Below are positions 1-45,015 of a DNA stretch of 45,015 bases, piece after piece. Positions within the stretch are counted from its first letter, which is position 1, and every line of letters begins with the position of its first letter. The position numbers and the translations under genes are program-made. The DNA is from a virus: positions 1 to 45,015 of the IMG/VR virus record IMGVR_UViG_3300042504_002006. One strand, written 5' to 3'. Below the pieces are notes generated by a model, which searched no databases, was not told the origin of the DNA, and saw only the letters and a list, made by a program, of their open reading frames with translations.

Positions 1-2
1 GA

Positions 3-27
3 GGACCGGGAGCGGTCCGGTTATTTT
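3..27 (+). terminator. Intrinsic terminator of an upstream gene
   Basis: A 6-bp perfect stem (GGACCG at 3-8, CGGTCC at 13-18) with a GGAG loop is followed by GGTTATTTT. This is the form of a rho-independent terminator, although the T tract is short and interrupted. It probably ends transcription of whatever gene lies left of the window. The gene at 57 starts 30 nt downstream with its own Shine-Dalgarno (GAGGT). Confidence 0.5.
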
Positions 28-56
28 GCTGTGCCGATGTACCAAGCGAGGTAACC

Positions 57-392
57 ATGCCCGGTGGTTACGTCTCTGGCAAATATGCGATAGCCCTGTG
101 TGACCAGTGCGGGCAGCGGTTCAAGCTGAACGCCCTGATCAAAGACTGGAAAGGTTTCAAGGTCTGCCGGGAGTGCTACGAGCCCAAGCATCCGCAGTTG
201 GAGCCCAAGCGAACGATCAACGAGCCGATTGCTTTGTATCAGCCCAGGCCAGAGGCCAGAATGGCAGTCACCGTTTACGTTGGATTGACGGTGGACACAA
301 CAATTGCTAGTATTGGGATGCAGCCCATGCAGCCGGCAAAGCAGCTTTATGCAGGCGGGATTTTGTCTCCTGTGACGGTGGAGATCACATGA
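57..392 (+). CDS. Zinc-ribbon-like phage protein (111 aa)
   Basis: Function not recognised. The N-terminal half has two CxxC pairs (CDQC near residue 16 and CREC near residue 39) about 20 residues apart, the spacing of a small zinc ribbon. The stretch after it is rich in Pro, Glu and Lys, and the C-terminal 45 residues look like short beta strands. The start has a GAGGT ribosome site at 49-53. Its stop overlaps the next start as ATGA, so the two are probably translationally coupled. Position beside the adaptor-like gene suggests a head or head-tail joining role, but this is inference. Confidence 0.7.
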   Translation: MPGGYVSGKYAIALCDQCGQRFKLNALIKDWKGFKVCRECYEPKHPQLEPKRTINEPIALYQPRPEARMAVTVYVGLTVDTTIASIGMQPMQPAKQLYAGGILSPVTVEIT

Positions 393-1057
393 ACTACACA
401 GAGCTTAAAAACGCCATCGAAAGCTACACCGAAAATACGTCTTTCACGACTACCGAGTTGGATACCTTTATCCAACAGGCCGAGCAACGTATTTACAACA
501 CGGTGCAGCTTGCCAACTTGAGAAAGAACGCCACTGGCAGTTTAAGTGCAAACAACAAATATTTGTCTGCCCCAGGCGATTATCTGTCCACTTACTCGTT
601 GGCAGTCATCGACAACAGCGGAAACTATTCGTTTCTCAAGAACGTAGATGTCAACTACATCCGGCAGGTCTACCCTTCGCCGACCGCCACTGGGCTCCCC
701 AAGTATTACGCCATTTTTGGGCCGACCGTAGACGGGCCGACGATTACGGACGAGTTGTCGTTTATTTTGGGCCCCACGCCAAACGCTGCGTATGGCGTAG
801 AACTGCACTACTACTACTACCCCGAGTCCATAACGGAAGTCCCTGCCGGCCGTACATGGCTGGGCGACAATTTTGATTCCGTGCTCCTGTATGGCTCTTT
901 GGTCGAGGCATACACATTCATGAAGGGGGAAACCGACATGATGGCGCTGTACGACGGCAAGTACAAAGAGGCGCTGATGCTGCTGAAGAACCTGGGCGAC
1001 GGCAAGCAGCGTGGCGATGCTTATGTGGATGGCCAAGTCAAGTTGAAGGTGCAGTAA
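389..1057 (+). CDS. Head-tail adaptor-like protein (222 aa)
   Basis: The protein starts with a helical segment (about residues 1-45, including QQAEQRIYNTVQLANLR), then a beta-rich middle with tyrosine runs, and ends in helices with a Lys-rich tail. This is the layout of adaptor proteins of podoviruses such as phage SU10, which bind under the portal and join it to the tail nozzle. The family assignment comes from memory of such proteins and was not searched. Size (about 220 aa) and place at the start of the tail genes fit. It overlaps both neighbours by 1-4 nt. Confidence 0.6.
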   Translation: MNYTELKNAIESYTENTSFTTTELDTFIQQAEQRIYNTVQLANLRKNATGSLSANNKYLSAPGDYLSTYSLAVIDNSGNYSFLKNVDVNYIRQVYPSPTATGLPKYYAIFGPTVDGPTITDELSFILGPTPNAAYGVELHYYYYPESITEVPAGRTWLGDNFDSVLLYGSLVEAYTFMKGETDMMALYDGKYKEALMLLKNLGDGKQRGDAYVDGQVKLKVQ

Positions 1058-1473
1058 TGATCACCGCAGGCTTGGTCACCAGTTTTAAGGGTCAGTTGCT
1101 AGAGGGCATCCACAACCTTTTGACCGACACGATCAAAATCGCGTTGTACGATTCTTCGGCAAACTTGGGGCCTTCCACTTTAATCTACACCTCCGCCAAT
1201 GAGGTCAGCAGCAGCGGGTACGTTGCCGGCGGGCAAACGCTGCTCAATCCGTTGGTAGCATTTGCCGACGGCGCTGGATACGCCAGTTTTGATGACCCGA
1301 TTTGGTACGCCACCACGTTTTCGGTCAGGGGGGCGCTTATCTACAATTCAACCAAAAGCAACCGCGCAATTGGGGTTTTAAATTTCGGTCTTGATCAGGT
1401 GACGCTTACGCAGGACTTTAAAATCCAATTCCCCGCCTTCCACCCTGAAACGGCCTTGATCCGTATTAACTAA
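1057..1473 (+). CDS. Small virion structural protein (138 aa)
   Basis: A beta-rich protein of a type often seen next to adaptor genes in aquatic phage genomes. The N-terminus (LLTDTIKIALYDSSANLG) resembles proteins thought to be minor tail or decoration components. No catalytic motif, signal peptide or membrane segment is visible. Its ATG overlaps the preceding stop (TAATG). The actual role is unknown. Confidence 0.6.
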   Translation: MITAGLVTSFKGQLLEGIHNLLTDTIKIALYDSSANLGPSTLIYTSANEVSSSGYVAGGQTLLNPLVAFADGAGYASFDDPIWYATTFSVRGALIYNSTKSNRAIGVLNFGLDQVTLTQDFKIQFPAFHPETALIRIN

Positions 1474-1482
1474 GGAGCCACC

Positions 1483-2058
1483 ATGTCTTATGAAATTGCA
1501 AAAGCCTCTGACGCCGTTTCTGGCGGTTTGATTGCAGGCACCAAGAACACTGAGGTGGCAAAAGCCACTGGCCGCTTCCGCATGGAGTGCTACGACAAAG
1601 ACGGCATTCTGAAGTGGACCGCTGAGTCCCAGAACCTTGTGGTCAACGTGGGTCTTCAGTACATGGCCGGAACCGCTTTGACAAGCACCACCCAGATCAC
1701 CACTTGGTACATCGGCCTGTATGGTGCTGGCGCGTCTAATACCCCGGCTGCTGGCGACACGATGGCCTCCCACGCTGGCTGGACTGAAGTCACTCCTTAT
1801 GCTGGCAATCGCCCGACTGCCACTTTTGCTGCGGCCACTAATGCCAACCCCTCTGTTGTGACCAACAGCGCATCCCCCGCATCGTTTAGCATCAACGCTA
1901 CTCAGACGGTGGGCGGTGCGTTCTTGACCAGCAACAACACTGCTGGCGGCTCCACCGGAACCCTGTTCTCGGCTGCTGACTTTCAATCGCCTGGGGATCG
2001 TAACGTGGTATCCGGTGATACATTGAATGTATCGTACACCTTCTCTCTGGCTGGTTGA
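1483..2058 (+). CDS. Virion structural protein (191 aa)
   Basis: Ala/Thr/Ser/Asn-rich and beta-rich, as in phage tail or decoration proteins. A charged N-terminal part (residues 25-55, with MECYDKDGILKW) precedes low-complexity Thr/Ala/Gly segments. The start is preceded by AAGGAGCCACC, the same leader that recurs before fibre genes at 9,984 and 11,717. No enzyme motif is seen. It lies in the virion operon just before the giant repeat protein and may belong to the same tail substructure. Confidence 0.6.
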   Translation: MSYEIAKASDAVSGGLIAGTKNTEVAKATGRFRMECYDKDGILKWTAESQNLVVNVGLQYMAGTALTSTTQITTWYIGLYGAGASNTPAAGDTMASHAGWTEVTPYAGNRPTATFAAATNANPSVVTNSASPASFSINATQTVGGAFLTSNNTAGGSTGTLFSAADFQSPGDRNVVSGDTLNVSYTFSLAG

Positions 2059-2070
2059 TGGGGGTAGTCG

Positions 2071-2244
2071 ATGATCAAAATCGACTTTGAGTTTGACTCA
2101 CCGCACGGCGTCTTTCGGGACGCCCTTCATCTGCCTGAGAACCACGGCATGACCGACGCTGAGATTCAAGCGATGAAGCAGCAGCGGTTTGATAACTGGA
2201 TTGCCATCGTCACTGCCCCGCCTGTTGAAACTCCGCAGGAGTAA
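2071..2244 (+). CDS. Small acidic phage protein (57 aa)
   Basis: A short frame from ATG 2071 to TAA 2242-2244. It begins MIKIDFEFDSPHG and contains a predicted helix (MTDAEIQAMKQQRFDNWI). It exactly fills the gap between the 191-aa gene and the giant protein gene, ending 2 nt before the next ATG. GGGG at 2060-2063 and a short spacing may serve as ribosome site. Function is unknown; similar small proteins precede large tail proteins in related phages, so a chaperone or assembly role is possible. Confidence 0.65.
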   Translation: MIKIDFEFDSPHGVFRDALHLPENHGMTDAEIQAMKQQRFDNWIAIVTAPPVETPQE

Positions 2245-2246
2245 GC

Positions 2247-5200
2247 ATGGCCGACAGGTATTGGGTTGGTGGCACCGGCACTTGGAACACCACCAGCACA
2301 ACTAACTGGTCCGCGTCCTCCGGCGGGGGTAGTGGTGCGTCTGTCCCGACCGTAGCGGATAGCGTCTTCTTTGACCAAGCCGGTACCTACACCGTCACAA
2401 TGACGGGCGCTTTGGCCTGTCTGGACATTACGGTGTCAGCAGGTACGGTTACGTTTGCTACGGGTACTTCCCCCACACTGGACGTTCGCGGCTCTATGTC
2501 GCTGCTGGCGGGGACGCTGTGGAGTTCAACGGGCACAATCACGTTTAGCTCAACCACAACCGGTAGGACGGTAACCACTAACGGCACTTCAATTGCTGGG
2601 CAAGTGGTATTTAACGGAACTGGCGGAGCATGGACGCTTGGTAGCGCAATAACAGTAACTAATGTTTTTGGTATTTCTGTATTAGCTGGTACTTTTGATA
2701 CTTCTTCAGCCAATAGCTATTCGGTTGTTGCTGGCGGCCTTGCCATGTCCGGCACTCTCAACAGAACAATTAATTTAAACGCATCGACTTTTACTATAAC
2801 CGGTAATAGCTCAACGGTAATACTTGCCACTTCAACAACAAATTTAACATTTAATTCTGGGACGTCTCAATTTAATTTGACGGGCACTAGCGCCGGCATT
2901 TCAGTTGGCGGTCAGATATTTTATAACGTAGCATGGACAAACAGTTCTACGGCAACATCAAGACCTATTGTTGGAATAAACACATTCAACAATTTTTCCG
3001 TTACGGCTCCCTCACTAGCCGGTATTGCGTTTGTCACCTTTGCCGCCCAACAAACCATCAACGGCACACTATCCACCACAGGCACAGCAGGTAACAGGAG
3101 GGTGTTCTTTGCATCAGCCACTTACGGCATTTCTGTTGATCTGGTGGTCAACTCTACCCCCAGCCTGACAGACGCAGACTTCCGTGGCCTGTACGTCCGT
3201 GGCACATCAGCCCCCATCAGCGGAACACGCATCGGCAATCGCGGCGAGTGCAGGAACATCACTTTTAGTACGCCTAAGACGGTGTATTGGAACTTGGCTG
3301 GCGCTCAGAACTGGAGTGCAAACGGTTGGGCCGCAACATCAACTGGCTCCCCATCCACGGACAATTTCCCCCTGCCGCAAGACACCGCCACGTTTACCAA
3401 TGCTGGCTCGGTGACGGGAACCATTACGTTGGATACTGCCATTGCATATGTCCCCAACGTGGACATGTCTGGCAGAACTAGTGCAATAACCATTGCGTTT
3501 GGAGCAACAACGGTATATGGAAATTGGACTAATGGCTCTGGAACTGCGTTTGTTGGATCGGCAGCTCTTACCTTTTCCGGCGGCACAACCCAAACCATCA
3601 CCAGTTCAGGCAAAACATTTAGCGGCATCACCATCGACACCTACGGCGGCACAGTACAGCTTGCTGATGCGTTGAACATTGGGTCAAACACGCTTACGGT
3701 GACAAACGGGACGTTTACTACAGCGGGGTATGCGGTAACTGGTGGTACGTTTTCTTCAAGCAACGGCAATGTCAGAACAATAAATCTTGGCGCAAGTACT
3801 TTAAACTTTTCAAATAACAATGCGTTTACATTTACCAATTCCACTAACCTTACTTTCAATGCAGGAACCTCTCAGTTAAATCACAACTTTGGAACTATTG
3901 GCGGATCGTTTGCTGGTGGAGGATTGACTTTTTATAACCTATCTTTTACAAATACTGGTTCGCAAACGCACAGTATTACTGGTGCAAACACATTTAACAA
4001 TCTTGCGTTTACAGCACCAGCATCTGCGGGGTTAATGGGTTGTACTTTTCCCGCTGACCAAACCATCAACGGCACCCTGACCTGTGCTGGCGCATCCGCA
4101 GTGCGGCGTATCTTCCTGCGATCCGACACCATTGGCACTCAACGCACCATAACAGCAGCGGCCATCTCTGCCGATGATTGCGACTTCCGCGATATCAACC
4201 TTGCTGGCGCAGCATCAGGCGCATCACCCACACGAGCAGGTGACTGCGGGGGTAACACAGGCATCACATTCCCTGCTGCCAAGACGGTGTACTGGAACCT
4301 TGCAGGCGCTCAGAACTGGAGTGCTACGGCCTGGGCACCAGGGTCTGGTGGAACGCCTGACATCAACAACTTCCCGCTGGCGCAAGACACGGCGGTGTTT
4401 GATGAAGCCGCTGGCAGCGTAACAGGCACGATCACAATTAACGCCGCATGGAACATCGGCACGTTTGACGCTTCACTGCGTACCAGCGCGATGACGCTGA
4501 CAACCAGCACAAACACCCCTGTTGTTTACGGCGACTGGAAATTCGGTACGGGAGTTACGTCATCCAGCACAACGGGGACAATCACTTTTTCCAGCGGCAC
4601 AACAGAAACCATCACCAGCAACGGCGTTCAGTTTGGCTGTCCTGTAACAATCAACCACCCATCTGGAACCGTCCAGCTTGCCGATGCGCTGTCTTTGGGG
4701 GCAACAAGAACCCTGACACTTACCACGGGGACGTTTGACGCTGTCACCTACAACGTGACAACGGGGCAGTTTAATAATAGTTCTACTAGTGCCGCTACTT
4801 TGAAAATGGGTTCTGGTACTTGGACGCTTTCAGGCACAAATATTGTGTGGAATTGCTCTATAGCACCAACACTTATTGCAGGAACATCCACAATTGTTCT
4901 TTCTGACACATCTACAGCCGCAAGAGAATTTCGTGGCGGCGGTCTTTACTACAACAAGTTGACGATTGGCGGAACAACGGGCATATCCACGCTAACAATT
5001 ACAGGTGCAAACACATTTGGAGAACTTGCTTCCACCAAAACGGTGGCGCATACCATTACGTTTCCTCTTGCAACGCATACTATCGGAAAATGGGCTGTCA
5101 CCGGCACTGTTGGAAACGTAGTCACCGTCAACTCAAGCACCGCAGCCTCAGCCTTTACCCTTTCTATCGCAGGCCCCGCCAACTCCGGCATTGACTACCT

Positions 5201-8200
5201 GTCTATCCGTGACTGCACGGTTGCCTCTGACAGCCCCGGCGAGTTCTACGTTGGCGCAAACAGCACAAACGTATCGGGCAACACTCGTGTTATTTTCACA
5301 GCCGCACCTGCACCTCGCACACTGTACTGGGTAGGCGGCACAGGCAACTGGTCAGATACGTCGCGGTGGTCTACATCATCCGGAGGTGGCTCAGGCGCGG
5401 CAATCCCAACGTCTTTGGATGCGGTCATCTTTGACTCACTGTCTAACGCCACAGCCTACACAGCCACGATTGACGCTGGTGTAACGCTTGCCCGATGCGC
5501 TTCGTTCACAATGGCTGGCCCCGCCGCAGGTAACGTGACCTTTGCTGGCTCAGTGGGCATTGCCTTCCACGGCAACGTGAGCTTTGCTGCTACGGGCATC
5601 ACCCGGACGTACACGGGTGCAATGCAGTGGGCGGGTAACAGCAGCTACACGTTTACGACCAATGGATTGACGCTGGCATCATCTTGTACAGTTATTGGAA
5701 TTGGCGCTACTTGGACGCTTAGTAGTGCAATTAATATTGGCAATTCAACTTTTACCGTCACTTGTGGCACTTTTAGCACTTCTGCAAGCAACTATAGTTT
5801 GACGGCTTCCGCGTTTTCATCAAACAATTCCAGTGTTCGATCAATATCGTTAAATGGAAGTACTGTAACGCTTAGTACAATATCACTGTCCTCATTTTTA
5901 GCTACTGTTGTTACCAATTTAACTTTCAACGCAGGGACAAGTCAACTTAATCTTTCTGGTTCGGATGCTGGCATTGCATGTGGTGGGTTGACTTTTAATA
6001 ATGTTAGTTTTACTAGTGGCGCTGTTGGTGGCAGGAGTATTACAGGCACAAACACATTCAACACGCTGTCTTTTGCCGGTAACGTGCAAGTTGGTGTTAT
6101 TGCAGCCACATTCGGTGCCAACCAAACCATCACCACCCTGACGCTCAACGCCGGAACAGCCGCTGCCTTCCGCACGTTCTTAGCATCTAACACGATTGGC
6201 ACAACCAGAACACTGACGGTTGGCACTCTGACCGCTGGCGCTGCTGACATTGACTTCCGTGACATCACCATTTCTGGTGCTGCCGCTCCGATCTCTGGCA
6301 CTCGGTTTGGTGATGCAAAAGGCAATAGCGGGATTACGTTTGATGCGGCGAAGACGGTGTATTACCGTCAAACAGGTTCGGCAAACTGGGGTGCAACAGG
6401 TACAGGCTCTTGGTCTGCTACGTCTGGCGGTGGTTTTGATGCGACCCAATTCCCGCTTGCCCAAGATACAGCCATTTTCCCCGCTGCAACGTATCCAGCA
6501 TCCGGATCAACGACAACCATCAACGCCAACTACAACATCGGCACGATTGATATGTCGCTGCGTACCAGCAACACAATGACGCTGGCAACGGGTTCGACAA
6601 CACCTCAAATCTACGGCAACTGGATCAACGGTACAGGCACTACGCTGTCGGGTACAGGTGTAATGACCTTTGCTGGACGAGGAAGTCAGACGATTACAAG
6701 TGCGGGTCGGACTTTTACGCAGCGGTTTAACTTTAACACGCCCGGTGGTTCAGTGACGCTGCAAGATGCTGCTTCTTTTGGTTCGAATTTATCGGGCGCT
6801 AATACGATTACTGCGGGAACCTTCGATGCAAATGGCTACAACGTAACAACCGTCACAACAATTAATGGTAATTGCGGCATAACGACATCTGGGGATTTGG
6901 CAAAGACCTTGGCAATAGGTTCTGGAACTTGGTCAATTGGTTGTACAGGGAGTGCTTGGAACAATTCGGGAACTAACGTCACCGTCACTGGCACAGGAAC
7001 CATTACATTAACAAACTCCAACACAAAAACATTTGTAGGCGGAAGCATATCCTACTCCGGCATCACGCTTGACCAAGGCGGTGCAGGTACTCTGACCATC
7101 ACGGGCAACAACACTTTTAAGACCATCACCAACACCTACAGCGCAACGGGTGCAACGTCTATTGTTCTGGGCAACACAACCCAAACCCTGACAAACCCTT
7201 GGACGGCAACCGGCGCAGCAACACGGGTTCTAACGGTAAGTGGCACATCTGCCGCATCTCCGGGCACTTTGATCTTCAGCGGCGCTGGTACAGCAGCCAA
7301 TGTGGACTACCTGACCGTCTCAAACGTCCGTGCTTACCCTTTGGTCGATGACTGGTATGCGGGAGCTAACTCAACCAACAGCGGGTCACTGGGCTGGTAC
7401 TTTGTAGCCGCAGGCGGCACGGTCTATTCCGTCACCATCACCGAGACTGGCACAGGTACAGACAGCATCACAGCCACGGTGACGCTGCTCGGCACAATTT
7501 CAGAAACCGGCACGGGCACGGACTCAATTTCTGCTGGCTTACAGTACCTTGGGTCTATCGCCGAAACCGGGACGGGAACAGACTCTATATCGGGCATCTT
7601 CCGGCCCAGTGCAACCATTACAGAGACGTCCACTGGCACTGACCTTGCCGCAGCCATACTGGCCGCATTTGTAAATATTTCTGAGACAGCAACAGGCACC
7701 GACTCGGTGGACGCGCCTGGAAGCACCTACAACCCAAGCCTGTCAGAAACAGCAACAGGCACAGACACGTTTGTAGCGCGGGCTGCGTTTTACAGCGCGG
7801 TTGCTGAGTCTGCCAATGCATCTGATTTAATTACCTCTTTAAAAGGGTTCTTTTGCATTGTTTTGGAGTCAGCATCTATATCTGATCTGGCATCGAGTAG
7901 CCCGGTATATGTTGGACAGATTATTGAGCTTGTTTCAGGGACAGACGCAGACTCAGCGCAATACAACACACGGCCAATCGTTTCTGAGTCAGCAACGGCA
8001 ACGGACACAAACACCGCCGGGTTTTCTGTTAATTCTTCGCTTTCAGAATCTGCAACAGGAACAGACGCGGTCCTGACCCGCTACATTGCATTGCCGGTGG
8101 TGCAGGAGTCTGGAAGTGCCACAGACACAACCAGTGCAAAACAGATATTCAAAGTTCAAATTGCTGAATCCGTCACTGGACAGGATGTCATCAGCGCGTT

Positions 8201-8948
8201 TGCTCAGTTTGCAGCAGCAATAACTGAGTCGGGTACTGGCACTGATGTGGTGTCGGCGCTAAGAATTCTTACAGCGATAGTGTCTGAGGCGGCTACAGGC
8301 ACTGAATTGGTCAGCGCCCTGCAAGTGTTTAACAGCCTGATTGCCGAAGGCGCAACAGTTACAGACGCCTTGCAGGCAGCAGGAAGTACGTACAACACCC
8401 TGATTGCAGAGACGGCGTCTCAGACTGACAGGGTTGTAGCGCAGGCCACGTTCCCGGCGTCCCTGGCCGAAACAGCCACAGGTACAGAGACGGTCGTGGC
8501 AAGATTTATCCCGCTGGCCAACGTCACCGAGTCCGCCACAATCACAGACGCAGCTTCTGCGCTGGCTGCTTTTGCCGCTCGCGTAGCCGAATCTGCCACA
8601 ATCACGGACGCAGTGTCACCCCCAGGATCAATTTACAACCCGGTTGTCTTGGCTGTTGCCCAGTTGGTTGATCAAGTCAGCCCAGCGGGGAGCATCTACA
8701 ACGCCCCGGTTTTGGTGTCAGCAACGATCACAGACTCCCTGATTGGCGGGTTCTTGTGGAACCTGATTGACGACAGCCAGAACCCGGACTGGAACACAAT
8801 TTCCACCCCTCAGAACCCAAGCTGGGGCACCATAGACTCAAGCCAGGGCACGGGCTGGGTGACGATCCCAACGCCGCAAAACCCCGGCTGGTCAAACATA
8901 GATGACAGCCAGAGCCCAAACTGGCAGAATATCAACACCTTGAATTGA
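2247..8948 (+). CDS. Giant modular tail/adhesin-like repeat protein (2,233 aa)
   Basis: The largest gene of the window. It carries five modules of about 340 residues, each opened by a Y-W-x-G/A motif (tyrosines at residues 5, 347, 682, 1027 and 1372), made of Thr/Ser/Gly/Asn-rich strands such as FNAGTSQLNL, TFTVTCGTF and GANTFNNL typical of parallel beta-helix or adhesin folds. A region of 22 units of about 20 residues follows (about 1729-2165, pattern I-x-E-(S/T)-A-T-G-T-D). The C-terminus is an 11-residue Trp repeat (about 2168-2230). There is no signal peptide or membrane segment. Size, repeats and position among tail genes indicate a virion-attached fibre or host-surface-binding protein. 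Base composition is uneven inside it (see findings). Confidence 0.75.
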   Translation: MADRYWVGGTGTWNTTSTTNWSASSGGGSGASVPTVADSVFFDQAGTYTVTMTGALACLDITVSAGTVTFATGTSPTLDVRGSMSLLAGTLWSSTGTITFSSTTTGRTVTTNGTSIAGQVVFNGTGGAWTLGSAITVTNVFGISVLAGTFDTSSANSYSVVAGGLAMSGTLNRTINLNASTFTITGNSSTVILATSTTNLTFNSGTSQFNLTGTSAGISVGGQIFYNVAWTNSSTATSRPIVGINTFNNFSVTAPSLAGIAFVTFAAQQTINGTLSTTGTAGNRRVFFASATYGISVDLVVNSTPSLTDADFRGLYVRGTSAPISGTRIGNRGECRNITFSTPKTVYWNLAGAQNWSANGWAATSTGSPSTDNFPLPQDTATFTNAGSVTGTITLDTAIAYVPNVDMSGRTSAITIAFGATTVYGNWTNGSGTAFVGSAALTFSGGTTQTITSSGKTFSGITIDTYGGTVQLADALNIGSNTLTVTNGTFTTAGYAVTGGTFSSSNGNVRTINLGASTLNFSNNNAFTFTNSTNLTFNAGTSQLNHNFGTIGGSFAGGGLTFYNLSFTNTGSQTHSITGANTFNNLAFTAPASAGLMGCTFPADQTINGTLTCAGASAVRRIFLRSDTIGTQRTITAAAISADDCDFRDINLAGAASGASPTRAGDCGGNTGITFPAAKTVYWNLAGAQNWSATAWAPGSGGTPDINNFPLAQDTAVFDEAAGSVTGTITINAAWNIGTFDASLRTSAMTLTTSTNTPVVYGDWKFGTGVTSSSTTGTITFSSGTTETITSNGVQFGCPVTINHPSGTVQLADALSLGATRTLTLTTGTFDAVTYNVTTGQFNNSSTSAATLKMGSGTWTLSGTNIVWNCSIAPTLIAGTSTIVLSDTSTAAREFRGGGLYYNKLTIGGTTGISTLTITGANTFGELASTKTVAHTITFPLATHTIGKWAVTGTVGNVVTVNSSTAASAFTLSIAGPANSGIDYLSIRDCTVASDSPGEFYVGANSTNVSGNTRVIFTAAPAPRTLYWVGGTGNWSDTSRWSTSSGGGSGAAIPTSLDAVIFDSLSNATAYTATIDAGVTLARCASFTMAGPAAGNVTFAGSVGIAFHGNVSFAATGITRTYTGAMQWAGNSSYTFTTNGLTLASSCTVIGIGATWTLSSAINIGNSTFTVTCGTFSTSASNYSLTASAFSSNNSSVRSISLNGSTVTLSTISLSSFLATVVTNLTFNAGTSQLNLSGSDAGIACGGLTFNNVSFTSGAVGGRSITGTNTFNTLSFAGNVQVGVIAATFGANQTITTLTLNAGTAAAFRTFLASNTIGTTRTLTVGTLTAGAADIDFRDITISGAAAPISGTRFGDAKGNSGITFDAAKTVYYRQTGSANWGATGTGSWSATSGGGFDATQFPLAQDTAIFPAATYPASGSTTTINANYNIGTIDMSLRTSNTMTLATGSTTPQIYGNWINGTGTTLSGTGVMTFAGRGSQTITSAGRTFTQRFNFNTPGGSVTLQDAASFGSNLSGANTITAGTFDANGYNVTTVTTINGNCGITTSGDLAKTLAIGSGTWSIGCTGSAWNNSGTNVTVTGTGTITLTNSNTKTFVGGSISYSGITLDQGGAGTLTITGNNTFKTITNTYSATGATSIVLGNTTQTLTNPWTATGAATRVLTVSGTSAASPGTLIFSGAGTAANVDYLTVSNVRAYPLVDDWYAGANSTNSGSLGWYFVAAGGTVYSVTITETGTGTDSITATVTLLGTISETGTGTDSISAGLQYLGSIAETGTGTDSISGIFRPSATITETSTGTDLAAAILAAFVNISETATGTDSVDAPGSTYNPSLSETATGTDTFVARAAFYSAVAESANASDLITSLKGFFCIVLESASISDLASSSPVYVGQIIELVSGTDADSAQYNTRPIVSESATATDTNTAGFSVNSSLSESATGTDAVLTRYIALPVVQESGSATDTTSAKQIFKVQIAESVTGQDVISAFAQFAAAITESGTGTDVVSALRILTAIVSEAATGTELVSALQVFNSLIAEGATVTDALQAAGSTYNTLIAETASQTDRVVAQATFPASLAETATGTETVVARFIPLANVTESATITDAASALAAFAARVAESATITDAVSPPGSIYNPVVLAVAQLVDQVSPAGSIYNAPVLVSATITDSLIGGFLWNLIDDSQNPDWNTISTPQNPSWGTIDSSQGTGWVTIPTPQNPGWSNIDDSQSPNWQNINTLN
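2259..7424 (+). repeat. Five ~340-residue protein modules
   Basis: Module starts, set by the tyrosine of the Y-W motif, are at 2259, 3285, 4290, 5325 and 6360; the following section starts with a matching Val-Tyr at 7425. Spacings are 342, 335, 345, 345 and 355 codons. Modules 2 and 3 are the closest at their starts (both TVYWNLAGAQNWSA). Modules 1 and 4 share YWVGGTG and a Ser-Gly-rich follow-up. Confidence 0.8.
7430..8744 (+). repeat. 22 x ~20-residue acidic repeat
   Basis: Units of 19-21 residues with consensus (I/V/L)-x-E-(S/T)-A-T-G-T-D-x-(V/I)-x-A, followed by about eight variable residues. Early units (ETGTGTDS) are the most alike and later units drift (for example ESATITDA, VAQLVDQV). 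The regular Glu and Asp could bind divalent metal, as in other secreted repeat proteins; this is inference. Confidence 0.8.
8748..8939 (+). repeat. C-terminal 11-residue Trp repeat
   Basis: Five full units of 11 residues and a short last one, with pattern I-(D/S/P)-x-(S/P)-Q-(N/G/S)-x-x-W-x-(T/N/S), end the giant protein. Alternate units carry DDSQ or TPQN, so the higher-order period is 22 residues. Confidence 0.75.
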
Positions 8949-8957
8949 GGACGCGCC

Positions 8958-9974
8958 ATGAGCACCTATTCCACCAACCTGAAGATTGAGCTAATCACTA
9001 CGGGCGATCAAGTTGGCACTTGGGGTAACACTACAAACACCAATCTTGGTACGGCGCTAGAGCAGGCCATTGTTGGCCAAGTTACCGTCACGTTTGCAAC
9101 CGATGCCAACAAGACCCTTACGCTGACCGACTCGCCCGCTGCCCAAGATGCTCGGGCTTTGTTTTTGAACGTCACATCGGGCGTCAGCCTGACAGTTACC
9201 CGTGACCTGATTGTCCCGGCGATTAACAAGCCTTACATCGTCAAGAACGCAACCACCGGAAGCCAGAGCATCCGGGTCATTGTGGCCGGTGTCGGAGTAA
9301 CTGTCCCGAATGGCAAGACGGCATTGGTCTACAACAACGGCACGGATGTCGGGTATCAGTTGGATCACTTGGGTGCTTTGGACTTGTCCGGGGCGCTGAC
9401 GGGCACCACCGGCACTTTTTCTGGTGCTGTCTCTGGCACCACCGGCACTTTTTCTGGTGCTGTCTCTGGCACCACCGGCACTTTTTCTGGTGCTGTCTCT
9501 GGCACCACTGGCACTTTTTCTGGAGCGGTATCGGGCACCACTGGCACGTTTACCGGCGCCGTGTCTGGCACCACTGGCACGTTTACCGGCGCCGTGTCTG
9601 GCACCACTGGCACCTTCTCTGGGGCCGTATCCGGGACTACCGGCACGTTTACCGGCGACGGCACTTTTAGCGGCACGGGTCAGGTCAAGCTGCCCGCAGG
9701 AACGACAGGCCAGCGCAGCGGGACACCGGCAAACGGCATGATCCGCTACAACACCACTACGGGCCAGTTTGAGGGCTACAGCGGCACTTGGGGGTCGTTG
9801 GGCGGCGGGGCCACTGGTGGCGGCGGGGACCAAGTGTTCATCGAGAACGACCAAGTAGTGACCACCAATTACACCATCCCCGCTGACAAGAACGCGGGTA
9901 CATTTGGGCCTGTTTCTGTCAATAGCGGCATCACCGTGACCGTGCCGTCCACCAGCGTCTGGTCCATCGTTTAA
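8958..9974 (+). CDS. Tail fibre-like protein with TGTFSG repeats (338 aa)
   Basis: The N-terminal domain (residues 1-140, STNLKIELITTGDQVGTWG) is a typical start of phage fibre proteins that attach to the tail. Residues about 147-235 hold eight 11-residue repeats with core GTTGTF. These are followed by a tip-like domain with IRYNTTTGQFEGYSG, seen near the ends of many phage fibre proteins. No enzyme motif is visible. It lies 9 nt after the giant protein with GAGGA as ribosome site. Likely a structural fibre or baseplate-attached protein; the receptor role is inferred. Confidence 0.7.
   Translation: MSTYSTNLKIELITTGDQVGTWGNTTNTNLGTALEQAIVGQVTVTFATDANKTLTLTDSPAAQDARALFLNVTSGVSLTVTRDLIVPAINKPYIVKNATTGSQSIRVIVAGVGVTVPNGKTALVYNNGTDVGYQLDHLGALDLSGALTGTTGTFSGAVSGTTGTFSGAVSGTTGTFSGAVSGTTGTFSGAVSGTTGTFTGAVSGTTGTFTGAVSGTTGTFSGAVSGTTGTFTGDGTFSGTGQVKLPAGTTGQRSGTPANGMIRYNTTTGQFEGYSGTWGSLGGGATGGGGDQVFIENDQVVTTNYTIPADKNAGTFGPVSVNSGITVTVPSTSVWSIV
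9399..9661 (+). repeat. Eight tandem 33-bp repeats in the fibre gene
   Basis: Eight copies of a 33-nt unit encoding SGTTGTF(S/T)GAV. Early copies (about 9,400-9,505) are identical or nearly so at the nucleotide level, while later copies differ by silent changes and Ser/Thr swaps. This points to recent tandem duplication at the left side of the array. Confidence 0.85.
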
Positions 9975-9983
9975 GGAGCCGTC

Positions 9984-10568
9984 ATGGGTGTTAAATTAGT
10001 TTCGGCAAGCGGCGGCTCGGTTGAGATCAACCCGCCAGCCACCGCGAGCAGCTTCACGGCCACGATGCCCGCCGGCACCGGCAACGTGGTGGTCGCCGGC
10101 ATCAACAGCGCGATTGTCTCGGGCACTTCGCAAGCATCAACGTCTGGTACGTCGATTGACTTCACCGGCATTCCGTCGTGGGTGAAGCGGATTACGGTGA
10201 TGTTCAACGGGGTGAGTACGAACGGAACATCTAATTATCAGGTGCAAATAGGATCGGGCTCTGTAACGGCTACAGGATATGTATCTGGCGCTTCTTTAGG
10301 AACGACATTTGTTTCGTCAACCACAGGTCTAATTTTTACTGCGTCTTTTGGTGCTGCTAATGCGGCAAACGGCTCAATGATTTTGAGTTTGCTTAATAGT
10401 AATACTTGGACTGCGATGTCTGTTATTGGCGTTACCGGCGCGACAGGGAGTCAAACGGGTGGTGGGGCTTCTCCAGCACTCGGTGGCACCCTCGACCGCG
10501 TACGCATCACAACCGTCAACGGCACTGACACCTTCGACGCTGGCTCCATCAACATTTTGTACGAGTAA
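9984..10568 (+). CDS. Fibre-tip or minor tail protein (194 aa)
   Basis: A beta-rich Gly/Ser/Thr protein beginning MGVKLVSASGGSVEI. The central part (SIDFTGIPSWVKRITVMFNG) resembles a domain found in many phage tail-fibre or fibre-tip proteins. The end (DTFDAGSINILYE) matches the usual terminal strand of that domain. The leader AAGGAGCCGTC precedes the start. First of three short fibre-like genes in a row. Receptor contact is an inference from position and composition. Confidence 0.65.
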   Translation: MGVKLVSASGGSVEINPPATASSFTATMPAGTGNVVVAGINSAIVSGTSQASTSGTSIDFTGIPSWVKRITVMFNGVSTNGTSNYQVQIGSGSVTATGYVSGASLGTTFVSSTTGLIFTASFGAANAANGSMILSLLNSNTWTAMSVIGVTGATGSQTGGGASPALGGTLDRVRITTVNGTDTFDAGSINILYE

Positions 10569-10573
10569 ACACC

Positions 10574-11254
10574 ATGCCAACAAAAATCGATGGAAACAAC
10601 GGTGTCTTGCAGTCGTATGACTTCCAAGTCCTGACGACGGGCTTCTCGTACACCTTCGCCTCGGGCACCACGACCCTGATCGCCAACCCAGCGGGTACGC
10701 TGGCGACGGGCACGATCACGATGCCCGGCTCCCCGGCTGACGGCATGGTGATTACCATCACCACCACGCAGCAGATCACGGCGCTCACGATCAACGGCAA
10801 CACGGGCCAGTCGATCGGCGGCACTCAGGTGTCGCTGATGGCCGCCAACAGCGCCATGAGCTTCGTGTACCGCCTGTCCGACACAACATGGTACCGCAAC
10901 AGCGCCCCGGCGCTGGGCAACATCGGCACCGCGCCGGTGTACGCCGCCCGCGCATGGGTGAACTTTAACGGCACGGGCACGGTGGCGATTAACGCAAGCG
11001 GGAACGTCAGTTCAATTACGGACAACGGGACAGGCGACTACACGGTGAACTTCACCACGGCAATGTCGGACGCCAATTATTCATACCTTGGCTCTGGCCG
11101 TAGAAACAGCGCGACACAAAGGCCGGTCAACATTTCGCAGGCCAACACGGCAACGTACGATTCCGCGACTACATCGTTTAGGTTCATAACATTTGTAGAA
11201 GCCGCAGCGGCTCCTGAAGACCCGCTCGCTTTTAGTGTTGCCGTCCACCGTTAA
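10574..11254 (+). CDS. Fibre-like protein with AWVNFNGTGT domain (226 aa)
   Basis: Residues 1-115 are a beta-rich Thr/Gly domain (TITMPGSPADGMVITI). Residues 120-170 carry AWVNFNGTGTVAI and DNGTGDYTVNFTTAM, a small domain common in phage fibre proteins. The C-terminal 55 residues are unlike those of the next gene. The start lacks a strong Shine-Dalgarno (GTAAACACC), so coupling to the previous gene is likely. It is a partial paralogue of the 146-aa gene downstream. Confidence 0.65.
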   Translation: MPTKIDGNNGVLQSYDFQVLTTGFSYTFASGTTTLIANPAGTLATGTITMPGSPADGMVITITTTQQITALTINGNTGQSIGGTQVSLMAANSAMSFVYRLSDTTWYRNSAPALGNIGTAPVYAARAWVNFNGTGTVAINASGNVSSITDNGTGDYTVNFTTAMSDANYSYLGSGRRNSATQRPVNISQANTATYDSATTSFRFITFVEAAAAPEDPLAFSVAVHR

Positions 11255-11266
11255 TCAGGAGCCATC

Positions 11267-11707
11267 ATGCCAATCACCATAGACGGTAACGGAACGATCA
11301 CAGGCGCTGCGACGCTGGCGACGACGGTTGCCAACCCCACGTTCACGACGCCCAACATCAACTCGGCGCAGTTCGCCACGGTGTCGGGCACTGCGCCCAT
11401 CTACCCCTGCCGTGCATGGGTCAACTTTGACGGCACCGGCACTGTTGCGATTCGTGCGTCTGGCAACGTGACGAGCATCACGGACAACGGTACGGGTGAC
11501 TACACGGTGAACTTCACGACGGCGATGCCGGATGTGAATTACTCTACCGTAACGGGTGTTTTATTTGGCAGCACTGGAAACAAAGGCGGAATTGAATTGG
11601 ATAGCACAGGCTCTTTTCCAACTGTTTCCGCTGTTCGGGTTAGAACATATACTAGTTCCACGACAGTAGCCGATAGTTTGATAGTAAACATCGCCGTTTT
11701 CCGCTAA
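11267..11707 (+). CDS. Short fibre-like protein, paralogue of preceding gene (146 aa)
   Basis: A short N-terminus (about 45 residues) leads into the same domain as the preceding gene (AWVNFDGTGTVAI, DNGTGDYTVNFTTAM), about 85 percent identical over 40 residues by eye. It then diverges completely after residue 95. The leader CAGGAGCCATC precedes the start. The pair looks like a duplicated fibre-tip unit with variable ends. Confidence 0.65.
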   Translation: MPITIDGNGTITGAATLATTVANPTFTTPNINSAQFATVSGTAPIYPCRAWVNFDGTGTVAIRASGNVTSITDNGTGDYTVNFTTAMPDVNYSTVTGVLFGSTGNKGGIELDSTGSFPTVSAVRVRTYTSSTTVADSLIVNIAVFR

Positions 11708-11716
11708 GGAGCCACC

Positions 11717-11908
11717 ATGAACCAACGTATCATTTATCCAACCGACGACGGCGGCGTGTCCGTCATCGTGCCTGCTGCCGAGTGCGGCCTGACGATTGAA
11801 GAAATCGCGGCCAAGGACGTGCCAGCAGGCAAACCCTTCCAGATCGTGGATGTCGCTGACATTCCGTCTGATCGCACTTTCCGAGGAGCATGGTCATGGG
11901 CATCGTAA
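11717..11908 (+). CDS. Small phage protein, tail-fibre-assembly-like N-terminal part (63 aa)
   Basis: Starts MNQRIIYPTDDGGVSV, with AAGGAGCCACC as ribosome site. Residues 22-57 (TIEEIAAKDVPAG and PSDRTFRGAW) look like the N-terminal half of a small conserved phage protein that often follows fibre genes. It ends at TAA 11906-11908, inside the start of the next gene. In relatives as I remember them the two halves form one chain, so this may be a split gene. No function can be proven. Confidence 0.55.
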   Translation: MNQRIIYPTDDGGVSVIVPAAECGLTIEEIAAKDVPAGKPFQIVDVADIPSDRTFRGAWSWAS

Positions 11909-12120
11909 TCGACATCAACAAGGCGAAGGCTATCGCCCACGACGCTCGCCGCGCCGCCCGCGCGGCTGAGTTCGCGCCGCTGGACGTCAAGGCCACCATC
12001 CCCAGCGAAGCCGCTGCGGCTGAGACTGCGCGCCAAGCCATCCGTGATAAGTACGCCGCCATGCAAACCCAAATGGACGCAGCACAGACGCCTGAGCAAC
12101 TCAAGGCGTTGATGCCGTAA
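11896..12120 (+). CDS. Small helical phage protein, C-terminal partner of preceding gene (74 aa)
   Basis: ATG 11896 is chosen over 11890 because GAGGAG (11883-11888) is then 7 nt upstream. The protein is helical: residues 1-30 with AKAIAHDARRAARAAEFAPL and a second helix ending in EQLKALMP. It overlaps the previous gene by 13 nt in another frame. The RAARAAEFAPLD segment is typical of the second half of a conserved phage protein next to tail fibres. A fibre-assembly role is only a guess. Confidence 0.55.
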   Translation: MGIVIDINKAKAIAHDARRAARAAEFAPLDVKATIPSEAAAAETARQAIRDKYAAMQTQMDAAQTPEQLKALMP

Positions 12121-12174
12121 GCCTTGGAAGACGGCACGGTGTTCATCAACGTGTTTGCAGCAAATAAAATATAG

Positions 12175-12654
12175 ATGATCGACCCGATAAGCGCCCTTGC
12201 TGCGATATCGTCAGCGGTTGAGCTTGTTAAAAAGGTCGCCGCGACGGTTGATGATGTCACTTCGCTCGGGCCGGTGCTGGGAAAATATTTTGATGCCAAA
12301 GCCGACGCCATCGAGGTTGTTCAGAAGTCGCAGCAGGGTGAGTTCAAAGGGTCCGCGTTAGGCAAGGCGCTTGAATTGGAGATGGCCATTGAGCAGGCCA
12401 AGCAGTTTGAGGAACAGATCAAGATGCTGTTTTTCCAGGCAAACAAGATGGATGTCTGGATGAGGATTGCGGCTCGGGCGCAGCGGATGGAAGCAGACGC
12501 AGCACATGCAGCGAGGCGTAAGAAAGAAGCCGCAAAGAAACGGCAGCAGGAGTTGGACGAGTTGTTTATTATTTTGATCGGCGCGTTGGTGGTGTTTGTC
12601 GTTATCGGCGCAACTGTTTGGTTTATCGTGGAAGCCACGGCACAAGGAAAATAG
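12175..12654 (+). CDS. Coiled-coil protein with C-terminal membrane segment (159 aa)
   Basis: The N-terminus (MIDPISALAAISSAVELVKK) is hydrophobic/amphipathic. Residues 45-130 are strongly helical and charged, with a Lys/Arg-rich stretch near 113-128. A clear transmembrane segment spans about 131-153 (IILIGALVVFVVIGATVWF). It precedes the holin-like gene by 1 nt, so a lysis role (holin partner, antiholin or spanin-like function) is plausible. No strong Shine-Dalgarno is seen; the preceding 54 nt are an in-frame stretch between two stops. Function is unproven. Confidence 0.6.
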   Translation: MIDPISALAAISSAVELVKKVAATVDDVTSLGPVLGKYFDAKADAIEVVQKSQQGEFKGSALGKALELEMAIEQAKQFEEQIKMLFFQANKMDVWMRIAARAQRMEADAAHAARRKKEAAKKRQQELDELFIILIGALVVFVVIGATVWFIVEATAQGK

Positions 12655-12655
12655 T

Positions 12656-13159
12656 ATGTTGTCACTTATCTCCACACTCGGTGGCTTGCTGATTTCCGGC
12701 CTGCCAAAATTGCTTGAGTACTTTCAAAACAAAGCCGACCAGAAGCACGAGTTGGCCCTGGCCAGGATGCAAAACGAGCGTGAGTTGGCTCTGGCTGCGC
12801 AGGGGTACGCCGCGCAGCAGCGCATTGAGGAAATCCGCACTGATCAGATCATGATGCAGACCGAGGCGCAGATGACGGAAGCCGCGCTTAAACACGATGA
12901 AAAGGTGTTGGACAGGGCCAGCCAATGGGTTGCCTCCTACGTCGGCACTGTGCGCCCGACGGTGACGTACATCTTCGTGCTGGAGTTGGTGCTGATCAAC
13001 CTGTTCCTGTGTTACTACCTGTACACGAACCCTGGAATGATTAAAAGCATGGACGATGTGCTGCGGTACTCAGACATTATTTTTAGTCCCGATGAAATGT
13101 CGATGTTGGGCGCGATTATTGGTTTTTGGTTTGGTACCCGCACCTGGGGCAAGAAGTGA
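12656..13159 (+). CDS. Holin-like membrane protein, GTA 3-TM holin type (167 aa)
   Basis: Hydrophobic N-terminal segment (residues 2-20), a charged coiled coil (22-90), a second membrane segment (about 103-124, TYIFVLELVLINLFLCYYL) and a third (about 148-160) ending GFWFGTRTWGKK. This layout and the end motif resemble holins of the three-TM type found in gene transfer agents and related phages. The start at 12656 avoids a longer frame overlapping the previous gene. Its stop overlaps the lysozyme GTG. Holins permeabilise the inner membrane to time lysis. Confidence 0.65.
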   Translation: MLSLISTLGGLLISGLPKLLEYFQNKADQKHELALARMQNERELALAAQGYAAQQRIEEIRTDQIMMQTEAQMTEAALKHDEKVLDRASQWVASYVGTVRPTVTYIFVLELVLINLFLCYYLYTNPGMIKSMDDVLRYSDIIFSPDEMSMLGAIIGFWFGTRTWGKK

Positions 13160-13671
13160 AACTAAGTAAGGTTGGCGCTGACTTGATGCATAAGTACGAG
13201 GGGTTTAGAAACCGCCCGTACCTGTGCCCGGCGCACATCTGGACAATTGGTTATGGCCATGTGCTGTACCAAGAACAGATTCGTCTGCCCATGATGCGGC
13301 CAGAAGGCAAGACCCAGGCCGACATCCCCATGATCCGCAGGGAGTACCCATTGAAACCGGAGGACAACCGTGTCTGGTCCAAGCAGGAAATTAATGATCT
13401 CTTCGACGCGGATGTCGCAAGTTTTGAACGTGGTGTTCTTCGACTTGTGCCCGGCAGTGTTGGCAGTCAAGGCCGCTTTGACGCTCTGGTCAGTATTTCC
13501 TTTAATTTCGGGTTAGGCAACCTCCAGCGCAGCAGCATCCGCATGAAAGCAAACCGGGGCGATTGGGAAGGCGCAGCAGACGCCTTCTTGCTTTGGAACA
13601 AGGGTGGGGGTAAAGTGCTGCCAGGGTTGGATAAGCGCCGCAAAGACGAACGCGCCCTCTTTTTGTCGTAG
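13156..13671 (+). CDS. Endolysin, GH24 lysozyme (171 aa)
   Basis: A T4/P22-type lysozyme that cleaves peptidoglycan between MurNAc and GlcNAc. The catalytic region is visible: Glu15 (KYEGFR), Cys24 in the place often held by Asp or Cys, and Thr30 in WTIGYGH. The rest (FDALVSISFNFGLGNLQ, around residue 110) matches the family. GTG 13156 overlaps the holin stop (GTGA), indicating coupling. There is no N-terminal signal anchor, so release should depend on the holin. Length is usual for the family. Confidence 0.9.
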   Translation: MKLSKVGADLMHKYEGFRNRPYLCPAHIWTIGYGHVLYQEQIRLPMMRPEGKTQADIPMIRREYPLKPEDNRVWSKQEINDLFDADVASFERGVLRLVPGSVGSQGRFDALVSISFNFGLGNLQRSSIRMKANRGDWEGAADAFLLWNKGGGKVLPGLDKRRKDERALFLS

Positions 13672-13678
13672 GACGACC

Positions 13679-15610
13679 ATGCCACTTCAGAAACTGCAAC
13701 TACGCCCAGGCGTCAATCGAGAGTCAACTACCCTCGCCAATGAGGGCACTTGGTTTGAGATGGATAAGGTGCGGTTTCGCTCGGGATACCCCGAGAAGTT
13801 GGGCGGATGGGTTGCGGATGGAGGGGCTCAGGCAAGCGGCTTGATGCCGCCGAATGGTTCGTTCTGGGGTGTTTGCCGTTCTTTGTGGAATTGGGTAACG
13901 CTGGTTGGCTATAACCTCATGGGGGTTGGCACCAACTTAAAATACTACATCCAAAACGGGGTGGACAGTAACTTTTATGATGTGACCCCGCTGCGTGACA
14001 CAGCCACTGTTGCGTCCAATGCCTTTACCACGACTAATGGGTCTACCACTGTAATAGTCAACGACACGGCTCACGGCGCAATTAACGGCGACTTTGTGAC
14101 CATCTCTGGGGTGTCTGGTCCTATTAACGGCATTCCAGCGGCAGACCTCAATAAAGAGTTTCGCCTCACTTATATCGGCGGGAATACATACAGCATCACT
14201 GTAGCAACACCCGCAACATCTTCTGGCACAACTGGTGCGGCTACTTTTGCCTATCAGATCAATGTGGGCGAAGAAATTGGCACTGTTGCCGTGGGTTGGG
14301 GTGCCGGTGGTTGGGGCGGTGTTACACCCGGATTTGCTTCAACGGGCTGGGGACAGTCAGCCGCATTTACTCAATTGCGCCTTTGGAGTCAGTCCAACTA
14401 CGGCCAAGACTTGATCATCAACCCGCGTGGCGGGGCGCTGTATCTTTGGAAGGTCAATGTCAATCCATTGGTCTACGACCGCGCAGTCTTGCTGTCACCA
14501 ACCAGCCCATCACCTTACACGACGGACTCTGGCTGCCCAACGGTTTCAAACGCTGTCACGGTATCTGACGCTTCGCGGTTTGTGATTGCCTTCGGGTGCA
14601 ATGACTACGGCTCGGCCACCCAAGACCCTCTGCTGATCCGCTGGTCTGACCAAGAGGACTACGCCACATGGACCCCCGCTGCAACCAATCAGGCGGGTAG
14701 CTATCGCCTATCCACGGGGTCGAGCATCGTCGCCCACCAGCAGACCCGGCAGGAGATTTTGGTCTGGACTGACGCAGCCATCTACTCCATGCAGTACCTT
14801 GGCCCCCCGTACATCTGGGGCTTTCAGGTTCTGGGCTACAACATCTCCATCGCTGGCCCCAACGTCACTACCACCGCAGCCAACATCACGTACTGGATGG
14901 GGCTGGATAAGTTCTACATGTACTCTGGTCGGGTCGAGACCTTGTACTGCCCCTTGCGGCAATACATTTTTGGAAATATTAATCTGTCTCAGCAGTATCA
15001 GTTCTTTGCCAGTACCAATGAAGGTTACAACGAGGTCTGGTGGTTCTATTGCTCGGCGAACTCAACGGTGGTTGACAGGTACGTCATCTACAACCACTTG
15101 GAGCGCGTGTGGTCGTATGGCAATTTGTCGCGCACAGCGTGGCTGGATACGCCATTGAGAAATCACCCGACCGCTACAGGATACGGTGGGCAGTTGGTCT
15201 ATCACGAAAGTGGCGTGGATGACGGCAGCACCAACCCGCCAAGCGCAATTGAGTCCTATATTCAGTCTGCCGACTTCAACATCGGTGATGGGCACAACTA
15301 CGGCTTTGCATGGCGCATGCTTCCTGACATCACGTTTGACGGGTCATATGTCAACAACCCTCAGGTCACGTTTACGCTTCGCCCTAGGCAAAACCCAGGC
15401 TCCGATTACAGTGCCTCGGATACGCCGACAGTGACCAGCACGCAGGATTACACGGGCCAGCGCAACTACACGGTGCAGCAATTTACGCAGATCGTGTATA
15501 CCCGTCTCAGAGGTCGACAGATGGCGTTTAAGGTCAGTTCCGATGGGCTTGGAGTCAACTGGCAGTTAGGTGTTCCTGCACTTGATGTCAAACCAGACGG
15601 CAGGCGGTAA
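13679..15610 (+). CDS. Tail nozzle/tubular-like structural protein (643 aa)
   Basis: Starts MPLQKLQLRPGVNRESTT; ATG 13679 is chosen because a longer frame would run through the lysozyme gene. The N-terminal motif LRPGVNRE with KVRFRSGYPEKLGGW is common in podovirus-type tail proteins of aquatic phages, usually annotated as tail nozzle or tubular protein. Beta-rich propeller-like strands follow, including WSDQEDYATWTPA near residue 330 and RIVYTRLRGR-like strands at the end. The role as distal tail tube is inferred from the family resemblance and was not searched. Confidence 0.6.
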   Translation: MPLQKLQLRPGVNRESTTLANEGTWFEMDKVRFRSGYPEKLGGWVADGGAQASGLMPPNGSFWGVCRSLWNWVTLVGYNLMGVGTNLKYYIQNGVDSNFYDVTPLRDTATVASNAFTTTNGSTTVIVNDTAHGAINGDFVTISGVSGPINGIPAADLNKEFRLTYIGGNTYSITVATPATSSGTTGAATFAYQINVGEEIGTVAVGWGAGGWGGVTPGFASTGWGQSAAFTQLRLWSQSNYGQDLIINPRGGALYLWKVNVNPLVYDRAVLLSPTSPSPYTTDSGCPTVSNAVTVSDASRFVIAFGCNDYGSATQDPLLIRWSDQEDYATWTPAATNQAGSYRLSTGSSIVAHQQTRQEILVWTDAAIYSMQYLGPPYIWGFQVLGYNISIAGPNVTTTAANITYWMGLDKFYMYSGRVETLYCPLRQYIFGNINLSQQYQFFASTNEGYNEVWWFYCSANSTVVDRYVIYNHLERVWSYGNLSRTAWLDTPLRNHPTATGYGGQLVYHESGVDDGSTNPPSAIESYIQSADFNIGDGHNYGFAWRMLPDITFDGSYVNNPQVTFTLRPRQNPGSDYSASDTPTVTSTQDYTGQRNYTVQQFTQIVYTRLRGRQMAFKVSSDGLGVNWQLGVPALDVKPDGRR

Positions 15611-16996
15611 ATGACCTTAATTGTCACATCAGAGTTTGAGCTCAACCGAGTCGTTGCGCCTCGTCTGCCGACCGCGCCTATAGAGTACGAAAAGCAGTAT
15701 CAAGATCAGTTTGCTGATGTCCTGCGTCTGTACTTCAACCGACTCGACAACATCCTGGGTCAATTGGTGGCTTCTATGGAAACAATCCCGGTATCAATTG
15801 GTGGCACCAACACGGATGCTTTTGGAAGGCTGCGGGTCAGCAATCCTCTTACCTTGTTTGACTCATCTCATCGCTACGCGGACAACAACCTGTGGGTCAA
15901 CAGCATCACCGGCACCGCAGCAGCAACCTTTAACGCCAACGAAGGCTTGATGGACTTGACTGTTGGGTCGGCCAGCGGGGATCAAATCATCCGCGAGACC
16001 ATCAAAGTCTTTTCGTATCAGCCGGGTAAGAGCCTGTTGGTGATGAACACGTTCATTTTTGGCACGGCCAAGACCAATCTGCGCCAACGTGCTGGTTACT
16101 ACGGCGCGGCCAACGGTATTTACTTTGAGCGTGAAGGCTCCATCAACTACATGGTCGAGCGCAGCAGTGTGACGGGGTCGGTGGTCAATACCCGTGTAGC
16201 TCAGGCAGACTGGAACCAAGACCCGCTGGATGGCACCGGCCCGTCCGGCCTGACGCTGGACTCCTCCAAGGCGCAGATTCTGTACATGGACATCGAGTGG
16301 CTTGGGCTTGGCACTGTTCGTACGGGGTTCATCATCAACGGGTCCTTTATCCCGTGCCACAACTTTAACCACGCCAACCTGATCAACACCACCTACATCA
16401 CCACCGCCTCACTTCCGCTGCGGTACGAGATGACAAATGTGGCCGCCACGACCGGGGCCAGCACGCTCAAACAGGTGTGCTCGACGGTGATATCTGAGGG
16501 TGGTTACGAACTGCGCGGCGCACAGCTATCAGCCGGGAACACAATCACAAGCCCTACCACGCTGACAACAGCCGGGACGTTTTACCCTGTTGTATCCCTT
16601 CGCCTGAAGACGACCCGCCTGGATGCAATCGCTATTTTGACAGCGGTGTCAATCTTGGGCATTACCAACAACGCCAATTACAAATGGGAAGTTGTGGCGT
16701 CTGGCACCACGACCGGGGGCACCTGGGTCAGCGCCGGAACGAACTCAGGGGTTGAGTACAACATTACTGGCACGGCGTTTACTGTCGGCACCGGACGCAT
16801 CTTGGCAACGGGCTTTTTCCAAGGCTCCAACCAAGGGTCAAACAGCGTGGACATTTTGAAAGAGGCTTTGTTTGCCTCGCAGCTTGAGCGTGACCCCTTT
16901 ACTCCGACCGCTTATGAGTTGACGCTGGCCTGTACGGCTGCATCCAACGGTGATCAGGTTCTCGGTTCTGTGGACTGGGAAGAGATCAGCCGGTAA
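15611..16996 (+). CDS. Virion structural protein (461 aa)
   Basis: Begins directly after the preceding stop. Residues 1-60 are helical, then VSIGGTNTDAFGRLRVSNP and FDSSHRYADNNLW (about 60-95), a signature of structural proteins in many aquatic phages. The rest is beta-rich with Thr/Gly turns. A likely tail or baseplate-associated virion protein. No enzyme motif or membrane segment is visible. The end of the gene is followed by a 65-nt gap with a candidate promoter. Confidence 0.65.
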   Translation: MTLIVTSEFELNRVVAPRLPTAPIEYEKQYQDQFADVLRLYFNRLDNILGQLVASMETIPVSIGGTNTDAFGRLRVSNPLTLFDSSHRYADNNLWVNSITGTAAATFNANEGLMDLTVGSASGDQIIRETIKVFSYQPGKSLLVMNTFIFGTAKTNLRQRAGYYGAANGIYFEREGSINYMVERSSVTGSVVNTRVAQADWNQDPLDGTGPSGLTLDSSKAQILYMDIEWLGLGTVRTGFIINGSFIPCHNFNHANLINTTYITTASLPLRYEMTNVAATTGASTLKQVCSTVISEGGYELRGAQLSAGNTITSPTTLTTAGTFYPVVSLRLKTTRLDAIAILTAVSILGITNNANYKWEVVASGTTTGGTWVSAGTNSGVEYNITGTAFTVGTGRILATGFFQGSNQGSNSVDILKEALFASQLERDPFTPTAYELTLACTAASNGDQVLGSVDWEEISR

Positions 16997-17025
16997 TTGA
17001 GCAAACAAACCCTCCATGATAGACT
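16997..17025 (+). promoter_or_regulatory. Candidate sigma-70 promoter before internal-virion genes
   Basis: TTGAGC (16997-17002), 17-nt spacer, TAGACT (17020-17025): each hexamer matches 4 of 6 consensus bases. It lies in one of the few gaps of the virion operon, 37 nt before the 832-aa gene. Plausible but weak without expression data. Confidence 0.35.
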
Positions 17026-17061
17026 TAATTAATCCCCTTTCTGCCCAGCAAAGGAACCAAA

Positions 17062-19560
17062 ATGGCCGCTGAAAACGAAGGCATCATGTCCCTGCCACAG
17101 GGCAATGAGAGTGCCGCCGCCCCTCAAATTTCCCTGGACGATGCCTACGGTGCCATCCGTGGGGGCCTTGAAGATGTGTCCCCTGAGGTCGCAACTGACA
17201 TGCAAGGGGCCCTCAACGAGATCATGCCGATGCTCGATGAGCTTGAGGATGATCAGTTGGACATGCTCATTGAGGTTTTTCAGTACATCCTGGATCGCCC
17301 GGACGAGTACGCTGAGAATGTTAAACAACTGGCTGAAAGCGATCTCATCGACCCGGGAATGCTGCCGGACGAGTACGACCCCGAAATTCTTTCCGCAATT
17401 TTGGTGGTGTTTGTGGAAGCCCGCCGGCAACGGCAGATGGGCAACCAGCGGGCGGCCGTAGCTGAAGTGCCGATGCCCCCGGCCCAGATGGCTCGAGGCG
17501 GGATTGCAGAAGCGGCTCGTTTGGTGGCTTCCAAAGGCCGTTATGGCGACACTATGCTGGCGCATATTACGCCCGAGGAGGCTCGACTTTTAAAATCGCG
17601 GGGCGGTTCAGGCACTATCAACCCTGAGACTGGCCAGCCAGAGTTCCTTAAAAAACTGGTCAAGAAGATCGGCAATGTAATTACTGGCACAGCCAAGGGC
17701 ATTGGCAAGGCAATTTCAAACACGGTTAAGGGCGTTGTCAACGTAGCCAAGAAGATCGTCAAGTCCCCGATTGGACGGATCGTGGCCACTGTTGCACTGG
17801 CCGCGTTCCTCGGACCAGGGGCCTTTGGAATACAAGGGCTTAACTTAGGGCTAAGTGCCGGCGTAAATGCCGCGATTGCTTCTGGTACGGTGACTGCGAT
17901 TGGTGGCGGGAACGCCAAAGACATCCTGCGAAGCGCCGCTGTGGGATACCTTGGGGCTCCTGGCGGCCCAGTGGCCAACTATGTGGGCAGAACCATCGGC
18001 GCAGGTGCCATGGGCGTTACAAACGCGGCGGCGGCTTCGGCGATCAATGCAGGACTTGTCAGCACTGGCGTAGGCCTGTTGTCGGGCCAAAATCTGGCCG
18101 ATGCTGTCAAGAGCGGCTTGGTTTCTGGAGCAATCTCGGGAAGCGTGACGGGCTTCCAACAGGGATTTGGGGCGCAAGTTCCCAAGCCCATGACCGTTCC
18201 AATGCCTTTGGGCGGTTCTCCGGCGGGGCCTGTCGGGCCTGTCGGAACCGCTGCAGACCTCATGGCCGGGCAAGGCCAACAAGGGTTCATGGGGCAGGGC
18301 GTAAATGAGCAATATATGAGCGGGCAAGAGTTCCGGGAAGCTCACTTGGGCAGAGCAGGGACGCTGCGTCCCACTACCTCGATGACTGCGGCGAGACTGG
18401 AAAACATACCTTCTCCTGTTCTGGAAAACTCGCTTTCTCCTGACGGGTACGACCTTCCAGCCAGCCGATATTCTTTTACCAGCGGCAGAGAGCCCAGCAT
18501 GGCACAGTCACTGGCCCGGACCGCTTCTCCAGGCGCAGCGGCCGTTGCTGCTTCTGGTGCCTCCCAGGCCGCCCTAGACCAAATCTACGGCGACGCTGCT
18601 CAACGAGCACTTCCTGGCGCAGTTGCTGCCCCTAGTGCCCCTGCTCCCGGTGCCCCCGGCACTCCTGGCGCCCCTCGCCCGGTGCCCGGTGTCATGAGTT
18701 CTCTCGGCCGGATGGGCGGGGGCATTTCTAACATACTGCAAGGTAATGTCCGGCAGGGCTTTGGAGAACTAGCGAGCGGGTCAAAAGACCTGTTCTTGCC
18801 CGGTAGTTCTACGCCTGCCGAGCTTCGTGGAACACCGGAGTACACCTCTGCAGTTGCCAGAGGAGCCACTGATGCAGCGGCTTTGGCCGAAGCAGGGAAG
18901 ACTTACAACCCCAGTATCATCAGAAGCTACGGGCCTGGACTTGCAGCGGGCCTGGGTATTATGGGGATGAGCGGCGGGTTTACGCCAAAACAGCTGCCAG
19001 AGTCTGAGCTTGCCCAGCAACTTAGGGGCACTCCTGGCGAAGACTTGATTGCGGCTCGGCCCTCCCAGTACATTCCCCAGGGCCTCCCTGGAATTCAATA
19101 CGGCCCGTCGGGGGAGATCATCGGCTCTTCCCCATACTACTCCCCCCGCACGATGGAAGATGTACGGGTATCTACCCCAGGAATCATGCCCCAAGGCATG
19201 GGCGGCCCAATGTATCAGGCCCCCCAATACGCAATGGGCGCAGGCCAGATGGTCCCGCAACCGTATAACACTTCGGCCATGTACTCCAACCCGTTTTTTA
19301 ACCCCTATCTAGGAATGCCAATGCGGGCAGCAGATGGCGGTATTGCTTCTTTGGAGAAGGGCGGGTATCCTCGTCGCACTGGACAGATCAGTGGCCCTGG
19401 AACCGAGACTTCGGATTCCATCCCTGCGATGCTCTCTGACGGCGAGTTTGTCATGACCGCGAAGGCTGTTCGCGGTGCAGGCAAAGGCAACCGCAGAGCC
19501 GGGGCGAAAAAAATGTATGCCCTCATGCATCAACTCGAGCGCAATGCTTCACGGGGATAA
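17062..19560 (+). CDS. Internal virion / tail-associated protein (832 aa)
   Basis: Residues 20-110 are acidic and helical. Residues 190-260 are Lys/Gly-rich with amphipathic helices (KGIGKAISNTVKGVVNVAK) and a hydrophobic stretch (IVATVALAAFLGPG). The middle is Gly/Ala/Pro-rich. The C-terminus has GPGTETSDSIPAMLSDGEFV, then TAKAVRGAG, a motif shared by large virion proteins of many aquatic phages. The membrane-active look suggests an ejected internal protein or tail-tip protein involved in DNA entry, as with podovirus internal core proteins; this is inference. The ribosome site is AAGGAACC. Confidence 0.6.
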   Translation: MAAENEGIMSLPQGNESAAAPQISLDDAYGAIRGGLEDVSPEVATDMQGALNEIMPMLDELEDDQLDMLIEVFQYILDRPDEYAENVKQLAESDLIDPGMLPDEYDPEILSAILVVFVEARRQRQMGNQRAAVAEVPMPPAQMARGGIAEAARLVASKGRYGDTMLAHITPEEARLLKSRGGSGTINPETGQPEFLKKLVKKIGNVITGTAKGIGKAISNTVKGVVNVAKKIVKSPIGRIVATVALAAFLGPGAFGIQGLNLGLSAGVNAAIASGTVTAIGGGNAKDILRSAAVGYLGAPGGPVANYVGRTIGAGAMGVTNAAAASAINAGLVSTGVGLLSGQNLADAVKSGLVSGAISGSVTGFQQGFGAQVPKPMTVPMPLGGSPAGPVGPVGTAADLMAGQGQQGFMGQGVNEQYMSGQEFREAHLGRAGTLRPTTSMTAARLENIPSPVLENSLSPDGYDLPASRYSFTSGREPSMAQSLARTASPGAAAVAASGASQAALDQIYGDAAQRALPGAVAAPSAPAPGAPGTPGAPRPVPGVMSSLGRMGGGISNILQGNVRQGFGELASGSKDLFLPGSSTPAELRGTPEYTSAVARGATDAAALAEAGKTYNPSIIRSYGPGLAAGLGIMGMSGGFTPKQLPESELAQQLRGTPGEDLIAARPSQYIPQGLPGIQYGPSGEIIGSSPYYSPRTMEDVRVSTPGIMPQGMGGPMYQAPQYAMGAGQMVPQPYNTSAMYSNPFFNPYLGMPMRAADGGIASLEKGGYPRRTGQISGPGTETSDSIPAMLSDGEFVMTAKAVRGAGKGNRRAGAKKMYALMHQLERNASRG

Positions 19561-19563
19561 GAC

Positions 19564-20646
19564 ATGGCAACTGAACGTACAGAACAGATAGTCCGCGAAG
19601 CACCGGAAATTGAGGCCTATAAGCTAGGCCTCATGAAGGCCGCACAGGCCTTGCCCGTTGCTCAACTGCCCGCGTATCAAGTCGCGGGCATGTCCCCTGA
19701 GCAGGTTTCCGCTCTCCAGATGGGCACGGCAGGTATTGGTGCGTATGCCCCCTACTTGCAGCAGGGCACGGAAGCTCTGAGGGCAGGCACTTCGACCCTG
19801 GGGGAAGCGGCTAATGTCCTTCGCGGGGCCGATACCCGTGGGCAGTTTGCTGCAGCGCAGCAGGCCTCCAATCTTGGAATTGGTTCTTTGATGGGATCAG
19901 CGCAAGGGTTCAACCCGTATTCTGCGCAGGCCTTCATGAATCCGTACACCCAGGCGGTCATCGAGCAGTCGTTAAATGAAATCAACCGGCAAGGTGATAT
20001 GGCTCGGCAAAACCTGCAGGCGCAGGCGGTTCGGTCAGGCGCTTTTGGTGGCAGCCGCGAGGGCATCCAGCGGGCGGAACTAGAGCGTGGGCTGTCCCAG
20101 ACTCGCAATCAGGCGATTATCAATGCACTGCAGCAGGGTTACGGCTCGGCGCAGCAACAAGCGCAGCTGGCTTTTGAGCAGCAGCAGCAAAGGCAAATGG
20201 CTCAAGGCCAAAATCTGGCCAGCATTGGTCAGGGCATTGGGAACTTGGCAGCCCAGCAGTTTGGCGTGGGCCAATCTATGGCTCAGGGCTTGGGCACATT
20301 GGGAAGCCAAGCGGCCAATTTGGGCATTCAACAGGCTGCCCTGGGCCAGACCGCTCAGCAGTTGGGCCAGGGGGATGTCAACTTCCTGTACAACCTCGGA
20401 TCGCAGCAACAGCGGCAGAAGCAAGCAGAACTCGATGCGCTTCGCGCCTCCAAAACGCAGGAAGTGCTGGCCCCCATGCAGCACTTGGCATTCCAATCTG
20501 ACATTTACAAAGGCGCGCCGTCTACACAGATGGCGATTACGCAGCAGCAACAGGCTGCGCCCAGCCCCTTCCAGCAGATTGCTGGCGTGGGTACCGGAAT
20601 CTTGGGCACCGCAGCGGCAGCAAATGCCGCAAGCAAGCTCTTCTAA
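19564..20646 (+). CDS. Gln/Ala-rich internal virion protein (360 aa)
   Basis: Residues 120-185 hold FMNPYTQAVIEQSLNEI and AVRSGAFGGSREGIQRAELE, a conserved block in phage virion proteins near internal-core genes. The region after it is very Gln-rich and helical (residues 185-300), and the end is Ala/Gly-rich (GVGTGILGTAAAANAAS). It probably forms long helices and assembles with the neighbouring large proteins. Injection of such proteins into the host envelope is known for podovirus core proteins but not shown here. Confidence 0.6.
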   Translation: MATERTEQIVREAPEIEAYKLGLMKAAQALPVAQLPAYQVAGMSPEQVSALQMGTAGIGAYAPYLQQGTEALRAGTSTLGEAANVLRGADTRGQFAAAQQASNLGIGSLMGSAQGFNPYSAQAFMNPYTQAVIEQSLNEINRQGDMARQNLQAQAVRSGAFGGSREGIQRAELERGLSQTRNQAIINALQQGYGSAQQQAQLAFEQQQQRQMAQGQNLASIGQGIGNLAAQQFGVGQSMAQGLGTLGSQAANLGIQQAALGQTAQQLGQGDVNFLYNLGSQQQRQKQAELDALRASKTQEVLAPMQHLAFQSDIYKGAPSTQMAITQQQQAAPSPFQQIAGVGTGILGTAAAANAASKLF

Positions 20647-20655
20647 GGAAGCGTT

Positions 20656-23073
20656 ATGAAAGAAGAAGTACTGAAGCGGGCGATGTTTGCAATGCCTCTG
20701 TCTAAAGAGGCTCGCAATTCAGGCATCCTCTCCGGGTTTGAGGAAGAGATGGAGGACATGGATGAGATGCCCGAGCCTTCTGAGGAAATGCCCCAGATGG
20801 CTCGCAATCCCCAGAACCCTGAAATCCTGATGAACAACCTGCGCGGGGATATGCGCTCGGTGGACGCTCGGTACATGGAACTTGCTCAAATGGTCGGCGA
20901 AGAAGCGGCCATGGAGACTCCGCCGGAAGTGCTGGCCATGCTGCAGTCCCAATTTGCGCAGCAAGGCGGCATCGGTGGGCTGCCTCAGGCACAGGCAATG
21001 GCTCCTCAAGGCATGATGCCGGAGATGGGTGCGATGCCCACGGACCAAGGAGCAGGAATTCCCATGCCCGAAGGCATGGCGGGTGCTCCCCCTTTTTCCC
21101 AGGGCGGGCCTGAGCAGGCTCCGCCCACCCCTGATGGCCTGCCTCCGATGCAAGCGGCGGGGGGCGCATTCATCACAAATGCTGCGCGCTTTGCTCAGTT
21201 TGGTGCAGACAAAACGGCGGCGGCCGCTGCCGCTGCCAGCCGCTTTATGGCCTCGGGCAATGCCGCTGCTGGCCGCTTGATGTCGCAAGGGTTCCCGCAA
21301 ACTTTCCGGCCGGTGTTTGAGAACGTGCGGGGCCCAAGCGGAAAGTATACGGCCGAGCAGTTCCTGACGTACCCGACGCTCACCCAACACATGGCCAACA
21401 TAGCTGGGCCACGGGTCATGGGCACCGTAAGACGGGCCGGCAATCTGCTTACTCCTTCTCCCCCAGCAGCTTTTGGTGCCCTAGGTGTTGGTTCTATTGT
21501 GGCTGGATACAGGGGCGCAATGAATTCGGGCGAAGACCCGGCGCGACAGCAACTCTTGAAAGATTACGAGGACGCCTACTACAGGGTCACCGACAGAAGC
21601 ATTCCGATGCCCTCTCTGTCGAATGTAAGCAACGAAGAGTTGGCGCAGTTCGTTGCAGGTATGCGGGCCAAGGCAGTTCCGCCCGTGGAAGTTCCCGGTG
21701 CCGGACCCTCGGCCGCCCGCCCGGCTGCAGTGGACATGAACAACGCTGATTTCATTCGTCAAGTCATCGAAGGCGGCGATTCGGCCGGCACCGCTGCGCG
21801 TGCCCCGGCTGCCGCTGCAGAAGCAGCAGAAGTCAGGCCCGAGGTGGCCGCACCACGGGTTGTAGCCGACAAGAGCCGGATGGAAAGAATTCGCGAGGCT
21901 CAGAAAGAGTACGCACCGCTGTACCGGGAACTTCTTGGTGACGGCAAAGAAGAGATGTACACCAATGCCATGCTGATGCTGGCCGATGCGGGCTTCAAAT
22001 ACGCATCACTGCCTGCCAAAGCAGGAACAACTCCGGTGTCATTGCTCGCCGAGGCAGCCAAAGGCATCCCGCAAGGCTTTATGGCACTCCTTGCGCAGGC
22101 CAAGGATCGTCAGATCAAGGTCGATACCGCCGCGCTGTCTCAAGCCGTCAACGATGTCCAAGAGCAAGACAAGTTTGCTCAGCGCCTTCGGGAAATTATG
22201 CTTAAGGGCGACCTTGACCGGCTCACAGAGCTGGCTAAAAAAGGCGGCGTGATTACCGAAGACGGTGGGGTGGGCCTTTTGGTTTCCAAGGACAAGAGCG
22301 GTAGCTTCCTTGGCTTTTCTATTGACCCCAACAATCCGACTGTGCAGACTGCTGTCCGTAGCCGGTTTACGCTGCGTCCCACGGATAACCCGTTTGTGGT
22401 CAACCGTGGAGAAGCTCCGACATCTATTGAGACGGATAAGGGAGAGCGTATCAAGCTCAGTTCGACGTTGCGATCCTTGGACAACAGCCTGTCTACCCTT
22501 GAAAACCTCAAGGGCGTCTTTGTCAATGCCTACGGCCCCGGTGCGTGGTTCTCGGACAAGGTCAACAACCTGTTAGTCCCTGTTCTGCCCACTGCAACTC
22601 TGAGACCAAACCTCGACCTGACTGACGCCTCGACCCGCATCAGCACCGGCATGAACTCCATCTTGAAAAACATCGCCTCCGCCAATGATGGTGGACGGGT
22701 TGCAGTGCAGGAGCAAGAGTGGGCGCGTGAGACCGCTAGGGGCGTCAGTGACCCCACCAAATTCTTTGCGGACAAGGAAGTGGCTGCTAAACAGTTCAAC
22801 AGCATGGAAGCAATGCTTCGAAATGCTCGGCAGCAGGTGCTTACGCAGTTGAGCTTTGAGAAGAACGACTTTGTCATGTCCACGCCCAACACCGGCACAC
22901 AGTCTGATCCTTTTGTGATCCCCTCCGATGCTGATGCAAGGAAGCGCATGTACACCTTCCTCGGCGGCACAATTGGCAGGATTCAAGACCCACGGGCCAC
23001 GGTCTATCTGCGGATGCCCAACGGAACCATCCAGAGCGCAACGCCAACCCAGCTTATAGGACTGATGCAGTAA
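20656..23073 (+). CDS. Internal virion-like protein (805 aa)
   Basis: The N-terminal 160 residues are Met/Pro/Glu/Gln-rich and low in order (EEMEDMDEMPEPSEEMPQMA). Ala-rich helical segments follow (about 175-260), with further Ala/Pro-rich linkers near 370-400. The C-terminal half is a mixed helical domain (LRSLDNSLSTLENLKGVF near 600) ending in a beta-like tail. Composition resembles proteins stored inside or at the tail of podovirus-like virions. No lytic transglycosylase motif was found. Ribosome site AAGGAAG; its stop overlaps the next start. Confidence 0.55.
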   Translation: MKEEVLKRAMFAMPLSKEARNSGILSGFEEEMEDMDEMPEPSEEMPQMARNPQNPEILMNNLRGDMRSVDARYMELAQMVGEEAAMETPPEVLAMLQSQFAQQGGIGGLPQAQAMAPQGMMPEMGAMPTDQGAGIPMPEGMAGAPPFSQGGPEQAPPTPDGLPPMQAAGGAFITNAARFAQFGADKTAAAAAAASRFMASGNAAAGRLMSQGFPQTFRPVFENVRGPSGKYTAEQFLTYPTLTQHMANIAGPRVMGTVRRAGNLLTPSPPAAFGALGVGSIVAGYRGAMNSGEDPARQQLLKDYEDAYYRVTDRSIPMPSLSNVSNEELAQFVAGMRAKAVPPVEVPGAGPSAARPAAVDMNNADFIRQVIEGGDSAGTAARAPAAAAEAAEVRPEVAAPRVVADKSRMERIREAQKEYAPLYRELLGDGKEEMYTNAMLMLADAGFKYASLPAKAGTTPVSLLAEAAKGIPQGFMALLAQAKDRQIKVDTAALSQAVNDVQEQDKFAQRLREIMLKGDLDRLTELAKKGGVITEDGGVGLLVSKDKSGSFLGFSIDPNNPTVQTAVRSRFTLRPTDNPFVVNRGEAPTSIETDKGERIKLSSTLRSLDNSLSTLENLKGVFVNAYGPGAWFSDKVNNLLVPVLPTATLRPNLDLTDASTRISTGMNSILKNIASANDGGRVAVQEQEWARETARGVSDPTKFFADKEVAAKQFNSMEAMLRNARQQVLTQLSFEKNDFVMSTPNTGTQSDPFVIPSDADARKRMYTFLGGTIGRIQDPRATVYLRMPNGTIQSATPTQLIGLMQ

Positions 23074-26000
23074 TGCCAACCTTCATCAACACCCAGGGCC
23101 AAGTAGTTGATGCCGACACGGGCGAGATCGTCGGCCGTGCAGAAGGCGCTCCTGTTGCAACCGAGCCCCGCAAAGCAGGGGCCCCGGACCAAGTAACGGA
23201 AGGCGCAGACAAGGTCAAGGGCCTGATCAACCAAGCCTCCTGGGGCTTCAACACAGCCCTGTTTGCACTGCCCGATGCCGCGCAGCGAGTCATCGGCCGA
23301 GGCCTGGGCCTGGACGACAAGCAAGTCTTCCAGTTTGCAAAGTTCTTCAACCGGGGCGAGGTATCGCCCCGTAACTCTTTGGAGCGGTACTCCCGGGCCG
23401 CCGGCGAAGGGGTGGGGGCGGGCCTGCCTTTTACGGGAGTTCTTGGCGCGGCTGCGGCCATGCGCACTCCGCTGGCTGTGGCTACTCCTGCCCCAACTGT
23501 CATGCGGGCCGTGGCCAAGGACGCGATGGACATGATTGCAAAGAGCCCGAAGAAGGCGCTTGCTCTGGACATGGCGTTTGGCGCGGGCTACGAGACCATG
23601 CGTCAGGCGGTGGAAGAAAACGTCTCCGACGACCAGCCCTCCAAGGCCCTGCTCAAGGAACTGCTGCCTGCTGCTGCGTTTGTAGGACTGCCCTTGGCTC
23701 TGTCCGGGGGCTTTTCTGCCGCTGGGAAACTGGCGCAGATGACGCCTACTGGTAAGGCGGTTGGGTTTGCAAGAGAGCAACTTACCGGCCCTGGATCACG
23801 GCTCACGGATGTTGAGCAAGAGGTTTTAGAAAGCGCCCCTAAGTTTTGGCGGGCCCCGATTGTCCGCATCGTGCCTAAAAAACTGATCCAAAACGCCGAG
23901 CGCAAGCTCGAGCAGGTGTTTGGGCCTATTGCAGAGAGCAAGGACGCACAAGAGGCGCTTGCTGCGCTTCGCGCTGCAATGAATGATCCGCGCTTTGCAG
24001 AAGCTGGGTTTGTTTTAGACGCAGCCGAGACCACCATGTACACGCCGCTGGTGCAGGAGAAGTTTCGGCTGCTGCAGCAGTTGGGCCCGAAGGACCTTGA
24101 GGGCGTCAAAACCCGCATCAGCCAGAACCAAGCTGCGCTGGATCGCCTGTTTGCCAACTTGTCCCCCGAGGCGCGTACTCCGGTGATGGATGCATTTAAG
24201 GCTGCCCAGGCTGACCGGCAGGCCTTCTTTGAGAATCTGATGCGGCAGAAGAAAGACCTGACCGAAGCAGAAATCTTGGCGATCTCCGAGCGCCTGGGCC
24301 CGCAGAACATCAACATGCTCAACAACGAGCTACGTGGTGTCATTCAGGCCTCTATGGAAGCCGACAACCGGATGCGTCAGAGCGTCCTGTCCCGCATTGG
24401 CCTCAAGCAGGCTACGGCCCCTGACGGAACGCCGCTGCCCACCCGCGACCAGGGCAAATCGCTCTTCGATGCAAGGGACATGGAAGAGCAGGTGCTGGCG
24501 CTGATCAGCAAGTACAAGATCGAGCGCCCGTCCATGCGTCAGGCAGTGCCTGAGCCTATCCGACTGCTCGACAACTTTGTGCAGAGTCAGATTCGCAATC
24601 GCGAAAGGCTCGAAGCGCAGATGCTCAATGACCTTACCAACGAGGCCATTGACAGCCAGATTGTTGGCATGAGCAAAGCCTTTGATGATCCTGAGATCAT
24701 GAAGGCAATCCGTGCCTCCGTGCAATCTCTTGTTCGTGGGGATAAGCCTAGGGGCGGCCGCCGCACTCCAGGGCTCACGGAGCTTGCTACTCCGGATGCT
24801 CAGGGCAATGTCGCCATCCCCACGGTTATTCCTGGTCGCAAGATCGTGATCAATCCACAGCAGATTCGCCAGGACGCTGCTCGGGTTGCTGCAGACAGCA
24901 CGAAGATCGACATCAACATTCCGGAGGCCCTGGACTACTTGACGGCGGCTCAACGGTTCCGCAACGATGCGCTTAACGACTACAACGCGGCGATGCTGAA
25001 GGGCCGTGTGCGCCAGACCGATGCGCAGCGAATTCTCGACACAGGCAACGCTGTGTTCAAGGATGTGGAGAAGCTTGTCTTGGACCGCGCACCACGGCTC
25101 AAGAGCGAGTACGAAGCCTTGAAGGTCATGGTTGATGACTACAAGAGCACCTACGACCGGACGCTGCCTTTGCTGATGACGCAGGCTAAGCGCGGGGGCA
25201 TGGAGTATCTGCTGCCCAACGAAGACCTGATGCGCAACGCATTTAAGAATGTTGAAAACCTGCGCAGCGTAACCACCATCCTCGGCAATGATGAGCAGGC
25301 CCAGCGCCTGATGACGAACGGCACGATTGATTGGTTGCGCAGCAAGGGCGTGGTCAACAAGGAGGGCTTGGTTGATCCCAAGCTCATGCGCAGGGTTCTC
25401 GACAATAACCGCAACATTGTCGAGGCGCTACCGCAGCCCATCCAAGCAAAGCTGCAGGATGAACTCAATCTGGCCAACGACTATGTCGCTCGGCTGGGCG
25501 AGATTGATCGCCGCATGGTTGCCGCGCAGGATAACGAACTTAATCGAGTCCTTGCTCGCGCCTCAAGGCCGGATGCCGATTTCAAGCAATCTGTTGCTGA
25601 TGCGATCAGTGATCCAGCGATCATGCGGAAGTTGGTTGACGCAATGAGCAGCAACCCCGAGCAAATTGCTGCTCTTCGACGATCCGTCTATGAGCTTGCA
25701 GGGGAAGGAGTGAGGGGTGGAGGGGCGCTCAAATCCTTCTTGGATAACAACGAGAAATCATTGCGGGTTCTTTTTGGTGGCACCGGGCATCTCGATGACC
25801 TCAAGAAGCTTGCTGATCTGCAGCGCCGTGTCAATGCATTTGCCAACGTAACCGGGCAGATTCCGGCGTTTGAGTCGCTTGATCAAGCAGCTAAGCGGGT
25901 TTTTGGTTTTGGTATTCAATTTCTTACAACCACGGGCCGCGAGGCAGCAGTAGGCAGGATCGCTCCTGAGACCGGCGCTCTGGCACTGATGGTTCGGATG

Positions 26001-26486
26001 ACGGGCAGCCTGGAGAACGAGCTCTACAAACGCATCTTCACCAAGGCCTTGGAGAGCCCTGAGTTTGCTCGGGGCATCACCAACATCGCCACGCCCAAAG
26101 ATGGTGAGAAGGTCCTCAAGCAGTTGCAGGACATCGGTATCAGCAAGGAAATGATTTTTGGCAGGCCCGCAGTTGCAGCCACTACTCGAGCAATTCCTCG
26201 CGAGATTACCGATCTTGAGCGCGAAGGGCAGACCACCCCCTTGCAAGGCATGGAGGGCCAGCCCGTGGTGCCCCGCGCTTCTGCAAGCCAGATGCTGCGC
26301 ACGCTACCGCCCGCTCCACCAACTCGCGGTTACGAGCCCAACTTCCGCCTGCCTACGACAAAGCCTGCTGCACCAGCGCAGAAACAGATTCCGTTGATGT
26401 ATCCTGCGATGTTCCCCAACGACCCGATAAGCGGACTTCTGATGCAGCGCCAAGCGGCGATGCAGCCCGCACAGCCGCAACAGTGA
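23073..26486 (+). CDS. Large internal virion protein (1,137 aa)
   Basis: The second largest protein. Residues 45-130 and 140-240 contain several amphipathic or weakly hydrophobic helices (PLALSGGFSAAGKLA). Residues 250-1000 are long charged helices, as in podovirus core proteins, and the last 60 residues are Pro/Ala/Gln-rich. Size, helical content and place at the end of the virion operon fit an ejection protein. No peptidase or transglycosylase active site was recognised. Its ATG overlaps the upstream TAA (TAATG), so it is coupled to the 805-aa gene. Confidence 0.6.
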   Translation: MPTFINTQGQVVDADTGEIVGRAEGAPVATEPRKAGAPDQVTEGADKVKGLINQASWGFNTALFALPDAAQRVIGRGLGLDDKQVFQFAKFFNRGEVSPRNSLERYSRAAGEGVGAGLPFTGVLGAAAAMRTPLAVATPAPTVMRAVAKDAMDMIAKSPKKALALDMAFGAGYETMRQAVEENVSDDQPSKALLKELLPAAAFVGLPLALSGGFSAAGKLAQMTPTGKAVGFAREQLTGPGSRLTDVEQEVLESAPKFWRAPIVRIVPKKLIQNAERKLEQVFGPIAESKDAQEALAALRAAMNDPRFAEAGFVLDAAETTMYTPLVQEKFRLLQQLGPKDLEGVKTRISQNQAALDRLFANLSPEARTPVMDAFKAAQADRQAFFENLMRQKKDLTEAEILAISERLGPQNINMLNNELRGVIQASMEADNRMRQSVLSRIGLKQATAPDGTPLPTRDQGKSLFDARDMEEQVLALISKYKIERPSMRQAVPEPIRLLDNFVQSQIRNRERLEAQMLNDLTNEAIDSQIVGMSKAFDDPEIMKAIRASVQSLVRGDKPRGGRRTPGLTELATPDAQGNVAIPTVIPGRKIVINPQQIRQDAARVAADSTKIDINIPEALDYLTAAQRFRNDALNDYNAAMLKGRVRQTDAQRILDTGNAVFKDVEKLVLDRAPRLKSEYEALKVMVDDYKSTYDRTLPLLMTQAKRGGMEYLLPNEDLMRNAFKNVENLRSVTTILGNDEQAQRLMTNGTIDWLRSKGVVNKEGLVDPKLMRRVLDNNRNIVEALPQPIQAKLQDELNLANDYVARLGEIDRRMVAAQDNELNRVLARASRPDADFKQSVADAISDPAIMRKLVDAMSSNPEQIAALRRSVYELAGEGVRGGGALKSFLDNNEKSLRVLFGGTGHLDDLKKLADLQRRVNAFANVTGQIPAFESLDQAAKRVFGFGIQFLTTTGREAAVGRIAPETGALALMVRMTGSLENELYKRIFTKALESPEFARGITNIATPKDGEKVLKQLQDIGISKEMIFGRPAVAATTRAIPREITDLEREGQTTPLQGMEGQPVVPRASASQMLRTLPPAPPTRGYEPNFRLPTTKPAAPAQKQIPLMYPAMFPNDPISGLLMQRQAAMQPAQPQQ

Positions 26487-26497
26487 TGGAGTAGTTT

Positions 26498-26872
26498 ATG
26501 GAAATGATTGGCCGTCTGGTTGGAACTATGTTCTTGGCTCGGGAGTACGCGCACCGGGCGCACTTGAGCGTCACCGGACCCGGTAGCTTTGCCAAGCACT
26601 CCGCCCTGGGCGAGTTCTACGAAGCCATCATTGACCACGCCGACACAATCACCGAGGCGTACCAGGGGCGGCATGATGTGATCTTGGACATTCCGTACCT
26701 AAACATGCCCGATGAGCCGGATTGCATCAAAGCCCTGGAGAAGATGCTCGACGACATCGAGAAGCTTCGCTACGATGCGGTGGACAAGAAAGACAGCCCG
26801 ATTCAAAATCTCATCGATGGGGCCATCGAGACGTTTTTAAGCACGTTGTACAAACTCAGGAAGTTGAGGTAA
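26498..26872 (+). CDS. Helical phage protein, DUF5856-like (124 aa)
   Basis: All-helical, with motif FLAREYAHRAHLSVTGPGSFA (residues 12-32), then ALGEFYEAIIDHADTITEAY (36-55). His and Glu residues are spaced as in Dps/ferritin-like helical bundles (H19, H22, E39, H47), which suggests a metal-binding or Dps-like fold. The family name is from memory. It starts 11 nt after the large virion protein, with TGGAG as ribosome site. A virion-associated or DNA-protective role is possible but not shown. Confidence 0.55.
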   Translation: MEMIGRLVGTMFLAREYAHRAHLSVTGPGSFAKHSALGEFYEAIIDHADTITEAYQGRHDVILDIPYLNMPDEPDCIKALEKMLDDIEKLRYDAVDKKDSPIQNLIDGAIETFLSTLYKLRKLR

Positions 26873-26874
26873 TC

Positions 26875-27036
26875 ATGATGAAAAAACCTGTGTGGGACAA
26901 ACCACGGCCCACGGACATCGGCAAGCCCAAGAAGATGAGCCCTGCTAAGAAGAGCGCGGCGAAGGCCATGGCCAAAAAAGCCGGCCGGCCCTACCCCAAT
27001 CTGGTGGACAACATGCGGGCGGCAAGGAAGAAGTAA
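26875..27036 (+). CDS. Small basic Lys/Pro-rich protein (53 aa)
   Basis: ATG 26875 is 3 nt after the preceding stop; ATG 26878 is an alternative. The protein is very basic, with PKKMSPAKKSAAKAMAKKAG in the middle and NLVDNMRAARKK at the end. Such small basic proteins could bind nucleic acid or be packaged with DNA. Its stop overlaps the next ATG (TAATG). No family function is known to me. Confidence 0.6.
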   Translation: MMKKPVWDKPRPTDIGKPKKMSPAKKSAAKAMAKKAGRPYPNLVDNMRAARKK

Positions 27037-27305
27037 TGGCTTGGTCAGACGTACTCAAGGCCGTCATCCCAATTGTGGTGGCCGCTTTGGCTTGGCTGCT
27101 GGGACAGGTCGCGTCCTTCTCAGAGCGTCTGACAAAGATCGAGGGGCAGATGCCTGCTCTCATTACCAAAGAGGGCATCCCCACCGACAGTCCGATCAGC
27201 GCCGAGCGCAGGGCCATACAAAAAGAGCAGATGATGCAGCACATCAACGAGCTTCAGGTCAAGGTCCGGCTGCTGGAAGAACGCGAGAAGCTGGGGAAGA
27301 AGTAA
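27036..27305 (+). CDS. Small membrane-anchored coiled-coil protein, possible spanin-like (89 aa)
   Basis: One N-terminal membrane segment (residues 7-26, LKAVIPIVVAALAWLLGQVA) is followed by a helical, charged segment (30-40) and a long C-terminal coiled coil (55-89). This is the layout of inner-membrane spanins (Rz-like) but no partner outer-membrane lipoprotein gene is visible, and the lysozyme is 13.6 kb upstream. A membrane-tethered virion or lysis protein is the best description. It is the last rightward gene before the terminator. Confidence 0.55.
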   Translation: MAWSDVLKAVIPIVVAALAWLLGQVASFSERLTKIEGQMPALITKEGIPTDSPISAERRAIQKEQMMQHINELQVKVRLLEEREKLGKK

Positions 27306-27327
27306 ACTCCCCCCCATTGATTGCAGT

Positions 27328-27370
27328 TGCCATCTTCACTTCCTCGGGGCGTCTCCACCCCTAGATGGCA
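27328..27370 (+). repeat. Inverted repeat between convergent operons
   Basis: TGCCATCT (27328-27335) and AGATGGCA (27363-27370) form an 8-bp perfect stem enclosing a second GGGG/CCCC pairing. It lies just before the strong terminator and includes the stop codon of the leftward exonuclease gene. It could help terminate leftward transcription, though no T tract follows on that strand. Confidence 0.4.
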
Positions 27371-28077
27371 CTTTGGCCGGGAGGCTGGCCCTCCCGGCCT
27401 ATTTTTTGGTACTGCTCCACGCGCCGCCACCACTTGTCCTTGTACTCGTCGAATTCGCGGCCGGCGGTGACAAACTCCTGCGGCTCTCCGGCCTGACTCA
27501 TCATCATCACCACGCCCTGATCGATCTTGGTGCCATGCACCTTGTCGTGTGCAACCGCATACGCGGCAAGCTGTAGGAAGTAATCCTCAATCCACTCGCG
27601 CTTCTTGGGCTTGTTGGTCTGCTTGAAGTCTATGATGCTGGGCTTGTTCTTGTAGACGCCCACGCAGTCAGAAGTGCCGGCGTATGTGCTTGGCACATAC
27701 AGCGACACCTCCGCGCCCCACACTTCGTTGACATGCGGAAAGAAGTGCTCGATGAGCTTGTAGCCCATCCAGTAGCCCCTGACCTGCTGCCACGTTCTGG
27801 GGATGTCCAGCGGCCGCTCTAGCAGCAATCGCTCGATGACGCCATGCATGTGGGTGCCGATGGTGGCCGCCTCGTTCCTGATGCGCTCGGCCGCTTCCTT
27901 GCCTACCTGCTCTTCCCAGGCTTTAAGGCTGCTGCGGTCCTTGGTCTCATTGAGGATGGTCGTGACGCTGGGCATCGGGATGTCCTCGCCATCGATGCGA
28001 TAAACGCGGCCCGAGGACCTGTCGAGGCGCTCGAGGCGCTTGTAGACGTACTTGCGGCGGACGGGCACCAGCATCAT
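27361..28077 (-). CDS. PD-(D/E)XK exonuclease, MGME1/RecB-like (238 aa)
   Basis: A nuclease of the Cas4/RecB/MGME1 type, acting on DNA ends in replication or recombination. Visible motifs: GTHMHGVIE (74-82), conserved Glu123, Asp137 (AGTSD), Asp150-x-Lys152 (IIDFKQTNK) and Gln169-x3-Tyr173 (QLAAYA). These form the usual active site. ATG 28077 overlaps the helicase stop (ATGA), with AAGGAG upstream, so exonuclease and helicase are coupled and probably cooperate. No Cys cluster for an Fe-S centre is seen, unlike Cas4. The 3' end carries the opposing terminator. Confidence 0.85.
   Translation of the reverse strand: MMLVPVRRKYVYKRLERLDRSSGRVYRIDGEDIPMPSVTTILNETKDRSSLKAWEEQVGKEAAERIRNEAATIGTHMHGVIERLLLERPLDIPRTWQQVRGYWMGYKLIEHFFPHVNEVWGAEVSLYVPSTYAGTSDCVGVYKNKPSIIDFKQTNKPKKREWIEDYFLQLAAYAVAHDKVHGTKIDQGVVMMMSQAGEPQEFVTAGREFDEYKDKWWRRVEQYQKIGREGQPPGQSAI
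27375..27407 (+). terminator. Strong intrinsic terminator of the virion operon
   Basis: A 9-bp perfect GC-rich stem, GGCCGGGAG (27375-27383) and CTCCCGGCC (27391-27399), with a 7-nt loop is followed by TATTTTTT. It is a textbook rho-independent terminator for rightward transcripts. It lies inside the 3' end of the leftward exonuclease gene, so the last codons of that gene also encode the terminator arms. Confidence 0.85.
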
Positions 28078-29525
28078 TTAATCCACTCCTTGAGTTCTTC
28101 GCCCAGCACTTGCGAGGCGATGTTGATCTTGCTGCGCAGAGCCTTGACGATGTGTTCGTCGACGGTGCCCGGGCTGATGAAGTCGATGTAGGTCACCTTG
28201 TTGGTCTGGCCAATCCGGTGGGCCCGGTCCTCACTCTGCAGCCGCACTTCCAAGTCGAAGTTGTTGCTGTAGTAGATCACGGTGTGCGCCGCTGTCAGCG
28301 TCAGGCCGTAGCCGCCCGTGCGGGGGTTGCCGACAAAAAAGCGCAGGCCGCTGTTGGGGTCCTGGAAGCGTGTGACGATTTCCTGTCGGTCCTCTGCCTC
28401 CGTGTCGCCGTAGTAGGTCGCCACGGTGGTCATACCGTGCTCCTCGGCCAGGGCATTCTTGATGTTCTCGATGTCCCGGCGGTAGTTGGCCCAGATGATG
28501 ACTTTGCCGTTGCACTCCTCGACGGTTGCCAGCAGTTCCTTGACCCGGTTGTTGGGCAGGTCCTCCTGCCGACCATCGTCGAACTTTACGTGCCCGCAAA
28601 CGATCTGGTGCAGCCGCATGATCTGGGTCAGAGCATTGTTGGTCGACATGAGGTTGCCGTCGATCAGCGTGAGCGCCATCAGCTTCATCTGGTCGTAGGC
28701 CTTGCGCTGCTCCTCGGTCAATTCAATCTCGCGCCGCGTGAATACCTTGTCGGGCAGGTCCAGGCACTCGTCCTTGGTCACCCGGAAGCTGAAGGTGCCC
28801 AGCTTCTGGTGCAACTCATCCAAGTGCCGGTAGCCCACAATCTGGCGGAAGGTGTGGGTCGCCAGCTTGCGCTCAATCATCATGGCGTACCGGGCCTGGA
28901 AGGCGTAGAAGCTGTCGTAGCCCAGGTAGTCGGGGGAGAGGAAGAAGCACTGGCTGAAGAGGTCCAGCGGGCTCTTGGTCACCGGGGAGCCCGTTGCAAT
29001 CCTCCTGTACCGCGCATCACGGCCAATCTTGACGAGGTTCTTGCTGCGCTTGGACTGAGGCGTTTTGATGGTGGTGCTCTCGTCGATGGCCATGTAGGCT
29101 GTCGTCACCCGCAGGAAGGTGCGAGCGAATGCCGCGCCCTTCTCCGTGCTGAATGCCTCGACGTTCATGACCAAGATACGCAGCGTATCGGTGGCGTTGA
29201 GCATCTTGTCCATTTCCGCCCGCTCGGCTTTCTTCGGCGTAGGAGACCAGCACGCCATCGTGTAGGACACATGCTCGGGCATGTGCTCTGGTATTTGCCC
29301 GGTATACCAGTTACGATAGACGCCCTTCGGGGCCACGACCAGCATGGCGTTGATCTTGCCCTTGTCGTAGAGCATGGCGGCGTTGTTGATGAGCATGAAG
29401 CTCTTGCCAGTGCCCATGTCTGCGAACAGAGCAACCGCTGGGTCTTCCCAGAATCGTTGCAGGTACGCGGCCTGATGAAGGTACGGCTTGTTCTTAAACG
29501 GGTACTTTTCCAAAAAGTAGTCCAC
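28074..29525 (-). CDS. SNF2-family DEAD/H-like helicase/ATPase (483 aa)
   Basis: A superfamily 2 ATPase of SNF2 type, a DNA translocase. Motifs: ADMGTGKS (Walker A, Lys41), DEST in the place of DEAH, ATGSP (motif III), then GGYGLTLTAAHTVIYY and SEDRAHRIGQ (motifs V and VI). GTG at 29525 is chosen because AAAGGAAG lies upstream at normal spacing; the ATG at 29561 would leave almost no leader after the predicted promoter. The alternative start adds 12 residues. It forms an operon with the exonuclease. Role probably recombination or replication-fork processing. Confidence 0.85.
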   Translation of the reverse strand: MDYFLEKYPFKNKPYLHQAAYLQRFWEDPAVALFADMGTGKSFMLINNAAMLYDKGKINAMLVVAPKGVYRNWYTGQIPEHMPEHVSYTMACWSPTPKKAERAEMDKMLNATDTLRILVMNVEAFSTEKGAAFARTFLRVTTAYMAIDESTTIKTPQSKRSKNLVKIGRDARYRRIATGSPVTKSPLDLFSQCFFLSPDYLGYDSFYAFQARYAMMIERKLATHTFRQIVGYRHLDELHQKLGTFSFRVTKDECLDLPDKVFTRREIELTEEQRKAYDQMKLMALTLIDGNLMSTNNALTQIMRLHQIVCGHVKFDDGRQEDLPNNRVKELLATVEECNGKVIIWANYRRDIENIKNALAEEHGMTTVATYYGDTEAEDRQEIVTRFQDPNSGLRFFVGNPRTGGYGLTLTAAHTVIYYSNNFDLEVRLQSEDRAHRIGQTNKVTYIDFISPGTVDEHIVKALRSKINIASQVLGEELKEWIK

Positions 29526-29554
29526 GGCTCTCTTCCTTTCTGTGGTTGCGGGGC

Positions 29555-29582
29555 TTGACATGCCCGGGAAGTAGTGTACACT
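29555..29582 (+). promoter_or_regulatory. Rightward sigma-70 promoter of the replication module
   Basis: TTGACA (29555-29560), 16-nt spacer, TACACT (29577-29582). The -35 is a perfect match and the -10 matches 4 of 6. The transcript would start near 29589 and reach the ribosome site AAAGGAG before ATG 29615. The same hexamers recur at 37,269-37,296. Confidence 0.75.
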
Positions 29583-29600
29583 GAGCGCACGGTTTGAGAA
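29573..29600 (-). promoter_or_regulatory. Leftward promoter of the helicase/exonuclease pair
   Basis: On the minus strand: TTCTCA (29600-29595), 16-nt spacer, TACACT (29578-29573). The two -10 boxes overlap in the perfect palindrome AGTGTACACT (29573-29582). The rightward and leftward promoters therefore share their core, which may make them compete or be controlled together. Confidence 0.5.
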
Positions 29601-29614
29601 AGGAGAATGTAAAC

Positions 29615-29944
29615 ATGCCTACCGTATACGTTGTGCAAGAGATGCCCAACCATGATATTTCCGCCGCCATGCGCTTCGGGGAGATCAAGGTTTTGCTGCC
29701 CTCCAACACGCAAATTGCTTTCAGCACGGTCCCTACTGTTCGCACCTTGAGGCGCAAGCTGCGGGACTACAAGGAAGGGGATGCCCTGTTGCTCACAGGC
29801 GACCCCGTGGCTATCGGCTTGGCCTGCTCGATAGCTGCTTTCTATAACTCTGGCCGATACACAGCCTTGAAGTGGGACCGGCGTGAGAAGCTGTACATCC
29901 CCGTCAAGATCGATGTTACCGAGAATGGAGAAAGAGATGACTGA
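29615..29944 (+). CDS. Conserved phage protein of unknown function (109 aa)
   Basis: Starts at ATG 29615 behind AAAGGAG. It is mixed alpha/beta with a central basic helix (TLRRKLRDYKEGD, about residues 49-61) followed by LLTGDPVAIGLACSIAAFY. No catalytic motif was recognised. It is the first gene of the rightward replication operon, and such a place often holds regulators or inhibitors of host proteins, but there is no direct evidence. It overlaps the next gene by 8 nt. Confidence 0.65.
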   Translation: MPTVYVVQEMPNHDISAAMRFGEIKVLLPSNTQIAFSTVPTVRTLRRKLRDYKEGDALLLTGDPVAIGLACSIAAFYNSGRYTALKWDRREKLYIPVKIDVTENGERDD

Positions 29945-30494
29945 CATCAACAGCATATTTGAGCAGGACGCAGACGCCCTGACCATCAAGAACGAGGACC
30001 TGTCTTCTGTCGGCGCTTTGGCCAAGCGGGCCAAAGAGCTTGAGAAGGAAATCCTCGACATGGAGTCGGTGCTCAAGGAACGCAAAGAGCAGCAGCGCAA
30101 GATGATGGAGGAGGCGATCCCCGCGATGCTGCAAGAACTGGGCATGTCTAAGTTCACCATGACAGATGGCAGCGAAATCGTTGTCAAGCCGTTCTACAGC
30201 GCCAGCATCCCCGAGGAGAAGCGGGCGCAGGCGTATGAGTGGCTGCGTGAGCACGGGTACGACGACATTATCAAGAACACTGTGTCAGTACGGTTTGGCC
30301 GCAATGAGGACAAGCTGTGCGAGTCACTTTTGAATCAACTGCGCGAGCAAAACTATCCTGTGGAGCAGGCGCAGAAGATCGAACCCCAGACCCTTAAGGC
30401 CTGGGTTCGCGAGCAGGTGGAACGCGGAAGCGAATTCCCCACAGAACTCTTTGGTGTCTACGTTGGCCAAAGAGCAACCATCAAATCAGCGTGA
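29937..30494 (+). CDS. Conserved phage protein, replication operon (185 aa)
   Basis: ATG 29937 follows GAGAAAGAG. Residues 25-65 form a coiled coil (AKELEKEILDMESVLKERKE). Then come a beta segment with SKFTMTDGSEIVVKPFY, a helix with WLREHGYDDIIKNTVSV, and a C-terminal helical domain. Such proteins are found beside ssDNA-binding-type genes in phage replication operons, but their role is not known to me. The coiled coil suggests an oligomer. There is no nuclease or helicase motif. Confidence 0.65.
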   Translation: MTDINSIFEQDADALTIKNEDLSSVGALAKRAKELEKEILDMESVLKERKEQQRKMMEEAIPAMLQELGMSKFTMTDGSEIVVKPFYSASIPEEKRAQAYEWLREHGYDDIIKNTVSVRFGRNEDKLCESLLNQLREQNYPVEQAQKIEPQTLKAWVREQVERGSEFPTELFGVYVGQRATIKSA

Positions 30495-30510
30495 AACAAG
30501 GAAATTAATC

Positions 30511-31278
30511 ATGGCCAAGAATGAGGTAGTCGAGAAAAAAGAATATGCCGTCGCTTTGGGCGGTGACTTTGAACAGGACGCGAACAGAGGCTTTGACGGT
30601 ATGGGGCAGGAGGACTTTGCTCTCCCGTTCCTCAAGCTGCTCACCAGCACCAGCCCTGAAGTGGGCGAGGTCGAAGGTGCGATGCCCGGCTGCGTGATGA
30701 ACAGCGTCACTGGCGAAATCTACGATGGCAAGAAAGGCATCACCGTCATCCCGGTGGCCTATGTGCGCCAGTACATTGAATGGGCCCCTCGCGGCTCGGG
30801 CAGCGGCGCACCGATTGCAATCTATCCGGCAACGTCCGACATCCTCACCCGCACCCACCGGGAGCCGGGGGACAACAAGGACTATCTGGACAGTGGCAAC
30901 TACATCGAGAACACGGCCAATCACTACGTGATGGTCGTCAACGATGCGGGCATCCCTGAGCCTGCCTTGATCGTCATGAAGTCCACGCAACTGAAGAAGT
31001 CGCGCAAGTGGAACAGCATGATGATGAGCACCAAGCTCATGGGTAAGAACGGTCCGTACACGCCCCCGATGTACAGCCATGTGTATCGACTGACCACTCA
31101 GGCCGAGTCTAACGACAAGGGCAAGTGGTACGGATGGGAGATCGAGAAGATCGGCCCGATCCAGGATATGAATCAGTATCAGGCCGCCAAGTCCTTTGCC
31201 TCACAGATCAGTGCAGGCGAAGTCAAGGTCAAGCATGAAGGCGAAGGTGTCGTGGACAACGGACCAGCCCCATTCTGA
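30511..31278 (+). CDS. Possible ssDNA-binding or replication accessory protein (255 aa)
   Basis: Starts at ATG 30511 (AAGGAAATTAATC upstream). The middle (residues 45-200) is beta-rich, with FLKLLTSTSPEV, GKKGITVIPVAYVRQYIEW and STQLKKSRKWNSM, consistent with an OB-like fold. The protein ends in GPAPF, reminiscent of the aromatic-ended tails of bacterial SSB proteins, but the tail lacks their strong acidity. Place directly before primase, helicase and polymerase supports a replication role. The call is an inference. Confidence 0.5.
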   Translation: MAKNEVVEKKEYAVALGGDFEQDANRGFDGMGQEDFALPFLKLLTSTSPEVGEVEGAMPGCVMNSVTGEIYDGKKGITVIPVAYVRQYIEWAPRGSGSGAPIAIYPATSDILTRTHREPGDNKDYLDSGNYIENTANHYVMVVNDAGIPEPALIVMKSTQLKKSRKWNSMMMSTKLMGKNGPYTPPMYSHVYRLTTQAESNDKGKWYGWEIEKIGPIQDMNQYQAAKSFASQISAGEVKVKHEGEGVVDNGPAPF

Positions 31279-31282
31279 TTTC

Positions 31283-31349
31283 GGGGCCGAAAGCGGATTC
31301 TGCGTGTCGTTACTGCAATTCCTGTACGCAGAATCGGCGAGTAGGCCCC
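31283..31349 (+). ncRNA. Nested stem-loop between SSB-like and primase genes
   Basis: Inner stem GATTCTGCGT (31296-31305) pairs with ACGCAGAATC (31326-31335), 10 bp perfect with a 20-nt loop. The outer stem GGGGCC (31283-31288) pairs with GGCCCC (31344-31349). ACCTTTTATAG follows, a weak T tract. It may be a partial terminator or an mRNA-stabilising element that sets primase expression below that of the upstream gene. Confidence 0.55.
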
Positions 31350-31368
31350 ACCTTTTATAGAGAGTGCA

Positions 31369-32901
31369 ATGACAGACATAACAAGGTTCAAAGCGATCTT
31401 CAGTGGACTGGACATCGCTTACGGTACGTACCGAATAAAGGCAGAACGTGGAGACGGAAAACAAGCTGGGCAAGCCACAGTCGTGCGCAAGCCCCCAACG
31501 GATGACTTGTGGATTGCACACCTCGAGGGTGTTGAACCGAGTCTTGGAATTATCCCAATCAGGGCGGATAACACCTGCATCTGGGGATGTATTGACATTG
31601 ACCAGTACCCTCTGGACCACAAAGGCCTCGTAGAGCGAATTGCGCAGTTGAAGCTGCCGCTGGTCGTATGCAGAAGCAAATCAGGAGGGGCCCATGTCTT
31701 TTTATTCACAAAAACGCCTGTTCCAGCCAGAGACTTTCAAACGTATCTCAAGAATGCGGCTGCACTGCTTGGTGAAGCGGGTCGAGAAATCTTTCCGAAG
31801 CAAGCCGAAATCCTTGTTGATCGAGGAGACACCGGCAACTTTCTCAACCTGCCGTACTTCGGTGGAGACGCCGGCCTTCGTTACGCAATCAACCCGGATG
31901 GGTCTGCGGCGACTTTGGAAGAGTTTTACGGTCTGTACGATGCAGCGGTTCAAGAGTTGCCGCTCAGTTTTCCTGAACCGCCTAAGCAAGCAGAGAGCCC
32001 CATCAAGGACGGCCCGCCATGCCTACAAGCACTATGCGCCCAAGGCTTCCCGGAGGGCACGCGCAATAATGGCCTATTCAACATTGGCATCTATCTTAAG
32101 CGGGCCCACCCGGCCGGCTGGGAAGACAAGCTGGTTGAATACAACTACAAATACGTGGCTCCCCCTCTGCCCAACAACGAAGTCCAGATACTGGTCAAAC
32201 AGGTTGGCAAAAAAGAGTATCACTACAAGTGCAAGGATGCACCGCTAAATTCCTTCTGCCACTCAGGCCTGTGCCGCACCCGCAAGTTTGGCATCGGGGC
32301 CAACTCGCCTGACGCGCCACAGATCGCCAGCTTGTCGAAGTACGCCAGTGAACCACCCCTGTGGTTCTTGGATGTCAACGGACGGCGCATCGAGCTAGAC
32401 ACTGACAGCCTATTCCTACAAGGCGCGTTCCAAAAGGCTTGCCTGGAAAAACTCAATGTCCTACCCCCGACCCTGCGCAAACAGGATTGGGAAAACCTGC
32501 TCAATGCCCTGCTCAAGGAAATGATTGAGACCGAGCAGATCACTGAAGCCAGCGAGGACACCAGTGTGACCGGCCGCTTCATGGACCTGCTTGAGGAGTT
32601 CACCACCCACATGCAGCAGGCGCTTGTGCGCGATGAGGTCATCATGGGCCGCCCCTGGACGGATGATGAGGAGGCCCGCACGTACTTCAGGATGAAAGAC
32701 CTGGAGGCCCATCTCAAGCGCAACAACTTCGCTTCCCTGTCCGCGCCCAAGATGGCGCAGCGCCTGCGCGATATGGGCGGTGAGCCCATCAGCCTGTTCC
32801 TCAAGAACAGGACGGTGCGCTGCTGGCGTATCCCCCGCTTTCAAAAGCAGGATGCGCCCTTTGACACGCACACCCAGCGCACAGAAGGGAGCCCGTTCTA
32901 G
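31369..32901 (+). CDS. Archaeo-eukaryotic primase, TOTE type (510 aa)
   Basis: A primase/polymerase of the AEP superfamily that makes primers for DNA replication. Catalytic motif I is Asp76-x-Asp78 (CIDIDQY); motif II is SGGAH (105-109) with His109. The FPKQ motif (142-145) and NFLNLPYFGG (157-166) are typical of the primase of TOTE conflict systems. Three cysteines (288, 297, 302) lie in a zinc-binding-like arrangement before RTRKFGIG. The C-terminal 190 residues are helical, like accessory primase domains. It lacks an attached helicase; the separate UvrD-like gene follows after 2 nt. Confidence 0.85.
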   Translation: MTDITRFKAIFSGLDIAYGTYRIKAERGDGKQAGQATVVRKPPTDDLWIAHLEGVEPSLGIIPIRADNTCIWGCIDIDQYPLDHKGLVERIAQLKLPLVVCRSKSGGAHVFLFTKTPVPARDFQTYLKNAAALLGEAGREIFPKQAEILVDRGDTGNFLNLPYFGGDAGLRYAINPDGSAATLEEFYGLYDAAVQELPLSFPEPPKQAESPIKDGPPCLQALCAQGFPEGTRNNGLFNIGIYLKRAHPAGWEDKLVEYNYKYVAPPLPNNEVQILVKQVGKKEYHYKCKDAPLNSFCHSGLCRTRKFGIGANSPDAPQIASLSKYASEPPLWFLDVNGRRIELDTDSLFLQGAFQKACLEKLNVLPPTLRKQDWENLLNALLKEMIETEQITEASEDTSVTGRFMDLLEEFTTHMQQALVRDEVIMGRPWTDDEEARTYFRMKDLEAHLKRNNFASLSAPKMAQRLRDMGGEPISLFLKNRTVRCWRIPRFQKQDAPFDTHTQRTEGSPF

Positions 32902-32903
32902 CC

Positions 32904-34406
32904 ATGGTCGAGATTCACAAAATCTTCGGGCCGCCCGGGGCAGGCAAGACCACCTACTTGCTCAACCGCGTCGAGCAGGAATTGGAGGCCGGCGTTCACT
33001 CGTCCCGGATCGGCTACTTCTCCTTTACGCGCAAGGCAGCCAACGAAGCGCGGGACCGGGCCGTGGCCAAGTTCCCGTTTCTCCACCCCAAGACCGACTT
33101 CCCGTTTTTCCGGACGCTGCACTCCCTGGCTTTCCACTGCCTTGCCATCAAGGCAGACATGATGATGAAGCCCGAGCACTACCGGGAGTTCGCCGCCGAG
33201 GTGGGCATCGAAATCGCCCTGGGCACCGAGGAGGATGTGAACCTTGCCAAGGCCGACAACCCGATCCTCAACGAGATCAATCTGGCCCGCATCAAAGGCA
33301 TCGACCTGCGCCAGCATTACGACCAAAGCGGGCTGGACATCGAGTGGTATCACTTCGAGTTCGTAGAGCGGTCCTACCGCCACTACCGGCGCTCGCGTAA
33401 CCTGCTGGACTTCACGGACCTGCTGGAGATGGTGGTGCTCGATGCATCGCTAATCCCGGCCCTGGAGGTGGTAATCATCGACGAAGCGCAGGACCTGAGC
33501 CGATTGCAATGGCAAATGGTCGAGCTACTGGTTTCCAAGGCGAAACGGGCCTTCCTCGCCGGAGACGACGATCAGGCAGTATTCACCTGGGCCGGCGCTG
33601 ATGTCAAGAGCTTCCTGTCCTTCCAAGGGCATATCACCGTGCTCGAGCAGTCCTACCGGGTCCCCAGCACCGTCCACGCCCTGGCCAACCACATCGTCCA
33701 CCGGATCAGAGAGCGGCAGCCCAAGAAGTGGAAAGCCCGGGACTTTGAAGGATCGGTCAAGACTTACTACCGGTTTGAGGATGTACCGCTCAACGACGAG
33801 CCCTGGCTCATCATGGCCTCGACCAATTACATGCTCAACCCGGTGCATGAATGGCTGCGCTCAAGCGGCATCCTGTTTGAGCGCGGCGGCGTGCCGAGCC
33901 TGCCGGTCAAGATGATTGAGGCGGTCGTGCATTGGGAGGCCCTGCGCCGTGGCGAGGAAGTCGTCGGGGCGCATGTGATGGACATCTACAAGTACCTGGG
34001 TGGAGAGTTCGTTGCCCGAGGCCACCGGACCTTCAAGGGCGGGGACCCGACCGCGATGTACACCCTTGCGGCGCTGACCAAGGACCACGGCCTACGGACC
34101 GAGGCCATCTGGCACGAAGCCCTGGAGCGCATCGCCGAGGAAAAGCGAGAGTACCTAATCGCCGTTCTGCGCCGAGGCACCAAGTTGTCCACAGCCAACC
34201 GAATCAAGTTGTCCACAATCCACGGAGCCAAGGGCGGGGAGGCGGACAACGTCCTGCTGTTCATGGACCTCTCGCCCAAGTCGGCCAAGGAATATGCGGC
34301 CCAAAGCGACAACATCAACCGCCTCTTTTACGTAGGCGTGACCCGGGCCAAAAAAACGCTTCACCTGATTCTGCCCAAACAACGAGAAAAAGGATTTGCT
34401 CTGTGA
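32904..34406 (+). CDS. UvrD/Rep-like superfamily 1 helicase (500 aa)
   Basis: An SF1A DNA helicase. Motifs in order: Walker A GPPGAGKTT (9-17), DEAQD (193-197, Walker B), GDDDQAVFTWAGAD (220-233, motif III), QSYR (motif IV), STIHGAKGGEADNV (motif V) and FYVGVTRAKKTLHL (motif VI). It is shorter than cellular UvrD (about 720 aa), with reduced 1B/2B insertions. It probably unwinds DNA for the phage polymerase, since no DnaB-type or T7 gp4-type helicase is in the window. Its stop overlaps the polymerase start (GTGA). Confidence 0.9.
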   Translation: MVEIHKIFGPPGAGKTTYLLNRVEQELEAGVHSSRIGYFSFTRKAANEARDRAVAKFPFLHPKTDFPFFRTLHSLAFHCLAIKADMMMKPEHYREFAAEVGIEIALGTEEDVNLAKADNPILNEINLARIKGIDLRQHYDQSGLDIEWYHFEFVERSYRHYRRSRNLLDFTDLLEMVVLDASLIPALEVVIIDEAQDLSRLQWQMVELLVSKAKRAFLAGDDDQAVFTWAGADVKSFLSFQGHITVLEQSYRVPSTVHALANHIVHRIRERQPKKWKARDFEGSVKTYYRFEDVPLNDEPWLIMASTNYMLNPVHEWLRSSGILFERGGVPSLPVKMIEAVVHWEALRRGEEVVGAHVMDIYKYLGGEFVARGHRTFKGGDPTAMYTLAALTKDHGLRTEAIWHEALERIAEEKREYLIAVLRRGTKLSTANRIKLSTIHGAKGGEADNVLLFMDLSPKSAKEYAAQSDNINRLFYVGVTRAKKTLHLILPKQREKGFAL

Positions 34407-34474
34407 AAACGATGCCCATGTTTCCAACTGCCACTGAGTGGGTTCCTCCACAGGCTTTCCCCGACTTATCCACA
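34185..34474 (+). promoter_or_regulatory. Cluster of DnaA-box-like sites
   Basis: TTGTCCACA occurs at 34185-34193 and 34209-34217, 24 bp apart, and the perfect DnaA box TTATCCACA at 34466-34474. All are on the same strand at the helicase/polymerase junction and lie in coding sequence (each encodes Leu-Ser-Thr). They could mark an origin region or be a coding coincidence. Confidence 0.3.
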
Positions 34475-36268
34475 GCCAAGGAGATTGCAATTGACCTCGA
34501 AACATGCGACCCGAACATGGAGTCTATGGGTCCCGGTTGGCCTCGCGGTGACGGGAGTATTGTTGGTTACGCAGTCGCAGTCGACGGCTGGGCTGGGTAT
34601 TTCCCTGTTGGCCATGGCGGTGGCGGCAACTTGGATCGGCGGCTTGTGGAGCGTTGGGTACGCGATGTCCTCAACACCCCAGCGGACAAGATCATGCACA
34701 ACGCCGCCTATGACGCCGGGTGGTTGGGTGCAAGTGGATTCACCATCAACGGTCGAATCTATGACACCATGCTTGCTGCCCCGCTCCTCGATGAAAACCG
34801 CTTCTCGTACAGCCTCAATGCGCTTGGCTTCGATTACCTTAAAGAGGTCAAGAGTGAGCAAGCTCTCAAACAGGCGGCCGCTGACTTCGGGGTTCACCCC
34901 AAAAAGGAGCTTTGGAAGCTCCCAGCCATGTATGTTGGTGAGTACGCCGAGCAAGACGCTGCGCTGACCCTCAAGCTCTGGCAACACTTCAAGATCAAAA
35001 TGCGGCAGGAGGAGGTCGAGTCGGTCTTCAATCTCGAGACCGATGTGTTCCCCGTGCTGCTGGAGATGACCCGGCGCGGCATCCGGTTTGACCGCGAGAA
35101 ATGCGAGCAGTTGATTGGCCAGATGCGAAAGCGCGAGAAGGAACTGCTGCAGCAGATCAAGACCCAGGTCGGCCAGCAGGTGGACGTTTGGGCCGCGCAA
35201 TCCATCGCCCAGGCCTTTGACCGCCTCGGCATTCAGTACGCCAAGACCGCCACGGGGCTGCCCAGCTTTACCAAGGGATTCCTGGACGGCTGTGAGCATC
35301 CGCTGGCCAAGATGATCGTAGAGGTGCGCGAGACCAACAAGACGCACAGCACGTTCCTGCAGCCCTACATGGACTTCAGCGCCAAGACCGGCCGTGTGCA
35401 TCCGCATGTCAACCAGATGCGCTCCGATGATGGGGGCACTGTCACAGGCCGCCTGTCCATGGCTAACCCCAATCTGCAACAGGTTCCGGCCCGCCATGAG
35501 GTGATCGGACCGATGGTTAGGAGCCTTTTCCTGCCCGAGGAAGGGGAGATGTGGGCCTCCAACGATTTCTCGTCTCAGGAGCCCCGCCTGCTGGTCCACT
35601 ACGCCAGCCTGCTGTCCCTGCCCGGGGCCGACAATCTGGTTGCGGCCTACCGGGAGGACCCCACCACCGACTTCCACCAGATGGTTGCGGACATGGCCGG
35701 CATCAAACGCAAGGCGGCCAAGACCATCGGCCTGGGGCTGATGTACGGCATGGGCAAGAACAAGCTGGCCAACAGCCTGGACCTGTCCCTGGATGAGGCC
35801 AGCGAATTGATTGACAACTTCCACCGCAACGTCCCCTTCCTCAAGGGCACCGTTAACGCGGTGATGGCCAGGATTGACCATGCGGCCTCAGGCGGCGCGA
35901 TCCGCACCCTGCTGGGCCGCAAATGCCGCTTCCCGCTGTGGGAGCCCATGGAGTGGGGCGTGAACAAGGCGCTGCCGCGTGAGCAGGCCGTCATTGAATA
36001 CGGCGCACGGATCAAGCGGGCGGGCACCTACAAGGGCCTCAATCGCCTGATTCAGGGGTCAGCCGCCGATCAGACCAAGGCCGCCATGGTGGCCCTGACC
36101 AAGGCCGGCTTGACGCCCATCCTGCAGGTTCACGATGAGGTGGCGCTGTCGGTCAAGAATCGGGAAGAGGCCGAGGAAGGGGCCAGGATCATGGCCGAGG
36201 CGGTGCGCCTGGAAGTCCCCAGCCGGTGCGATGTGGAGATCGGACCAAGCTGGGGAGAGGCAAAGTGA
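34403..36268 (+). CDS. Family A DNA polymerase with 3'-5' exonuclease (621 aa)
   Basis: The replicative polymerase. Exonuclease residues: Asp31-x-Glu33 (IAIDLE), Asp104 (NAAYD) and Tyr181-x3-Asp185 (YAEQD). Polymerase motif A is NDFSSQEPR (Asp388); motif B has Lys440 and Tyr448 (KTIGLGLMYG) with Leu444 at the position equivalent to E. coli Phe762; motif C is His577-Asp578-Glu579 (VHDEV). There is no 5'-3' exonuclease domain, as usual for phage enzymes. GTG 34403, behind AAAAAGGAT, overlaps the helicase stop. It is the last gene of the rightward replication operon. Confidence 0.93.
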   Translation: MKTMPMFPTATEWVPPQAFPDLSTAKEIAIDLETCDPNMESMGPGWPRGDGSIVGYAVAVDGWAGYFPVGHGGGGNLDRRLVERWVRDVLNTPADKIMHNAAYDAGWLGASGFTINGRIYDTMLAAPLLDENRFSYSLNALGFDYLKEVKSEQALKQAAADFGVHPKKELWKLPAMYVGEYAEQDAALTLKLWQHFKIKMRQEEVESVFNLETDVFPVLLEMTRRGIRFDREKCEQLIGQMRKREKELLQQIKTQVGQQVDVWAAQSIAQAFDRLGIQYAKTATGLPSFTKGFLDGCEHPLAKMIVEVRETNKTHSTFLQPYMDFSAKTGRVHPHVNQMRSDDGGTVTGRLSMANPNLQQVPARHEVIGPMVRSLFLPEEGEMWASNDFSSQEPRLLVHYASLLSLPGADNLVAAYREDPTTDFHQMVADMAGIKRKAAKTIGLGLMYGMGKNKLANSLDLSLDEASELIDNFHRNVPFLKGTVNAVMARIDHAASGGAIRTLLGRKCRFPLWEPMEWGVNKALPREQAVIEYGARIKRAGTYKGLNRLIQGSAADQTKAAMVALTKAGLTPILQVHDEVALSVKNREEAEEGARIMAEAVRLEVPSRCDVEIGPSWGEAK

Positions 36269-36622
36269 TCATGCCCTGCGGCGCAGGGTGAGCATCAAGA
36301 GCTTAGTCTTGACCTCGGCCAACGCTTCAAGGATTCTGTTCAAAGACAGGCTTGGGGCGGGTTTCTGGTCGTAGAACAGGTCCAGTTGCTGCAGGATGAA
36401 GAGATACTCTCCACGGCCCCGGCCCTTGACCAGATCAGCCTGCAACACGCCGCGAGAAACCAAGGCCAGCCCTGCCCTGCGGACGCAGGAGGGCTGGAAA
36501 CCCAGGGCCTTGGATATCTCGCTGGTGCGCTGCGGGACGTAGTTGGATTGGCGCAGAAAGGCCAGGATGGCCGTCTGCACTTCCTCCGAGGACATCCGCA
36601 CCGCTCTGATTGGAGAGGTCAC
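36269..36622 (-). CDS. Winged-helix DNA-binding protein (117 aa)
   Basis: Starts at GTG 36622, overlapping the upstream gene's stop (GTGA), with GGAGGG upstream. Residues 12-50 form a helix-turn-helix (EEVQTAILAFLRQ, then TSEISKALGFQPSCVRRAGL), followed by a wing (GRGRGEYLFIL, about 68-78). The C-terminal helix is basic. It probably binds DNA and may regulate phage genes; no target is known. It is the last gene of a three-gene leftward operon and ends head-on against the polymerase gene. Confidence 0.65.
   Translation of the reverse strand: MTSPIRAVRMSSEEVQTAILAFLRQSNYVPQRTSEISKALGFQPSCVRRAGLALVSRGVLQADLVKGRGRGEYLFILQQLDLFYDQKPAPSLSLNRILEALAEVKTKLLMLTLRRRA
36274..36288. terminator. Small hairpin at convergent gene ends
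   Basis: CCCTGC (36274-36279) and GCAGGG (36283-36288) form a 6-bp stem with a 3-nt GGC loop, just after the polymerase stop and inside the 3' end of the leftward 117-aa gene. Neither side has a T tract, so termination would be weak or factor-dependent. Confidence 0.3.
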
Positions 36623-37107
36623 CGCACCCTCCCCTCCAAGCGATCTGCGACCAGCTTGGCGTAGCCGGCGATGTCGGCCCAGTGATCGACCTTATCGGGG
36701 TCGCCGTTGACGATGCGGCCCATCTTGTGGACGATCATCTCCAGGGCTTCCCACTGGTCGTCAGCAAAGGTCTTGTTGTGCCGCTGGGCATGCTCTGCCA
36801 TCAGGCGTTTGATGCCCTGCATGAGCGATGCGCCGTCTTTGAACGCACCGTAGTCCACGGCCCGCGCATCGAGGATGCCGTCAACAGAGATAGTGCTCTT
36901 GGTCTGCTTGGGCAGCGTGATGGTGAATTCCTTCTGCACAGCCTTGTTTGCTGACTTGCTCTCTATCCGGGCCCGCTGGCGCAGCTTGTAGGCGTGGGGG
37001 AGGCCCATCTTGAACTTCTTGGCGGTCTCTCTTACGTTTGCAGTCGGGTCGTTTTTAAAGAAGTCGATCACACTCCGGGATTTTTCAGAAAACTTTTTCA
37101 TAGCCAT
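36619..37107 (-). CDS. HTH plus DUF6378-like protein (162 aa)
   Basis: The N-terminal 45 residues look like a small helix-turn-helix (PTANVRETAKKFKMGLPHAY). The C-terminal 65 residues (KTFADDQWEALEMIVHKMGR, then DHWADIAGYAKLVADRLEG) match the DUF6378 domain found in many phages; assigned by eye. Function of the domain is unknown to me. Start behind GAGGAAGC; it overlaps the upstream small gene by 10 nt and the downstream gene by 4 nt. Confidence 0.65.
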   Translation of the reverse strand: MAMKKFSEKSRSVIDFFKNDPTANVRETAKKFKMGLPHAYKLRQRARIESKSANKAVQKEFTITLPKQTKSTISVDGILDARAVDYGAFKDGASLMQGIKRLMAEHAQRHNKTFADDQWEALEMIVHKMGRIVNGDPDKVDHWADIAGYAKLVADRLEGRVR

Positions 37108-37244
37108 GCTTCCTCTATAGGTTCTTCAGGTTGTGGGTTTTGCTTCTTCGGTGGTTTGGGCATCAGCTTGGGGTCCAAGCGATCAAACGGCCACCACCGC
37201 TTGAGTTCTTCCTCTGTCAGTCGTCGTTTAGGTTGTTCAGCCAT
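37098..37244 (-). CDS. Small Pro/Lys-rich protein (48 aa)
   Basis: ATG 37244 is preceded by AGAAAGGAGAGCT. It begins MAEQPKRRLTEEELKRWWPF and continues Pro/Lys/Gln-rich. A longer reading from 37289 would start inside the predicted promoter, so the short form is preferred. First gene of the leftward operon driven by the promoter at 37,269-37,296. Function unknown. Confidence 0.6.
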   Translation of the reverse strand: MAEQPKRRLTEEELKRWWPFDRLDPKLMPKPPKKQNPQPEEPIEEAWL

Positions 37245-37268
37245 AGCTCTCCTTTCTGTTGTACGGAT

Positions 37269-37296
37269 AGTGTACGCCACCTGAAACATATGTCAA
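37269..37296 (-). promoter_or_regulatory. Leftward sigma-70 promoter
   Basis: Minus strand: TTGACA (37296-37291), 16-nt spacer, TACACT (37274-37269), followed by the AGAAAGGAG ribosome site and ATG 37244. Hexamers and spacer length are identical to those of the rightward promoter at 29,555, while the spacer sequences differ. Confidence 0.75.
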
Positions 37297-37475
37297 GAGG
37301 GGGCATTCTCCTGGTTCCTTTTCCCCTCTGCCTGGGCTGCCTTGAGCGATGTGTATCGCTTCTGGCTGCTCTTGAGAAAGAACAACTGCTCATAGTCCCT
37401 GGTGATTTCATCAAGGACCTCGCCCTTAGGCGATTCCAAAATCCAGTGGTCGGTATTCCATGTTTTCCACTTCAT
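37293..37475 (-). CDS. Small phage protein (60 aa)
   Basis: Starts at ATG 37475 behind GGAGAAGTGAA. Trp-rich start (MKWKTWNTDHWILESPKGEV) with beta character, then helical and basic. The ATG overlaps the upstream TGA (ATGA). Unknown function; last gene of the long leftward operon that begins at 41,148. Confidence 0.65.
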   Translation of the reverse strand: MKWKTWNTDHWILESPKGEVLDEITRDYEQLFFLKSSQKRYTSLKAAQAEGKRNQENAPS

Positions 37476-37642
37476 TTCACTTCTCCTTGGCGTCGAACCC
37501 TTTTGAGTTTTGGCTGCGTGATCGCAACTTCCTTGGTGTTGAAGCTGTGATCGTTAAAGCAGTGCCGGCGTCTGATTGGTGTTCCATCCTCGTCCTTGGT
37601 GTGTTTGACTTCGGTTGGTGCTTTGCATAGGGGGCATTTCAT
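37472..37642 (-). CDS. Zinc-ribbon-like small protein (56 aa)
   Basis: A short gene from ATG 37642 to TGA 37474-37472. It begins MKCPLCKAPTEV, and residues 22-33 read PIRRRHCFNDHS. Cys3, Cys6, Cys28 and His32 could bind zinc, and the Arg-rich turn before the second pair is like the N-terminal zinc ribbon of NrdR-type proteins. The tail is basic, so nucleic-acid binding is likely. It is coupled by 4-nt overlaps to both neighbours. Confidence 0.65.
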   Translation of the reverse strand: MKCPLCKAPTEVKHTKDEDGTPIRRRHCFNDHSFNTKEVAITQPKLKRVRRQGEVK

Positions 37643-38004
37643 TTTTTTATGGTCCCTCGCTCGATCAGTTCTTGTCTACGGCGAAGCCACTGCGTGTAGT
37701 TGTAGCGCAGCCTGCGGCGCCTGCTCTCATCGAATCGCTCCGCCTTTGGTCTGACTTCGTGTGGGTCAACAGACCTGAGCAGCGCATCTCGTATGGCCTG
37801 CGGATTTGCGCCGATCAAGGTGGCGTACTGCTCAAACGATGTGTCCTTGTTGAACAGCCAATTGATCGCGGCCAACGCATCACCTGCGCTTGCATTGCTG
37901 TTGGAGGCATCATCAACTGCCTGGGCAATGACTGCCGCGAGCAGGCGGGCACAGGCCACGGTTTGCGGCTCTGCGCCAGGGTGGGTTGAGACAAAGTCAA
38001 TCAT
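37639..38004 (-). CDS. Helical conserved phage protein (121 aa)
   Basis: All-helical: a first part with ARLLAAVIAQAVDDASN, a middle with FEQYATLIGANPQAIRDALL (HTH-like, about 57-76), and a very basic Arg-rich end (ESRRRRLRYNYTQWLRRRQE). A DNA-binding role is possible. The start overlaps the upstream stop (TGATG). Not recognised as a named family. Confidence 0.6.
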   Translation of the reverse strand: MIDFVSTHPGAEPQTVACARLLAAVIAQAVDDASNSNASAGDALAAINWLFNKDTSFEQYATLIGANPQAIRDALLRSVDPHEVRPKAERFDESRRRRLRYNYTQWLRRRQELIERGTIKK

Positions 38005-38639
38005 CAGTCGGCTCCTCTTTCATTGATCTCATAAAACCAATCGTCGCCAGCGGCCCACTTGCGAGAGCCATCAACGGTCCAGACGTACTTGGCTGCCTGG
38101 AAGTCCGGGAATTTGACATCCAGTGGGATCAGGCTCTGGTCGTACCAGAGGCAGCGGTTGTTGGGCTGCGTGGCAAACTGGCCGTTGTCCAGGCGGATGA
38201 AGTTAAAGCTCTTGTGTTCTTCGGCCGTCTCAACGAATGTGGTGTCAAGGGCCATCTCGTCGGCGCAGAAGTCCACGGTGAACATGTATTTGCCAAAGTG
38301 CCACTGCTTGTCCTTGCCGAGAAACTTCACGCTCAGGTTCCTCAGGTTGATCTTCTCGACCACCGTGAAGCGGTAGCTCATGCAGTCCCATAGCTGCAGT
38401 GTGTCAATCGGCAAGTCCCCCGCTTCTTCTTTCCACACGTAGGCATGCAGTGGCAGCTTGTCGTAGAGAGCACCGTAGTTTGGCAGCAGGCTTTCGATGC
38501 GAAATACCTGCCCCCTGAGGGCTTTGAGGCTGACCCAGATTGCCGGCTCAAGATGCCCGTGCCCCTTTTCAAAGTTGTACAGAAATTCGCGCCGCACAAA
38601 GCATTTGAGCGGCGGCAGGCTGGCCACAAGATAGCTCAT
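38004..38639 (-). CDS. Conserved phage protein of unknown function (211 aa)
   Basis: The largest gene of this leftward block. Beta-rich with many aromatics (GHLEPAIWVSLKALRGQVF near residue 28 and FTVVEKINLRNLSVKFLG near 90) and a Trp-rich end. There is no catalytic motif, signal or membrane segment that I can identify. The start overlaps the upstream gene by 4 nt. Confidence 0.65.
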   Translation of the reverse strand: MSYLVASLPPLKCFVRREFLYNFEKGHGHLEPAIWVSLKALRGQVFRIESLLPNYGALYDKLPLHAYVWKEEAGDLPIDTLQLWDCMSYRFTVVEKINLRNLSVKFLGKDKQWHFGKYMFTVDFCADEMALDTTFVETAEEHKSFNFIRLDNGQFATQPNNRCLWYDQSLIPLDVKFPDFQAAKYVWTVDGSRKWAAGDDWFYEINERGAD

Positions 38640-38800
38640 TTGTCCACCCCGAACGCCTTGCGGATGAGATCGGCTGCTTGGTACGGCTCGGCCTCGTCGG
38701 CGATCTCGGCGCAGCGTTTGGCAGTTGCCTCGCGCTCGGCTTTCACCGCCGCCTCAAGCTCTGAGCGGTAGCACAGGGTGTCGTCGTCATCTTTGGTCAT
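38636..38800 (-). CDS. Small helical phage protein (54 aa)
   Basis: ATG 38800 behind AAGGGGGC. Begins MTKDDDDTLCYRSELEAAVK and contains AKRCAEIADEAEPYQAADL, a pattern common in small phage proteins with a helical AREAT(A)KRCAEI-like segment. Overlaps both neighbours by 4 nt. Function unknown. Confidence 0.6.
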   Translation of the reverse strand: MTKDDDDTLCYRSELEAAVKAEREATAKRCAEIADEAEPYQAADLIRKAFGVDK

Positions 38801-38994
38801 GCTTGCCCCCTTGCCTTGAGCATGGCGTCTGCAAACGTGTACGCGACAGAAGCGGCGACTTGGGGTGTAACACCATTCAGTGGAACCATTGCCTGCATCG
38901 CCTTGGCTGCGAAGTAGTCGCGCAGCGTCATGCCCGCCGTCACCGGCTGGTGCAGATGCTCGATGGTGTGTGGGAAGGCGTATTCGTTGCTCAT
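38797..38994 (-). CDS. Small phage protein (65 aa)
   Basis: Contains GMTLRDYFAAKAMQAM (residues 21-36) and AYTFADAMLKAR near the end, a frequent signature of small phage and prophage proteins of unknown role. ATGA overlap with both neighbours supports the start at 38994. Confidence 0.65.
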   Translation of the reverse strand: MSNEYAFPHTIEHLHQPVTAGMTLRDYFAAKAMQAMVPLNGVTPQVAASVAYTFADAMLKARGQA

Positions 38995-39209
38995 GTGTTG
39001 TTCTCCCTGAGCATCTTCTCGGCGTCATAGAGCAGATCGCGGTACTCGTAGTCGTACTGATTGATCTGCTCATCGGTGAGCCCGACCCACGGGCGCGGGG
39101 CGGCGTAGAGTTTTGCGCCGACCTCGATGCCTGTCGCATCGTCCCATGCAATCACAGGCCGACCGTTTGCCTCCATCCGATAAACGTGCGCCACGGATTT
39201 ACTGCTCAT
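38991..39209 (-). CDS. Small phage protein (72 aa)
   Basis: ATG 39209 follows GAGGAGGGTCAA. It has KLYAAPRPWVGLTDEQI in the middle (about residues 35-51), a motif frequent in short phage proteins, and an acidic helical end. A longer reading upstream has no good ribosome site. Function unknown. Confidence 0.6.
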   Translation of the reverse strand: MSSKSVAHVYRMEANGRPVIAWDDATGIEVGAKLYAAPRPWVGLTDEQINQYDYEYRDLLYDAEKMLRENNT

Positions 39210-39388
39210 TTGACCCTCCTCACAGCCACCCACTCGGGCTCCTTGGCTTCCACCACAACCGGCGGCCGTTGTTCGCTGGGCGGCACCCACCCATACCTGC
39301 GCCATGTTTTCTGTACATCAGCGCCCGATGTCCATACAAAATCAGGATGCCCAACGGGAATCCACGGATCAGTTCTCTTTGCAGTCAT
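39206..39388 (-). CDS. Small phage protein (60 aa)
   Basis: ATG 39388 follows GGAGGGTGGA. It contains TDPWIPVGHPDFVWTSGADV and KTWRRYGWVPPSE, typical of a small conserved phage protein. Overlaps upstream and downstream genes by 4 nt. Function unknown. Confidence 0.6.
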   Translation of the reverse strand: MTAKRTDPWIPVGHPDFVWTSGADVQKTWRRYGWVPPSEQRPPVVVEAKEPEWVAVRRVK

Positions 39389-39582
39389 TCCACCCTCCAG
39401 CAGCAATACCCATCTTCAGTCTTTCGAACCGAAAACTTCTTTTTGGTTTTATGCCAATACCGTACCGCAGCAATCTGAACCGTCTGCGGCCGGATGTGTT
39501 TAGGAATCAGGAAGCTGTCCCCGACCTCCATCTTTCCAAACGGATAGCTTCGCGGCAAAGGCCGCCCCTTTTCAATCTTCAC
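39385..39582 (-). CDS. DUF7303-like small protein, copy 1 (65 aa)
   Basis: GTG start behind AGAAAGGAAAG. Core: IEKGRPLP, YPFGKMEVGDSF (residues 13-24), then an Arg/Lys-rich strand pair with FSVRKTEDGYCCWRV at the end. The pattern matches a small phage family I know as DUF7303, possibly nucleic-acid-binding. A second copy on the opposite strand at 41,600 shares IE.G..LP, YPF..M..GDS and the final RK...G...WR. Confidence 0.65.
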   Translation of the reverse strand: MKIEKGRPLPRSYPFGKMEVGDSFLIPKHIRPQTVQIAAVRYWHKTKKKFSVRKTEDGYCCWRVE

Positions 39583-39785
39583 GATACTTTCCTTTCTCCA
39601 GTCTCAAATTTTTCCCGGCCATCTGCACTGTTGTGAACAGCAACCATGTTTTCGTAGTCAAGCTCCGGCTCGCACCAGCACTCGGCTGTCAGTTCATGCT
39701 GGCGCAGATCATTTAAGGGGGTCACGTGAATCACGATGTTCCCCGCCTTCGACTCGCCCCTTGTGGTTCTCCACATGTTGTTCAT
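39579..39785 (-). CDS. Small phage protein with CWC motif (68 aa)
   Basis: ATG 39785 follows GAGGGGAGATC. Contains VIHVTPLNDLRQHELTAE, then CWCEP and VAVHNSADGRE. The His/Cys pattern resembles small phage proteins that may bind metal. A longer upstream reading lacks a ribosome site and overlaps the neighbour more. The 5' part overlaps the next small gene by 77 nt in another frame. Confidence 0.55.
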   Translation of the reverse strand: MNNMWRTTRGESKAGNIVIHVTPLNDLRQHELTAECWCEPELDYENMVAVHNSADGREKFETGERKVS

Positions 39786-39888
39786 GCCTGATCTCCCCTC
39801 GTAAAAAGGCCACCTGAAGACGCAGCCGGTAGTTCTCAACAACCAGCTTGCGCCACGCATCAAGGACCATCTTGGTGTCTGGCTCCAT
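39709..39888 (-). CDS. Small helical protein (59 aa)
   Basis: ATG 39888 follows GGTGGAAG. The helix LDAWRKLVVENYRLRLQVAF (residues 9-28) is amphipathic and basic; the end is His/Arg-rich. It overlaps its downstream neighbour by 77 nt, more than usual here, so the call is less sure. Function unknown. Confidence 0.45.
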   Translation of the reverse strand: MEPDTKMVLDAWRKLVVENYRLRLQVAFLRGEIRHEQHVENHKGRVEGGEHRDSRDPLK

Positions 39889-40153
39889 CTTCCACCAATG
39901 CCTTTTCTGCAATCTTGATGATCTCCAGGCAATGGCCCTCAGCCCCTTCAGGGTTGGCGGCAGCCATCAATGCATGCGTCTGGATGCGATAGAGCGCCTC
40001 CCACAGGGCCTTGCGGTCCCGATCAAGGCACAAGGGGCTCGGCTCAGGGTCCACGGTCACAGCCGGGGGGTTGAACCGGAGATACCTGTGTCCCACAGCG
40101 TTGACCGCGAGCCACGCGACAGGGATTTTGCTAGGGGTCAGAACGCTGGTCAT
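39860..40153 (-). CDS. Small phage protein (97 aa)
   Basis: N-terminal beta-like part (VAWLAVNAVGHRYLRFNP) and C-terminal helices (DRKALWEALYRIQTHALMAA). ATG overlaps the upstream TGA. No known motif; function unknown. Confidence 0.55.
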   Translation of the reverse strand: MTSVLTPSKIPVAWLAVNAVGHRYLRFNPPAVTVDPEPSPLCLDRDRKALWEALYRIQTHALMAAANPEGAEGHCLEIIKIAEKALVEDGARHQDGP

Positions 40154-40374
40154 TTCTCGCCCCTCTCAAGCTGCTGCATCATGTGGTACAGGCGGGCGTA
40201 CATGTCCGCGCCGGTATTGCGCATGTACTCCTTCATTTCCATCACCGGAGGCAGGGCCACCTCCGGAACACAGACCTCCACCAAACAGCCGCGCTGCTCC
40301 ATGGTGATCCTCAGAACCGCCACATCCGAGTCGGAAGACTCAGGGGTGTACACAAAAGGCTTTGAATCAGTCAT
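40150..40374 (-). CDS. Small phage protein (74 aa)
   Basis: ATG 40374 follows AAGGAAATTCA. Contains FVYTPESSDSDVAVLRITME and a helical end (MYARLYHMMQQLERGE). The start lies inside the upstream gene's end, an 8-nt overlap. Function unknown. Confidence 0.55.
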   Translation of the reverse strand: MTDSKPFVYTPESSDSDVAVLRITMEQRGCLVEVCVPEVALPPVMEMKEYMRNTGADMYARLYHMMQQLERGEK

Positions 40375-40600
40375 TGAATTTCCTTGTCCAGTACTCATCA
40401 GCATCTTTGTAGAAAGTTAAAAACATGTCCGTTGAAGTGTGGGCAGATATCTGCGCTGCACGGCAGCAACCGGCCGCAAGGCGCGTTGCAACCACCGCAG
40501 CAACCTTCTTGTCCACCCCCTCTCCAAAAAACAACTCCACGGCCTTCCTGCTCAACACAGCAGCTTGGTCACTTTTCTTTTTTGTCGGGTCTTCCATCAT
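40367..40600 (-). CDS. Small helical phage protein (77 aa)
   Basis: ATG 40600 is chosen because it forms ATGA with the upstream stop, like most junctions here; a GTG 9 nt upstream is possible. Helical, with VDKKVAAVVATRLAAGCCRA (about 29-48). Function unknown. Confidence 0.55.
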   Translation of the reverse strand: MMEDPTKKKSDQAAVLSRKAVELFFGEGVDKKVAAVVATRLAAGCCRAAQISAHTSTDMFLTFYKDADEYWTRKFND

Positions 40601-40872
40601 TCCTCCCACCTCAGGTAAGCTTCCTCTTCCAAATCCTCAATCATGTCCATCTTCATCACCGGAGAGATATCGAGCCCCTCAGGCGTGTAGGCATGCATCA
40701 GGGTGTACGTAGCCGGGTAGTCCGGCTCCATCTGCAGCCCCTCGGACCGAAGACCACGGCTCGGGGCCTCGTAGAAGAAAAAGCAGGTTAGCGTCACCCC
40801 GAGCAGATCACACTCGTACTCTATCGAAGGATGACCAGAATGGTACGGTACTTTACTTTTTGGCACAGTCAT
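40597..40872 (-). CDS. Small acidic phage protein (91 aa)
   Basis: ATG 40872 behind GGGAGCATGTT. Beta-rich start (VPYHSGHPSIEYECDLLG), an aromatic strand CFFFYEAPSRG, and an acidic end with DMIEDLEEEAYLRWEE. Unknown function. The upstream gene ends 30 nt before. Confidence 0.6.
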   Translation of the reverse strand: MTVPKSKVPYHSGHPSIEYECDLLGVTLTCFFFYEAPSRGLRSEGLQMEPDYPATYTLMHAYTPEGLDISPVMKMDMIEDLEEEAYLRWEE

Positions 40873-40902
40873 AACATGCTCCCGAAAAATTGTTTGAGGG
40901 AC

Positions 40903-41148
40903 TTAGTGGGTTCCATGAGGCTTTGCTCCTACTTCCAAAGTCATGGGATCAAGGTCCGCGTACGCAGAAGCCACGCCATCGAGCAGGGTCTGCAAAGGCA
41001 TGCCAGCACCCTTGGCAATCACCGCCACGACCAAGATCGAAGCGAACAAGGCCTCAGTGGGCTGCTCGAATTCGGTAGAGCAGATGTTGATCAGACGCTT
41101 GGCATCATCAATGATATTGTCAGGAATCTGACAAGGTTTGTCGCTCAT
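40903..41148 (-). CDS. First gene of the long leftward operon (81 aa)
   Basis: ATG 41148 is preceded by AGAAAGGATAG, the leader shared with genes at 42,972 and 43,843. The middle is hydrophobic (ALFASILVVAVIAKGAGMPL, residues 33-52), perhaps a buried helix rather than a membrane segment. Function unknown. It heads a chain of sixteen small leftward genes. Confidence 0.6.
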   Translation of the reverse strand: MSDKPCQIPDNIIDDAKRLINICSTEFEQPTEALFASILVVAVIAKGAGMPLQTLLDGVASAYADLDPMTLEVGAKPHGTH

Positions 41149-41205
41149 GTGTAACTATCCTTTCTGGGTTGTGAATGAGATACGGAGATTAGTCTAGCTT
41201 ACATG

Positions 41206-41234
41206 GGTGTAGGCGTGTTAGGGAAAGTTGAGAA
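41206..41234 (-). promoter_or_regulatory. Leftward promoter of the small-gene operon
   Basis: Minus strand: TTCTCA (41234-41229), 17-nt spacer, TACACC (41211-41206). Each hexamer is a 3-4 of 6 match, but the -35 equals that of the leftward promoter at 29,600. It lies 58 nt before ATG 41148. Confidence 0.45.
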
Positions 41235-41321
41235 AAACATAGGTGTTTTCCCTAGGTGGGAGGAGGCTATATAACGGATCATGGACCACGGACCGGGGTC
41301 TTATGCTTTTTTTGAAATGTA

Positions 41322-41530
41322 TATAGGACTTTTAGGGGTCGAGTGTGTTTTTATTTTTTTTTTTGTGGATTTAGACGTAATAGACGTAATGGCGTAAGAA
41401 TGCAGTGTTTATGCGGGTTGTAGGACCTTTCGGAGCATTACGGGGGGAGATTCAGTGGAATATTTCTGGGGGGCTCCGCGCGACACTTTCAAAAAAAATA
41501 AAATCGTTGTTACCCCCTAAAAGTCCTATA
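41322..41530. repeat. 17-bp perfect inverted repeat, 175 nt apart
   Basis: Left arm 41322-41338 (starts TATAGGACTT) is the exact reverse complement of right arm 41514-41530 (ends AGTCCTATA). Inside the arms, a T-rich tract (TTTTATTTTTTT, about 41350-41364) faces an A-rich tract (41491-41504), so the pairing can extend imperfectly. A transcript through here could fold into a long stem. Confidence 0.85.
41372..41397 (+). repeat. Short tandem repeats (iteron-like)
   Basis: TAGACGTAA occurs twice in direct tandem (41372-41380, 41381-41389), followed by the partial copy TGGCGTAA (41390-41397). They lie inside the inverted repeat, just after an 11-nt T tract. Small tandem sites of this type can be protein-binding sites at origins or operators. 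Confidence 0.55.
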
Positions 41531-41544
41531 GGAAACCTCTTGAA

Positions 41545-41573
41545 TTGACTTGGGCTTGGAACCTGTTTACACT
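41545..41573 (+). promoter_or_regulatory. Rightward promoter of the terminase operon
   Basis: TTGACT (41545-41550), 17-nt spacer, TACACT (41568-41573), followed by CGGAGGAT and GTG 41600. It starts 14 nt after the right arm of the inverted repeat. The -10 is identical to those at 29,577 and 37,269. Confidence 0.7.
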
Positions 41574-41599
41574 TGGCAGCAGTTTTTCGGAGGATAGCT

Positions 41600-41815
41600 G
41601 TGTTACGAATTGAGCAGGGAATCGAGTTGCCCGTGGCCAGAACCAAGTATCCGTTCGCTGACATGCAGCCGGGGGACAGCATTCGATTCACATCCAAGGA
41701 GCAGGCCAACTCTGCACGGGTGGCCTCGATCCGGTTTGTGAAGGTCCACCAGCCCGACTGGTCTTTTGTCCTGCGCAAGGTCGAAGGCGGGTGGCGGCTG
41801 TGGAGGAAGGCCTGA
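41600..41815 (+). CDS. DUF7303-like small protein, copy 2 (71 aa)
   Basis: GTG 41600 is chosen because CGGAGGAT lies 5 nt upstream; an ATG at 41573 would fall on the promoter -10. Core: IEQGIELP, YPFADMQPGDS (residues 17-27) and VLRKVEGGWRLWR at the end. It is related to the 65-aa leftward protein at 39,385. The stop overlaps the terminase ATG (TGATG). A small basic, possibly nucleic-acid-binding protein; real function unknown. Confidence 0.65.
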   Translation: MLRIEQGIELPVARTKYPFADMQPGDSIRFTSKEQANSARVASIRFVKVHQPDWSFVLRKVEGGWRLWRKA

Positions 41816-42492
41816 TGCCCAAGAAGGATGTCTGGAATGTTGCCCCGGTAACGCCGGACAAGGCCCGTACCCGGATGTCCCGGGAAGTGGCCCCGTTGCG
41901 CAAGCAGCGGCGGACCATGAACTCTAAGCAGTGGAAGTTTGTCACTGAGCTTGTGAGCGGGGACGGCCGGGTCACCATGAAGGAAGCTGCCATCCGGGCG
42001 GGGTACAACGAAAAGTCGGCTTCTGTCATGGCCTGGAAGCTGACGAATCCGGAAGAGTACCCGCATGTGGTCGCTGCGATTCAAGAGTACCGGGCGCAGC
42101 TGAACTCAAAGTACAACACCTCGTACGAGCGGCACATGCGAGACTTGCAGTTGATTCGGGACAAGGCGCTCGAGGCCGGAGCTTATGCGGCGGCCGTTCA
42201 GGCAGAATACCGCCGAGGGCAGGCCTTGGGCACAATCTACGTCGACCGCAAGGAAATCCGGCACGGTACTATTGACTCCATGTCGAAGGAAGAAGTGCAG
42301 CGCAAGCTGGACGAACTGCGCAAGCTGTACGGCGGGCCGCCCCCGTCCGCCCTGATCGACGCCAGCACGGGAGCAGTGATTGAAAGTGCAGAACGAGATA
42401 GGGACCCGGCTTTTGTCGCTCCGGTGGCAGAACCTCCCCCCGACATTTTTGAGCGGGACAACTCGAAAGGCCCGGAAGATGACCGCCCCTGA
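41815..42492 (+). CDS. terS: Terminase small subunit (225 aa)
   Basis: The DNA-recognition subunit of the packaging motor. Residues 36-80 hold NSKQWKFVTELVSGDGRVT followed by a helix-turn-helix (MKEAAIRAGYNEKSASVMAW, 55-74), the signature of small terminases. A central coiled segment (residues 92-150) fits the oligomerisation domain, and the C-terminus is acidic and Pro-rich. ATG 41815 has GGAGGAAGG upstream. The large subunit is not in the window and should lie to the right. It overlaps the nuclease gene by 14 nt. Confidence 0.8.
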   Translation: MPKKDVWNVAPVTPDKARTRMSREVAPLRKQRRTMNSKQWKFVTELVSGDGRVTMKEAAIRAGYNEKSASVMAWKLTNPEEYPHVVAAIQEYRAQLNSKYNTSYERHMRDLQLIRDKALEAGAYAAAVQAEYRRGQALGTIYVDRKEIRHGTIDSMSKEEVQRKLDELRKLYGGPPPSALIDASTGAVIESAERDRDPAFVAPVAEPPPDIFERDNSKGPEDDRP

Positions 42493-42892
42493 AGCCGCCT
42501 TTGCAACTCGGGTCCGAGAGGGCTTGCTGCCCTTAGGTGTGGACATCGAGCGAATCGAAAACCGGGTAAACCTCGGGATATCCGATTGTCTTATGGGCAT
42601 TGGTTCCGGCTTTGTCTCGGTCGAGCTCAAAGTGGTCGCCCGGGGCTTGAAGGTATCGCTACGGCCCCATCAAATTGCCTTTTTGACCCGGCATGCCTTA
42701 AAGGGCCGCCCTTGCTTTGTCCTGGTTTTTTACAAGGGCTCGCTGCTGCGGCCGCCCCGAATCTACCTCTACCATGGGCGCGATGCGGTCGCCCTTGCTG
42801 AGCACGGCCTGAAGCTTCCGCCCCTGTTTGACTGGCCAAGCCGGGGCATGCCATGGCCGGAACTGGTGCAGGCCCTGGGGGAAACCGGTTAG
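42479..42892 (+). CDS. PD-(D/E)XK endonuclease, Hjc/VRR-NUC-like (137 aa)
   Basis: Small nuclease with ENRVNLGISD (Asp36), SVELK (Glu49-x-Lys51) and LRPHQIAFL (Gln65), the active-site order of the PD-(D/E)XK superfamily and close in layout to VRR-NUC or Holliday-junction-resolvase-like phage enzymes. It may cut branched DNA before packaging or degrade DNA; substrate unknown. ATG 42479 lies inside the terminase gene behind CCGGAAG. The following 79-nt gap holds a promoter. Confidence 0.75.
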   Translation: MTAPEAAFATRVREGLLPLGVDIERIENRVNLGISDCLMGIGSGFVSVELKVVARGLKVSLRPHQIAFLTRHALKGRPCFVLVFYKGSLLRPPRIYLYHGRDAVALAEHGLKLPPLFDWPSRGMPWPELVQALGETG

Positions 42893-42904
42893 GGTTTTCA
42901 CCTA

Positions 42905-42932
42905 TGCACAAAACGCACGCCTAGTGTAAACT
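42905..42932 (+). promoter_or_regulatory. Rightward promoter before the Cys-rich gene
   Basis: TGCACA (42905-42910), 16-nt spacer, TAAACT (42927-42932). The leader contains a small TGCC/GGCA hairpin (42939-42951) and AGAAAGGATAG before ATG 42972. CTATGCACA (42902-42910), one base off a DnaA box, overlaps the -35. Confidence 0.55.
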
Positions 42933-42971
42933 GGCGTCTGCCATATCGGCAAATCAAGAAAGGATAGAGTC

Positions 42972-43667
42972 ATGCTGAAAACCGTTCCCGTGTCCGGTAA
43001 CCGGAAAACCGGCCCTATTGCTGTGACGTATCGCAGTGGCGAGCACGAAACCTATAAAACGTGCCCCAAAACGTGCAAGCTGCACCCCAAGAGTGAGCAG
43101 GGCGCGACCTTGGTCGACGAGGGCTATCTGCAGGCCTTGCTCGAGTCAGTCCCCCGGCAGGGGCTTGCCTGGACCTATTCGCATTTTCCGGCCGCTGCTA
43201 TTCCGAAGGCCAAGAAGGGCCAAACCGTGATAAATGCGTCCTGCGATACCGTAGCCGATGCTGTGGCGGCGGTAAAAGCCGGCCGTCCCGCCGTGTATGC
43301 TGCCCCGAAGGATACCGCCGACAATTGGCCGGCCACTGTTGACGGGGTCCGGTTTTATCGCTGCCCTGCCGAATTGTCGGAAGCTTTTACATGTGCCCAG
43401 TGCGGGAACGGCCGCCCACTGTGCGCAAGGCCCGAACGGTCCGATGTTGTTGTTTTTGTTGCTCACGGGACCGGGGCTAAAAAAGTCGGGTCCGATGCTG
43501 GCGGCGGATGCTATGCCGCGAGCGGCCCTACAGCGATACAGTGGCACGGGGTCAAAAAACAGGCCCCGGCCGATGATGGGCAGTCGCTGCGGGCTTTTGC
43601 TCGGTCGCTGCCCCCGGGGTCTTTTTTGCGCCACCATGTGGCCGGAGATATCGGGAGGGCTCAGTAA
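42972..43667 (+). CDS. Cys-rich phage protein, DUF7227-like with altered order (231 aa)
   Basis: Family function unknown. N-terminal KTGPIAVTY, then TCPKTC (Cys31, Cys35), GLAWTYSHFP (64-73), INASCDT (87-93), YRCPAEL (129-135), CAQCGNGRPLCAR (141-153) and FVAHGTGAKK (162-171). These are marks of a phage family I know as DUF7227. The C-terminus carries GGCYAASGP (178-186) and LPPGSFLRHHVAGDIG, blocks that in relatives as I remember them lie near the N-terminus. Cysteines could bind zinc or an Fe-S cluster. Ribosome site AGAAAGGATAG; the stop overlaps the micropeptide ATG. Confidence 0.6.
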   Translation: MLKTVPVSGNRKTGPIAVTYRSGEHETYKTCPKTCKLHPKSEQGATLVDEGYLQALLESVPRQGLAWTYSHFPAAAIPKAKKGQTVINASCDTVADAVAAVKAGRPAVYAAPKDTADNWPATVDGVRFYRCPAELSEAFTCAQCGNGRPLCARPERSDVVVFVAHGTGAKKVGSDAGGGCYAASGPTAIQWHGVKKQAPADDGQSLRAFARSLPPGSFLRHHVAGDIGRAQ

Positions 43668-43738
43668 TGTTTTTTGTGGTCTTGCTGCTGTTCCTCGTGG
43701 CGTGGTATTTGATAGATAAATTTGGCAATTGGGATTAG
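43667..43738 (+). CDS. Membrane micropeptide (23 aa)
   Basis: ATG 43667 overlaps the TAA of the preceding gene (TAATG), with GGGAGGG upstream, and ends at TAG 43736-43738. The peptide is one hydrophobic helix (MFFVVLLLFLVAWYLIDKF) with a short polar end. The coupling and the clean fit before the next promoter favour a real gene. Such single-TM peptides can act as small membrane regulators or holin-like factors; not proven. Confidence 0.55.
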   Translation: MFFVVLLLFLVAWYLIDKFGNWD

Positions 43739-43759
43739 ATTCGCGATTAAAAAAATCAA

Positions 43760-43788
43760 TTGGACCGGGCCCGATTTAGGCTTAGAAT
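43760..43788 (+). promoter_or_regulatory. Rightward promoter of the DUF932 gene
   Basis: TTGGAC (43760-43765), 17-nt spacer, TAGAAT (43783-43788); the -10 matches 5 of 6. The leader has the hairpin at 43,796 and AGAAAGGATAG before ATG 43843. Confidence 0.65.
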
Positions 43789-43795
43789 TCACTCA

Positions 43796-43820
43796 GCCCC
43801 GCAGCATGGTGCAGCGGGGC
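43796..43820 (+). promoter_or_regulatory. 5'-leader hairpin of the DUF932 gene
   Basis: GCCCCGC (43796-43802) pairs with GCGGGGC (43814-43820); inside, GCA pairs with TGC around a TGG loop. It would lie almost at the 5' end of the transcript, a position known to protect mRNA from degradation. No T tract follows, so it is not a terminator. Confidence 0.55.
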
Positions 43821-43842
43821 ACCCTCAAGAAAGGATAGATAA

Positions 43843-44802
43843 ATGGCTCACATGATCGACACCACTACCGGCCGCGCTGCTATGGCATACCTCGGCCAAA
43901 CCCCATGGCACGGCCTCGGCCACCAGCTGCAGCCCGGGGCCTCAATCGAGGAATGGACCCATCAGGCCGGACTAGCCTATACCGTGCTCGAGTCCCCGGT
44001 TTTGTATCGGACCGAGGCGGCCACTGAGCCCGAGGTTTTCAAGGGTCGCAAGGTCCTGCATCGCAGCGATACCGGGGCAGCCCTGTCCGTGGTTTCGGAC
44101 GGTTATCGCACGGTGCAGCCGGCCGAGGTTATGGGGTTTTTCGGCAAGCTTGCGGACATCGGCGGGTTTGAGCTCGAAACCGCCGGGGCCCTGAGCCACG
44201 GCCGCCGAGTGTGGGCCCTGGCAAGGGTCAACCCCGGCGCTGAGGTCCTGGGGGGCGATATCGTCCGGCCTTACCTTTTGCTCGGAACGTCCTATGATGG
44301 GACTATGGCCACGGTCGCAAAATTTACGGCCGTCCGCGTAGTGTGCAATAACACCATTGTCCGGGCCCTGGCAGGCGAAACTACCGGAGAGGTTCGGGTG
44401 CTGCACTCCGAGCGATTCGATGCGGACCGGGTCCGCCTTGAACTGGGCATTGTGGCGGACAACTGGGAGCGATTCCTGATTGAGTCCCGGGCCCTTGCCG
44501 GCCGCCCCATGAGCGAGCCCGAGGCGGACGAATTTATCAAGGCGCTGCTCGAGCCCTACCATACTGGCCGGCTTGATATCCCGGAAACCAAGGGATACCG
44601 CCGCATCATGGATTTGTTCAAGGGTTCGGCTATCGGGTCCGATATCCCCGGAGTCATGGGGACCCGCTGGGGAATGCTTAACGCAGTCACCGAGATGGTA
44701 GACCATGAGCGCGGCCGGCAGGGGTCAACCCGCCTTGAGTCGGCATGGTTCGGCACTGGTGCAGCCCTGAAAAATAAGGCCATGGAACTGCTCGCCGCTT
44801 AA
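43843..44802 (+). CDS. DUF932 / phage-plasmid-like protein (319 aa)
   Basis: Starts MAHMIDTTTGRAAMAY with TPWHGLG (20-26), then RKVLHRSDTG and ALSVVSDGYRTVQPAEV (about 80-97), the typical N-terminal block of DUF932 (phage/plasmid-like TIGR03299) proteins. The middle has VRVVCNNTIVRAL (about 164-176) and the end WFGTGAALKNKAMELL. Full length for the family. Biochemical role is unknown; the family is spread across phages and plasmids. Own promoter and ribosome site AGAAAGGATAG. High in rare-looking GC-rich codons compared with virion genes. Confidence 0.85.
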   Translation: MAHMIDTTTGRAAMAYLGQTPWHGLGHQLQPGASIEEWTHQAGLAYTVLESPVLYRTEAATEPEVFKGRKVLHRSDTGAALSVVSDGYRTVQPAEVMGFFGKLADIGGFELETAGALSHGRRVWALARVNPGAEVLGGDIVRPYLLLGTSYDGTMATVAKFTAVRVVCNNTIVRALAGETTGEVRVLHSERFDADRVRLELGIVADNWERFLIESRALAGRPMSEPEADEFIKALLEPYHTGRLDIPETKGYRRIMDLFKGSAIGSDIPGVMGTRWGMLNAVTEMVDHERGRQGSTRLESAWFGTGAALKNKAMELLAA

Positions 44803-44813
44803 CCCGGCCTGAT

Positions 44814-44861
44814 GCAATTGAGAATCAGTCCTATTTGCCAATGAAAACCATTCTCAATTGC
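44814..44861. repeat. 12-bp perfect inverted repeat after DUF932
   Basis: GCAATTGAGAAT (44814-44825) and ATTCTCAATTGC (44850-44861) with a 24-nt spacer. It is AT-rich and without a T tract, so more like an operator or RNA stem than an intrinsic terminator. Confidence 0.6.
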
Positions 44862-44863
44862 CC

Positions 44864-44905
44864 GGTTTCCCCCGGTTAGTTTTGCAGGGGGAAACCTGCC
44901 CCCTG
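44864..44905 (+). promoter_or_regulatory. Two mutually exclusive hairpins
   Basis: GGTTTCCCCC (44864-44873) pairs with GGGGGAAACC (44887-44896). Alternatively CAGGGGG (44885-44891) pairs with CCCCCTG (44899-44905). The two share the central G run and cannot form together, as in attenuators. No leader peptide or T tract was found. Confidence 0.4.
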
Positions 44906-44949
44906 GTCCCTGCCGCTCGCCCCGTAAAACGTGGCGCATGGCGCGTGGT

Positions 44950-45015
44950 CCGGGGGCCATGGGCCCCGGGCCGTGGCCCGGGAAACCCGGTCCGGCGGCA
45001 GCCGGACCGGGTTTC
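44950..45015 (+). terminator. GC-rich palindromes and terminator-like stem at the window edge
   Basis: CCGGGG/CCCCGG (44950-44955, 44964-44969) and CCGGGCC/GGCCCGG (44966-44972, 44975-44981) are followed by a perfect 15-bp stem (44982-44996 with 45001-45015) and a GGCA loop. The stem starts GAAACCC and ends GGGTTTC, the form of an intrinsic terminator, but the window stops before any T tract can be judged. Confidence 0.5.

Follow-up and report, generated by a model that had tools for sequence, protein, structure and literature searches.

A conserved, single-copy DNA site with usually matched inverted arms upstream of terS in a freshwater phage clade

The window analyzed here, meaning the whole 45,015-bp stretch of viral DNA, contains a gene-free gap in front of the terminase small subunit gene (terS), and the question raised by this locus is what the set of repeats within the gap does. 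An initial annotation made from the sequence alone proposed an origin, a packaging recognition site or a long structured RNA. The gap holds a conserved, single-copy, terS-linked DNA site whose arms are usually matched and which has no RNA signature. Its most likely role, put forward tentatively, is that of a cis-acting, cos/pac-like genome packaging initiation site. This gives a widespread, mostly uncultured phage clade one defined cis-acting site at which a role in packaging or replication can be tested.

Layout of the Site

The gap itself is real, lying between a leftward ORF (40903–41148), the left neighbor of the site, and a GTG start at 41600. Within it, positions 41322–41530 form a single unit of ~210 bp between outer inverted arms, ordered as arm, T-tract, three direct repeats of ~9 bp ((G)CGTAAT), inverted copies, GC-rich core, A-tract and arm; downstream of the second arm follow a sigma70-like promoter, a 71-aa ORF and then terS. 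The features are as follows.

41322..41361, + strand: left inverted arm, perfect at 41322–41338, with an imperfect inner part that merges into the T-tract; the arms co-vary in relatives
41348..41364, + strand: T-tract TTTTTATTTTTTTTTTT, kept in most relatives
41372..41397, + strand: three direct repeats with a 9-bp period, TAGACGTAA TAGACGTAA TGGCGTAA; with the core, the most conserved block
41400..41422, + strand: spacer at the IHF position; the window has the alternative GTTTATGCGGGT, without an IHF consensus
41437..41442, - strand: inverted repeat copy ATTACG; the second, more upstream inverted copy of relatives is degenerate in the window
41466..41484, + strand: GC-rich core CTGGGGGGCTCCGCGCGAC; CAGGGGRGNTCCGCGAGATG or ACGGGGTGCGCGCGC in relatives
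41491..41503, + strand: A-tract facing the T-tract
41514..41530, - strand: right inverted arm, with a CTATAGG tip next to it
41545..41573, + strand: sigma70-like promoter TTGACT-17-TACACT for the terS-led genes, from a promoter scan; at the same place in relatives
41600..41815, + strand: gene of the 71-aa "YPF" protein, with a GTG start and GGAGG upstream
41815..42492, + strand: terS (PHROG 51, E 4e-12), overlapping the stop codon of the 71-aa ORF

The elements singled out in the initial annotation are present. The sequence TATAGGACTTTTAGGGG at 41322–41338 has its exact reverse complement (17 bp) at 41514–41530, and the match continues inward more weakly, over 40 nt at 80%, into the facing T- and A-tracts. 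The tandem sites at 41372–41389 consist of TAGACGTAA at 41372 and again at 41381, followed by the degenerate third copy TGGCGTAA, and the box TATATAAC lies at 41268 as described.

The record is a fragment; near-complete relatives measure 60–63 kb, and several of these assembled as circles whose ends overlap by 63 or 127 bp. The last 36 bases of the window (44980–45015) are an inverted repeat, matched by relatives on the opposite strand in blastn; assembly may therefore have broken off at a hairpin, ending the record there.

Recurrence Upstream of terS

TerS relatives were taken from IMG/VR and GTDB genomes, and the site was found to recur throughout a large, mostly uncultured clade of freshwater phages (proposed "Dishuiviridae", DSL-LC04). 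With a profile grown from the site of the window, nearly every locus of the first set whose upstream sequence was long enough showed the site ahead of terS, while the divergent members DSL-LC04, L158, L155, L219 and L220 were recognized by eye together with an arm scan. This recurrence upstream of terS across the clade places the arrangement beyond chance. Relatives were also checked for missing arms and tandem sites, and the structured element of the initial annotation stands: the clade carries the site, and its arms co-vary. Among named phages, a search for similar DNA returned nothing but short chance matches, and no convincing counterpart of the site was found in the pelagiphages HTVC023P, HTVC027P and 023Pt_psg01. 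Separately, a noncoding gap of the marine Pelagibacter phage HTVC027P (MN698241.1; L103, 3897–4017) matches the Rfam Flavobacterium-1 RNA (RF02976; 90 bits, E 5e-16).

Scans free of terS bias were made with two core patterns and one iteron pattern, each used alone. In 163 of 178 contigs found this way, terS lies downstream on the same strand, 120–684 bp away; among the remaining 15, the eight inspected were chance matches inside ORFs and seven had ≤562 bp of downstream sequence. The site is single-copy in each complete genome searched. Its left neighbors are variable, the commonest nearby families on that side occurring in 44–53 of 99 loci, and in one group terS starts 12 nt past the right arm, indicating that neither the small ORF nor the promoter is obligatory. 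In metagenomic genomes, a search profile built on the site also flags terS and gives a fixed point on the map.

Given its inverted ends with TATA-like tips, the site might also be an invertible segment with terminal inverted repeats, or else a captured miniature transposon. However, the site occupies the same place in the same internal orientation in all genomes seen, with no flipped or extra copies and with conserved internal motifs, which largely refutes this reading and leaves it hardly credible.

Repeats, IHF Position and Core

Relatives usually have three direct repeats followed by a spacer, then two inverted repeats, a single direct copy and the core. The spacer of 46 of the 79 distinct elements contains WATCAANNNNTTR, a perfect copy of the IHF consensus motif, positioned exactly +35 from the first repeat, where shuffling predicts 0.03 sites per segment. 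A marine MAG contig (L220) has the same layout with GTAAC-type repeats. Another contig (L452, 1–170) shows GCGCAAT in place of CGTAAT in a similar three-copy layout, a variant that may help to trace the binding protein through co-variation.

The repeats stay CGTAAT-like while the predicted recognition helix of TerS varies widely (SASVMAWKLTN, AKNRARELTD, RANQNGHDLTN and NAQAQANKLTN), making a base-by-base reading of the repeats by TerS unlikely.

Fast-Changing but Matched Arms

The arms of DSL-LC04 (TATAGGATACACTCTCT...) and of G009/L158 (TATAGAGTGAAAACATAAAATGAAAATATT) are wholly different, although these phages share conserved flanks (as far as the tip), a conserved core and much of the middle, and their TerS, TerL, primase, helicase and PolA are 93–98% identical. 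Across 36 non-redundant elements, arms match within a genome better than shuffled partners do (sum 1071 vs 715 ± 37; 0 of 5000 permutations), with relatedness only partly corrected in this comparison. Unrelated arm types recur in separate groups, including perfect pairs of 27 bp and 22 bp; exceptions with poorly matching arms are L024, L032, L023, L027, L017, L034 and L202. At least two arm types were found swapped between the left and right side, as would be expected if the phages recombine within the conserved middle. Fast-changing, self-matching arms constitute a natural experiment, indicating that something acts on both arms together and largely independently of sequence.

Two explanations of the arms were set aside. 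Reading by TerS or TerL is unlikely, as these proteins are 93% and 96% identical, respectively, between DSL-LC04 and G009, whose arms are unrelated. One arm type resembles TAATACGACTCACTATAGGG by eye, suggesting T7-type divergent promoters; the arms, however, occur at this locus only, and no phage RNA polymerase gene was found among the large proteins scanned in the 45,015-bp window, which is part of the genome.

Co-varying arms able to pair over 17–40 bp could instead close the terminal helix of a long structured non-coding RNA; such an RNA was among the readings of the initial annotation. This proposal fared poorly: there is no Rfam match, RNAalifold returned 0 consensus pairs in 29 relatives (where gapped arms may be misaligned), and the folding energy is near that of shuffled sequence (z −1.3). 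Mismatched arm pairs also persist in some phages, and G-U pairing does not clearly favor either strand among the arm mismatches (55:41). With neither a G-U preference nor a consensus structure, the constraint on the arms looks to be at the DNA level, and a structured RNA is very improbable.

At the DNA level, the site could be a genome-start site at which DNA processing rewrites each flanking arm from the other, through fold-back copying where an end has been cut or opened, though we regard this as rather unlikely. Rewriting of this kind would let the arm sequence drift freely while the match is kept, and would represent a distinct form of genome-end processing or replication start in a common freshwater phage clade.

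Neighboring Genes and Transcription

Of the 72 loci examined, 64 have YPF family members between the site and terS, often as tandem duplicates. An AlphaFold2 model of the protein is confident (mean pLDDT 92) and has a beta-alpha-beta-beta fold; its PDB matches are weak, several being LAGLIDADG half-domains with E about 1–2, and its matches among viral structures are mostly unnamed phage proteins, with a single weak one annotated with a DnaA C-terminal domain. Variation of the site tracks the YPF protein more closely than TerS (partial r 0.41–0.52 vs 0.13–0.14), a lead only, as YPF is also physically nearest to the site. The YPF protein is a candidate partner of the site. A second YPF copy matching window positions 41600–41815 was seen on the minus strand of a near-identical contig (L004:2598–2792). 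Five contigs (L015, L021, L028, L044 and L052) have an extra YPF-type ORF that starts very near the tip of the right arm, which would place the start of its message within or close to the site.

Left of the site in the window lies the dyad TAGGTGTTTTCCCTA (41240–41254), whose partner TAGGGTTTTCACCTA is found at 42890–42904; both are intergenic and are the sole two copies in the window, and relatives repeatedly carry variants, CATAGGGGTTTACCCTA among them, to the left of the site. The pair is an operator candidate.

Of the two divergent promoters claimed earlier, the rightward one (41545–41573) recurs at the same place in relatives, although its detection in the window scan equals chance expectation (1 found, 0.9 expected), whereas the leftward one was not found by the scan. 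The site could be a transcription control region only, with divergent promoters and repeated operators separating a leftward gene block from a rightward one, and its location between divergent modules, the rightward promoter and the separate dyad all fit this description. The GC-rich core and the co-varying arms would be left unexplained, however, and the site persists where terS starts so close to the right arm that there is no room for that promoter; control of transcription alone is consequently unlikely.

Packaging or Replication

Of the functions first proposed for the gap, origin and packaging site both survive, and the strict linkage to terS favors packaging. Packaging is also favored by the cosB-like order of the repeats, and the linkage holds even in the group with the shortest distance to terS and despite variable left neighbors. 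The fixed IHF position in many relatives, the single copy per complete genome searched and the HNH gene of DSL-LC04, placed as in HK97, lend further support. In a possible sequence of events, a phage DNA-binding protein, TerS and/or the adjacent YPF protein, would fill the repeats; a bend, made by IHF in many relatives, would join the direct and inverted repeats; and the large terminase would then be loaded onto the concatemer, on or close to the GC-rich core. Folding back of the intervening strand may keep the arms matched, or the two arms may be copied or processed jointly while the DNA is cut or in single-stranded form; this step is the least certain.

Several observations count against packaging, namely the variable TerS helix, the missing IHF consensus in the window, where no HNH gene was found beside the site either, and a difference in GC3 skew across the site in 8/8 genomes, and genome synteny alone could hold the site beside terS. 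Contig ends are scattered over the site without a pile-up at one nucleotide; the small clusters of ends seen within the left arm and immediately to the left of the core lack significance, and full-length contigs are circular or end elsewhere than at the site.

The main rival is a replication origin, in which an initiator would occupy the iteron-like repeats, IHF would bend the DNA, the A/T tracts would melt and the arms would form stems in the opened strands. The 9-bp period of the repeats, the A/T tracts and the IHF position all suit this function, as does the constancy of the repeats although TerS changes, with primase, helicase and PolA well conserved; the YPF structure match annotated with a DnaA C-terminal domain points weakly the same way. 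In all eight genomes, + strand genes to the left of the site show a lower third-position G-C (GC3) skew than genes to its right, but the skew falls again further right without a clean replichore pattern, and gene content confounds it, as the left and right gene sets differ in function. No initiator gene was found among the neighbors scanned (terS, YPF and unknown small ORFs), and an origin would not need to stay at terS in every genome. We consider an origin possible but doubtful, and retain packaging initiation as the preferred reading. Both roles could apply at once, since a late replication start can lie next to a packaging site, as suggested for ICP1 (PMC7145576).

Comparison with Known Systems

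Some iteron-type replication origins use IHF. Short direct repeats and A/T-rich tracts are shared between the site and the iteron-type origins of plasmids and the PLE satellite (PMC7145576), from which it differs in having no initiator gene found beside it and in being always tied to terS. DNA bends matter in packaging sites, and the pac site of SPP1 (pacL-pacC-pacR) offers a likeness in its intrinsically bent DNA, which is wrapped by SPP1 TerS; unlike the site, SPP1 pac as described has no iteron array or matched inverted arms (PMC4856287).

The cos site of HK97, whose TerS reads an A/T tract by shape (PMC11331095), is comparable in having such a tract nearby. DSL-LC04 also shares its HNH–site–terS order, with the HNH gene directly left of the site and in the opposite direction. 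Unlike in HK97, no HNH gene was found beside the site in the window, and there is no sequence similarity.

Membership among lambda-type cos sites is not claimed because the predicted TerS helix varies and the repeats do not follow it. The outer co-varying inverted arms and the GC-rich core next to terS also set the site apart, and to our knowledge neither has a lambda counterpart. In size and position the site nevertheless resembles the lambda-type cos of lambda, 21 and N15 (cosQ-cosN-cosB), at ~200 bp and just upstream of terS (PMC4669245, PMC4856287). The likeness extends at the clade level to repeated sites in both orientations around an IHF bend (PMC4669245, PMC4856287) and to the order of direct repeats, IHF position, inverted repeats, direct copy and terS, which recalls lambda cosB, with R2 in the opposite orientation to R3 and R1 and an IHF site between R3 and R2 (PMC4669245).
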